From positions 1 through 40,854 of the forward strand of contig JAJTGL010000018.1 in assembly GCA_021297795.1 (NCBI GenBank): a stretch of DNA of 40,854 bases, written 5' to 3'. Source of the stretch: Planctomycetaceae bacterium. GTDB taxonomy: Bacteria; Planctomycetota; Phycisphaerae; Phycisphaerales; SM1A02. A model generated the notes under the pieces. That model saw only the letters and a list, made by a program, of their open reading frames with translations. It made no database searches and was not told where the DNA came from. The position numbers and the translations under genes were made by a program. Below, piece after piece: positions 1 to 40,854 of this stretch. How positions within the stretch are numbered: position 1 is the first letter of the stretch; every line of letters starts with the position of its first letter.

Positions 1-886
1 CGATGCGCGCGTCGGCGGGCGCGCGATCCGTCACCGCCGCCACCGTCGCCCTCGCGAGCGCGAACGCCCCCGTGGCCTCCACCGCGACGAATCCCGTCGC
101 CTCCGCCGCGGCCACCATCTCCGCATGGCCGACGAGAAGCACGCCGTCGGGCGCGACGATGCGTGCCAGTGCCGCGAACGCGCGACGACGCATCGCATCG
201 TCGAGATAGATCGCGACGTTGCGAAACGCGACGACGTCGTACTCCTCACCCGCCGCGACCGCCGATTGCGCCGCCTCGACGACATCGGCCGCACGCGTCC
301 GGATCACGCGCAGCACCGCGGCGTCGGGTTCGACCGCATCGGCCTTCGTCTGGAGGTGCGGCGACGCCCACGCGGGAATCCCGCCACGCACCGCGAGCCC
401 TGCGAAGACCGGCCGTTGGGCGAGTAGCGCGGCGTTTCGATCGGTCGCCACGACCTCGACCGCGCGACCGGTCGCGCGAGCGCCATCCATCAGCGCGACC
501 GCGACCGACACCGGTTCGCACCAGCCCCCGCAACCGGCGAGAAACGCGCGCAGCGGCGCGATTCCGGGCCTCGTCGCAGGCCTGGCCGCGCGTGCGCGGA
601 GGAAGTCGAAGCTCTCGGGGTAGCGGAAGAGCCAGGTCTCGGGTGGAGAGAAGAGCGCCTCGATGCGCGCGTACTCGTCGCGATCGGCGAGCGCCTTCGC
701 GGCGAGTTCCGCGGCCTGCACGCGTCCACCCGCATGGACGCGGGAAGAGAGATGCGAGAGGAGCCGCTCGCGCGAGAGGGCGCCTCGCGCGAAACCGCTC
801 ACGGAGACGAGGCGCGCCAGCAGCGCGTCGACATGCTGCTCGAGGCGCGCCCGAGGGCGTGCATCGGCTTCCATGTCGCCGCTCAT
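1..886 (-). CDS. cheR: CheR-type chemotaxis methyltransferase (3' end cut by window edge)
   Basis: Predicted SAM-dependent methyltransferase that would methylate glutamates of the MCP encoded upstream. The frame is open from ATG at 886 to the left edge, about 295 codons, so the C-terminal end is missing. Visible motifs are ETWLFR (family ETSFFR), ATD of the SAM site, FRNVAIYLDD (family CRNVLIYFD) and LLVGHAE (family LFLGHSE). SAM motif I is unusual: GCGGWCEPVS stands where most CheR have GCSTGEEPYS. The ATG overlaps the cheW stop by ATGA, so the two are probably translationally coupled. Function and operon membership are well supported; the effect of the altered motif I is unknown. Confidence 0.85.
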   Translation of the reverse strand, partial: MSGDMEADARPRARLEQHVDALLARLVSVSGFARGALSRERLLSHLSSRVHAGGRVQAAELAAKALADRDEYARIEALFSPPETWLFRYPESFDFLRARAARPATRPGIAPLRAFLAGCGGWCEPVSVAVALMDGARATGRAVEVVATDRNAALLAQRPVFAGLAVRGGIPAWASPHLQTKADAVEPDAAVLRVIRTRAADVVEAAQSAVAAGEEYDVVAFRNVAIYLDDAMRRRAFAALARIVAPDGVLLVGHAEMVAAAEATGFVAVEATGAFALARATVAAVTDRAPADARI

Positions 887-1365
887 GCGTCGACGCGCGC
901 CGGCAGCTCGCGCAGCACGGCGTCGCCCTCGAGAAGCCGTCGGCAGCGCAGGAGCTGCAGCATGCCTTCATCGTCGACGAGCGTCGGACCGAGGTGCGGC
1001 GCTCCGGCGAATGCGAAGCCCTCGTGCGCTCCGGCCGCCGAGAAGTCGCGTCGCGCGAGCCCCGCGACCTCGGGAACCAGCAGGCCGATCGGTCGCGTCG
1101 CTCCCTCGAAGAGATCGCCCTCGAGACGCATCACCACGATGCGCGACCCGAGACGGACCTGGGTCATCCCACCGTCGACGAGGGTCGAGAGATCGACGAG
1201 GGGCAGCAGTTTGCCGCGCAGGTTGAACAGTCCGAGCAGCCACCTGGGGCCCGTGCCCGCCGATCGATGCGCGACCACGGGCAGCACCTCGAGCACGTCG
1301 CCGGCATCGAGCGCGAAGCGCTTTCCGCCGACGGTGACGAGGAGCACCGTGATCTCACCCGACAT
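883..1365 (-). CDS. cheW: CheW-like chemotaxis coupling protein
   Basis: A 160-residue single-domain CheW/SH3-like adaptor that would link the MCP to a CheA kinase. CheW hallmarks are visible: a strand pattern starting ITVLLVTVGGKRFALDAGDV, then WLLGLFNLRGKLLPLVDLS (family GvinlRG.viPvidl), then RIVVMRL and IGLLVPEVAGL. The length is typical. The start at 1365 shares one base with the MCP stop (TGATG) and the stop overlaps the cheR start, so the three genes form one tightly packed transcription unit. cheA and cheB are not in the window and may lie beyond the left edge. Confidence 0.88.
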   Translation of the reverse strand: MSGEITVLLVTVGGKRFALDAGDVLEVLPVVAHRSAGTGPRWLLGLFNLRGKLLPLVDLSTLVDGGMTQVRLGSRIVVMRLEGDLFEGATRPIGLLVPEVAGLARRDFSAAGAHEGFAFAGAPHLGPTLVDDEGMLQLLRCRRLLEGDAVLRELPARVDA

Positions 1366-3461
1366 CAGCGGCGCTCCTGGCCGGGATCGGCCGCGCCGGA
1401 CCGCGGCGCCGCCGCCTCGTCGGCCGAGATGCGGAAACGCGCGACCGCATCCTGGAGAACGGCCACCGCGTGCGAGAGTTCGGCGGCCACGCGTCCGAAC
1501 TCGGACACGCTCGCCGCGGTCTGCCGTGCGCCGTCGGCCACCTGCCGCACCGCGCCCTCGATCTGCGCGACACCGCTCGACTGCGCCGTCATGCCGCGCT
1601 CGACCTCGGAGAAGCCTGCGACGGCCGAGTTCATGTCGTCGATGATGACGCCGAGATCGTTCGCGACCCGTTGGACGTCGGAAGTGCCGCCGCGCATCTC
1701 GCGTGTGAAACGCGTCATCTCGGCAACACCCGCGGCGACGGCCTCCTGCATCTGGCGCACGATGCGCTCGATGTCGGTCGTCGCCGACGCGGTCTGGTCG
1801 GCGAGGCGCCGGATCTCGCGCGCAACCACGAGGAAGCCGAGTCCCGACTCGCCCGCCTTCTCGGCCTCGATCGCCGCATTCACCGAGAGGAGGTTCGTCT
1901 GTTCGGCGACCTTGGTGATCGTCTCGACCACCGAGGTAATCGCCGCAGCCTTTTCCGAGATCACCTGCAAACGATCGCCGATCTCGCCGGTCGAGAGATC
2001 GAGCCGACCCATCGTCTCGGCCATGCCATCGAGGCGCGCACGACCTGCGCCCGCGGCCTGCGCCGATCTCCGCGCGCCGGCGTCGACCGCGCCGACCGTG
2101 CGGAGGAGTTCGCCTCCCGTCGCCGAGATCTCTCGGATCGCCGAGGCGATCTGCGCGGTCGAGCCACCGAACGCCGCGGCGGCCACCTCCTGCTGCCGGC
2201 TGGTGGCGGCGAGCTCGACGCTCGACGACGAGAGCCGCGTGGCGGCCGCGCGCACGCTGCCGACGATGCTCGCGAGATCGTCGTTCATCGCGCCCATCGC
2301 GCGCACGAGCTCCGCGCTCTCGTCGGCGCCGCCGGCATCCGCAACGCGTTCCGAGAGATCGCCGGACGCGATGCGCTCCGCCGCCGCCTGCGCCGCGCGC
2401 ACGCGACGGCTGATGCCGACGATGAGCACCGAGAGCAGCGTCACGATGACGGCGATGCCAGCGGTGGCGGTCAGCATGTTCATTGTGATCAGCGTGGTCA
2501 GGCTCGCGTACACCGCGCTCGAGCGCTTCCGAACCACGACGCGCCAGTCGCCGGTCGGCACGGTCGTGGAGACGAAGATGCACGGTTCGCCCGACTGCGG
2601 GTCCAACCGCTCCTCGAGAAGCACGCCGGTCGAGGGCACGGATGCGAAGATCGGCGCGAGCGCGGAAGCCGCGATCTCCGTCGTCCGCAACTGCTCGGCG
2701 CCCGCACGATCGGTGGTGGCGGCGACGAATCGCCCGCGCGTCTCGACGAAGATGTCCGCATCCAGCTCATCCGCGATCTCGCCCACGCGCCGCTGGATGT
2801 CGGTGAGCGCGGTATCGAGACCGGCAACGCCCGCGAACCGTCGATCGATCACGATCGGGACGACCGTCTCGATGATGTCGGTTCCCATGTACTCGTAGGG
2901 CCTGGTGATGACGGGATCCGTCACGCCGGCGCGCTCGTAGCGTTCCTTCGGATGGCGGTACCACAGTCCGCCGTCGTCCTCGACCTCCTGCAGCGGCTCG
3001 AGCCGAATCCCACCCGGCGTGTTCGGATCGCGCTTGAAGTACGGGTAGAAGCGACCGCCCGCGCCGAGCGCCTCCGGCGGGATTCCATCGACGGCGCCCT
3101 TCGCATCGTTGCCGTCGGCGTTCGGCTCGTAGCCGACGTACGCGGCATGGACATGCGGAGATTCCCGGATCACGCGCCCGAGCATCGCGAGCGTCTCCTC
3201 GCGTCGACCGAACTGGCCGGACTCCTGCGCGAAGACGATCATGCGGACGAGCCGCACGGTCTCCTCGTTGCGCAGATCGATCTCCTTCGCCACGAGGCTC
3301 GTGGCGTTGCGCAGATCGCGCCCGACGCCGCTGCTCAGGTTGTTCCAGGCGCGCACTCCGTTCAGCGCGACGACCAGGAGCACGACGAGCGAAGCCGGAA
3401 GCACGCCGAAGAGCATGCTTCGCCCGAGAAGAGAGCGGTGGAACGGCAGCCGCGACGACAT
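1365..3461 (-). CDS. Methyl-accepting chemotaxis protein with periplasmic dCache-like sensor
   Basis: A 698-residue transmembrane receptor. The start at 3461 (MSSRLPFHRS) is preferred over an upstream in-frame ATG at 3518 because it puts a basic n-region just before the first membrane segment (about residues 14-36). A long periplasmic region follows with Cache-like features, including YEYMGTDIIETVVPIVI and GVAGLDTALTDI. A second membrane segment lies near residues 330-355, then a HAMP region and a long signalling helix bundle. The conserved hairpin is present as EQTNLLSVNAAIEAEKAGES followed by GLGFLVVAREIRRLADQT. No C-terminal NWETF-like CheR tether is seen; the protein ends PGQERR. It is the first gene of the cheW-cheR operon. 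The ligand is unknown. Confidence 0.92.
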   Translation of the reverse strand: MSSRLPFHRSLLGRSMLFGVLPASLVVLLVVALNGVRAWNNLSSGVGRDLRNATSLVAKEIDLRNEETVRLVRMIVFAQESGQFGRREETLAMLGRVIRESPHVHAAYVGYEPNADGNDAKGAVDGIPPEALGAGGRFYPYFKRDPNTPGGIRLEPLQEVEDDGGLWYRHPKERYERAGVTDPVITRPYEYMGTDIIETVVPIVIDRRFAGVAGLDTALTDIQRRVGEIADELDADIFVETRGRFVAATTDRAGAEQLRTTEIAASALAPIFASVPSTGVLLEERLDPQSGEPCIFVSTTVPTGDWRVVVRKRSSAVYASLTTLITMNMLTATAGIAVIVTLLSVLIVGISRRVRAAQAAAERIASGDLSERVADAGGADESAELVRAMGAMNDDLASIVGSVRAAATRLSSSSVELAATSRQQEVAAAAFGGSTAQIASAIREISATGGELLRTVGAVDAGARRSAQAAGAGRARLDGMAETMGRLDLSTGEIGDRLQVISEKAAAITSVVETITKVAEQTNLLSVNAAIEAEKAGESGLGFLVVAREIRRLADQTASATTDIERIVRQMQEAVAAGVAEMTRFTREMRGGTSDVQRVANDLGVIIDDMNSAVAGFSEVERGMTAQSSGVAQIEGAVRQVADGARQTAASVSEFGRVAAELSHAVAVLQDAVARFRISADEAAAPRSGAADPGQERR

Positions 3462-3545
3462 GCGGGCAATGTAGCAGTCCGCGTGCGTGGAACGGGGCGA
3501 CGGACCGAGCCCGAGCACCGCACCGACCGCGCATCCTCCGCGCGG

Positions 3546-4316
3546 CTACCTCGGCTCGTCGCTCCAACGGATGCGGATCGGCCGGTCGCGCAGTTCCTCG
3601 GGGAGGAGCGCGCGAAGCATCTCGACCACGGTCGCGCGCGCCTTCTCGCGGACCTCGAACATGGCGATCTCGGACGAAGCCTCGCGGATGACGGCCTCAC
3701 GGATCGCGGCCAGCGCCTCGTCGCGCGCGCGGTCGTCACCGACCACATGATCGGCCCAGTCGCGATCGATCTCGATGCGGAGACGCTTCGGATCGCTCTG
3801 GACCTCGACGAGCGATTCGTCGACCCGCGGCGGAGGGAGTGTCACGACGAGCTCCACATCCGAATCACCGAAATCTCCCTCGACGCCCGCCTCGACCCGC
3901 GCACCGTCGACCTCGAGGGGAACGATGTACTGCACGCGGTTCCCTTCAGCGACGAGTTCGACCTTGGTGCGACCGACCTCGACCTTCCATCCCGGGCCGA
4001 TCGGAACGAGCCATGCGCGAAGCGTCGCCTCGGTCGGCGTGCTCGCGTCGACGCGGACGGCGATCTCGCGGGTCGCAACCTTCAGCGCGGGAGCCTCGGT
4101 GAGCTCGCCGAGCGCGGAGATGAACATCGCCGTGTGCCGACGCGACGGCGACAGGATGTCGGGTACGAGGACGAGAAGGACGACGGCCGCGACGAGCAGC
4201 AGCATCGCGGCGCCGATGGCGAGCGTGCCTCCGCCGAGACAGCCGGCGACGGCGAGCCACGGACGGTTGGTCGCGAGCGGCGCGGATGACGCGGGTTGCG
4301 GATCGCGGTCGGCCAT
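3546..4316 (-). CDS. Membrane-anchored DUF4230-like protein
   Basis: A 256-residue protein with a Pro/Ser-rich cytoplasmic start, one strong membrane segment (about residues 21-52, Gly/Ala/Val/Leu-rich) and a soluble domain. The domain begins FISALGELTEAPALKVATRE, resembling the LxELvT..y start of DUF4230 proteins. It ends with a charged helix (VREKARATVVEMLRALLPEE) like the helix that closes that family. The family has no firm function. The assignment is from pattern only; a generic membrane protein of unknown function is the fallback. It lies 84 bp from the MCP and 64 bp from the fkp remnant, with no sign of coupling to either. Confidence 0.6.
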   Translation of the reverse strand: MADRDPQPASSAPLATNRPWLAVAGCLGGGTLAIGAAMLLLVAAVVLLVLVPDILSPSRRHTAMFISALGELTEAPALKVATREIAVRVDASTPTEATLRAWLVPIGPGWKVEVGRTKVELVAEGNRVQYIVPLEVDGARVEAGVEGDFGDSDVELVVTLPPPRVDESLVEVQSDPKRLRIEIDRDWADHVVGDDRARDEALAAIREAVIREASSEIAMFEVREKARATVVEMLRALLPEELRDRPIRIRWSDEPR

Positions 4317-4380
4317 GCGCGCATGGTACGGCACCGCACCGGACGTGCCGTGGCGGCGCGCCCGCACCCGGTCGAACCCC

Positions 4381-7094
4381 TCAGAGCACCGCGCAGCGCA
4401 CACCGATGTCGTCGACCTCGAGGTCGAACGCCCGCGCGCGCGGATGCTGGGGGTTGCGCGCGATGTCGGCGCGCAGCCTCTCGGCGGAGCGTGCGTCGTT
4501 CGCGACGAGCAGCATGAACCCGCCGCCACCGGCGCCGGCGAAGCACCACGCGGCAAGATCGCGTCGCCAGCGCCTGGCGAGCGCGTCGAACATCGGCGGT
4601 GACGAACCCGGATCGATCTGTCGCTTGAGCCGCATGTAGCGGTCGAGCTCGCCTGGGAAGGCCGCGAGGTCCCCACGCACGATCGCCCCGCGCATGCGCG
4701 GCGCGTTCTCGCGAAGGCCCGCGACCGCCTCGATCGCACGGGGTGCATGGGTCAGGTGGTTCCACACCACGTTCTCGAGGATGTTCTTCGCCATCCGGCG
4801 CTGGCCCGTGAAGTACAGGACCGAACGCTCCGCGACCGCGCGCGCGAACGCCGTCGGCACCGCCAGGCGCTCGACCGAGGGCAGCTGCACATCGTGAGCG
4901 AGATGCCTCCGCCGACCGCGCGCAGCCACTTCGAGAGCGAAGCCTTCGGATCCGCGGGTGCGGCGCCCGTCAAGACCAGCGCGTTCTCGGCGAGGCTCGA
5001 CCAGCGCGTGGGGTCCGAGCGGTGCGCGAGATCGGCGGTCGTGCGCACCACGCGCGTCTCTCCGAGATCCGTGCTGGTGATGCGAATCGCGGGCTCCTCG
5101 CCGCGCGCCACCTCGTCGAGCTTCGCGACCACCTGGATCGGAAGCTGGCCACGCAGCGTGACCGCGACGTTCACCACGCTGCCGCCGACCGCGTTGCAGA
5201 TCGGCGGCGTATCGGTCCAGCCTCCGGCGAGATCGACGCGCACCGGCGTCGACGTCCAGACGGCCTGATCCTCGAGGATCGCCGCGCGGGATGGGCGTTC
5301 CGGCAGCTCGATGCGCGACAGCACGGCCTCGCCGACGGAGGCGAACGCCTGCGCGCGGAAGTCGCGTGCATGCCGTTCCCACGAGCGACCAAGACTTGAC
5401 GCGACGCATGACATCGTCGCCAACGCATGCGCGCGCGCCGACGGCGATGCGATCATCCGCACGGGAAGCGCCGCCTCGTTTGCGACGATCGCACGACGCG
5501 ACGCAACCGATCGACGCAGCATGCCGCGATGCAGCGCCGCGAGGCTTCCGTCGCGCGCCGCGCAGGCGAGCGCGATCGCAGGGTGCGACTCGGCAAGATC
5601 CGCCGCGCTCATCGCACGCGCGAGAGTGCGAGGCATGCCATCGCCACGCGCGACGATCTCGCCGAGCGAGAGCCTCCGCGCGCCTCGCCAGGCCTCGGGC
5701 GCGCGCCCGCCGCGCCACATCCACTCGAGCGCGCGATGCGGATCCGCCGACTTCGAACCGTCCGCTTCATCGACCACCCAGAGCCGCGCATCCCAGAGCG
5801 TGCCGTCGCCCGCGACCACGTCGCGCGCATCGAGGCGCGCCGACCGGAGGAACGCGTCGAACGAGCGCCCCAGGAACGTTCCGCCCGCGTCGAGTCGCGT
5901 CTTGAAGTCGTCGTCGATGCCGCAGGCGACGTGCACGGATCGCGTGGAAACCTTCCCGCGAACCGCTCGCCGAGGCGCGCGTTCGATCGCGAGCCGGAAG
6001 AGCGCGACGCCCTCGGGTAGCACGAGTCGATCGGCCAGGACACCGCAGACGATGTTGTCGCCGCCGAGACGCGCATCGCCGATCGCGCTCGCGTCGATGA
6101 TCGCGCGTCCCCTCGCGACGCGCGCACGCGCCACACGCGCGTCGAGCACAACGGGCTCCGTCGCCGATCCACCCTTCACCACCGCGAGCGCGGGCAGCGG
6201 CAGCGAGCCGGGCTCGACGCCGAAGCGCGCGATCTCGGCCGTCGGCCCGCAGAGCGCATCGAGCATCTCGCGCATCGACCCGATGTGGAGGAAGTCGCCG
6301 ACATCGGCGACCTCGACCCGGAAGTCCGTGCGCCGCATGGAATCGAAGAGCGCGCCGAGCGGACGCGCGAGCAGGTCCTTTCGCGCGCCCCCGGCGCACG
6401 TGGCGAGATACTGCGCGCGCGACGCACGTCGCGGCAACGCCATCGCGATCTCGCGATAGAGGTCGATCGACGGGAGCTCCGCGCGCGATGCACGATCGGC
6501 GAGCCCACCACGCACGAAGGCGACTCGTCCGGCACGCAGCCGCACGCCCGCGCCCGCGAGCAGCGCCGCGATCGACGCCGGGTCGAAGGAGAAGAGTCCG
6601 AGATCGACGAGCGCGCGGCCATCTCGACCAAGCGCGCCGGCATCGCGCAACGCGGCGCGATCCGGCTTCTGGAGGAACGCGGCGACCTCGTCGCCGCGCC
6701 CACGCACGAAGACTCCGTGTCGCGACGCGCGCTCGGCGGTTGCCTTCTGCGCAACTCCGATCACGCCCGCGCCCTCGAATCGCACGGGATCGCGCGCGAG
6801 CCCGATGACCGCGTCGCCCGCTCCGACGAGCACCTCGCCGCCCGCGCGCGGCGCCAGCGACGCAAGATCATCGATGAGGAGATCGAGCACGCCCGCGCAC
6901 GCACCGCCACCGGTCGATCGCGGAATCGGCGCGAAGATCTTGCCCTCGACCGCGTACATCGGAAGCCGGCGCGAGTCACCGCCCGAATGGAGGATCAGGA
7001 TGCGCTCGTCGCGAAAGAGCTCGACGAGCGACCGCGCGCGCTTCGCACGCAAGAGGCGCCGTGCGACCTCGGCAAGCGCGAGCACCGTCGCCAA
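4381..7094 (-). pseudogene. fkp: Disrupted Fkp-type L-fucokinase / GDP-fucose pyrophosphorylase
   Basis: Intact Fkp makes L-fucose-1-phosphate and then GDP-fucose. The nucleotidyltransferase half is recognisable (ILILHSGGDSRRLPMYAVEG, AAFLQKP). The GHMP kinase half has TPVRVDLAGGWTDTPPICNA and, near the C terminus, CFAGAGGGGFMLLVANDA. Two faults are visible. The reading frame changes near 4880-4895. At the same place the segment expected between GGGISLTM and LPSVERLAVP is gone, including the kinase motifs GSGLGTSS and GGGWQDQ (roughly 70-80 residues in Bacteroides Fkp, from memory). The N terminus is also short: no ATG precedes ATLATVLALAEVA and the usual GSGG box is absent; 7094 is a TTG chosen only as the limit of similarity. 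As read, it cannot encode an active kinase. Assembly collapse is possible. Confidence 0.75.
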
Positions 7095-7196
7095 GGTAGC
7101 GTTCCGTCGCGTTCGGCCGAACCTCGACGCGACGGCGCGGTCCGATTCGCCCGCGCGAACCCCGCGCGGCCGGCGTCCTTCCGGTACCCTCCGTTC

Positions 7197-7595
7197 ATGC
7201 GCGTGTTCGCCCAGGCCATCGATCTCGTCGACGATCCCACGCGGATCGACGAGTACCTGCGCCACCACCGGGCCGTCTGGCCCGAGGTGACCGAGGGCCT
7301 GCGGCGGATCGGTATCCGCGGCATGCGCATCTGGCGCGGCGGGACCCGTCTCTTCATGGTGATCGAGACCGACGACGACTTCGATCCCGCGCGATACCAG
7401 GAGTACGCGCGCGACCCGCGCACGCAGGAGTGGGACGCGCTCATGCGCACGTTCCAGCGACCCGCCCCGTCGGCCCGCGCCGGCGAGTGGTGGACGCCGC
7501 TCGACGAGATCTTCGACCTCGCGGCCGCTTCCAGCAGCACTTCATCCAGTTCGACCGCAGCGCTCTCGGGTGCTGGAAAGGCCCCCGCGCGATGA
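7197..7595 (+). CDS. L-rhamnose/L-fucose mutarotase (RhaM family, DUF718)
   Basis: A 132-residue protein that would interconvert anomers of a 6-deoxyhexose. Family features are EYLRHHRAVWPEVTEGLRRI (the YxxxHxxxWPE segment carrying catalytic Tyr and His), RLFMVIETDDDF in the core sheet, and WWTPLDEIFDL near the end (family W..m..vF.l). The domain is normal length (about 105), followed by an unusual Ser/Ala-rich tail of about 25 residues. It is transcribed away from the fkp remnant, which suggests L-fucose rather than rhamnose as substrate, though the family does both. Its stop overlaps the start of the next gene by ATGA. No clear Shine-Dalgarno precedes the ATG. Confidence 0.82.
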   Translation: MRVFAQAIDLVDDPTRIDEYLRHHRAVWPEVTEGLRRIGIRGMRIWRGGTRLFMVIETDDDFDPARYQEYARDPRTQEWDALMRTFQRPAPSARAGEWWTPLDEIFDLAAASSSTSSSSTAALSGAGKAPAR

Positions 7596-9079
7596 CCACC
7601 GCCCCTGGATCCAACGACAGCCGCGACATCGGCGCGACGCTTGAGTTTCACGGCGCCGCGGGCGAAGTCACCGGCAGCTGCACGCTCGTCCGCACGCCGA
7701 AGGCGCGCATCCTGATCGACTTCGGCATGTTCCAGGGTTCGCCTGCCGACGAGGCGCGCAACGCGGTCGCGCCCGAGATCGACTTCGCGCTCGTCGACGC
7801 GGTGGTCGTCACCCACGCGCACATCGACCACTGCGGCCGTCTCGGTATGCTGCCGTCGCTCGGGTTCCGCGGCAAGATCTACGCGACCACCGCCACGCAC
7901 GAGCTCCTCGGCCGAGTCCTCCGCTCGAGCGCGAAGCTCCAGCGCGCGCGCTTCTACGAGCGCGCGAGCGGAAGCGCGCCGTGGGGTCGCGCGCTCATGC
8001 CGGGCGAGGCCGCGGGCCCCGCACCCGAGTTCCCTCCCGCGCAGCGGCTCTTCGACACGCCCGACGTCCGCGAGACGATGGAGAAGATCGAGGGAGTGCC
8101 GCTCGACCGCGAGGTGAAGATCGCGCCGCACGTCTCGCTGATCTTCCGGAACGCCGGCCACACGCCTGGCGCGGCGAGCGCCGAGCTCTCGGTCGGCGTC
8201 GGTGCCGCGCGCCGCACGCTCTACTTCACCGGCGACCTCGGCCCCGACCGCGAGGGCGCGGTCACGCTGCTCGCGGCGCCGCATCGCCCGGCGAACGCCG
8301 ACGTCATCGTCGTCGAGTCGACCAACGGCGAGCGCTCGCGCGGCCAGCTGCCCGACCCCGACGAGACGCTCGCCGAGATCGTGGCCGAGGCCGCGCGCCG
8401 CAAGCTGAAGGTGCTCGCGCCGGTCTTCGCGCTCGGTCGCGCGCAGCTCCTCGTCCACCGACTCGCCCGCCTCCATGCGAAGGGTCTGCTGCACGGTCTC
8501 AACGTCTACGTCGACAGCCCGATGGCCGTGCACGGCATCGAGTCGCTCTACAAGCATCCCGAGTACCTCGCGCCCGATCTGCGCGACTCGGTGCGTGCGG
8601 GTGGTGCACCGCTCTGGTTCCCCGAACTCCACTACGTTCTCTCGAAGCGCGAGTCGATGGCGATCGACCGCATGGTGCACGGCGGCATCATCCTCGCGGG
8701 CAGCGGCTTCATGGATGCCGGTCCGATGCTGCGTCACCTCGAGGAATCGCTCGACCGCGACGACTGCATGGTGCTGCTCGGCGGCTACCAACCCGAGGAC
8801 GGCTTCGGCAAGCGCATGCAGCGCGGCGCCGATCGCGCGCAGTTCTCGAGCGGCAAGGTCCTGACCATCCGCGCGTCGACCGCGCGCGTCGACGGCCTGT
8901 CGGGCCACGCGTACCAGGACGATCTCGTCCGCTGGTTCACGCGGCTCGACCGGAAGCCCGCGCGCGTGATCCTCAACCACGGCACCGACGCCGCCCGCGC
9001 GACGCTCGCCGGCCGGCTCTCGAACGAACTCGGTCTCGCGTGCACGATGCCGAAGCCGCAGGAAGAAATCGCGGTGTGA
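7592..9079 (+). CDS. Beta-CASP metallo-beta-lactamase-fold hydrolase (RNase/CPSF-like)
   Basis: A 495-residue predicted zinc hydrolase of the YSH1/CPSF-73-like prokaryotic family, probably an RNA nuclease. Motif 2 is THAHIDH (His75-His80), motif 3 is in NAGHTPGAAS, motif 4 is FTGDLGPD, and motif A is VVESTNGERSR, where most members have ESTYG. The beta-CASP insertion holds PVFALGRAQLLVHRL and VDSPMAVH. The C-terminal part has GLSGHAYQDDLV and ILNHGTDAAR, corresponding to the B and C histidines. The start overlaps the mutarotase stop (ATGA), so the two are likely coupled, although a metabolic link is not obvious. Confidence 0.9.
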   Translation: MTTAPGSNDSRDIGATLEFHGAAGEVTGSCTLVRTPKARILIDFGMFQGSPADEARNAVAPEIDFALVDAVVVTHAHIDHCGRLGMLPSLGFRGKIYATTATHELLGRVLRSSAKLQRARFYERASGSAPWGRALMPGEAAGPAPEFPPAQRLFDTPDVRETMEKIEGVPLDREVKIAPHVSLIFRNAGHTPGAASAELSVGVGAARRTLYFTGDLGPDREGAVTLLAAPHRPANADVIVVESTNGERSRGQLPDPDETLAEIVAEAARRKLKVLAPVFALGRAQLLVHRLARLHAKGLLHGLNVYVDSPMAVHGIESLYKHPEYLAPDLRDSVRAGGAPLWFPELHYVLSKRESMAIDRMVHGGIILAGSGFMDAGPMLRHLEESLDRDDCMVLLGGYQPEDGFGKRMQRGADRAQFSSGKVLTIRASTARVDGLSGHAYQDDLVRWFTRLDRKPARVILNHGTDAARATLAGRLSNELGLACTMPKPQEEIAV

Positions 9080-9128
9080 ACACGGCCTGATCGCGCGAGA
9101 TCGACGCGGCGACGCTCCGCATCCCCGC

Positions 9129-9875
9129 ATGCCCGACTGGACGCACGAACTTCCCCCGCTTCCCGCGCGGCCTGCGCGCATCCTCCTCTTCATCGCGATG
9201 GCGGGAGAGGCGGCACCGATCGCACATGCGCTCGGCCTCAGGCAGGGCGCATCAGCCAACACATCAACCAGCGCATCGATCGAGCTCGTCGTGCCCGGTG
9301 CCGATCCGATCGTCGGTGTCGATCGGATCGGGCCCGCCTACGCGTCCTGGGCACTCACGCGCGCTATCGCCGTGCGTCGCCCCGATCTCGTGGTCAACAT
9401 GGGTACCGCCGGCGGCTTCGCCGCGCAGGGGCTCGGAATCGCCGACCTTGTCCTCGCGCGCGACACGATGTTCCACGATGCGCGCGTCGCACTCCCGGGT
9501 TTCGATGCCATCGCCCGCGCACACACGCGATTGTCGCCGAGCGACGCCACGCTCGACGCGCTCGCCACCGCGCTCGGCGCGCGCGTCGGACTGGCGTCGT
9601 CGGGTTCAAGCCTCGACGCGACCGACGGCGAGATGGCGCTCTTCGCCCGCACGCGCACGCTGGCGAAGGACATGGAGCTGGCCGCGATCGCATCCGTCTG
9701 CGCCGCCGAGCGGCTCCCGCTCGTCTCACTGAAGGGCGTCACCGACCTCGTCGACCACGCCCACGCCGGCGGCGAACCGGCGCACGAGGCGTTCGTCCGC
9801 AACCTCGCGCGCACCTGCGCGCGCCTCGCCGAGGCCGCACCGGTGCTGCTCACGGCGCTTCGCGGCGAGGATTGA
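9129..9875 (+). CDS. mtnN: MTA/SAH nucleosidase-like protein (plant-type MTAN)
   Basis: A 248-residue phosphorylase-superfamily protein, predicted to cleave adenine from 5'-methylthioadenosine and perhaps S-adenosylhomocysteine. Key segments are DLVVNMGTAGGFAAQGLGIAD, SSGSSLDATDGEM, and KDMELAAIASVC (the ribose-binding Met-Glu), followed by LVSLKGVTDLVD. The block after that, PAHEAFVRNLARTCARL, follows plant MTAN (AEEFLQNL) rather than the E. coli Pfs pattern. The usual DMEG is DMEL here. Futalosine hydrolase (MqnB) belongs to the same superfamily and cannot be excluded. It lies 49 bp after the metallo-hydrolase on the same strand. Confidence 0.72.
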   Translation: MPDWTHELPPLPARPARILLFIAMAGEAAPIAHALGLRQGASANTSTSASIELVVPGADPIVGVDRIGPAYASWALTRAIAVRRPDLVVNMGTAGGFAAQGLGIADLVLARDTMFHDARVALPGFDAIARAHTRLSPSDATLDALATALGARVGLASSGSSLDATDGEMALFARTRTLAKDMELAAIASVCAAERLPLVSLKGVTDLVDHAHAGGEPAHEAFVRNLARTCARLAEAAPVLLTALRGED

Positions 9876-9958
9876 GTTCTCGGAATAGGCGCTCGACGGC
9901 GGGTCTTGAGGGCCTCTCGCGCCTTCGCGCGCGATTCCAGTGCATTCCCGCGTCCGAA

Positions 9959-9989
9959 CCAAGGTTGATCGAACGGGTTGCTGTCGCTC
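9959..9989 (+). promoter_or_regulatory. Bipartite motif copy 1: CCAAGG-N16-CTGTCGCTC
   Basis: CCAAGG at 9959-9964, exactly 16 nt, then CTGTCGCTC at 9981-9989. It shares both boxes and the spacing with five other intergenic sites in this window. Read as a promoter-like pair, it would give the 10286 gene a second, upstream start. Whether it acts as DNA or RNA cannot be told from sequence. Confidence 0.45.
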
Positions 9990-10112
9990 TCGGCGGTGGG
10001 AGAACGGGGTTCGGAATGCGCCTCGTCGCGCCGCCGTCCCGCGAGAGGGCGCGGCGCGCCGGGGTCCGGATCGTCGCCTTCGAGAGGCAACTTCAAATTT
10101 CTCCACCGACCT

Positions 10113-10143
10113 CCAAGGTTGCCGCGGGGAAGTGCTGTGTCTC
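10113..10143 (+). promoter_or_regulatory. Bipartite motif copy 2: CCAAGG-N16-CTGTGTCTC
   Basis: CCAAGG at 10113-10118 and CTGT at 10135-10138, 16 nt apart, about 148 nt before the start region of the secreted gene at 10286. The spacer and left flank are nearly identical to the copy at 12350 (CCAAGGTTGCCGCGGGGAAG in both), so these two promoter/leader regions look recently duplicated. Confidence 0.55.
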
Positions 10144-10285
10144 CGGTTGCCCAGAAAGCGGATGCCACACGAGCGGCGGCCCATCCCGGCCGACCCCATC
10201 CGGGCCGGCACGACCTGACCCGCACCTCACGATCACCCCGTCACCAGCCAATCGCCCGCACACCCGAACCCCACCGAAAGCCCCC

Positions 10286-12110
10286 ATGCACGCCCGCATC
10301 CCCCTGGATCCCGCAGATCCCGGGGAGCTTCAGTTACGAAAACGCAGTGCTCAGTTCGGACGCGAACTACGCGGCCATGACCACCACTGGCGAGAGCCCC
10401 AGCAGGTTCATTCGATGGAGCGCATCGACGAACACGCTGTCCCAGTTGGTGTCGAGCGGCGCAAATCACTTCGACTATCCGAAGTCCGTCACCAACAGCG
10501 GCGCCGTCGCGGGCGGTTGGTTCGGTAGTCCGGTCGCGCCCTTCCGTGGCGGCGCCATCTGGCCGAACCCCGGCACCGTACTCGCGAACCCGTTCACAAC
10601 GGGCTTCGTGGGCGAACCTGCGTGTGCCGCCGTGCTCGGCTCAACCTACTTCATCACGGAGAGCGCCGCGGGGATGTACTCGTGGAATGGCTTCGGTGCC
10701 CCGGTCTCGCACGATCGTCCCGCCGGGACTGCCAACATCGCCGTGGGCGACGTGGATCGCCTCGGCAACGCGTGCGTCGTGACGGCCGCGCTCGCCGGGA
10801 GGTCTCGCGCCTATCGCTGGGATGCCAGCGGCTTCCAGCTGCTTCCCACGCTGGAGGGATTCGATGCATCCGCTCAAGCGATTTCCGAGGACGGGACTCG
10901 CGTGGTCGGCGTGCTGACCAACGGATCGAACTCGCAGGGCTTCTTCTGGAGCGCATCGACGGGTCTCCTCTCGATGCAGCTTCCCGTTCCCGCCGGCGCA
11001 ACCATCCTTCCGATGCGCATGAGCGGCGATGGCACCTTGGTCTGCGGCAGGTTCTTCATCGGCGTCGTTGAAACGAGGTTCGTCTGGTCGCTCCACGACG
11101 GATACAGGACCGCGAACGCGTTCGCGGTGTCCCGCGGCTACACGCCGTCGAACCCTCTCGATTTCCAGATCCTCGACTTCAACGTCGACGGCAAGACCGC
11201 GCTTGTGAGGGACGGCATCGGCACGCTTCTCCTCAAGAACCTCGGTCGCACGCAGTGCGGTTCGACGGGAAGCTGCTTCGCATCGAAGACGACGCCTGGC
11301 TGCGCCGACGTCACCTGCTGCGAGCGCGTGTGCGCTCTCGACCCCTTCTGCTGCCAGAACACCTGGGATGCACAGTGCGCGATCGAGGCGGAGGCCTCGT
11401 GCCGGACGGGCGCCTCGTGCGGCGATCCGCAACGCATCACCAGCTTCGTGGCCGCGAGTTACGACTATGCCACGGGCTTCGATGCCGTGCCGTCCGATGA
11501 GTCGACCTGCGGTACCGGTGACACGAAGGCGGTCTGGCGAGTCTACCGCGCAACCTGCAACGGAGCCGTGACCATCGACACCTGCACCGAGTTCGCCGAC
11601 GGTCCGATCGTGCTCTCGGTGTACTCGAGCTGCGGCACCGAGATCGCATGCAACGAGGGCGCGTTCGTCGACTGCAACCCCACCGGTCCCACGCGCGCCA
11701 ATGTGGCGTTCGAAGCGACCGCGGGCAGCGACTACCTCATTCGCATCGCCTCGATCGGAGGCGGCGCATCCGGCGCGATGTCGATCTTCTGCGAATCCAC
11801 CTGCGGTGCACCAGGTGCCGGCAGTTGCACGGAGACGCACGCCGGAGCCGGCTGTAGCGACGCCACCTGCTGCGGCACGGTGTGCGTGAACGACCCGTAC
11901 TGCTGCGACAACTCGTGGGACGCGCAATGTGCCGGTGAGGCGAAGACGTGGTGCGCTGCTGCGGGCGACTTCGACCGCGACGGTGACATCGACGCGTCGG
12001 ATCTCGCGGAACTCCTCGCAGGCTGGGGCCTCGGCGGCGCGACCGACATCGATGGCGACGGACTGACCGGCGCCTCCGATCTCGCCGTGCTCCTCGGAAG
12101 TTGGGGCTGA
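10286..12110 (+). CDS. Secreted Cys-rich-repeat protein with dockerin-like C terminus (5' end disrupted)
   Basis: The intact frame runs from about 10330 to 12110 and resembles the gene at 12422: a beta-propeller/HAF-like N-terminal part (AISEDGTRVVGVLTNGSNSQ), two Cys-rich repeats (about 11254-11410 and 11795-11960; pattern CC..VC..DP.CC...WD..C), and a C-terminal pair of EF-hand-like loops (DFDRDGDIDASDLAELLAGWG, second loop DIDGDGLTGASDL) ending in GSWG. The expected signal peptide is missing. ATG 10286 starts MHARIP in another frame, and the good frame is entered only at GSFSYENAVL, so the 5' end carries a deletion or frameshift. The first in-frame ATG after that is 10377. It would be extracellular if intact; function unknown. 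Confidence 0.7.
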
Positions 12111-12127
12111 GTTCCAACACGATCCGC

Positions 12128-12179
12128 GAATACGACGCACGAATACGACGCACGAATACGGCGCACGAATACGACGCAC
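12128..12179. repeat. Four tandem copies of a 13-bp unit
   Basis: Units gaatacgacgcac at 12128-12140, 12141-12153, 12154-12166 (one change, a to g) and 12167-12179. The array sits between the stop at 12110 and the terminator, and its last two bases are part of the terminator stem. It is likely to vary in copy number. Confidence 0.95.
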
Positions 12180-12224
12180 GAGGGCGGCCTCGCGGAGCGA
12201 TCCCGGGGCCGCCCTCGTCGTTTT
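12178..12224 (+). terminator. Rho-independent terminator after the secreted gene
   Basis: A perfect 12-bp stem, acgagggcggcc (12178-12189) with ggccgccctcgt (12207-12218), and a 17-nt loop, followed by cgtttt. It lies 68 bp after the stop at 12110. Confidence 0.8.
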
Positions 12225-12349
12225 CGGACTCTTCCGACATCGGGCGGGCGCGTGGCACGAGCGCGCAGCACGAGGACTTGCACGAGGGCCCGCACGAGGA
12301 CCCGCACGATTCGCTCTCGAGAGAACCCTCATGAAATCTCCGCCCACCT

Positions 12350-12380
12350 CCAAGGTTGCCGCGGGGAAGTCCTGTCACTC
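12350..12380 (+). promoter_or_regulatory. Bipartite motif copy 3: CCAAGG-N16-CTGTCACTC
   Basis: CCAAGG at 12350-12355 and CTGT at 12372-12375, 16 nt apart, 47 nt before ATG 12422. A gaaatc patch lies about 11 nt upstream of CCAAGG. The spacer base gcgggg (12361-12366) can also pair with ccccgc (12386-12391). The element directly follows the upstream terminator, which fits a promoter position. Confidence 0.6.
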
Positions 12381-12421
12381 GGATTGCCCCGCAACGGGCG
12401 CACGCGAGCCAAGGAAAGCCC

Positions 12422-14548
12422 ATGCCGACTCTTTCGCCGAAGAACCGTCCCAACGCCCCGATCTGCTCAACCGCCGCCCTCGCGGTCGGCCTTCTCGCGT
12501 CGACCGCCATCGCAGGTGGCGACAGCGTGGTGATCTACCCCGACGCGACCGGCAGCGACATCGTCTTCCGGGTCAGCCGCGACGGCTCCGTGGTCCTTCG
12601 CTCGTTCTTCCCGACCGCGAGCTCGACGCCCCGCAACGATCGCTGGACTGAGGCGACCGGCGTCACCACGCTGCCGAATCCAGCGTCCGGTCCGTGGATC
12701 GCGAGAAGCCTCAACAGCAACGGCACGGTGTTCGGGGGCGTCACGAATCCACTCGATCCAGGCACGACCCCGAACGCCGGCGTCATCTGCGACCTCCAAG
12801 GCCCGATCTTCCTGGAAAGCACCTCGGCCTACAGCAGTTGCGTCGTCGCACCAAGCACCCCCGGCAGCCCCAAGACGGGTACCCCGCGCTACCGCGCGTT
12901 CCTGGCGAAACCCGTCACCGGCATCGATTTCTATCGACCGGTGATCGGCTACGTTCCGCATTCATCGCCGTTCGATGGCGGAGCCCTCGGTGTGCAGGCC
13001 GCCGACATCCAGAGCGATCGCTGCGCGGGCTACTCGCTCATCGTTTCGAGTGGTCAGCTGCGCACACGGCCGTTCCTCAGCGTCGAAGGTGCCGCAGCGG
13101 TGCAACTGCCGCTGTACGCACCCGACACCGACGGCGAGGTCGTGTTCTTCGCCAACACCAACGGTGCGCTCCTCATGAAGACGTGGCGTACGCTTCCCGA
13201 CGGTAGCCGGCGCTATCGACTCATCCGCTGGGAGAACAGCCTCGACTACGACGTCATCGAACTGCCAAGCGGTGCGACCACGCTTGATGTCTACGGCGTG
13301 GACGACGGGCTCGAGACCGTGGTCTTCAACGCAATGACTCCGTCGGCGAGTACGAGTCCGTACACGATCTGGACCCGCGGCAGCGGCTTCATGACCGCAT
13401 ACAACTATCTCACGTCCCGCGGCATCTACTCCTCCGTCGAGCCCGCTGCGCTCGGGATCTCCGGCGATGGCACCTGCCTGCTCGCCGGTCTCGCAAACAA
13501 CACGATCGTTTTCTATCGGGGACTCGGCGAATCGGCGTGCGGCGGCAACGCGAGCTGCTACACCGCGCACTCGACCCCGGGCTGCTCGGACGAGTCCTGC
13601 TGCGTCTCGGTCTGCGCCGCCGATCCCTTCTGCTGCGGCTCGCAGTGGGATGTGTTCTGCGTCGACCGGGCAAGCCAGTCCTGCCTCGGTTGCGGCGACC
13701 CGGCGAGCGGCGGGTGCTACGTCATCCACCCGGCCCCTGGATGCGCCGATGCCGCGTGCTGCACCAGCGTCTGTGCAGACGACATCTACTGCTGCGAGGC
13801 GCAGTGGGACACGCTCTGCGCGAACCGAGCGCTTGTCCTCTGCCGCTCCGGCAACACCTGCGCAGAAGCGAAGCTCATCGAGTACTCGATCGGCGACGGC
13901 CTCACCATCGATACCCAGGGCATCGCGGGTGACGACGTCGCGACGCCGTGCGGCACGGATGCCACCAAGGCGACGTGGCGCATCCTGCGTCCGACCTGCT
14001 CGGGCGTCACCGAGATCACGCTCTGCACGGGTGCGACCCTCGGCGAGCAGGGCGTCATCACCGTCTTCGATGCATGCGGAGGTACGCCGATCGCCTGCTC
14101 GAACGACAGTCCGAACTGCTCCGGCCCGAACACCGTGTCGGTCAAGGTGTACGCCGACGCCGGCGAGGATCTCCTGGTGCGCTTCTCGGCGGAGAACGGA
14201 GGCGTGATCATCGCCTCGCCGATCGACACCACCTGCACCCAGGTCTGCGGCACGGGCGAGTCGTGCACCACCGCGCACCCGACGCCTGGTTGCAACGACG
14301 CGACCTGCTGCCAGACCGTGTGCACCATCGATCCCTACTGCTGCGTCACCATGTGGGACTCGATCTGCGCCTCCGAATCGACCGACTACTGCTTCGATCC
14401 GGCCGACATCAACCGTGACGGCTCCATCGATGCCTCGGATCTCTCCATCCTGCTCTCGGGGTGGGGTGGCTCGGGACCGTCGGACATCAACGGCGACGGC
14501 ACCACCGACGCGGCCGACCTCGCCGCCCTGCTCGCCGCGTGGGGCTGA
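12422..14548 (+). CDS. Secreted protein with three Cys-rich repeats and dockerin-like C terminus
   Basis: A 708-residue predicted extracellular protein. The start at 12422 is supported by aaggaaag upstream and a signal peptide (ICSTAALAVGLLASTAIAGG). The N-terminal half is beta-rich without a firm family. Three copies of a Cys-rich repeat follow, at about residues 372-420, 423-475 and 608-655, each with GC.D..CC..VC..D.(F/Y)CC...WD..C. The last 50 residues hold two calcium-loop-like units (DINRDGSIDASDLSILLSGWG and DINGDGTTDAADL), ending LLAAWG. The Cys pattern suggests disulfide-stabilised modules. It is a paralogue of the gene at 10286. Function unknown; probably cell-surface or secreted. 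Confidence 0.88.
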   Translation: MPTLSPKNRPNAPICSTAALAVGLLASTAIAGGDSVVIYPDATGSDIVFRVSRDGSVVLRSFFPTASSTPRNDRWTEATGVTTLPNPASGPWIARSLNSNGTVFGGVTNPLDPGTTPNAGVICDLQGPIFLESTSAYSSCVVAPSTPGSPKTGTPRYRAFLAKPVTGIDFYRPVIGYVPHSSPFDGGALGVQAADIQSDRCAGYSLIVSSGQLRTRPFLSVEGAAAVQLPLYAPDTDGEVVFFANTNGALLMKTWRTLPDGSRRYRLIRWENSLDYDVIELPSGATTLDVYGVDDGLETVVFNAMTPSASTSPYTIWTRGSGFMTAYNYLTSRGIYSSVEPAALGISGDGTCLLAGLANNTIVFYRGLGESACGGNASCYTAHSTPGCSDESCCVSVCAADPFCCGSQWDVFCVDRASQSCLGCGDPASGGCYVIHPAPGCADAACCTSVCADDIYCCEAQWDTLCANRALVLCRSGNTCAEAKLIEYSIGDGLTIDTQGIAGDDVATPCGTDATKATWRILRPTCSGVTEITLCTGATLGEQGVITVFDACGGTPIACSNDSPNCSGPNTVSVKVYADAGEDLLVRFSAENGGVIIASPIDTTCTQVCGTGESCTTAHPTPGCNDATCCQTVCTIDPYCCVTMWDSICASESTDYCFDPADINRDGSIDASDLSILLSGWGGSGPSDINGDGTTDAADLAALLAAWG

Positions 14549-14584
14549 GCACGTATCGACCACGTGCATCGCGCGCCCGGCGAC

Positions 14585-15064
14585 TCAGTTGTCGAGCTTC
14601 GGACCGCGCTCGACGCGCGTGATCGAGAGCCGGTAGATCGACGAACCGCCCTGCGGTCCGGCGCCGACGATCATGCGCAGCGGATCCTGCGAAGACTTGC
14701 CGCCGTTGACCGCGATGCGATCCTGAACCACGTGCCAGCGCTCCTGCGCCTCGCCTGCCTCGAGCACGAGATCGACCGAGCCCCAGTTACCGAAGGCGAG
14801 CGTCGCCTCGCCGTCCTCGTCGGTGGTCGCGGTCGCGGGCTTGACACCGCGCGCCTTCGTGCCCGCACCCGCGGCCTCGAGCGCCACGCCTTCGACGGGA
14901 TTTCCCGTGCGGGCATCGACGATCGTCACCAGATAGACACCCGCGCCCTTCGGCACCGACGAGCACGCGCCAAGCACGAGAACGGGCGCAAGAACGGGCG
15001 CGACCAGTGCCGTGGCGAGCAGTCGGCGGGTGATGACGCGAGAGAGGGCGTGCAGCGGCTTCAT
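14585..15064 (-). CDS. Lipoprotein with a transthyretin/Ig-like domain
   Basis: A 159-residue predicted lipoprotein. A signal sequence rich in Ala/Val/Leu ends in a lipobox (LVLGAC), giving a lipidated Cys. The mature part starts YLVTIVDARTGNPVEGVALE and continues with a TDEDGEATLAFG turn, typical of carboxypeptidase-regulatory or transthyretin-like beta-sandwiches. The C-terminal part is a second short beta region. Start 15064 gives MKPLHALSRVITRR, a good n-region. It converges with the 12422 gene and is 95 bp from the MFS stop. Partner and role are unknown. Confidence 0.8.
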   Translation of the reverse strand: MKPLHALSRVITRRLLATALVAPVLAPVLVLGACSSVPKGAGVYLVTIVDARTGNPVEGVALEAAGAGTKARGVKPATATTDEDGEATLAFGNWGSVDLVLEAGEAQERWHVVQDRIAVNGGKSSQDPLRMIVGAGPQGGSSIYRLSITRVERGPKLDN

Positions 15065-15159
15065 GGATCGATTCCTACGTTGGTCCCGGGGTTTCCCTGA
15101 TTCTCTTCTGGTGCTCTTCGGGGTGAGAGGCGCGAAGTGTAGCGCGACCGCGCGTGCGG

Positions 15160-16551
15160 CTACTTCTCGTTGAAGTTGAGATCGGTGCCGTAGCTCTCGC
15201 GAAGCCCAAACGTGGCGAGGATCGCGATCGGCATCACAACCGCCGCCACCGCAAGCGCCGCTTGCCAGGGCGTCAGGCCGATGTCGGGCCCCGAGAGCCA
15301 CAGCCACAAGCCGCCAGTACCCGCCGCCGAGAAGCGCACGACGTTCGGCGCCAAGGTGGCGGCCGTCGCGCGGAGGTTCGTGCCGAACTGCTCGGCCGCG
15401 ACGGTCGCGAACACCGCCCAGAAGCCGCTGGCGAAGCCCGTGAAGCAGATCACCGCGTAGTAGGCGTCGAGCGACCGCGCCGCGACGGTGAAGTAGAGCG
15501 CAAGCGCGACGAGCGTCAGCACGTGGAAGAGCGCGATCGACCACTTGCGCGACCGGAGCCACTGGCCCGCCAGTCCGCTCGCGAGATCGCCCACGGCGAG
15601 ACCGACGTAGCACCACATGATGGACTTTCCGACCGACGGCGTCTGGTCACCGCCGAGGCCGAGGCTCGGCATGATCCGGTCGCAGTACTTGACGAGCGTG
15701 CCGACCACGAACCAGATCGGAACCGCGACGAGGATCGTCGACATCCAGCGCACGAGCCGCTTGCGCGGCCAGAACAGCTTCCAGAACGCGCCGCGTCCAG
15801 CGACGTGCGCGCGCTCGGCGTTCAGGAACACCCCGCTCTCGACGACGCCGACGCGCAGCGCGAGGAGCGCAAGCCCGAGGACGCCGCCGATCACGAACGC
15901 CGTGCGCCAGCCGACGAACTGCGTGGTGAAGTAGCCCGCCACCGCGCCGAGGATGCCCACCGCCGCGACACACGTGGTCGCGAGGCCGCGTCGCTCGCGG
16001 CTCACAAGCTCGGAGACGAGCGTGATGCCTGCACCGAGCTCCCCCGCGAGGCCGAAGCCCGCGACGAAGCGCAGCACGCCATACTGGTTGATCGCGCTCC
16101 CGAGCCCGATCGCGTGGAGAAAACCCGCCGATCCGTTCGGGTCGACGTCGGCCACCGCCGCGTTCAGGAGGTTCGCGACCGAGTAGCAGAGGATCGAGCC
16201 GAAGAGCACGCTCAGGCGTCCGCGGCGGTCGGCGAGCACGCCCCACACGAGGCCACCCACGAGCAGGCCGGTGGTCTGGAGGATGTTGTCGAGCCACACG
16301 CCGTTGGTCGCGAGGATGGCCGCCCGCTCCTCGGCGCTCTTTCCGGCGAGCTCCGTCGCAAGCAGCTCGCTCAGCGACGAGGTCCGCACGAGGCCGAAGA
16401 GGAGGAGATCGAAGATGTCGACGAAGTAGCCGAGCGCCGCGACCACGATGACGAGGCCGACCGCACGCGTCGAGGGAGAGCGCGACGGGCCACCCGGCTC
16501 CTGGCCGGGCGGCGAAGCGGCTCCGGAGGACTCTCGACGCTTTTCGGACAT
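15160..16551 (-). CDS. MFS transporter
   Basis: A 463-residue permease with about 12 membrane segments and a charged, Pro/Ser-rich N-terminal tail. The first segment is VGLVIVVAALGYFVDIFDLL. The loop 2-3 signature is GVLADRRGRLSVLFGSIL (family G.l.DR.GRr), and FVAGFGLAGELGAGITLVSE followed by SRERRGLA matches the metabolite:H+ symporter-like branch common in Bacteroidetes and Planctomycetes. The substrate cannot be named. It starts at 16551, divergent from the HAF/dockerin gene at 16649, with only 97 bp between them to hold both promoters. Confidence 0.88.
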   Translation of the reverse strand: MSEKRRESSGAASPPGQEPGGPSRSPSTRAVGLVIVVAALGYFVDIFDLLLFGLVRTSSLSELLATELAGKSAEERAAILATNGVWLDNILQTTGLLVGGLVWGVLADRRGRLSVLFGSILCYSVANLLNAAVADVDPNGSAGFLHAIGLGSAINQYGVLRFVAGFGLAGELGAGITLVSELVSRERRGLATTCVAAVGILGAVAGYFTTQFVGWRTAFVIGGVLGLALLALRVGVVESGVFLNAERAHVAGRGAFWKLFWPRKRLVRWMSTILVAVPIWFVVGTLVKYCDRIMPSLGLGGDQTPSVGKSIMWCYVGLAVGDLASGLAGQWLRSRKWSIALFHVLTLVALALYFTVAARSLDAYYAVICFTGFASGFWAVFATVAAEQFGTNLRATAATLAPNVVRFSAAGTGGLWLWLSGPDIGLTPWQAALAVAAVVMPIAILATFGLRESYGTDLNFNEK

Positions 16552-16600
16552 GGCGACAACATACTGGAACGGAGAAATCGGTTGGATTTCGCACCGGGAG

Positions 16601-16631
16601 CCAAGGGTGGGACCACGAAACCCTGTTGCCA
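16601..16631 (+). promoter_or_regulatory. Bipartite motif copy 4: CCAAGG-N16-CTGTTGCCA
   Basis: CCAAGG at 16601-16606 and CTGT at 16623-16626, exactly 16 nt apart, 22 nt before ATG 16649. The right box departs from CTGTCNCTC, but spacing and boxes hold. If it is a -35/-10 pair, the leader of the downstream gene would be only about 15 nt. Confidence 0.5.
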
Positions 16632-16647
16632 GGGTGGAGCGCCACCC
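16604..16647 (+). promoter_or_regulatory. Competing hairpins next to the start codon
   Basis: Three pairings are possible: AGGGT 16604-16608 with ACCCT 16620-16624; ACCCTG 16620-16625 with CAGGGT 16630-16635; GGGTGG 16632-16637 with CCACCC 16642-16647. The middle one excludes the other two, and the last abuts ATG 16649. This could be a translation switch, but only if transcription starts upstream of 16604. Confidence 0.3.
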
Positions 16648-16648
16648 C

Positions 16649-17893
16649 ATGTCGACCTCCCAAGCCACGTCCGGACACCCCCGCATGCACGCCCTGTTGA
16701 CGTCCACCGCGGCCGCGGTGGCGATGGCGGTCTCGCCGCTCGCGTTCGCCGCGACGACCCTCGAGTACTTCAACGCACCCGCGGGGTCCTTCACCTCAGC
16801 AGCCGCCTACGGCTGCAGCGGGACAGGCGACGTCGTCGCCATCTCCACCTTCGCTTCGCCCGACCGCGCGGTGCGCTGGACGGGTGGCCCGAGCGGACTC
16901 GTGCTCGCGCCACCGAACTCCGCGCACGACAGCTTCGTTCGAGCCGTCAGCGCCGATGGATCGGTGCTCGTCGGCCACAGCAGTTGGACGAGCGGTTCGC
17001 CCGCATCCATGAGACCTGTCATCTGGCGCGGCGGATTGCCACCGCAGGACATCGGCAACCTCCCCGGCATGCTCGCCGGCGAGTGCACTGCGGTCAGCGC
17101 CACGGGCGTGTTCGTCGTGGGTCTCTGCGAGCCGTACCCATTCTCCGGCACCGCTTCGGGCTTCCGTTGGTCACAGACGGACGGGATGGTCGCCATCCCC
17201 GGCCCCACCAGCGGAACCGCCATGCGTCCCGCCGACATCAGCGACGATGGAACGGTGATCGTGGGCGATTCGCTCGAGGTCGCCTGCCGCTCGGTACCGA
17301 ACGGAGCATCGTTCCTCACGCAGTCGCTCGGCGTCCTTCCCGGCATGGTCTGGTCTCGGGCGCAGTCGGTGAGCAGCAACGGTGCGGTCATCGTGGGCAA
17401 GAGCTACACCTCCTTCGATGAGAAGCCCTTCGTGTGGCGTTCCAAGACCGGCATGACCGAACTGCCGACGCCCGCCGGTATCGGTTGGGCCCTCGATGTC
17501 AGCGACAACGGACAAACGATCGTCGGCGACTTCGGAGCAAGCGGCACGCGCAAGGCCGCGGCATGGGCCGAAGGTCTCGGCTTCGTCGACCTGAACGCCT
17601 ATCTCGACACCGCCGGCGTCAGCCGCCTCGGCGATACCCTCGCACTCGCGACCGGCGTCTCGCGCGACGGCCGCACGATCGTCGGATACACCGAGGGCGG
17701 ACGCGGATTCCGAATCCGCGGATTCAACGAGTCACCCACCGAACTCGGCGACATCGACGGCGATGGCGACGTCGACGCGGGCGACCTCGCGATCCTGCTT
17801 GCCTCCTGGGGTGGATCGGGCGCCGCCGACGTCAACGGTGACGGCATCGTCGACGGCGCGGATCTCTCGATCCTCCTCGGGAACTGGGGCTGA
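16649..17893 (+). CDS. Secreted HAF-repeat protein with dockerin-like C terminus
   Basis: A 414-residue extracellular protein. ATG 16649 or ATG 16685 (MHALLTSTAAAVAMAVSPLAFA) can start it; the signal peptide is complete in both. Residues of about 30-360 are HAF-type extracellular repeats, with recurring 'vS.dG.vvVG' strands such as AVSADGSVLVGHSSWTSG, DISDDGTVIVGDS, SSNGAVIVGKSYTS and SRDGRTIVGYTEGG, predicting a beta-propeller. The last 50 residues have paired calcium-loop units (DIDGDGDVDAGDLAILLASWG and DVNGDGIVDGADLS), ending LLGNWG. It is in the same class as the genes at 10286, 12422 and 34198. Function unknown. Confidence 0.85.
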   Translation: MSTSQATSGHPRMHALLTSTAAAVAMAVSPLAFAATTLEYFNAPAGSFTSAAAYGCSGTGDVVAISTFASPDRAVRWTGGPSGLVLAPPNSAHDSFVRAVSADGSVLVGHSSWTSGSPASMRPVIWRGGLPPQDIGNLPGMLAGECTAVSATGVFVVGLCEPYPFSGTASGFRWSQTDGMVAIPGPTSGTAMRPADISDDGTVIVGDSLEVACRSVPNGASFLTQSLGVLPGMVWSRAQSVSSNGAVIVGKSYTSFDEKPFVWRSKTGMTELPTPAGIGWALDVSDNGQTIVGDFGASGTRKAAAWAEGLGFVDLNAYLDTAGVSRLGDTLALATGVSRDGRTIVGYTEGGRGFRIRGFNESPTELGDIDGDGDVDAGDLAILLASWGGSGAADVNGDGIVDGADLSILLGNWG

Positions 17894-17954
17894 TCGGCCG
17901 ACCGCGTTCGCAGGAGAGCGCTGGCGCGTACCGCGAACCCAACAGCATCGCATC

Positions 17955-17994
17955 GCAATCGGACGGTCCTCGATCGGGTGGACCGTCCGATTGC
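17955..17994 (+). terminator. Perfect 15-bp stem-loop after the HAF gene
   Basis: gcaatcggacggtcc (17955-17969) pairs perfectly with ggaccgtccgattgc (17980-17994) around a 10-nt loop, 62 bp after the stop. There is no T tract, so it is either a weak terminator or an RNA-stabilising hairpin. Confidence 0.6.
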
Positions 17995-18066
17995 ATGCAA
18001 GCAGCGTCCGCGACCGGGAAGCCCGTCACGGGGTTCGGAGTCCACAATCTGAGTGTCCAGAAGGCT

Positions 18067-18093
18067 TTGATTCTGCCGATGCTGCTGTACACT
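18067..18093 (+). promoter_or_regulatory. Possible sigma70-like promoter for the prepilin gene
   Basis: ttgatt (18067-18072), 15 nt, tacact (18088-18093), about 100 nt before ATG 18196. The -10 match is fair and the spacing is short. Confidence 0.25.
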
Positions 18094-18195
18094 CGTTCGC
18101 CGCTTCCGGACGGGCGTACCGATGTCGAGGCCTGAGGTCGGCAACCCCTGACGGCCCCTTCCCTGAAGCTTTCGCACCCCCGGCGAACCTCCTCC

Positions 18196-19101
18196 ATGCG
18201 AGCCATGAACAGGTCAACCCCCTCCCGGACCGCGACGCGCGCCTTCACGCTGGTCGAGCTGCTCCTCACGATCTCGATCATCGTGATCGTGGTGTCGCTC
18301 GTCCTCGTCGGCCTGAGCCAGTTGCAGACCCGCTCGCGCGCGCTCAACTGCCTCTCGAACCAGCGGCAGCTCGCGCTTGCGAACCAGACGTACGCGACCG
18401 ACAACGCCGGGCGCCTCGTCAGCCCGCGCACGAACGCCTATCCGCCCGATACCGGCATGCGCGGCGTGTCGAACGCCTGGGTCAACACCGCGGCGACCGG
18501 CGGCCTCGTCAACGGCATCGAGACCGTGAAGAGCCTCGAGGCCGGCGCGCTCTGGCCCTACGTCGACCAGAACGCGAAGGCCTACGTCTCGCCGATGGAT
18601 CCGACCGGCCGCGTGCGGAGCTACTCGTTCAGCGGCTTCGTCGGCGTCGGCGATCTCGACTACTACCACCGTGCCGACGAGTGGTACGACTTCCCCGACC
18701 CCGAGAGCCCCGACACGCCCGAGCCCTACCGGAACACGCAGTACAAGACGGTGACGATGTCGCAGATCCCGCAGCCGTCGCGCACGATGGCGACGATCAC
18801 CGAGGAGGACGCCTTCGGCCACAACTTCCAGGGCTGGGTGATCGAGGTGCGTCCGCCGACCGGTGCAGGCGGTCTCTGGATCGACACGCCCGCGCTCTGG
18901 AACACGGGCCGCGTGAACATCTCGTACATGGATGGCTCGGTCGATGCGCCGAACATCATCTACGAGCAGCTCGCGCTCCAGATGCAGCCGAACCCGGGAC
19001 AAGCCCCGCTGCACGAGGTCACCGAGACCGGCGTGCGACCGGCGTACCGGTTCATGACCACGATCATGCTGCCCGGCATCATTCGCCCCGAGATCCAGTG
19101 A
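18196..19101 (+). CDS. Type II/IV pseudopilin-like protein with prepilin methylation motif
   Basis: A 301-residue protein with a basic leader, then AFTLVELLLTISIIVIVVSL, the prepilin cleavage/methylation motif. The residue before Phe is Ala rather than the usual Gly; Glu5 is present. A hydrophobic helix and LSNQRQLALANQTYATDNAG follow, the start of the globular head of large planctomycete pseudopilins. NISYMDGSVDAP near the C terminus matches their H-X9-DG type ending. It is probably assembled by a T2SS/T4P-like machine whose other genes are not in the window. It stands alone, flanked by hairpins at both ends. Confidence 0.88.
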   Translation: MRAMNRSTPSRTATRAFTLVELLLTISIIVIVVSLVLVGLSQLQTRSRALNCLSNQRQLALANQTYATDNAGRLVSPRTNAYPPDTGMRGVSNAWVNTAATGGLVNGIETVKSLEAGALWPYVDQNAKAYVSPMDPTGRVRSYSFSGFVGVGDLDYYHRADEWYDFPDPESPDTPEPYRNTQYKTVTMSQIPQPSRTMATITEEDAFGHNFQGWVIEVRPPTGAGGLWIDTPALWNTGRVNISYMDGSVDAPNIIYEQLALQMQPNPGQAPLHEVTETGVRPAYRFMTTIMLPGIIRPEIQ

Positions 19102-19174
19102 GCCGCCGTCGGTGCGCGGGACCTCCGCGACACAAACGCGGGACGCAGGGGCGGGACGCAGGAAGACGAGACAC

Positions 19175-19208
19175 CGCCGCCCGCGCATTGCTGCGCGGGC
19201 GGCGTTCG
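19175..19208. terminator. Strong terminator between convergent genes
   Basis: cgccgcccgcgca (19175-19187) pairs perfectly with tgcgcgggcggcg (19192-19204) around a 4-nt loop, followed by ttcgtt. It sits between the prepilin stop (19101) and the convergent lipoprotein stop (19236) and could serve both strands. Confidence 0.75.
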
Positions 19209-19235
19209 TTCATACGAGTGTCATTCGCATTCGCC

Positions 19236-19649
19236 TCACTTCGCAAGCGCCTGCAACGACGCGTCGTCCAGCGAGGTGATGTCGTTCCACGTGCGCTTCT
19301 CGCTGTCGTCGAGATTCGCGGCGGTGACCGCCTCGCCGACTTCCTTCGACGCCGCGCGCGACTTGCCGAAGAGCTCCTGATACTTCTTCTGATCCGCGGA
19401 TCCCGACGACGCATGGTCGGCGAGGGCCTTCGCCGCCGCGCGCTGCGCGATGAGCGCCTTCACCAGTGGCTGGAACTTCTCGCTCTTCGCAGCCTCGAGC
19501 GCGGCGGCCGGCGCCTCGTAGGGCGGCGGCGGCGGCGGATATCCACCGGTCGTGTCATCGCAGCCGATGAGACCGAGAACGGAGGCGGCGAGGAATGCGG
19601 ACACGCACATCCGCGAAACAGCAGAGCCGGGGATTCGCAGGCAGAGCAT
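19236..19649 (-). CDS. Small helical lipoprotein
   Basis: A 137-residue predicted lipoprotein. The start at 19649 gives MLCLRIPGSAVSRMCVSAFL, with Arg residues before the hydrophobic core; a shorter start at 19610 also keeps the lipobox LGLIGC. After the lipidated Cys comes a Pro run (GGYPPPPPPYE) that may act as a spacer, then about 95 residues of Ala/Lys/Glu-rich sequence expected to be helical (AALEAAKSEKFQPLVKALIA). No family was recognised. It converges with the prepilin gene. Confidence 0.65.
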   Translation of the reverse strand: MLCLRIPGSAVSRMCVSAFLAASVLGLIGCDDTTGGYPPPPPPYEAPAAALEAAKSEKFQPLVKALIAQRAAAKALADHASSGSADQKKYQELFGKSRAASKEVGEAVTAANLDDSEKRTWNDITSLDDASLQALAK

Positions 19650-19882
19650 TGCCGCAGAATAGCGCAACGGCGTCGACTTTCCCCCTCCGGACCTCGGCAC
19701 GCGGGGTCGAACGCTTCGGTGGGGCGACGGGCGCGGGATCCCGCACGTCTTCATCCGCCCTCGTCGGGGCCGAATCCAGAAATCCACCGGAGGGACTGTT
19801 GTTCGAGCCGGAGGCGTGTGCGAATCTCTCCCTTGATTCATCCCGAATCCATCGGACCGAACCCGTCGACTCACGAGACACC

Positions 19883-20395
19883 ATGCGCAACCCTCTGACC
19901 GCCATCACCCTCGGCTCGACCGCCCTCGTTCTTGCGATCGCATCGGGCGCCTCGGCGACGAAGCACACCGTCACCCAGTCCAGCCTGACGTTCAGCCCCT
20001 CCACGATCACCGTCGCTCCCGGCGACACCGTGCGCTTCGTCCGCACGGGTGGAAGCCACACCGTGACGAGCGGATCGAGCTGCACCGCGAGCGGGCTCTT
20101 CAACGCGCCGCTCAACGCGACGAACCCGAGCTTCACCTGGACCGTGCCCGCGTCCGCCGCGGGAACGACCGTCCCCTACTACTGCATCCCGCACTGTGGC
20201 GGCGGAATGGTCGGCTCGATCGTGGTGACCTCACCGCCGCCGTCGCCCGACATCAACGGCGATGGCTCCGTCAACGCCGCGGACCTCGCCGGGCTTCTCG
20301 GCAACTGGGGTGGAACCGGTCCGACCGATCTCGATCGGGACGGAACCACCGGCGCCTCCGACCTCGCGACGCTGCTCGCCGCATGGACCGGTTGA
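19883..20395 (+). CDS. Secreted plastocyanin-like copper protein with dockerin-like C terminus
   Basis: A 170-residue fusion. A signal peptide ends near ASGASA (about residue 26). A cupredoxin domain follows with a full set of type 1 copper ligands by motif: His59 (GGSHTV), Cys101, His104 and Met109 (YYCIPHCGGGM). Residues of about 122-170 are paired calcium-loop units (DINGDGSVNAADLAGLLGNWG and DLDRDGTTGASDL), ending LLAAWTG. The likely role is electron transfer outside the cytoplasmic membrane while tethered or displayed. Its last 13 bases overlap the redoxin gene, so it heads a coupled redox operon. An electron carrier fused to this C-terminal module is unusual. Confidence 0.88.
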   Translation: MRNPLTAITLGSTALVLAIASGASATKHTVTQSSLTFSPSTITVAPGDTVRFVRTGGSHTVTSGSSCTASGLFNAPLNATNPSFTWTVPASAAGTTVPYYCIPHCGGGMVGSIVVTSPPPSPDINGDGSVNAADLAGLLGNWGGTGPTDLDRDGTTGASDLATLLAAWTG

Positions 20396-21042
20396 GCGCG
20401 ATCGGAGCGCTCGTCGCGAGCTTGCTCGTCGGCGGCGGTGTCGTGGTCACGTCGGGGTGTGCGCCGCGGTCGGCCTCGGAGTCCGCGCGCACGACACCGG
20501 ATGTCGTGGCGCAGGCTCCGGTCGATGTCGTGGACGGACGCATCGTTGAGCCCCTCGACGGCCCGGCTGGCACGTTTGTCGCGATCGTCTTCATCTCGCA
20601 TGAATGCCCGATCGCGAACGCGATGGCGCCCGACCTGCGCGCGCTCGCCGCGCACGCCGCCGCGAACTGCGTGGCGCTTCATCTCGTCCATCCTTCGCCG
20701 TGGGCCACGCGTGGCGAACTTCTCCGCCACGCGCGCGAGTTCGGCTTCGTGTCCGCCGCCGGAACCGATGTCTCCGTCCTCGCCGATCCGTCGCAGTCGC
20801 TGGTCGCACGCTGCGGCGCGACCGTCACGCCCGAGGGTGCGCTCCTCCGCCTCGATGGCAAGGGCGGCGGCGAACTCCTCTACCTCGGGCGCGTGAACGA
20901 CCTCTACGTGGGCATCGGGCGACGTCGGCCGTCGATCTCGTCGCATGACCTCGGCAACGCGATCGACGCAGCCGTTGCCGGACGCGCGATCCCGCAACCT
21001 TTCCCGAAGGCGGTCGGATGCTTCATCGAATCTCCGCGATAG
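20383..21042 (+). CDS. Exported redoxin-like protein (single-Cys, planctomycete type)
   Basis: A 219-residue predicted lipoprotein or exported protein; the hydrophobic start ends VVVTSGC with Cys26 as possible lipidation site. The thioredoxin-fold part contains FVAIVFISHECPIANAMAPD; only Cys75 is present where thioredoxins have CxxC. The ending YLGRVNDLYVGIGRRRP, HDLGNAIDAAVAG and AVGCFI is characteristic of planctomycete redoxins that accompany heme- or copper-binding proteins (recalled family context). It overlaps the copper protein upstream by 13 bp and the cytochrome gene downstream by 25 bp. Confidence 0.78.
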   Translation: MDRLSAIGALVASLLVGGGVVVTSGCAPRSASESARTTPDVVAQAPVDVVDGRIVEPLDGPAGTFVAIVFISHECPIANAMAPDLRALAAHAAANCVALHLVHPSPWATRGELLRHAREFGFVSAAGTDVSVLADPSQSLVARCGATVTPEGALLRLDGKGGGELLYLGRVNDLYVGIGRRRPSISSHDLGNAIDAAVAGRAIPQPFPKAVGCFIESPR

Positions 21043-22238
21043 GCATGCTGCTTGCCAACGCGGTGGTCGCCGACGCCTCGGGCACCGCGGATCCTGTCGC
21101 CGCACGCACGCTTTCCGATCGCTGCGTCACGTGTCACGACGCGGATGGACCCGCGCCACTCCGATTCGACTCGATCGAGGCGATCCTGCGTCATCGACAG
21201 CTGATGCGCGCGCTCGTCGACGATCGAGCGATGCCGCCTGCGGGACCCGAGACACCGCTTGCGAAGGTGGTCGCGGCGCATGCGACCCCTGGCGCGCTCA
21301 CGATCGCGGAGCGCGACGCGCTCCTCGCCGCACTGGCGTCGCCCGATGCCGCGCGCACGGCGTTTGCGTCGCTCGCGGCGGCACCGACGACGTCCGTCGC
21401 CAGCGCACCCCGCATCACTGCACTCGGCCGGTGGACGGTGCCCGCGACAGGCAGCATGCGGATTCGCAGCTTCTCGGCCGAAGTTCCGCCCGATGCCCCG
21501 CGGCGCGTGCGTGGTTGGCGTCTCGCCGCCGCCACCGACCCCGCGCGCGCGCCGGTCCGATTCCTCTCGCTCGCGCCGGATCCAGGCCGGGTGTCGCGCA
21601 TCCTCGACGAAACCGGAAGCGGCGCCGAGTCGATGGGCGATGTCGGCCTCGTACCGAGCGGCGCCCTTGGCGCGCTTTCACGAACCGCACCCGAGTTCCG
21701 ATTGCCCGAGGGCTACGCCTTCGAACTCCCGCGAGGCGACCTCGTGCTCGAGTCGACGGTCGAACCGATCGGTCGAGAGGCCGAACTGCGGCCATCGATC
21801 GAGCCGGTCGCCGCCAGCGACCACGATGTGCGAACCGTCGAGGCGATGGCCGCACGCATCGTGCCGCTCTCGATCGCGGCAGGCGAGCGCTGCGAACGTG
21901 TGGTGCATCTGCCGATCGCGCGCGACATGCGGCTTGTCGGTGTCGTGGCGAAGGGCGGGGTATTCCTCCGCGGCTACACCGTCGAGGTCGTCGCGGCCGA
22001 CGGCTGTCGGAGCGACATCGCGCGCGAACGGGATTTCCGGATGAATGTCGCGGCGCCGCTCGTCTTCCGAGAGCCGCCCGTCGTCGCCGCCGGCAGCGTG
22101 GTCGAGGTGCGATTCGACCTCGACAACACGCGCGCGAATCCCCTGCAGCCGTTCGACCCTCCACGAGCGGTTGCGGCGGGCCTGCCGCCGGAAGGCGAGG
22201 ACGCGGCGATCGTTCTCCTGGTGTCCCCGGGGCGGTAG
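21018..22238 (+). CDS. Exported monoheme cytochrome c-domain protein
   Basis: A 406-residue protein with a short signal peptide (MLHRISAIGMLLANAVVADA) and one c-type heme site CVTCH (Cys36, Cys39, His40). The following RFDSIEAILRHRQLMRALVD and MPPAG form the helix and axial-Met segment seen in planctomycete cytochromes, usually MPPW. The remaining 280 residues are beta-rich and resemble the jelly-roll part of copper type II monooxygenase-like proteins only in general layout. ATG 21045 is an alternative start just after the redoxin stop. It is the third gene of the copper-redoxin-cytochrome operon. The reaction is unknown. Confidence 0.78.
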   Translation: MLHRISAIGMLLANAVVADASGTADPVAARTLSDRCVTCHDADGPAPLRFDSIEAILRHRQLMRALVDDRAMPPAGPETPLAKVVAAHATPGALTIAERDALLAALASPDAARTAFASLAAAPTTSVASAPRITALGRWTVPATGSMRIRSFSAEVPPDAPRRVRGWRLAAATDPARAPVRFLSLAPDPGRVSRILDETGSGAESMGDVGLVPSGALGALSRTAPEFRLPEGYAFELPRGDLVLESTVEPIGREAELRPSIEPVAASDHDVRTVEAMAARIVPLSIAAGERCERVVHLPIARDMRLVGVVAKGGVFLRGYTVEVVAADGCRSDIARERDFRMNVAAPLVFREPPVVAAGSVVEVRFDLDNTRANPLQPFDPPRAVAAGLPPEGEDAAIVLLVSPGR

Positions 22239-22294
22239 ACCGGGCGTCGCGAGCATATGCCCGAATCGAAAAGAAGACGAAATCCGTCCGAAGA

Positions 22295-22325
22295 CCAAGG
22301 GCGCGACGCGCGTCCTCTGTCTCTC
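22295..22325 (+). promoter_or_regulatory. Bipartite motif copy 5: CCAAGG-N16-CTGTCTCTC (no gene downstream)
   Basis: CCAAGG at 22295-22300, 16 nt, CTGTCTCTC at 22317-22325, with gaaatc about 10 nt upstream of CCAAGG as at 12350. No plus-strand gene starts between here and the terminator at 22526. Confidence 0.5.
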
Positions 22326-22454
22326 TGGGTGAGGTGGAGTGGAGGACGCGCGGAACGCATCGCCCGCCGTTCTCGAACGGACACCCGCCTCAGAGATTTT
22401 CGTTCGCAAGATCGTCTGCGCGAACGCCTCGACTCCTCAACTCCGCGCCCCGAT

Positions 22455-22480
22455 GGTTGCAGAACCAAGGTTTTGCAACC
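22455..22480 (+). other. Hairpin with a nearly perfect 12-bp stem
   Basis: ggttgcagaacc (22455-22466) pairs with ggttttgcaacc (22469-22480) with one G-U pair; opening the last pair leaves a CAAG tetraloop. It lies 46 nt before the terminator stem and may belong to the same RNA. Confidence 0.5.
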
Positions 22481-22525
22481 GTGGACGGCTCGCGCAAGCG
22501 AGATGGGCGTGCGGAGGGCTCGCAC

Positions 22526-22563
22526 CGCGACCCACGCTGCATCTCGTGGGTCGCGTGTTTTTT
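22526..22563 (+). terminator. Rho-independent terminator downstream of the redox operon
   Basis: cgcgacccacg (22526-22536) pairs perfectly with cgtgggtcgcg (22545-22555) around an 8-nt loop, followed by tgtttttt. It is the clearest intrinsic terminator of the window. Confidence 0.88.
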
Positions 22564-22622
22564 GGGTCGCGTGTTTTTTGGGTCGCGTGTTTTTTGGGTC
22601 GCGTGTTTTTTGGGTCGCGTGT
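22548..22622. repeat. 16-bp tandem repeat made of the terminator's right arm plus T tract
   Basis: gggtcgcgtgtttttt is repeated four times (22548-22563, 22564-22579, 22580-22595, 22596-22611) with a partial fifth copy to 22622. The first unit is the 3' arm and T run of the terminator above; later units have no left arm of their own. Confidence 0.95.
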
Positions 22623-22831
22623 GATGTGTGTGCCCGTAGACGAAGGCGAAGCCGCAGTCTGCGGAACGGATGACGTCAGCCTTCCATGTATCGACTCCAC
22701 ACGCCCTGCTCTCGACCGACTTCATCTGCGTATACACAGATCTGCCGCACTCCCGGATCCCCTGCAGCGCCTCGGCCATGCACTCCCAAACGTCACCCGC
22801 TCGAAATCAACGTTCATAGAAAACCCCCGCC

Positions 22832-24313
22832 TCACTCGGCGTCGGAGTTCTCCAGCCGTCCATCGACCCGACTCCGCGGCGCACCCGTGATCGGGTCGCG
22901 CGGCACCGCCGAGAGAAACCTCGGCACAAGCTCCCCGATCGAGTTCGGCGCACGCCCCTCCGCCCGGCGAAAGCGCTCCGTCGCGATCGCGATGCGCGCG
23001 CCATCGCGCTCGCCGACCCCTCTCGCCACCCGCGCAAGCGCGGTACGCAGCGGCGCGGCATGTCCCGCCACGATCGTCGGACCCGGATCGACGAGCGATC
23101 GAGGTGGTACCGCAAGCGGCTTCCAGTCGGCCGGATGCTGCTTCATTTCCGCTTCGCGTTCGGCGATCGCTGCCTCGAACAGCGCCTTCATCTCCTGCCG
23201 CGTCGGCATCACTGCCCAGACGAGCGGCCCCGCGAGAAACGCGACCGTGGGATCGATCTCGCGCGACCCACCGAAGATGCCGAACGAGTCGTCCAGCCAC
23301 TGCAGCGCCGGCATGGTCAGCGCGCGTCCATCGCCGCGGCCATCGTCGGTGAACATGCGCTCGAGGGTCTCGTCAAGCTCCCATCGAGCGAAGTCGAGCC
23401 CGATCGGAACCGGGCCTTCACCGACGGCAAGCGCGAGCGCCTCCAGTCGATCGAGCGCCTCTCCATCGAAGGCCTGCGGCCATGTGGTCACCAGATTGCG
23501 CACGTCCTCCCAGAGCCACTTGCGGTCCATGGCCGCGGTGAGCTCCGTCGGCATCGACGGGTTCTCGAGCAGCTGCTCGGTCACACCCCACGCGGCCTCG
23601 AGATCCACGACCGCGCGCCGTCCATCACCTCGCTGTGCGGCGTGACGCGCGTCGATCAGGAGCATCGAGGCGATGTCCACGAGAAGCGACCGCGTGGGAT
23701 TCTGGAAGCGCCACATGAGTTCGGCATCGGGGTCCACGGCCGCCTCATCGCCATCCGGCTCGGCCACGATCCCGAAGAACCTCGCTGTCCGCACGTCGAA
23801 GGTGCGCGCCGGCACGAACCCGAACGGCTTCTTCACGGCGAGCGCGCGCATTGCAGCGATCTGCGGCTCCGACTCGGCCACGAGCCAAGCCCCGATCCTC
23901 CACCCCTCCTCGCCGGGGTGGTCCGCGACGATCGCCACGGCGACGAGGACCGTACGAGGTTCCGAAACCACGCGTCCATCGGCCGCGGCACGTGAGGCGC
24001 CCGCATCGTCCACAAGTTCCGGTGGAATTGCGATCTCCTCCGCAAGCCACGAGCAGTCGCAGCCGTCGCAGCCGGGCCGCTCGACCCAGAGTGCATCGAT
24101 GTACTTCGGAAACACCGGCTCCTGCGACGCGTCGAAGCGCATCGCGCGACGCCAGCGTTCCTCGCCACTGGTGCGAAGAGTCGGTGCACCAAGCGAAAGA
24201 ACGAATGCGAACCCGAGATACGCAAGCACGCAGCCGCACGCGAACACGAACAACCACCATGCGGTGCGTCGTACGCGACGGATGACCGGACGCCGCGCAA
24301 GCGGGTCGGTCAT
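22832..24313 (-). CDS. Membrane-anchored protein, shorter paralogue A of the HAAS-linked family
   Basis: A 493-residue protein of unknown function. One membrane segment (about residues 19-41) follows a basic start. The start at 24313 (MTDPLARRP) is chosen because the neighbour starts MDPLSRRP; ATG 24346 is also open. A conserved box reads EPVFPKYIDALWVERPGCDG and continues CDCSW (Cys82, Cys85, Cys87), possibly metal-binding or redox-active. The C-terminal part has AIATERFRRAEGRAPNSIGE and LSAVPRDPITGAPRSRVDG, a planctomycete C-terminal motif. It lies 65 bp after paralogue B on the same strand, probably co-transcribed. Confidence 0.75.
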   Translation of the reverse strand: MTDPLARRPVIRRVRRTAWWLFVFACGCVLAYLGFAFVLSLGAPTLRTSGEERWRRAMRFDASQEPVFPKYIDALWVERPGCDGCDCSWLAEEIAIPPELVDDAGASRAAADGRVVSEPRTVLVAVAIVADHPGEEGWRIGAWLVAESEPQIAAMRALAVKKPFGFVPARTFDVRTARFFGIVAEPDGDEAAVDPDAELMWRFQNPTRSLLVDIASMLLIDARHAAQRGDGRRAVVDLEAAWGVTEQLLENPSMPTELTAAMDRKWLWEDVRNLVTTWPQAFDGEALDRLEALALAVGEGPVPIGLDFARWELDETLERMFTDDGRGDGRALTMPALQWLDDSFGIFGGSREIDPTVAFLAGPLVWAVMPTRQEMKALFEAAIAEREAEMKQHPADWKPLAVPPRSLVDPGPTIVAGHAAPLRTALARVARGVGERDGARIAIATERFRRAEGRAPNSIGELVPRFLSAVPRDPITGAPRSRVDGRLENSDAE

Positions 24314-24378
24314 CGTCGTGGTTCGATTCTCTCCGCATGGGTTCATGGGTGTCCTCAGCGCATCCGCGCGGCGCCTCG

Positions 24379-25890
24379 CTACCGCGCCGTCGACCTTGCA
24401 CCCGAACGCTTGCGCGGATCCGCTTCTGCTTCTTTCTCGCGACCATCGAGCCGCGTGCGCGGTTCGCCGGTCTCGAGATCGATCGGCACCTCGCGCAGAT
24501 ACGTCGGCACGAGTTCGTCGATCGACTCGGCGGTGCGACCCTCCGCCCGGCGAAACCGCTCCGCCGCGATCGCGATGCATGCGCTGTCGCGGAGGGCGGT
24601 CGTCTGCCCGATGCGCGTCGACCAGTCCCGGATTCCGTCCGTCGAGAACCCGAGCAACGAGTTGACCGGATCGAGGATCGACTTTCGCGTCCTTCTCCAC
24701 GCTCTTCGATCCGCCGGTTGCAGCTTCAACTGCGCCTCGATCTCGGCAAGCGCCGCGTCGTATGCGGCGATCAGTTCCCTTCGAGTCGGCATGAGCGCCC
24801 AGACCACGGGTGCCATCAGGAATGCACCGATCTCCTCCGGGCGACCCTCAGTGTCGCCTCCCAATCCCTGCACGCTGAACGCACTGAAGATCGCCCGGGG
24901 CACGACCACGCCATCCACATGGCCATCGCCCTGGACCTCGTACGTGTAGCACGCATCGATCACTTCTTCGAAACCGACGCGCTCGCCTGCGAAATCGAAC
25001 TCGATCGGTCCATCGCCCGCCCTTGTCACGACCGAGCGAAGGCGCGCGAGCTGCGCGTCATCGAAGGCGTCCGGTTTCGCAAGCACCAATGCGTGCGCTT
25101 CCCCCCACGCCCACTCGCGGAACATGCTGGCGAACGCCTGCGCGAACGCGGTGCCGTTCTCAAGCGCATGATCCGAGATCTCCATGATCGCCTGCAGGTT
25201 GTCGATGGCGCGAGCGCCATCACCTGCGAACGCCGCGTGCCTTGCCTCCAGCCGTAGCAGCCGACCGACATGTGGAAGAAGCTCAAATCCTGGATCCTCG
25301 AGCGAGAAGCTGGAGGCCGCTTCGTCGGGTGACAGGGCAGCGGCCTCTTCGTGCGACGGGAGATCGAAGAACCGCGCCGTGCGCGCGTCGAACGAACGCT
25401 GCGGCATCATGCCGAAGGGGGTTTCCGGCGTCACCTTGCGGATCGCAGCGAGCCGTGCGGCCGAGTCGGCGACGAGCCACGTGCCGACCACCCATTCAGG
25501 ATCCGCGGGGAAACGAGCCTCAAGCGCGACCTTGATCCAATCTTCCCGCGGCCGCGATCCCTCCACCGGCGTCCGGTCCCTCATCTGCCCGACGACTCCG
25601 GTGACAGGCTCGATATCCGCCTCGAACCAGTTCTGCGCGCAGTCGCCACAGTCGGGTCGATCGAGCCAGAAAGCATCGATGTACTTCGGGAAGACGGGTT
25701 CCTTCGAGAGGTCGAAACGCACCGTGCGGCGCCAGCGCTCCGCTTCCGTCATCCGGTTTGTCGCCGTGCGCTTCATGAGGATCGACGCGAAGACGAGCCA
25801 CGCGACCGTACCCGCGATCGCGAGCACGAAGAGCGCCCACGCGGCACGACGAACGAAGCGGATGCGGGGTCTACGGGAAAGTGGATCCAT
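24379..25890 (-). CDS. Membrane-anchored protein, shorter paralogue B of the HAAS-linked family
   Basis: A 503-residue paralogue of the downstream gene. It has a basic start (MDPLSRRPRIRFVRR), one membrane segment at about residues 18-39, the EPVFPKYIDAFWLDRPDCGD box with Cys81 and Cys84, a long alpha-rich middle, and the C-terminal motif AIAAERFRRAEGRTAESIDE followed by YLREVPIDLETGEPRTRLDG. The tail adds basic residues (KEAEADPRKRSGARSTAR) missing from paralogue A. It is divergent from pgeF. It shares order and pattern with the 675-residue HAAS protein but lacks the HAAS domain. Confidence 0.75.
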   Translation of the reverse strand: MDPLSRRPRIRFVRRAAWALFVLAIAGTVAWLVFASILMKRTATNRMTEAERWRRTVRFDLSKEPVFPKYIDAFWLDRPDCGDCAQNWFEADIEPVTGVVGQMRDRTPVEGSRPREDWIKVALEARFPADPEWVVGTWLVADSAARLAAIRKVTPETPFGMMPQRSFDARTARFFDLPSHEEAAALSPDEAASSFSLEDPGFELLPHVGRLLRLEARHAAFAGDGARAIDNLQAIMEISDHALENGTAFAQAFASMFREWAWGEAHALVLAKPDAFDDAQLARLRSVVTRAGDGPIEFDFAGERVGFEEVIDACYTYEVQGDGHVDGVVVPRAIFSAFSVQGLGGDTEGRPEEIGAFLMAPVVWALMPTRRELIAAYDAALAEIEAQLKLQPADRRAWRRTRKSILDPVNSLLGFSTDGIRDWSTRIGQTTALRDSACIAIAAERFRRAEGRTAESIDELVPTYLREVPIDLETGEPRTRLDGREKEAEADPRKRSGARSTAR

Positions 25891-26037
25891 CAGAACTGAC
25901 CTGTGCCCTCGGGCACGCTCGACAGCATACGGCCGGATGCTCGGCCGCCAAGCACCTCGCGCGGGGCTCCGCGGCGCCGAGCAGCCTCGACGGCCGTCCA
26001 CTCGCCTCCCGAGCCTTTCCGCGCCGATAGATGCGTC

Positions 26038-26853
26038 GTGCTGCGCGAAACGAAATCCCCCGCTGGCCCGGTCATCCTCACGAGCGATCTCCTTGCGCGC
26101 GCTGGGTTCCGCCACGCATTCTCGACGCGGCATGGCGGCGCGAGTGGCGCGCCGTTCGACTCGCTCAATCTCCAGAGCGTGCAGGCGAATGCGCGCATTG
26201 CCGAGGGCGAACCGCGCGACAGCGACGCGAACATCCGCGAGAACCACGCGCGCTTCGCCATGGCCGCGGGCCTCGCGCGCGATGTCGCCGTCGTCGACGT
26301 GAGCCAGGTGCACGGATGCACGGTCGTCGCCGCGCGCGACGCGACCGCCACGCGCGTCGCCGCCGATGCGCTCACGAGCGTGCGCGGAGGCAACGCGATC
26401 CTCATCCGCGTGGCCGATTGCGTGCCCGTCCTGCTGGCCGACCCCGCGACGGGCGCGGTGGCCGCGGTGCACGCGGGTTGGCGCGGTGTCGTCGCAGGGG
26501 TCGTGCCTGCGGCGATCGACGCCCTTCGTGCGATCGGTGTCGATGCTCGCAACATCATCGCGGCCGTCGGGCCCTCGATCTCGGCGCGCCACTTCGAGAT
26601 CGGCCCCGAGGTCGCCGACGAACTGGCGCGCGCCGACCTCGCGTCGTGCGTTGTCGCACCGGGCATCCACGGCCCGAAGCATCACGCAGATCTCGTGCGG
26701 GGAGTGCGCCTTCAGCTCGAGCGCGCGAGCGTCGCCGCCGCAAACATCGATGCGGAGCCACCGTGCACCTACGCCGACCGAGCGCGCTTTCACAGCTTCC
26801 GCCGCGATGGCGCGCGCAGTGGTCGACTTGCGGCGATCATCGCTCCGAAGTGA
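26038..26853 (+). CDS. pgeF: YfiH/PgeF-type purine nucleoside phosphorylase (laccase-domain family)
   Basis: A 271-residue member of the multicopper-polyphenol-oxidase-fold family now known to act on purine nucleosides and to help peptidoglycan quality control. The zinc set is complete: QVHG (His), ADCVP (Cys) and VHAGWRG (His). Other family marks are FSTRHGGASGAPFDSLNLQ, AAVGPSISARHFEIGPEV and RFHSFRRDGARSGRLAAII. A GTG at 26038 is taken as start because the only in-frame ATG (25903) would leave 12 bp to the divergent gene; the true start is uncertain. Its 3' end overlaps the convergent HAAS gene by 17 bp. Confidence 0.88.
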   Translation: MLRETKSPAGPVILTSDLLARAGFRHAFSTRHGGASGAPFDSLNLQSVQANARIAEGEPRDSDANIRENHARFAMAAGLARDVAVVDVSQVHGCTVVAARDATATRVAADALTSVRGGNAILIRVADCVPVLLADPATGAVAAVHAGWRGVVAGVVPAAIDALRAIGVDARNIIAAVGPSISARHFEIGPEVADELARADLASCVVAPGIHGPKHHADLVRGVRLQLERASVAAANIDAEPPCTYADRARFHSFRRDGARSGRLAAIIAPK

Positions 26854-28864
26854 CCTCGCCTGCAGGTGCGCGTGCGGGCACGACGCGCGTCCAGCCCGCG
26901 GCGCCCGACTTCCACCAGACGCGCACATGGTCGCCGTCCTCGGACCCGGTCGCATGCGGATCGACATCCGACACCGGCTGCGTCGGATCGAGCGGCGCGT
27001 CGACCGCGATGGCCGACGCGGAGCGCGCGCTGCTCGCACCGATCGTCTCCCGGCGGTCGGCGGTTGCGCTCGAGAGCGACACCATCCGCGAGCCCACATC
27101 GTGGACCGGCAGTCCGTCCGCATCGCGCGGTCCGGCGTCGACCGCAAGCGGTGCGCGCGCACGGTCGTCGAAACCATCGACACCGATGTCGTAGATCAGC
27201 GGACGACCGTCGACCAGCGCGTACCTCCATGACGCACGCTCGTGAACATTGGCATCGAGAGGCCAGCCGAGGAACTTCTCGAGCTCCGCGCGATCCGCCG
27301 GAAACCGTCCGTTCGCCCGGCGGAAGCGCTCGATGCCGATCGCGGCCGCCGCCGTGTCCTGCAACGCGCGCAGCGCCCATGCGGTCGTCGCCGACTTGCC
27401 CAGCGCCGGCATCATGACGCCGAGCACCGGTCCCGCCTTCTCGCGATTCGTCTCGAACGCGTGGTCGGCCGCCTGCATGCTCGCGAATGCTTCCTTCCGC
27501 GACGGCGATCGCGCTGCGGCGATCATGGCATCGAAGTGATCATCGAGCCACGCCATCGCCTCCCGACGGCCGGGCATGGCGTGGGCCGCGATCGGGCCAC
27601 CGAGGAACGACGTAACCAGAAGCACTCGCTCGCCGAGCCCGTCGACCCGCACTGCTGCCGACATCGGCGCGACTTCGCGCATGAAGTCCGTGTATGCATG
27701 CGCGAGCATCACGCCATCCCCGTTACCATCGTCGCTGTAGCAGCGCTGGATGATGTCGTCGATGCCGAAACGCTCCGCTTCGAAGGCACGCACGAGATCG
27801 ATGCCGCCCGTGCGCACCAGCGCCTCGAGCCGCGCGAGCTGCGCATCATCGAAACGCTCGCCATGATTCTCGATCGCCGAGACGATGGTGCCAAGCACCA
27901 GCTGTCGCGTGCCCGCCTCGACGAGCGCGTTGATGAGGAATCCCGACTCTCCCGCATGCGTCGCCATGATCGATGCGGCCTCGATGTCGTCCATGAAGAG
28001 CTCCGTACGTCCATCGTGGATCGCGAGCGTCGCGTCGGCGCACATGAGCTTCGCCGTCCCACGGAGCATCGCGCACTGCGGCAACAGCGCACTCAGGAGT
28101 GTTCCCGTGAAGAGCGATGATGCAGACGCGTCGTAGAAGGTGTCGACGCGGAAGAACTTCGCGACGCGACGATCCGGCCAGCCGTCGGTCGCGACCGCCA
28201 CGCCGAGCACCGGATGATCCTTCACCTTCCGCAGCATCTCGATGCGCGGCGCAAGCAGCCCGAGGACTTCCCTGACGCGTGCGAGCGCCTCCGCGTCGTA
28301 CTCCATGCGCGGCAGATCCTCCTCGATCCGCACGCGCGCACTGGACAGTGCGCTCGGGGGATTGGCGCTGTCGATGATGATCGAGACGCCGTCGTCGCCG
28401 GAAAGGGCCGAGACATAGATGTCGATCGCCGCGCCCTCCGCGCCGGGCTTCGGCATGCGCGCATTGACGGCCGCCGCGGCGTCGAACGACACGACGGGCT
28501 CGCGGAACGAGAGCATCGTCGCGTAGCCGGTGTAGGCGACGACGAGCGCTGCGGTCGTGATCGAGCTGTAGCGCAGGAGCGCGCCCGCGGCGCGGTCGAT
28601 CGGCGCGCGCTTCGCGATCGCACTTTGTCGAAGCGAGCGCGCGCTTGTCCGCGCGTCGCCGTAGGTCCGGATCAGGTCGTCCGAAGTGCGGCCGGCCGCG
28701 AGACCCTCTGCGAAGTGCGAGGCGAGCTCGCTCGCGACCTCGATCTGTTCGCTCCGGCGCAGGCGCGTGCGGCGCACGACATCGGCGATGAACGCGGTGA
28801 CTTCCGCGGAGAGACGGGATTCGGTGAGCCGTGCGCGGACGGCGCGCTTCTTCATTCCGAACAT
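26837..28864 (-). CDS. HAAS-domain membrane protein of the same paralogous family
   Basis: A 675-residue protein. The start at 28864 is supported by GGAAGGAA 6 nt upstream. Residues of about 33-80 (LRRSEQIEVASELASHFAEG and LIRTYGDARTSARSLRQS) match the HAAS/DUF1700 helical domain typically encoded next to PadR regulators. A membrane segment follows (about 95-118) and then a large domain. The C-terminal motif AIGIERFRRANGRFPADRAE relates it to the two shorter paralogues, after which it carries about 100 extra residues. padR lies 34 bp upstream on the same strand, so it is likely co-transcribed and perhaps signals through PadR. Output unknown. Confidence 0.8.
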   Translation of the reverse strand: MFGMKKRAVRARLTESRLSAEVTAFIADVVRRTRLRRSEQIEVASELASHFAEGLAAGRTSDDLIRTYGDARTSARSLRQSAIAKRAPIDRAAGALLRYSSITTAALVVAYTGYATMLSFREPVVSFDAAAAVNARMPKPGAEGAAIDIYVSALSGDDGVSIIIDSANPPSALSSARVRIEEDLPRMEYDAEALARVREVLGLLAPRIEMLRKVKDHPVLGVAVATDGWPDRRVAKFFRVDTFYDASASSLFTGTLLSALLPQCAMLRGTAKLMCADATLAIHDGRTELFMDDIEAASIMATHAGESGFLINALVEAGTRQLVLGTIVSAIENHGERFDDAQLARLEALVRTGGIDLVRAFEAERFGIDDIIQRCYSDDGNGDGVMLAHAYTDFMREVAPMSAAVRVDGLGERVLLVTSFLGGPIAAHAMPGRREAMAWLDDHFDAMIAAARSPSRKEAFASMQAADHAFETNREKAGPVLGVMMPALGKSATTAWALRALQDTAAAAIGIERFRRANGRFPADRAELEKFLGWPLDANVHERASWRYALVDGRPLIYDIGVDGFDDRARAPLAVDAGPRDADGLPVHDVGSRMVSLSSATADRRETIGASSARSASAIAVDAPLDPTQPVSDVDPHATGSEDGDHVRVWWKSGAAGWTRVVPARAPAGEVTSER

Positions 28865-28898
28865 GGGGGTTCCTTCCGTTGTGTGTCTGGAGTGAACT

Positions 28899-29282
28899 TC
28901 AGGCGAGGCTCGGGCACGCGCGGGCAGCCGAATCGGCGGCGAGCAGCGGCAGTCCGATCCGCGAGAGGCCAAGCGACGCCATCGCGCGCGTGATCTCGCG
29001 CCATTGATCCGCGTCCTCGGCGAGGCGCGTCTTGCCCGCCTTCGTCAGCGAGTAGTACTTGCGCGGCCGCGCGCCCGACTCGTCCCAGCGCGACTTCACG
29101 AGGCCCTTCGCCTCGAGGTTGTAGAGCATCGGATAGACGGTCGATTGGCCGAGGTGGAGCGCGTCGCCCTTGGTGCGGGCGAGCGCCTCGACGATCGCAT
29201 AGCCGTAGAGCTCGCCGCTCTCGAGCACCTTCAGGACGGCGAGCATGCCGGCGCCTCGGATGAACTGGTCGTCTGCAGCCAT
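28899..29282 (-). CDS. PadR-family transcriptional regulator
   Basis: A 127-residue winged-helix regulator. Family core: LAVLKVLESGELYGYAIVEA, HLGQSTVYPMLYNLEAKGLV and the wing RPRKYYSLTKAGKTRL. PadR proteins usually repress their own operon and a linked membrane or efflux gene. The start at 29282 has AAGGAAATCCCC directly upstream. It is the first gene of the padR-HAAS pair. The tandem GAGAACTTCCGCC repeats just upstream of its start are the best candidate operator region. Confidence 0.9.
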   Translation of the reverse strand: MAADDQFIRGAGMLAVLKVLESGELYGYAIVEALARTKGDALHLGQSTVYPMLYNLEAKGLVKSRWDESGARPRKYYSLTKAGKTRLAEDADQWREITRAMASLGLSRIGLPLLAADSAARACPSLA

Positions 29283-29309
29283 GGGGATTTCCTTCAAGAC
29301 TTGCCGTGA

Positions 29310-29361
29310 GAGAACTTCCGCCGAGAACTTCCGCCGAGAACTTCCGCCGAGAACTTCCTCA
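29310..29361. repeat. 13-bp tandem repeat in the padR leader
   Basis: gagaacttccgcc at 29310-29322, 29323-29335 and 29336-29348, with a fourth, partly diverged copy at 29349-29361. It begins 28 bp before the padR start. Candidate regulator-binding array or neutral minisatellite. Confidence 0.9.
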
Positions 29362-29412
29362 GGAAGGGCTTCGGGACCGCCGGATCGCGGCGGCGTGTAC
29401 TTTGCGCCACAT

Positions 29413-29418
29413 AGTATA
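29413..29418 (-). promoter_or_regulatory. Possible -10 element for padR
   Basis: TATACT on the minus strand, about 130 nt before the padR ATG, inside cgtatactatgtgg. No convincing -35 at 17 nt. gtatac (29414-29419) is also a small palindrome. Confidence 0.28.
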
Positions 29419-29592
29419 CGGAGCGGATCTTTGCGGATTCGTGAATTGGTGCTGTTTCCCATGATTTTGCGGAAATCCCTGCCCCGCTCCGGGTGTCCGA
29501 ACCGTCGATCTGCCGCAAGGTGGGGACAGCCGGTCCACACGTCGTGCGGCGTTGGACGGCCGTCTCTCCCCGATGTGAGGCGCGCAAAAGTG

Positions 29593-29623
29593 CGACCGCC
29601 GCCCGGGCTCCGGGCGGCGGTCG
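29593..29623 (-). terminator. Perfect 13-bp hairpin with a T tract on the minus strand
   Basis: cgaccgccgcccg (29593-29605) pairs with cgggcggcggtcg (29611-29623) around a 5-nt loop; on the minus strand it is followed by cacttttg. No minus-strand gene ends here, so its role is unclear. Confidence 0.5.
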
Positions 29624-29860
29624 TCCATGCGGCGGGAGGTACCCAACTCCCTCCCCGGCCGGTGGGCTGGGTCGGCGCGATTCCGGCGTGCCTTCCTGCA
29701 CGCCCCATCGCGCGACGACGGACAGCGAACGGCGCGCCATCGCTGCCACTTCATGCGTGAGGATTCCTCTGTCCGTTCCGGTCGCGCGACATCGCGTGAC
29801 TGCCGTCCTGACAGCGAAGCCTTTCTCGCTCAGCACGTATGCTGCGCGCGCGGCACGCAC

Positions 29861-30562
29861 ATGGCCACGCGCACGTTTCCAGCACTCTCGACCAAGCCGT
29901 CCGCGCGCGAACGCGCCGCAGGCATCGTGCGCGTCGGCGAACGGGCGCTCCTTCGCTTCGCGCGCGACGAGGACGGTGCGGCGTTCATCGACATGCTCTC
30001 CCGCTCGCGGGAACACCTCGCGCCGTGGATGCCGCGGACCGCGCGCGGCAGCGAGCCCTCGTTCGGTCGGCGATTCGCCCGCATGCTGCAGCCCGACTGC
30101 GCATCGGGCGGCCGGCTGCGTCTTCTCGTCTGTGCACGCGACGATGGCCGCATGGTTGGCGTCGCAAGCCTCGGAAGCATGAGCGAGTGGCCCAGCCTCG
30201 ACTGCCACATCGGCTACTGGCTCGCCGCGGGCGAACCCGGCAAGGGATTGATGCGCGACGCCGTGGCGTCCCTCGTCGACCACGCCTTCGAGGATCGCGG
30301 CCTACACCGGATCGCGGCGAACATCATCCCGCACAACAACCGCTCGATCGCCCTCGTCCGTGCGCTCGGCTTCACGCGCGAGGGCATGCTGCGCGGCCTG
30401 ATCGAGATCGACGGCGCCTGGCGCGATCACGAATGCTGGTCGATCCTCTCGACGGAGTGGCGCAGCGGCGCGCTCGATCGCACGGACGGCGCAGGCGCAC
30501 GGCGCCAAAAGGCACCGCGCCGCACGCAGGGCGCGCGGCGCGGCGATCGTTCGGCAGATTGA
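29861..30562 (+). CDS. GNAT-family N-acetyltransferase (RimJ/RimL-like)
   Basis: A 233-residue acetyltransferase of the RimJ type that would acetylate a protein N terminus or a small amine. Visible marks are SREHLAPWMPRT early in the domain (family HL..Wmp), CHIGYWLAAGEPGKGLMRDA for the acetyl-CoA loop (the usual GrG is modified), and RIAANIIPHNNRSIALVRAL with GFTREGMLR, the typical NxxSixvaeklGF.xEG pair. The C-terminal 35 residues are basic and low-complexity. The start at 29861 gives the domain an extension of about 20 residues. It converges with the PEP-CTERM-like gene, 6 bp apart. Confidence 0.85.
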   Translation: MATRTFPALSTKPSARERAAGIVRVGERALLRFARDEDGAAFIDMLSRSREHLAPWMPRTARGSEPSFGRRFARMLQPDCASGGRLRLLVCARDDGRMVGVASLGSMSEWPSLDCHIGYWLAAGEPGKGLMRDAVASLVDHAFEDRGLHRIAANIIPHNNRSIALVRALGFTREGMLRGLIEIDGAWRDHECWSILSTEWRSGALDRTDGAGARRQKAPRRTQGARRGDRSAD

Positions 30563-30568
30563 ACCGGT

Positions 30569-31180
30569 TCAACGACGACGACGCGTACCGGCCAGACCGG
30601 CAAGCCCGAGCAGCGCGAACGCGCCTGGTGCAGGCACCAAGACGCCCGTCACCTTGTCGGAGTTTCCATCGGCGAAGCCGCGGAAGCGCGCAACGAAGGC
30701 ATGGCCGCCGGCGCCATCGAAGAACGACGATTCGGTGAGCGTGGCGAGCAGGGACGCACTCGCCGTGACGCTGAAGACCGTGGTCAGCGAGGATCCGACG
30801 GCGATACCGTTCGAAGGCGATCCACCGCCCTCCCAGGTCGTGCTCGTCGAGGCACCGAAGTCGAAGATGCCGAACGGACTTCCCGAGGCATCGACCAGCA
30901 GGTTCCAGCCGGAACCGGGCGACGCCAGTGCGAGCGTGACACCGTCGACGACGTTGAACGCGAACGCCGTCAACCAACCGCTGTTCGCTGCGGATGAGGT
31001 GTTCGTCAGTTCGACGGTCAGCTCGCCGGTGGTGGCGCCTGTCGCCGTGAACTCCATCACACCGTCGAAGGAGCCAAGGCCCGCATGACTTGTGCCCGTG
31101 GAGAAGTAGATCGCAGCCGAAGCAGGGCCTGCCAGAGTCGCGCCGAGACCCACCATGGCGACACGCGGATAGAAATACAT
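30569..31180 (-). CDS. Secreted PEP-CTERM-like protein A
   Basis: A 203-residue secreted protein. AGGAAGAAGCG before ATG 31180 favours this start over ATG 31201. A signal peptide (about residues 1-22, ending AGPASA) is followed by a beta-sandwich-like region (TGELTVELTNTSSAANSGWL, AFAFNVVDGVTLALA). The end reads FADGNSDKVTGVLVPAPGAF, then ALLGLAGLAG and RRRR, the planctomycete version of a PEP-CTERM sorting tail (VPAPG instead of VPEP). It would be processed by an exosortase-type system not present here. It is paralogous to the gene at 31461 on the same strand, 280 bp away. Confidence 0.82.
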   Translation of the reverse strand: MYFYPRVAMVGLGATLAGPASAAIYFSTGTSHAGLGSFDGVMEFTATGATTGELTVELTNTSSAANSGWLTAFAFNVVDGVTLALASPGSGWNLLVDASGSPFGIFDFGASTSTTWEGGGSPSNGIAVGSSLTTVFSVTASASLLATLTESSFFDGAGGHAFVARFRGFADGNSDKVTGVLVPAPGAFALLGLAGLAGTRRRR

Positions 31181-31460
31181 CGCTTCTTCCTCTCGATTCA
31201 AATCAGTGACGACGGAGATCCGTCAGTTCAGCGGCCGACAGCTCGCGAACGACCGGAAACAGTTCGAACAAGGCGGTGCGCACGGACGCGCAGCCACCTG
31301 CCCGAGAAGAGAACCGACGCTCGAAACTCGTCGCGGAAAAGTCAGATTTTTGGCAAACAGCCTCTCGAGGAAGCTCGGGGCGATGGTCCGAAAGTGCGCA
31401 GCGCCGCGACATGCGCAGGGCGCTCAGTGCGGCGGAAGCCCGAAGGGAGAGGGCTCTGGA

Positions 31461-32060
31461 TCAGCGACGACGGCGCGTACCGACGAGGCCGAGCATCGCG
31501 AGCGCACCCGGCGCGGGCACGACGACACCGGTCACCTTATCGGAGTTTCCGTCCGCGAAACCGCGGAAGCGCGCGACGAACGCATGGCCGCCGGAATCGT
31601 CGAGGAACGACGAATCGGTGAGCGTTGCCAGCACGGACGCATTCGCTGTGACGGTGAACACCGTGGTCAGCGTGGAACCGATCGCGATGCCGTTCGACGG
31701 CGGGCCGCCACCTTCCCAACTCTCGCTCGTCGAGGCACCGAAGTCAAAGTCGCCGTAGGGGCTACCCGCCGGATTGACGAGGAAGTTCCACGTCGAGCCG
31801 GGTGCGAGCGAAAGCGAGACGCCATCGACGACGTTGAACGCGAACGCCGTCAGCCAACCGCTGTTCCCGATCGGCGACGTGTTGGTCAACTCGACCGACA
31901 GCTGACCGGTCGTGGCGCCCGTCGCCACGAAGGTCATCGAACCCGTGAAGGTCCCGAGACCGGCGATGCTTGGCCCGCTCGAGAAGTAGAGCGACGCGGA
32001 TGCGGAACCGGCGACCCCTGCGCAGAGGGGAACCACAAGAAGGAGGTTGCGGGGAGACAT
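31461..32060 (-). CDS. Secreted PEP-CTERM-like protein B
   Basis: A 199-residue paralogue of the protein at 30569. It has a signal peptide (SPRNLLLVVPLCAGVAGSASA), the same core segments (GQLSVELTNTSPIGNSGWLT, AFAFNVVDGVSL, FDFGASTSESWEGGGPPSNG), and the same ending with RFRGFADGNSDKVTGVVVPA, a slightly shorter hydrophobic stretch and RRRR. Divergence is spread across the whole length, so the duplication is not recent. Function unknown. The 280-bp gap to protein A holds nothing recognised; a short A/T-rich patch lies near 31340-31360. Confidence 0.82.
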   Translation of the reverse strand: MSPRNLLLVVPLCAGVAGSASASLYFSSGPSIAGLGTFTGSMTFVATGATTGQLSVELTNTSPIGNSGWLTAFAFNVVDGVSLSLAPGSTWNFLVNPAGSPYGDFDFGASTSESWEGGGPPSNGIAIGSTLTTVFTVTANASVLATLTDSSFLDDSGGHAFVARFRGFADGNSDKVTGVVVPAPGALAMLGLVGTRRRR

Positions 32061-32410
32061 GGCCTGATCCGCTGGACTGCGGACCCTCGGAAGGGGGACA
32101 TGCGGCAGAACACAGATCCGGCGCCAAAACAACAGGACGCTCGGCTGGGAACAGCCGCCCTTCGATCTCCGACCGTAAGGGTGCTCGGTCTTTCGATCCA
32201 CGCCAGTGCAACCGCTGTACTCGCGCACAAATCGCATCGGCTCGGCCGGGCCGAGGATCGATATCGGTCCACGGCGCGGTTCGCGCTCCGGTCCCCGTAC
32301 AAGCGGGTCCCGTCCAGTTTCGGAAGTTCCGCCTCAGCAGCTCCTTGCGATCGGCCGATCTTTGCCATAACCTCCCCGGCCCGCCCTGAGGTTCGGCGGC
32401 ACATCCAAAC
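32061..32410. other. 350-bp gap before the tRNA gene
   Basis: It should hold the promoter of PEP-CTERM-like protein B (minus) on the left and of the tRNA on the right. Only the tRNA promoter candidate and the palindrome at 32349-32360 were noted. Confidence 0.4.
32345..32373 (+). promoter_or_regulatory. Candidate promoter for tRNA-Ala
   Basis: TTGCGA (32345-32350), 17 nt, TAACCT (32368-32373), about 38 nt before the tRNA. The spacer includes a perfect 12-bp palindrome, gatcggccgatc (32349-32360), a possible protein-binding site. Confidence 0.3.
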
Positions 32411-32483
32411 GGGCCTGTAGCTCAATTGGGAGAGCGCTTCCATGGCATGGAAGAGGTCGTCGGTTCGAGCCCGATCAGGTCCA
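32411..32483 (+). tRNA. tRNA-Ala(GGC): tRNA-Ala (anticodon GGC)
   Basis: A 73-nt cloverleaf. The acceptor GGGCCTG pairs with CAGGTCC and includes the G3-U70 wobble that identifies alanine tRNAs. The D stem is GCTC/GAGC, the anticodon stem CTTCC/GGAAG has the seven-base loop ATGGCAT (anticodon GGC), and the T arm GTCGG/CCGAT has the loop TTCGAGC. Discriminator is A. The CCA end is not fully encoded (ACCT follows). Confidence 0.96.
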
Positions 32484-32529
32484 CCTCAAGACGCGCCGCA
32501 GGCATCCGCCTGCGGCGTTGTCGTTGGGT

Positions 32530-32856
32530 CTACCCGGCGGCCGCGGCGCGTGTGACGGCGAGAGAGATGCCAGAGCCGAACAGCGTGATTGCACGCATCG
32601 CCCCGAACACCAGCCGGGCGATCACTTCGGCGAGAAGCCCGTCCGGGCTGGTGCTGAACAACAAGAGCAGCGCCGGAAACAGCCAGAAGGCCGTGACGGT
32701 GAGAACGTGCGGCCACATGACGTGACCGATCACGTACGGCGTCGTCGTGAAGTGTTCGGACTCGGTCGGCCCGCCACTTGGGAAGAGCGCCCACGTCACC
32801 GCCGACCGCATCGCCCGCAGTACCGCGCCTCGAAATCCGAACCGCAGCGCGTGCAT
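32530..32856 (-). CDS. Small membrane protein of unknown function
   Basis: A 108-residue open frame with codon usage like its neighbours (mostly G or C in third positions) and two probable membrane segments: PHVLTVTAFWLFPALLLLF and VIARLVFGAMRAITLFGSGI. The basic N terminus (MHALRFGFRGAVLRAMRSAV) would stay inside. No family recognised. It converges with the tRNA, ending 47 bp after it. The frame stays open further upstream, but ATG 32856 is the most natural start. Confidence 0.5.
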   Translation of the reverse strand: MHALRFGFRGAVLRAMRSAVTWALFPSGGPTESEHFTTTPYVIGHVMWPHVLTVTAFWLFPALLLLFSTSPDGLLAEVIARLVFGAMRAITLFGSGISLAVTRAAAAG

Positions 32857-32994
32857 TGCATGCGGACCGCGAGCGTCCAGCGCGGTGCCTGCGCTCACCA
32901 CGCCGAGGGTGGTCGTCCAACTGGTTGCGTCCCCCCACCGGACAGGCGAAGATCGGAGCATCAACCACGAGGTCACCCTCGGAAGGAATCCCCG

Positions 32995-33948
32995 ATGCGC
33001 ATGCGTCCACTCGCCTTGGCTCCCGTCGCACTGCTGCTCTCCCTCCTGTCCCTGTTCGCCATCGCGGCGTCGCCATCGCGGACAAGCCAGGACGGATCCA
33101 AGGGGGCTGTTCAGCCCGGCGGCAAGGTCCGATCGGACGCCGTGCGCGCCTATCTCGAGCTCGGCCAGTCGCTGATCGAACTGCACACCGTAGACGGCGG
33201 CAACATGGTCGGCCTCGTGCGCGCACAGGGAGAGGCGAAGTCGATCGCCGGTGCGACGTGCGAGCCGTTCGTGCTCACTGCGCCGGTCGAATCGCTCGAA
33301 GCGATGCTGCCGAAACTGCTTTCCGACGAGACCCTCACCGGCGCGGTGATGTACTTCGACGCCAACAGCAAGATCGTCCGGCGACACGAGTTCCGCGACG
33401 CGCGCCTGACCGAAATCACGCTCGACACCCTCGATGCTGCCTCGAAGGATCCACTGAGGTTCACCATGACGCTCGCCCCCGCCAGGGCGACGGTGCTCAT
33501 GGACAAGCAGATCGAGAGCAAGGCGCAGCCGCCCGCACCGCCGTCGCGCCGGATACTGGCGAGCCAGTTCCGCGTCGCCATCGACGGCGTTGCGTCCAGC
33601 CGTGTGGCGACGGTCGCCGGAATCTCCCTCAAGCGCTCCGATGCTCCAAGCGGACAACTGCGAACTGCATCGCGGACGATCGACGTCGCCAATGTCAGCC
33701 TCGAGGTCTCGATCGCCGAGCGCGAAGGCTTTGCGGAATGGCATCGATCGACCGTAATCGAAGGGCGCGCACAGCCCAAGTCCATGCGCATCGAACTGCT
33801 CGAACCCTCGATGCGGAACATCCTCGTCGCGCTTGAGGCACCTTCCACGGGCATCATCGCCCTTCGCGACAACGCGCCGGGGCAGGCCGAGCGGTTCGAA
33901 GCGGAATTGTTCGTGGATGGCTGGCGGATCAAGCCGAGCCGCAAGTAG
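32995..33948 (+). CDS. Secreted protein with two gp19/phage-tail-tube-like halves
   Basis: A 317-residue protein with a clear signal peptide (MRMRPLALAPVALLLSLLSL, cleavage after AIAA) and a strong ribosome site (GGAAGGAATCCCCG before ATG 32995). The first half has VDGGNMVGLVRAQGEAKSIA and TLDTLDAASKDPLRFTMTLAP, resembling the 'VEGG...AsSKdpayltvk..Pe' pattern of tail-tube-like proteins of the T4 gp19 superfamily. The second half starts FRVAIDGVASSRVATVAGIS and includes FAEWHRSTVIEG and AELFVDGW, like the second domain of the same recalled two-domain family. The similarity is from memory and remote. A signal peptide would be atypical for such a fold. Confidence 0.55.
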   Translation: MRMRPLALAPVALLLSLLSLFAIAASPSRTSQDGSKGAVQPGGKVRSDAVRAYLELGQSLIELHTVDGGNMVGLVRAQGEAKSIAGATCEPFVLTAPVESLEAMLPKLLSDETLTGAVMYFDANSKIVRRHEFRDARLTEITLDTLDAASKDPLRFTMTLAPARATVLMDKQIESKAQPPAPPSRRILASQFRVAIDGVASSRVATVAGISLKRSDAPSGQLRTASRTIDVANVSLEVSIAEREGFAEWHRSTVIEGRAQPKSMRIELLEPSMRNILVALEAPSTGIIALRDNAPGQAERFEAELFVDGWRIKPSRK

Positions 33949-34089
33949 GCGCACGCGCAGCGACCACGCTGTTGCGCCGACGGTCGCTGGCCGGGACGGC
34001 ACCCCGCCACGCTTCGCCTTCGCTCCCGCGGCTTCGACTCGGCGTCGTCTCTCGCGCGCGGAGCAATTCGCCAATCTCGTCGATTCGTT

Positions 34090-34120
34090 CCAAGGCCACG
34101 CGGGCGAGTCTCTGTCGCTC
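34090..34120 (+). promoter_or_regulatory. Bipartite motif copy 6: CCAAGG-N16-CTGTCGCTC
   Basis: CCAAGG at 34090-34095 and CTGTCGCTC at 34112-34120, 16 nt apart, 83 nt before ATG 34198. The right box is identical to the copy at 9981. A 14-bp palindrome, ctcctcatgaggag, begins at the end of the right box. Confidence 0.55.
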
Positions 34121-34197
34121 CTCATGAGGAGGCTGCCAACGGCGCCAGTCGAACGCGCCGGACCGCCTCTCCGCCACCTGCGCTGAGGAGCACCGCC

Positions 34198-35058
34198 ATG
34201 TCCGCCCGCATCAACTCGCCCTATGCATCCCATCGCGCGTCCGGTCGTTCCGCGCGCATCCTCTCGGCCGCGCTGCTCGGGGCGGCTTTCGCCGCAAGCG
34301 GAGTGGCGTCCAGCGCCTACGCGCGCGGCGGAGGCGACTGCGAGAATCCGATGCACTTCACGGAGATCTCGCAGATCAAGTGCGATCACTTCGGTACGGC
34401 GGAGACACCGTGGCTGAACGCGTCAGCAGAGTGGATCGGCGCGCCCGTCGCCTGCCTCTCAGTCGACTTTCCGGGGCAAGATCCTGGCTACGACGCCGGC
34501 TGTGCGTTTGGCGCCGGTCCGTGGGCCGAGAAGGACGGCACCCCGTTCGACTTCATCTTGGTCTCATTCGCCTCTGGCACCCTTCAACCCGGATCCGCCA
34601 CGGTCACCTCAAGCAGTGGCGGATGCACGCTGCGATTTTCGGTCGATGTCGTGTTCCACGATCTTGGCTATCGGTTCGCCGAGGAGGGCTACGGGGACGC
34701 GACATGGATGTACCTCGTCAACGACGCGCCACTTGTCGACGGACAACGCATCGCTGCAGGAACGCACTACTTCGAGTGGCGGATGGACGGTCACGCGGAA
34801 CTCGGCGGTATGTGTCCGGGCCAGACATGTACTCAGGTCAACGTCTCGGGCATGCCCGCGCTCAAGTTCACGCAGCATGTCGAACCCCCCTGCGTCGGCG
34901 ACATCGACGGCGACGCCAGCGTCGGCGCCGCGGACCTCTCGCTCCTGCTGAGCCTGTGGGGCGACGCATCGACGGGCATCGCTGATCTTGACGGCGACGG
35001 CGTCACCGGCGCGTCGGATCTCGCGCTGCTGCTGGCAAACTGGGGTGACTGCCGCTGA
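34198..35058 (+). CDS. Secreted protein with dockerin-like C terminus
   Basis: A 286-residue secreted protein. Start 34198 follows GAGGAGCACCGCC. The long signal peptide has a basic/polar n-region (about 20 residues) and the core ILSAALLGAAFAASGVASSA. The middle domain is beta-rich with scattered Cys (DCENPMHFTEISQIKCDHFG, GGMCPGQTCTQVNVSGMPAL) and no recognised family. The last 50 residues are paired calcium-loop units (DIDGDASVGAADLSLLLSLWG and DLDGDGVTGASDL), ending LLLANWGDCR. It shares the upstream CCAAGG motif with the other secreted dockerin-like genes. Confidence 0.82.
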   Translation: MSARINSPYASHRASGRSARILSAALLGAAFAASGVASSAYARGGGDCENPMHFTEISQIKCDHFGTAETPWLNASAEWIGAPVACLSVDFPGQDPGYDAGCAFGAGPWAEKDGTPFDFILVSFASGTLQPGSATVTSSSGGCTLRFSVDVVFHDLGYRFAEEGYGDATWMYLVNDAPLVDGQRIAAGTHYFEWRMDGHAELGGMCPGQTCTQVNVSGMPALKFTQHVEPPCVGDIDGDASVGAADLSLLLSLWGDASTGIADLDGDGVTGASDLALLLANWGDCR

Positions 35059-35070
35059 CGACTTTCGACC

Positions 35071-35120
35071 TTCGGTGAGATTCGGTGAGATTCGGTGAGA
35101 TCCAGCGAGATTCGGTGAGC
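35071..35120. repeat. Five tandem copies of a 10-bp unit
   Basis: ttcggtgaga at 35071, 35081 and 35091, a diverged copy (tccagcgaga) at 35101, and ttcggtgagc at 35111. The 10-bp period is close to one helical turn. It lies upstream of the antiporter gene, whose ATG is at 35234. Confidence 0.92.
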
Positions 35121-35233
35121 GTCGCCCGCGGAGCGCGCCGGATGACCGCGGTGAAACGGGGCGCGTGGAACGGGGCGCGAGGAGGAGAACCTCCTCCGCC
35201 CAGCCCGCGCCGACGCTACCTTTGCAGCACACG

Positions 35234-36898
35234 ATGCACGGGGCGCTCGTCGAGATCCTCATCCTTCTCGCCTCGGCGCTTGCGCTCGGCATGCTCGCCG
35301 AACGCTTCCGTCAGAGCGCGATCCTCGGCTACCTGGCCGCCGGCACCATCGTCGGGCCGAACGTGCTCGGCTGGGTCGAGGCCGGCGAGCGCATCGATCT
35401 CCTCGCCGAACTGGGCGCGTCGCTCCTCCTCTTCACGATCGGGCTCGAGTTCAGCTTCGAGCGGCTGAAGCAGCTCGGCTGGCGCGTGCTCGCGGCGGGC
35501 GCGCTCCAGATCGCGCTGACCGCGACCGCAGGCATCGCGATCGCGATGGCGTTCAGGCTTCAGTTCGGCACGGCGTTTGCCCTCGGATCGATCGTCGCGC
35601 TCTCGAGCACCGCCGTGGTGGCGCGGCTCCTCGTCGAGAGCCGCACGCTCGACAGCACGCATGGCAGGCGCGCGATGGGCATCCTGCTCGTCCAGGACAT
35701 CGCGGTGGTGCCGATCGTGCTCGCGCTCGCCTTCGGCCGCTCGGGCGGCGACCTCGCGGCGATCGGCGCGGCAGCGCTCTCGACCCTCCTCTACGCCGCG
35801 ATCCTGATCGCGTCGTTCGCGCTCTTCGTGCGCGTGATCGTGGCACGCGGCCTCGGGAACCGCGCGATGGAGCGAAACCGCGACCTTTCGATCGTCTTCG
35901 CCCTCGTGTGCGCCCTCGGAAGCGTGGTCGGCGCCGAACTCGCCGGGCTTCCCATCGCGCTCGGCGCGTTCATCGCAGGCGTCCTCCTTGGCGGTTCGCG
36001 CTTTGCGGGGCAGATCCGCGCCGACGTCGCACCGCTCCATACGCTCCTGCTCACGCTCTTCTTCGCGGCGATCGGTCTCGCTGGCGACCCGGCGTGGGCA
36101 TACCGCAACGCGGTGCTCGTCCTCGCGGTCCTTGGCACGGTCGTCGTCGGCAAGACGATGCTCGCCGCCGGCGCGCTGCGGCTCGCGGGGTTGAAGGGCG
36201 CGAGTGCGCTCGTCGTGGGCGCGATCATCTCGCAGGTCGGCGAGTTCAGCTTCGTGGTCGCCGAAAGCGCGCGGGGCGATGGATATCTCCCGGAAGATCT
36301 CTTCAGGCTCGTCGTGACGGTGACGGTCGCGAGCCTCGCGCTTGCGCCGCTCATGGTTGGGGCGGCGAATCGCTTCGCCGCCACGCGCATCGAGCGTGAT
36401 CCGCAGGGCGACGGCGTGCGCGCCGCACGCGCCAAGCGCACCGCCGACGTCATCCTGATCGGCTTCGGCCCCGCGGGGCGCGAGGCGTACTCGGCGCTGC
36501 CGACCGAGCTCCAGTCGCGCACGGTGGTGCTCGAGTCGAGCCCGCAGGGGCACGCGCTCGCGCGGTCGCTCGGTATCGAGGCGGAACTCGGCGATGCGCG
36601 TCGACGCGAGGTGCTCGAGCACGCGGGGATCGAGACGGCGCGTGCGGTCGTGATCGCGGTGTCGGACCCCGCGGCGGTTGCGGCGATCACATCGCTCGTG
36701 CGCTCGATTGCACCGAAAGCCGGCGATCGCCTCGAGGTGATCGCACGCGCGCGCTACCACATCGCCGAACACGAGATCGCCATGCAGGGCGCCGCGAAGG
36801 TGGTCGACGAGGAACTGCTCGTCGGTCGCGCGCTTGCAGGGCATGCGGCGGACGCCGTGTATCGCCGGGCGGTCAGCGACCGCCACGGCCATCCATGA
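35234..36898 (+). CDS. CPA2-family cation:proton antiporter with TrkA-N domain (KefB/KefC-like)
   Basis: A 554-residue antiporter. Residues 1 to about 395 are membrane-spanning, with CPA2 marks LGYLAAGTIVGPNVLGWV, LLLFTIGLEFSFERL, ALSSTAVVARLLVE, MGILLVQDIAVVPIVLALA and GLPIALGAFIAGVLLG. After a basic linker, a nucleotide-binding TrkA-N fold starts DVILIGFGPAGREAYSAL, with VVLESSPQ and ELGDARRREVLEHAGIETAR. Kef systems exchange K+ (or Na+) for H+ and are gated by ligands at this domain. Start 35234 (MHGALVEILI) is directly before the first membrane segment. The 10-bp repeats upstream may matter for regulation. Confidence 0.92.
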   Translation: MHGALVEILILLASALALGMLAERFRQSAILGYLAAGTIVGPNVLGWVEAGERIDLLAELGASLLLFTIGLEFSFERLKQLGWRVLAAGALQIALTATAGIAIAMAFRLQFGTAFALGSIVALSSTAVVARLLVESRTLDSTHGRRAMGILLVQDIAVVPIVLALAFGRSGGDLAAIGAAALSTLLYAAILIASFALFVRVIVARGLGNRAMERNRDLSIVFALVCALGSVVGAELAGLPIALGAFIAGVLLGGSRFAGQIRADVAPLHTLLLTLFFAAIGLAGDPAWAYRNAVLVLAVLGTVVVGKTMLAAGALRLAGLKGASALVVGAIISQVGEFSFVVAESARGDGYLPEDLFRLVVTVTVASLALAPLMVGAANRFAATRIERDPQGDGVRAARAKRTADVILIGFGPAGREAYSALPTELQSRTVVLESSPQGHALARSLGIEAELGDARRREVLEHAGIETARAVVIAVSDPAAVAAITSLVRSIAPKAGDRLEVIARARYHIAEHEIAMQGAAKVVDEELLVGRALAGHAADAVYRRAVSDRHGHP

Positions 36899-36960
36899 AC
36901 ACGCTCGGTCTCACTCGTCCTCGATGACACGGCTCCGCACATGCGTGCGCCGACGTCCGC

Positions 36961-38411
36961 TCACACCGGTCCGCCCCGGTTGCTCAGGAGCGTCGCGAGA
37001 TCGCCCGCACCGACGAGGCCATCACCATCGAGATCGCACTCGGGCGCTTCCCTCGCGGTCAGGCCCCAGCGCGAGAGCAGCCACGCGAGGTCACCCGCGT
37101 CGACCGTTCCGTTCTGATCGATGTCGATGAAGCCGCTGCAGCCGTCGAGCCGCATGTTGGCGTCGAGGTCGGCGCCTGTTCCGAGGAAGAGAATCTCCTG
37201 GAAGTCGGCGATGCCGTCGCCGTCGCAGTCCTGCGCGGTCTGCGTCGCGCTCGCCACGTGACCCTGCGCGTCGTAGGTGATGCCGAGTTGCACGCCGCCG
37301 TCGGTGATCGAGATGATCCTGCCCTGCGCATCGCGCACGAGCGTGGCCGTGCGCGACTGGATCACGCCCGAGACTCCGCAGCGGAAGAAGGGCACGGTGT
37401 TTCCGGTCGACAGCATGTCGGCGAAGAAGAGCGCCTGCTCGATCGGCTGTCGACGGCCAAGCCCAAGACGCTGCCTGCCGAGTTGCAGGCACATCTGGCT
37501 CTCGGCGACCCACTGGTTGGCGATCGACGCGATGAACTCGCCGGGGTTCTGCTGGAACCAGCCCGAGGGGAACTGCGGCAGATTGCGGAGGTAGTTCTGC
37601 GGATCGCTCCCGGCGTCGGCAAGGAGTGCCGCGCGCCGGGCATTCCGCGCGGGATTCGACACGATGTAGGCCGAGTCGAGCACGTGCGTGATCTCGTGCG
37701 CGCCGACTTGCGCGTACAGGTCGCAGCGCCAGCCGGAGAAATCGAGTGGGAACGGCTGCTCCGAACTCGACCCCGGCGCGACGCCGAACACGTTGACTTT
37801 GTAGCCCTTCCCATCGAGCGCGAGCTCGGGCTGCGCCCCGTCGACCAAGCCGAAGTAGTCGAGCGTCGTGAGCGCGCGCAGACGGCTCCACCGTGGAACT
37901 CGGACGTCTCGTCACCCGTGGGAACCGCCTCGTTGCCGATGAAGGTGCAGTTGCGGATGGAGAGCGACGAAATGAACGCCCCGGACGAAGGCGAGAAGAC
38001 GAACACCCCCGCGCCCCGCGCGGCGCGTCCGTTCGCGACCACGAGGTTCTCGAGCGCGGTCGCGGTCGTCTCGCCAGACGCGCAGAGGAAGATGCGCTTC
38101 GTCCCCTCGCCATCGATCGTCGTCGCAGGGAGTCCTTCGGCATCAACCGCGCCGCGGACCACGATCTGCTTCCCGCGCAGGTCGATCGTCTCGATCGGCG
38201 CATAGGTGCCAGCCGCGATGTGGATCACGTCGCCATTGGTCGAGGCGTCGATCGCGTCCTGGATCGACGCGTACTGCGAAGGAACATGAATGTCGGCGGC
38301 GCGCGCCGGCGCTGCGTGGGCGAGCATCGCAGCCGCGATGCCGACGAGCACGTCGGCGCGGAGGATGCGCCAAACCTCGTGACGACGCGAGTGGTTGGAA
38401 TCGATGCGCAT
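36961..38411 (-). pseudogene. Broken gene: beta-helix N-terminal part joined out of frame to a metallopeptidase/dockerin-like part
   Basis: The 5' part (38411 to about 37880) encodes a signal peptide and a right-handed beta-helix start (DIHVPSQYASIQDAIDASTN, then GDVIHIAAGTYAP, LSIRNCTFIGNEA). The 3' part (about 37885 to 36961) is in another frame: LRALTTLDYFGLVDGAQPEL, then GAHEITHVLD with the zinc motif HExxH, a possible third ligand in NPGEFIASIANQW, and a dockerin-like ending (DIDQNGTVDAGDLAWLLSRWG and DLDGDGLVGAGDL). The change of frame lies near 37870-37890. Either one gene lost a segment, or two adjacent genes were fused by a larger deletion. As written, no single protein is made. Confidence 0.65.
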
Positions 38412-38645
38412 GTTCAGAACAGGGGTTGTCGTGCCGCCATCGCTGGGCCGAAAGCGGTGTGGGGACATCGACGGCGGAGGACCGATCGCGTCGAAACGTA
38501 GCACGGATTCGACAGCGGTCCCAACCGATCCTTCCGAATGACCGCGGGGAACGGGGAGACCGGGGCTCCGCACCGCATTCTCGGGCGCGGAGGCATGGAA
38601 CGACCCGGCGCGACGCGGCGCGACAGACGCGCGGCCGATCACGGT

Positions 38646-40109
38646 TCACCGCGGTCCGCCGACGGTGGCAGCGTCCAGCGTCGATCCGAGCGACATCGTC
38701 GGAGCCGCGCAGCTCGTTGCCGCATCGGTGCGCCGTGCGCGGAGACGGGCGATGAGCGGCGCATAGACGGCGTCTGCGGAGAATCGCCTCTCGCACATCT
38801 CGCGCGCCTGGAGCCCGAGCGATGCGGCTCGGGCCGGATCGAGCAGCAGCGCGGCGCACGTGTCCGCGAAGGCGACGGGATCGTCCGCGACGCAGCACGC
38901 GTCCTCCATCGCCGGAAGCAGCCCGTCGGCACCGACCGAAGTCGTCACCAGCGCGCGCCCATGCGCCATCGCCTCGACCGACTTGATCTTCAGGCCGCTG
39001 CCGGCGCGGATCGGATTGATGCAGATCGTCGCCGCGGCGTAGATCGGCGCGAGGTCGGCGGCGATGCCGTGCGCGCGGACGTTCGGGCCCGCGCACTCGG
39101 TGCGCAGCGAGAGCGGACCGTGGGCCTCGAGCACCGCGTCGGGAACGCGCGCAAGCACCTTCGGCCAGACCTCGCCGAGGAACCACTCGAGTCCATGCTG
39201 GTTCTGCTTGTTGTCGGAGGAGATCAGCGTGAGCGCACGTCCAGACTCGGGCCGCATAGGCACGAAGTCGGGCATCCGCATTCCGTGCTCGACGACCATC
39301 ACGCGGGAGGCCCCCACGAGCGGCGCGAGCTCGCGCGCCTCGCGCGACTGGATGGCGAGCACGAGATCGGCCTGCGACAGCAGTCGCGCCTCCTGCGCGC
39401 GATCGATGATGGTGCCCGACGGGAAGATGCGGTTCCTTCGAATCGCCTCCGCGCGCTCGTGCAGGATGTCGTGGGTGTCGATGATCGCGAGCGCGCCATG
39501 CTCGCGAGCGAGCGCGGCGACGGGACCGAGGTTCGCGTAGCTCGCGATGACCGCATCGAACCGCTCCGTGGCCAGGAGCTCGCGCACGCGCGAGAGAAGC
39601 GGCGTAGGACAGAGCGTCGACGCGAGTCGATCGGCGCTGAGCGTCCACCATGCCGCCGCAGGCAGGACGCCGGTCTTCCCGACGGCATGCGCGACGTTGC
39701 GCGCCATGCGCTGCGCGTTGCGGACCAGCCGGGGCGCGCGCCCCCGCACGAGCTCACCGGAATCGACGAGGCCACGCATCGCGTCCGCCGGGTACGCCTC
39801 GTCGGACGAGGTGCTCCAGAAGAGGTAGTGGACCTCGCAGCCCGCGCGCCGAAGGGCCCCGACCAGCGCCCGGTTGCGAGCTCGGTTCCCGTGCGTGGGC
39901 GGGTCGAGCTGGATCGACGAGACCACGAGGACACGCGGACCGACCGACGACGCGCCGATCAGCGTCGTCGGTCGACCGATGGACTTCGACTCGAGCATCG
40001 ACCCAGGCGAGTCGGTCGTACCCGAGACCGCCTCGGCCGGGGAACGCCCGGGGGAGGGTCCGGAAAGACCTCCCGCGAACGGATCGGGTGGCGAGGCTGA
40101 AGGAGACAT
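38646..40109 (-). CDS. GT4-type glycosyltransferase (group 1)
   Basis: A 487-residue glycosyltransferase. The N-terminal Rossmann half starts with RVLVVSSIQLDPPTHGNRAR and includes ALAIIDTHDILHERAEAIRR. The C-terminal donor-binding half has LTLISSDNKQNQHGLEWFLG, HGIAADLAPIYAAATICINP and AGSGLKIKSVEAMAHGRALV, corresponding to the E-x7-E region of GT-B group 1 enzymes. A Pro/Ser-rich stretch of about 60 residues precedes the fold. Start 40109 has AGGG upstream; ATG 40178 also fits. It likely adds sugar in polysaccharide or surface glycan synthesis; sugar and acceptor are unknown. Confidence 0.85.
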   Translation of the reverse strand: MSPSASPPDPFAGGLSGPSPGRSPAEAVSGTTDSPGSMLESKSIGRPTTLIGASSVGPRVLVVSSIQLDPPTHGNRARNRALVGALRRAGCEVHYLFWSTSSDEAYPADAMRGLVDSGELVRGRAPRLVRNAQRMARNVAHAVGKTGVLPAAAWWTLSADRLASTLCPTPLLSRVRELLATERFDAVIASYANLGPVAALAREHGALAIIDTHDILHERAEAIRRNRIFPSGTIIDRAQEARLLSQADLVLAIQSREARELAPLVGASRVMVVEHGMRMPDFVPMRPESGRALTLISSDNKQNQHGLEWFLGEVWPKVLARVPDAVLEAHGPLSLRTECAGPNVRAHGIAADLAPIYAAATICINPIRAGSGLKIKSVEAMAHGRALVTTSVGADGLLPAMEDACCVADDPVAFADTCAALLLDPARAASLGLQAREMCERRFSADAVYAPLIARLRARRTDAATSCAAPTMSLGSTLDAATVGGPR

Positions 40110-40338
40110 GTACGCCCTGAGTAGTCGATCTCCCCGCGGATTTGGACGCGGTTCCGAGGCCTTTGACGAATTCGTCATCGCCTGCACCGATCACCCTCTC
40201 CGATTTGCCTTCGATTCCACGCGACGAGGGTTTACGATCGGCCACTTCGGGGAGCCGCCCGCCGTTGCCCGCCGAGCGGAGGTCGTCCCCTCCCCGCCGT
40301 TGGCCACAGGCGTCCGCCGCCCGGAAGAAGCCACGCCC

Positions 40339-40854
40339 ATGTTGCCCACCAGTTCCCGTCTCGCCCGTCGGCTGCTCGCACTTGCGGGTCCCGTGATGCT
40401 GCTTGCCTGTGCCGAACCCGTGGCCGCCGACGGCCCCGGGATGCTCGTCTACGGCTCGACGCAGCCACCGGGGCAGGAGCACCTCTTCGCCCCCCTCCGT
40501 CAGTTCAAGGCGATCGGTGAACTCGGTACCACCCAGAACAGTGCGCTCCCGATGATTCTGCGGGATGGTCGGCCGTTCGTCCATGTTGCAACGACCGCTG
40601 CCGCGGCCCCGTTCGGCGTGATTCCGTCGGACGTGACGAGCGTGGTCGCGATCGGGCAGACGACCAACTTCGTGATCGCGATCACCGATGCGGGCGAAGC
40701 GCGTGCCTGGGGTGCCATCGTGCCGACTGCGCTTCCGCCCGGCCCGCACGTCGATCTCTCGACCTACTCCAACATGGCCGCACTGGTCGGAGCGCGCGGT
40801 CAGGTACACGTCTTCAACCAGATCGCGAATCTCCCGCTATCGACGTCGATCACC
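40339..40854 (+). CDS. RCC1-like repeat lipoprotein (3' end cut by window edge)
   Basis: An open frame of 172 codons from ATG 40339 to the right edge. The signal sequence ends with a lipobox-like LLAC (LAGPVMLLACAEPVAA). One segment, DVTSVVAIGQTTNFVIAITD followed by AGEARAWG, fits the RCC1 repeat pattern (V..IaaG..hs.alt.dG.v.aWG), so the protein may be a beta-propeller. GGAAGAAG lies upstream of the start. It is divergent from the glycosyltransferase. It is too incomplete to assign further. Confidence 0.62.
   Translation, partial: MLPTSSRLARRLLALAGPVMLLACAEPVAADGPGMLVYGSTQPPGQEHLFAPLRQFKAIGELGTTQNSALPMILRDGRPFVHVATTAAAAPFGVIPSDVTSVVAIGQTTNFVIAITDAGEARAWGAIVPTALPPGPHVDLSTYSNMAALVGARGQVHVFNQIANLPLSTSIT

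Follow-up and report, generated by a model that had tools for sequence, protein, structure and literature searches.

Among described bacterial regulators, the element reported here most resembles the intergenic small RNAs that act in trans. It shares with them a promoter-like element, a length of 200-250 nt, hairpin domains, a C-rich linker and an intrinsic terminator, and like them it is restricted to a few related species. It differs in having no sequence or covariance match in Rfam and in having boxes unlike the sigma-70 consensus. The 6S RNA (RF00013) is similar in length and also strongly folded, but it forms a long rod with a central bubble while the RNA described here is predicted to form two separate domains. 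In a 2022 survey, the PVC group as a whole is represented by 8 sRNA families and Proteobacteria by 345 (PMC9029176).

Two further systems bear on the setting of this RNA. Promoters of ECF sigma factors have two short boxes, with -35 boxes such as GGAACTT (PMC8103513) and a spacing of 16-17 nt to a short -10 box. The motif upstream of the RNA likewise has two short boxes, a fixed 16-nt spacing that falls within this range and a TGTC-like -10, but its -35 box is CCAAGG, not GGAAC, and its sites occur at one locus only. In freshwater Phycisphaerae, unusual cohesin/dockerin 'planctosome' systems have been described (PMC6461901). The genome studied here is dockerin-rich and the motif-bearing genes of the locus include dockerin-type secreted proteins, as in that system; the published description covers proteins only and makes no mention of an RNA associated with a locus of this kind.

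Results

The window, meaning the whole stretch of DNA that was analysed, is the entire 40,854-nt contig C105 of the assembly G000 (3,215,361 bases, 147 contigs). The prepilin-type and dockerin genes of G000 point to a planctomycete, probably a member of the Phycisphaerae. Within it, a cytochrome-like gene (21018-22238, + strand) and a convergent gene (22832-24700, - strand) are separated by a 590-nt spacer that holds a promoter-like motif, about 200 gene-free nt and a terminator. A sequence-only reading of the window had proposed that these elements specify a separate RNA of about 235 nt, running from motif to terminator. The motif copy of that reading, at 22295-22325, is an exact match on the + strand to CCAAGG-N16-CTGTCTCTC, with CCAAGG at 22295-22300, a 16-nt spacer and CTGT at 22317-22320, followed by CTCTC. 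No sigma-70 boxes (TTGACA/TATAAT-like) were found in 21000-24000. The stretch of about 200 nt after the motif did prove free of supported genes, as that reading had it: the ORFs in 22239-22563 were non-conserved and crossed single-base indels relative to the ortholog in G010, a second species of the genus. The intrinsic terminator given at 22526-22563 (+ strand, stem 22526-22555 plus T run) was recovered as the sole + strand terminator-like site in 21000-24000, and in G010 several pairs of its stem are altered with pairing retained. The terminator overlaps a tandem array at 22547-22622 on the + strand (a 16-bp unit, TGGGTCGCGTGTTTTT, repeated 4.8 times over 76 bp), which repeats the terminator 3' arm plus the T run and is absent from G010. 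The array starts with the T run as its first unit and its 4.8 units are perfect, which leaves the single 5' arm of the terminator a choice of several 3' arms for pairing.

We compared the locus between the two species. A DNA search detected the segment in G010 between the same two genes. The RNA bodies of G000 and G010 aligned with 153/185 identical positions (83%, z = 14.6 against shuffles), while the upstream 56 nt (z = -0.5) and the downstream 295/61 nt (z = -0.4) were unalignable. The conserved block therefore extends from motif to terminator, which delimits the proposed transcript, and we place the predicted small RNA at 22326-22563 on the + strand (about 235 nt), of which 22330-22516 matched the covariance model described below. 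The two segments differ by 17% substitutions and by indels of 1, 2, 11 and 34 nt. Upstream of the RNA, G010 keeps CCAAGG, the 16-nt spacing and CTGT, and shares only 3/16 spacer bases, about the number expected by chance.

The G000 and G010 RNAs were each folded separately and both folds followed the same plan, in which a long 5' hairpin is joined by the unpaired linker ACUCCUC to a 3' domain with a three-way junction, and the terminator comes last. The 5' domain (22330-22392, + strand) folded similarly in both orthologs. Its predicted helices are GAGGUG/CGCCUC at the base, GUG/CAC and GGAC/GUUC, topped by conserved apical CGCATCGCCCGCC and AACGGACACC. Relative to G010 this helix carries two double compensatory changes, two one-sided changes and zero broken pairs. 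An extra hairpin, CGTTCGC..GCGAACG (22401-22426, + strand), is predicted in G000 only and corresponds to a 34-nt gap in the G010 row of the alignment. It is followed by the single-stranded linker ACUCCUCAA (22432-22440, + strand), a candidate target-binding site of anti-Shine-Dalgarno-like sequence, in which ACTCCTC is unchanged in G010 and stays free of pairing in each of the two 3'-domain folds. In the 3' domain (22441-22516, + strand; fold z = -4.55 in G000) an invariant CUCCGC/GCGGAG stem closes a three-way junction. One arm of this junction is variable. It contains the 12-bp hairpin that had been noted at 22455-22480, which is present and extends to 13 bp in G000 (22453-22482, + strand); a different 6-bp hairpin occupies its place in G010. 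The other arm, CUCGC-GCAA-GCGAG (22489-22502, + strand), is identical at 14/14 positions in G010.

Fold stability was evaluated against shuffled alignments. When alignment columns of the whole transcript were shuffled the fold scored z = -4.4 and none of 500 shuffles was equally stable. Alifold column shuffles gave z = -6.95 for the terminator itself and a modest z = -1.96 for the transcript without it. By domain, column shuffles of the two sequences gave z = -2.3 for the 3' domain and z = -1.3 for the 5' domain, from a MAFFT alignment that misaligns part of the 5' helix. The folding stability of the entire G010 RNA was matched by about one shuffle in eight. Conservation and covariation had been named in the sequence-only reading as a way to check the RNA. 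The first part held, with a conserved ortholog in G010; the covariation part comprises two sequences only, and its pair-shuffle control had no power, as the observed counts were reached in 135/500 trials and the scored structure was drawn from the same two sequences. The predicted folds thus support, without proving, a structure conserved across the two sequences.

The distribution of the RNA was assessed with a covariance model (R1) built from the G000 and G010 sequences. Applied to 16 genomes of the genus, 181 of the family and 400 sampled from the order, R1 identified the RNA in G000 and G010 only, leaving 14/16 genomes of the genus without it, and a pattern search for the 3' domain agreed with this distribution. 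Weak R1 matches in G162, G122, G075, G004, G002, G001 and L056 were attributed to chance; on inspection, G162, G122 and L056 proved to lack the conserved blocks. We also searched 84,980 bacterial and archaeal genomes with the pattern CATCGCCCGCC-N3-12-ACGGACACC, which returned 40 loci. The sole true homolog among them by the covariance model was L089, the G010 contig, and the planctomycete matches L081, L098 and L108 appear to be coding or unrelated DNA. L089 (JASGCF010000012.1) is deposited as 'Limnohabitans sp.' MAG13, and this organism name is probably wrong, the contig being very probably that of G010, a close planctomycete-like relative. Plasmid and phage collections gave no match to the segment. 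In two congeners, G002 and G005, the genes on either side are kept, and an unrelated spacer replaces the RNA. These two spacers (L052, L053) are 84% identical to each other and carry repeated GTGATC units at the place of the RNA. Presence in only two genomes, with a different spacer in G002 and G005, indicates that the RNA arose recently or is frequently lost, a common pattern among small RNAs of bacteria.

Neither ortholog matched an Rfam family at the gathering threshold or at E <= 5. One hit, to mir-2830 (Rfam 15), was rejected as a chance match, as it lay on the other strand and scored 16.8 bits against the 70 needed. The 6S RNA (RF00013) was rejected as well: neither ortholog gave a covariance match at E <= 5, and 6S candidates lie elsewhere in both genomes. 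These candidates are sub-threshold 6S matches (L168, L169; G000:C109:7623-7762 and G010:C269:4223-4397) that occur once per genome in 11/16 genomes of the genus, and they are probably true diverged 6S RNAs that fall below the Rfam cut-off.

The exact motif CCAAGG-N16-CTGT occurs six times in the 3,215,361 bases of the genome, always on the + strand of C105, as compared to three times for a reversed control. When up to 3 mismatches were allowed the window held 6 matches, whereas the expectation from shuffled sequence was 1.0 and 0/100 shuffles reached 6; as the pattern was defined from the window first, the count within the window is partly post hoc, while the absence elsewhere in 3.2 Mb is not. 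The sequence-only reading had listed five copies. All five are present and the count was short by one, the sixth being the copy at 16601-16631. Two copies, at 9959-9989 and 10113-10143, lie upstream of a long secreted-type ORF at 10.3-12.1 kb that had no Pfam match. The copy at 12350-12380 has its CTGT 46 nt from the ATG (12422) of a dockerin gene, and the CTGT of the sixth copy lies about 24 nt from the ATG (~16650) of another. The gene preceded by the copy at 34090-34120 is of secreted type and matches dockerin weakly; its ATG (34198) lies 82 nt from the CTGT. The copies at 10113 and 12350 are near-duplicates, similar well beyond the motif, and so probably represent a single duplicated promoter. 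The remaining four have little in common outside the boxes. Across the aligned copies both the 16-nt spacing and the CCAAGG of the -35 box were kept in 7/7.

The motif was not enriched in 60 relatives, with no excess over the reversed control. Misbinning of C105 is an unlikely reason for the confinement of the motif to this contig, since the tetranucleotide correlation of C105 was 0.987 with other G000 loci as compared to 0.887 with G010. A conserved RNA hairpin in the motif spacer was considered and rejected: the perfect 10-bp inverted repeat GCGCGTCCTC..GAGGACGCGC of G000 is absent from G010 and from the other copies. CCAAGG-N16-CTGT is most likely a promoter read by an alternative sigma factor. 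The window ORFs that were scanned included no sigma factor gene.

The window clusters dockerin-type secreted genes between 9959 and 35058 that have the local motif in common. The shared motif suggests that the RNA and the dockerin genes could be co-regulated, and co-regulation with the secreted proteins had been proposed from the outset. This proposal fits C105, where the motif precedes dockerin-type genes. It does not extend further: of the roughly 155 dockerin matches genome-wide in G000, the approximately 150 outside C105 are without the motif, and so is the one dockerin-locus gene examined in G010, which occupies the matching position. As this G010 gene lacks the motif, the promoter of the RNA would be the conserved part and the link to dockerin genes may be specific to G000.

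Discussion

We consider the segment probably to be an independently transcribed, structured small RNA. It would most likely be an intergenic RNA of about 235 nt transcribed from its own promoter, and the ortholog in G010, with boxes, spacing and predicted fold kept, supports the separate motif-to-terminator transcript that was proposed from the window alone. Alternatively, the cytochrome-like operon would run through the segment to its own terminator, making the segment a long 3' untranslated region whose structure protects or processes the mRNA, with any RNA being cut from it. The segment does follow the cytochrome-like gene by only 56 nt on the same strand, with no + strand terminator between them. 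However, these 56 nt are not conserved, and conservation starts exactly at a motif found elsewhere about 24-82 nt ahead of start codons. In G002 and G005, moreover, the cytochrome-like gene is retained at higher identity (64% vs 59%) without the RNA. We regard an untranslated region as unlikely on these grounds. That the transcript instead encodes a small protein deserves hardly any credence. A peptide of as many as ~60 residues would fit into about 235 nt, but no ORF of at least 10 residues closes within the stretch in G000, the single 19-residue ORF that does so in G010 is unmatched, the two segments have no ORF in common, and they are separated by 1-, 2- and 34-nt indels. The similarity to G010 could also be a mere trace of exchange at the neighbouring gene, with no selection on the RNA itself. 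Identity to G010 is 90.6% for the convergent gene (22859-24211) and ~67-82% for the remaining long matches of C105. The GC of this gene in G010 is 0.666 against 0.60 for the genome, and its third positions differ by 10.7%; it was probably exchanged recently between the species. Yet the RNA has diverged more than those third positions, by changes that preserve pairing, and the 295-nt spacer between RNA and gene is unalignable. The similarity is therefore better attributed to selection than to exchange, and we judge a mere trace of exchange very improbable.

The mode of action is a separate question. For a real RNA, base pairing in trans is a speculative reading to which we give somewhat less than an even chance. 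A rival on mode only is an independent small RNA that holds a protein (RNA polymerase, a CsrA-like protein or another RNA-binding protein) instead of pairing with mRNAs, which we hold to be rather unlikely. The longest invariant stretches (CGCATCGCCCGCC, AACGGACACC and CUCGC-GCAA-GCGAG) are apical or at the junction, as expected of protein contacts, and a crude duplex test against the mRNA starts of the window yielded no target, no gene pairing better with the RNA than with its shuffled versions. On the other hand, no recurring GGA loops of the kind seen in CsrA sponges are evident, a separate 6S candidate is carried by the same genomes, and the unpaired invariant ACUCCUC would suit pairing with ribosome-binding sites.

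For the independent small RNA we propose the following mechanism. RNA polymerase would be directed to the locus by CCAAGG-N16-CTGT, most likely as an alternative sigma factor promoter, and would start 6-8 nt past CTGT, at about 22326-22330. A two-domain RNA would be read and transcription would stop at the terminator near 22563, giving about 235 nt. The conserved single-stranded ACUCCUC would lie between the 5' hairpin and the three-way 3' domain, and this C-rich linker or the invariant apical loop may base-pair with ribosome-binding sites on target mRNAs, in the manner of other bacterial trans-acting small RNAs. A wider proposal is that the six motif copies are the whole regulon of a locus-specific sigma factor, comprising dockerin proteins of an extracellular complex and an RNA that tunes their translation. 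We think this improbable, but if true it would place a planctomycete extracellular protein complex under the control of its own small RNA.

Together these comparisons lend good support to a predicted bacterial small RNA whose promoter-like motif is unusual and confined to one locus. The coordinates, promoter, fold and terminator of the predicted RNA are precise enough for testing. A motif confined to one locus, before dockerin genes and an RNA, offers a handle on possible cohesin/dockerin control in planctomycetes. Planctomycete small RNAs are hardly catalogued, and this one would be a new family from an uncultured lineage.
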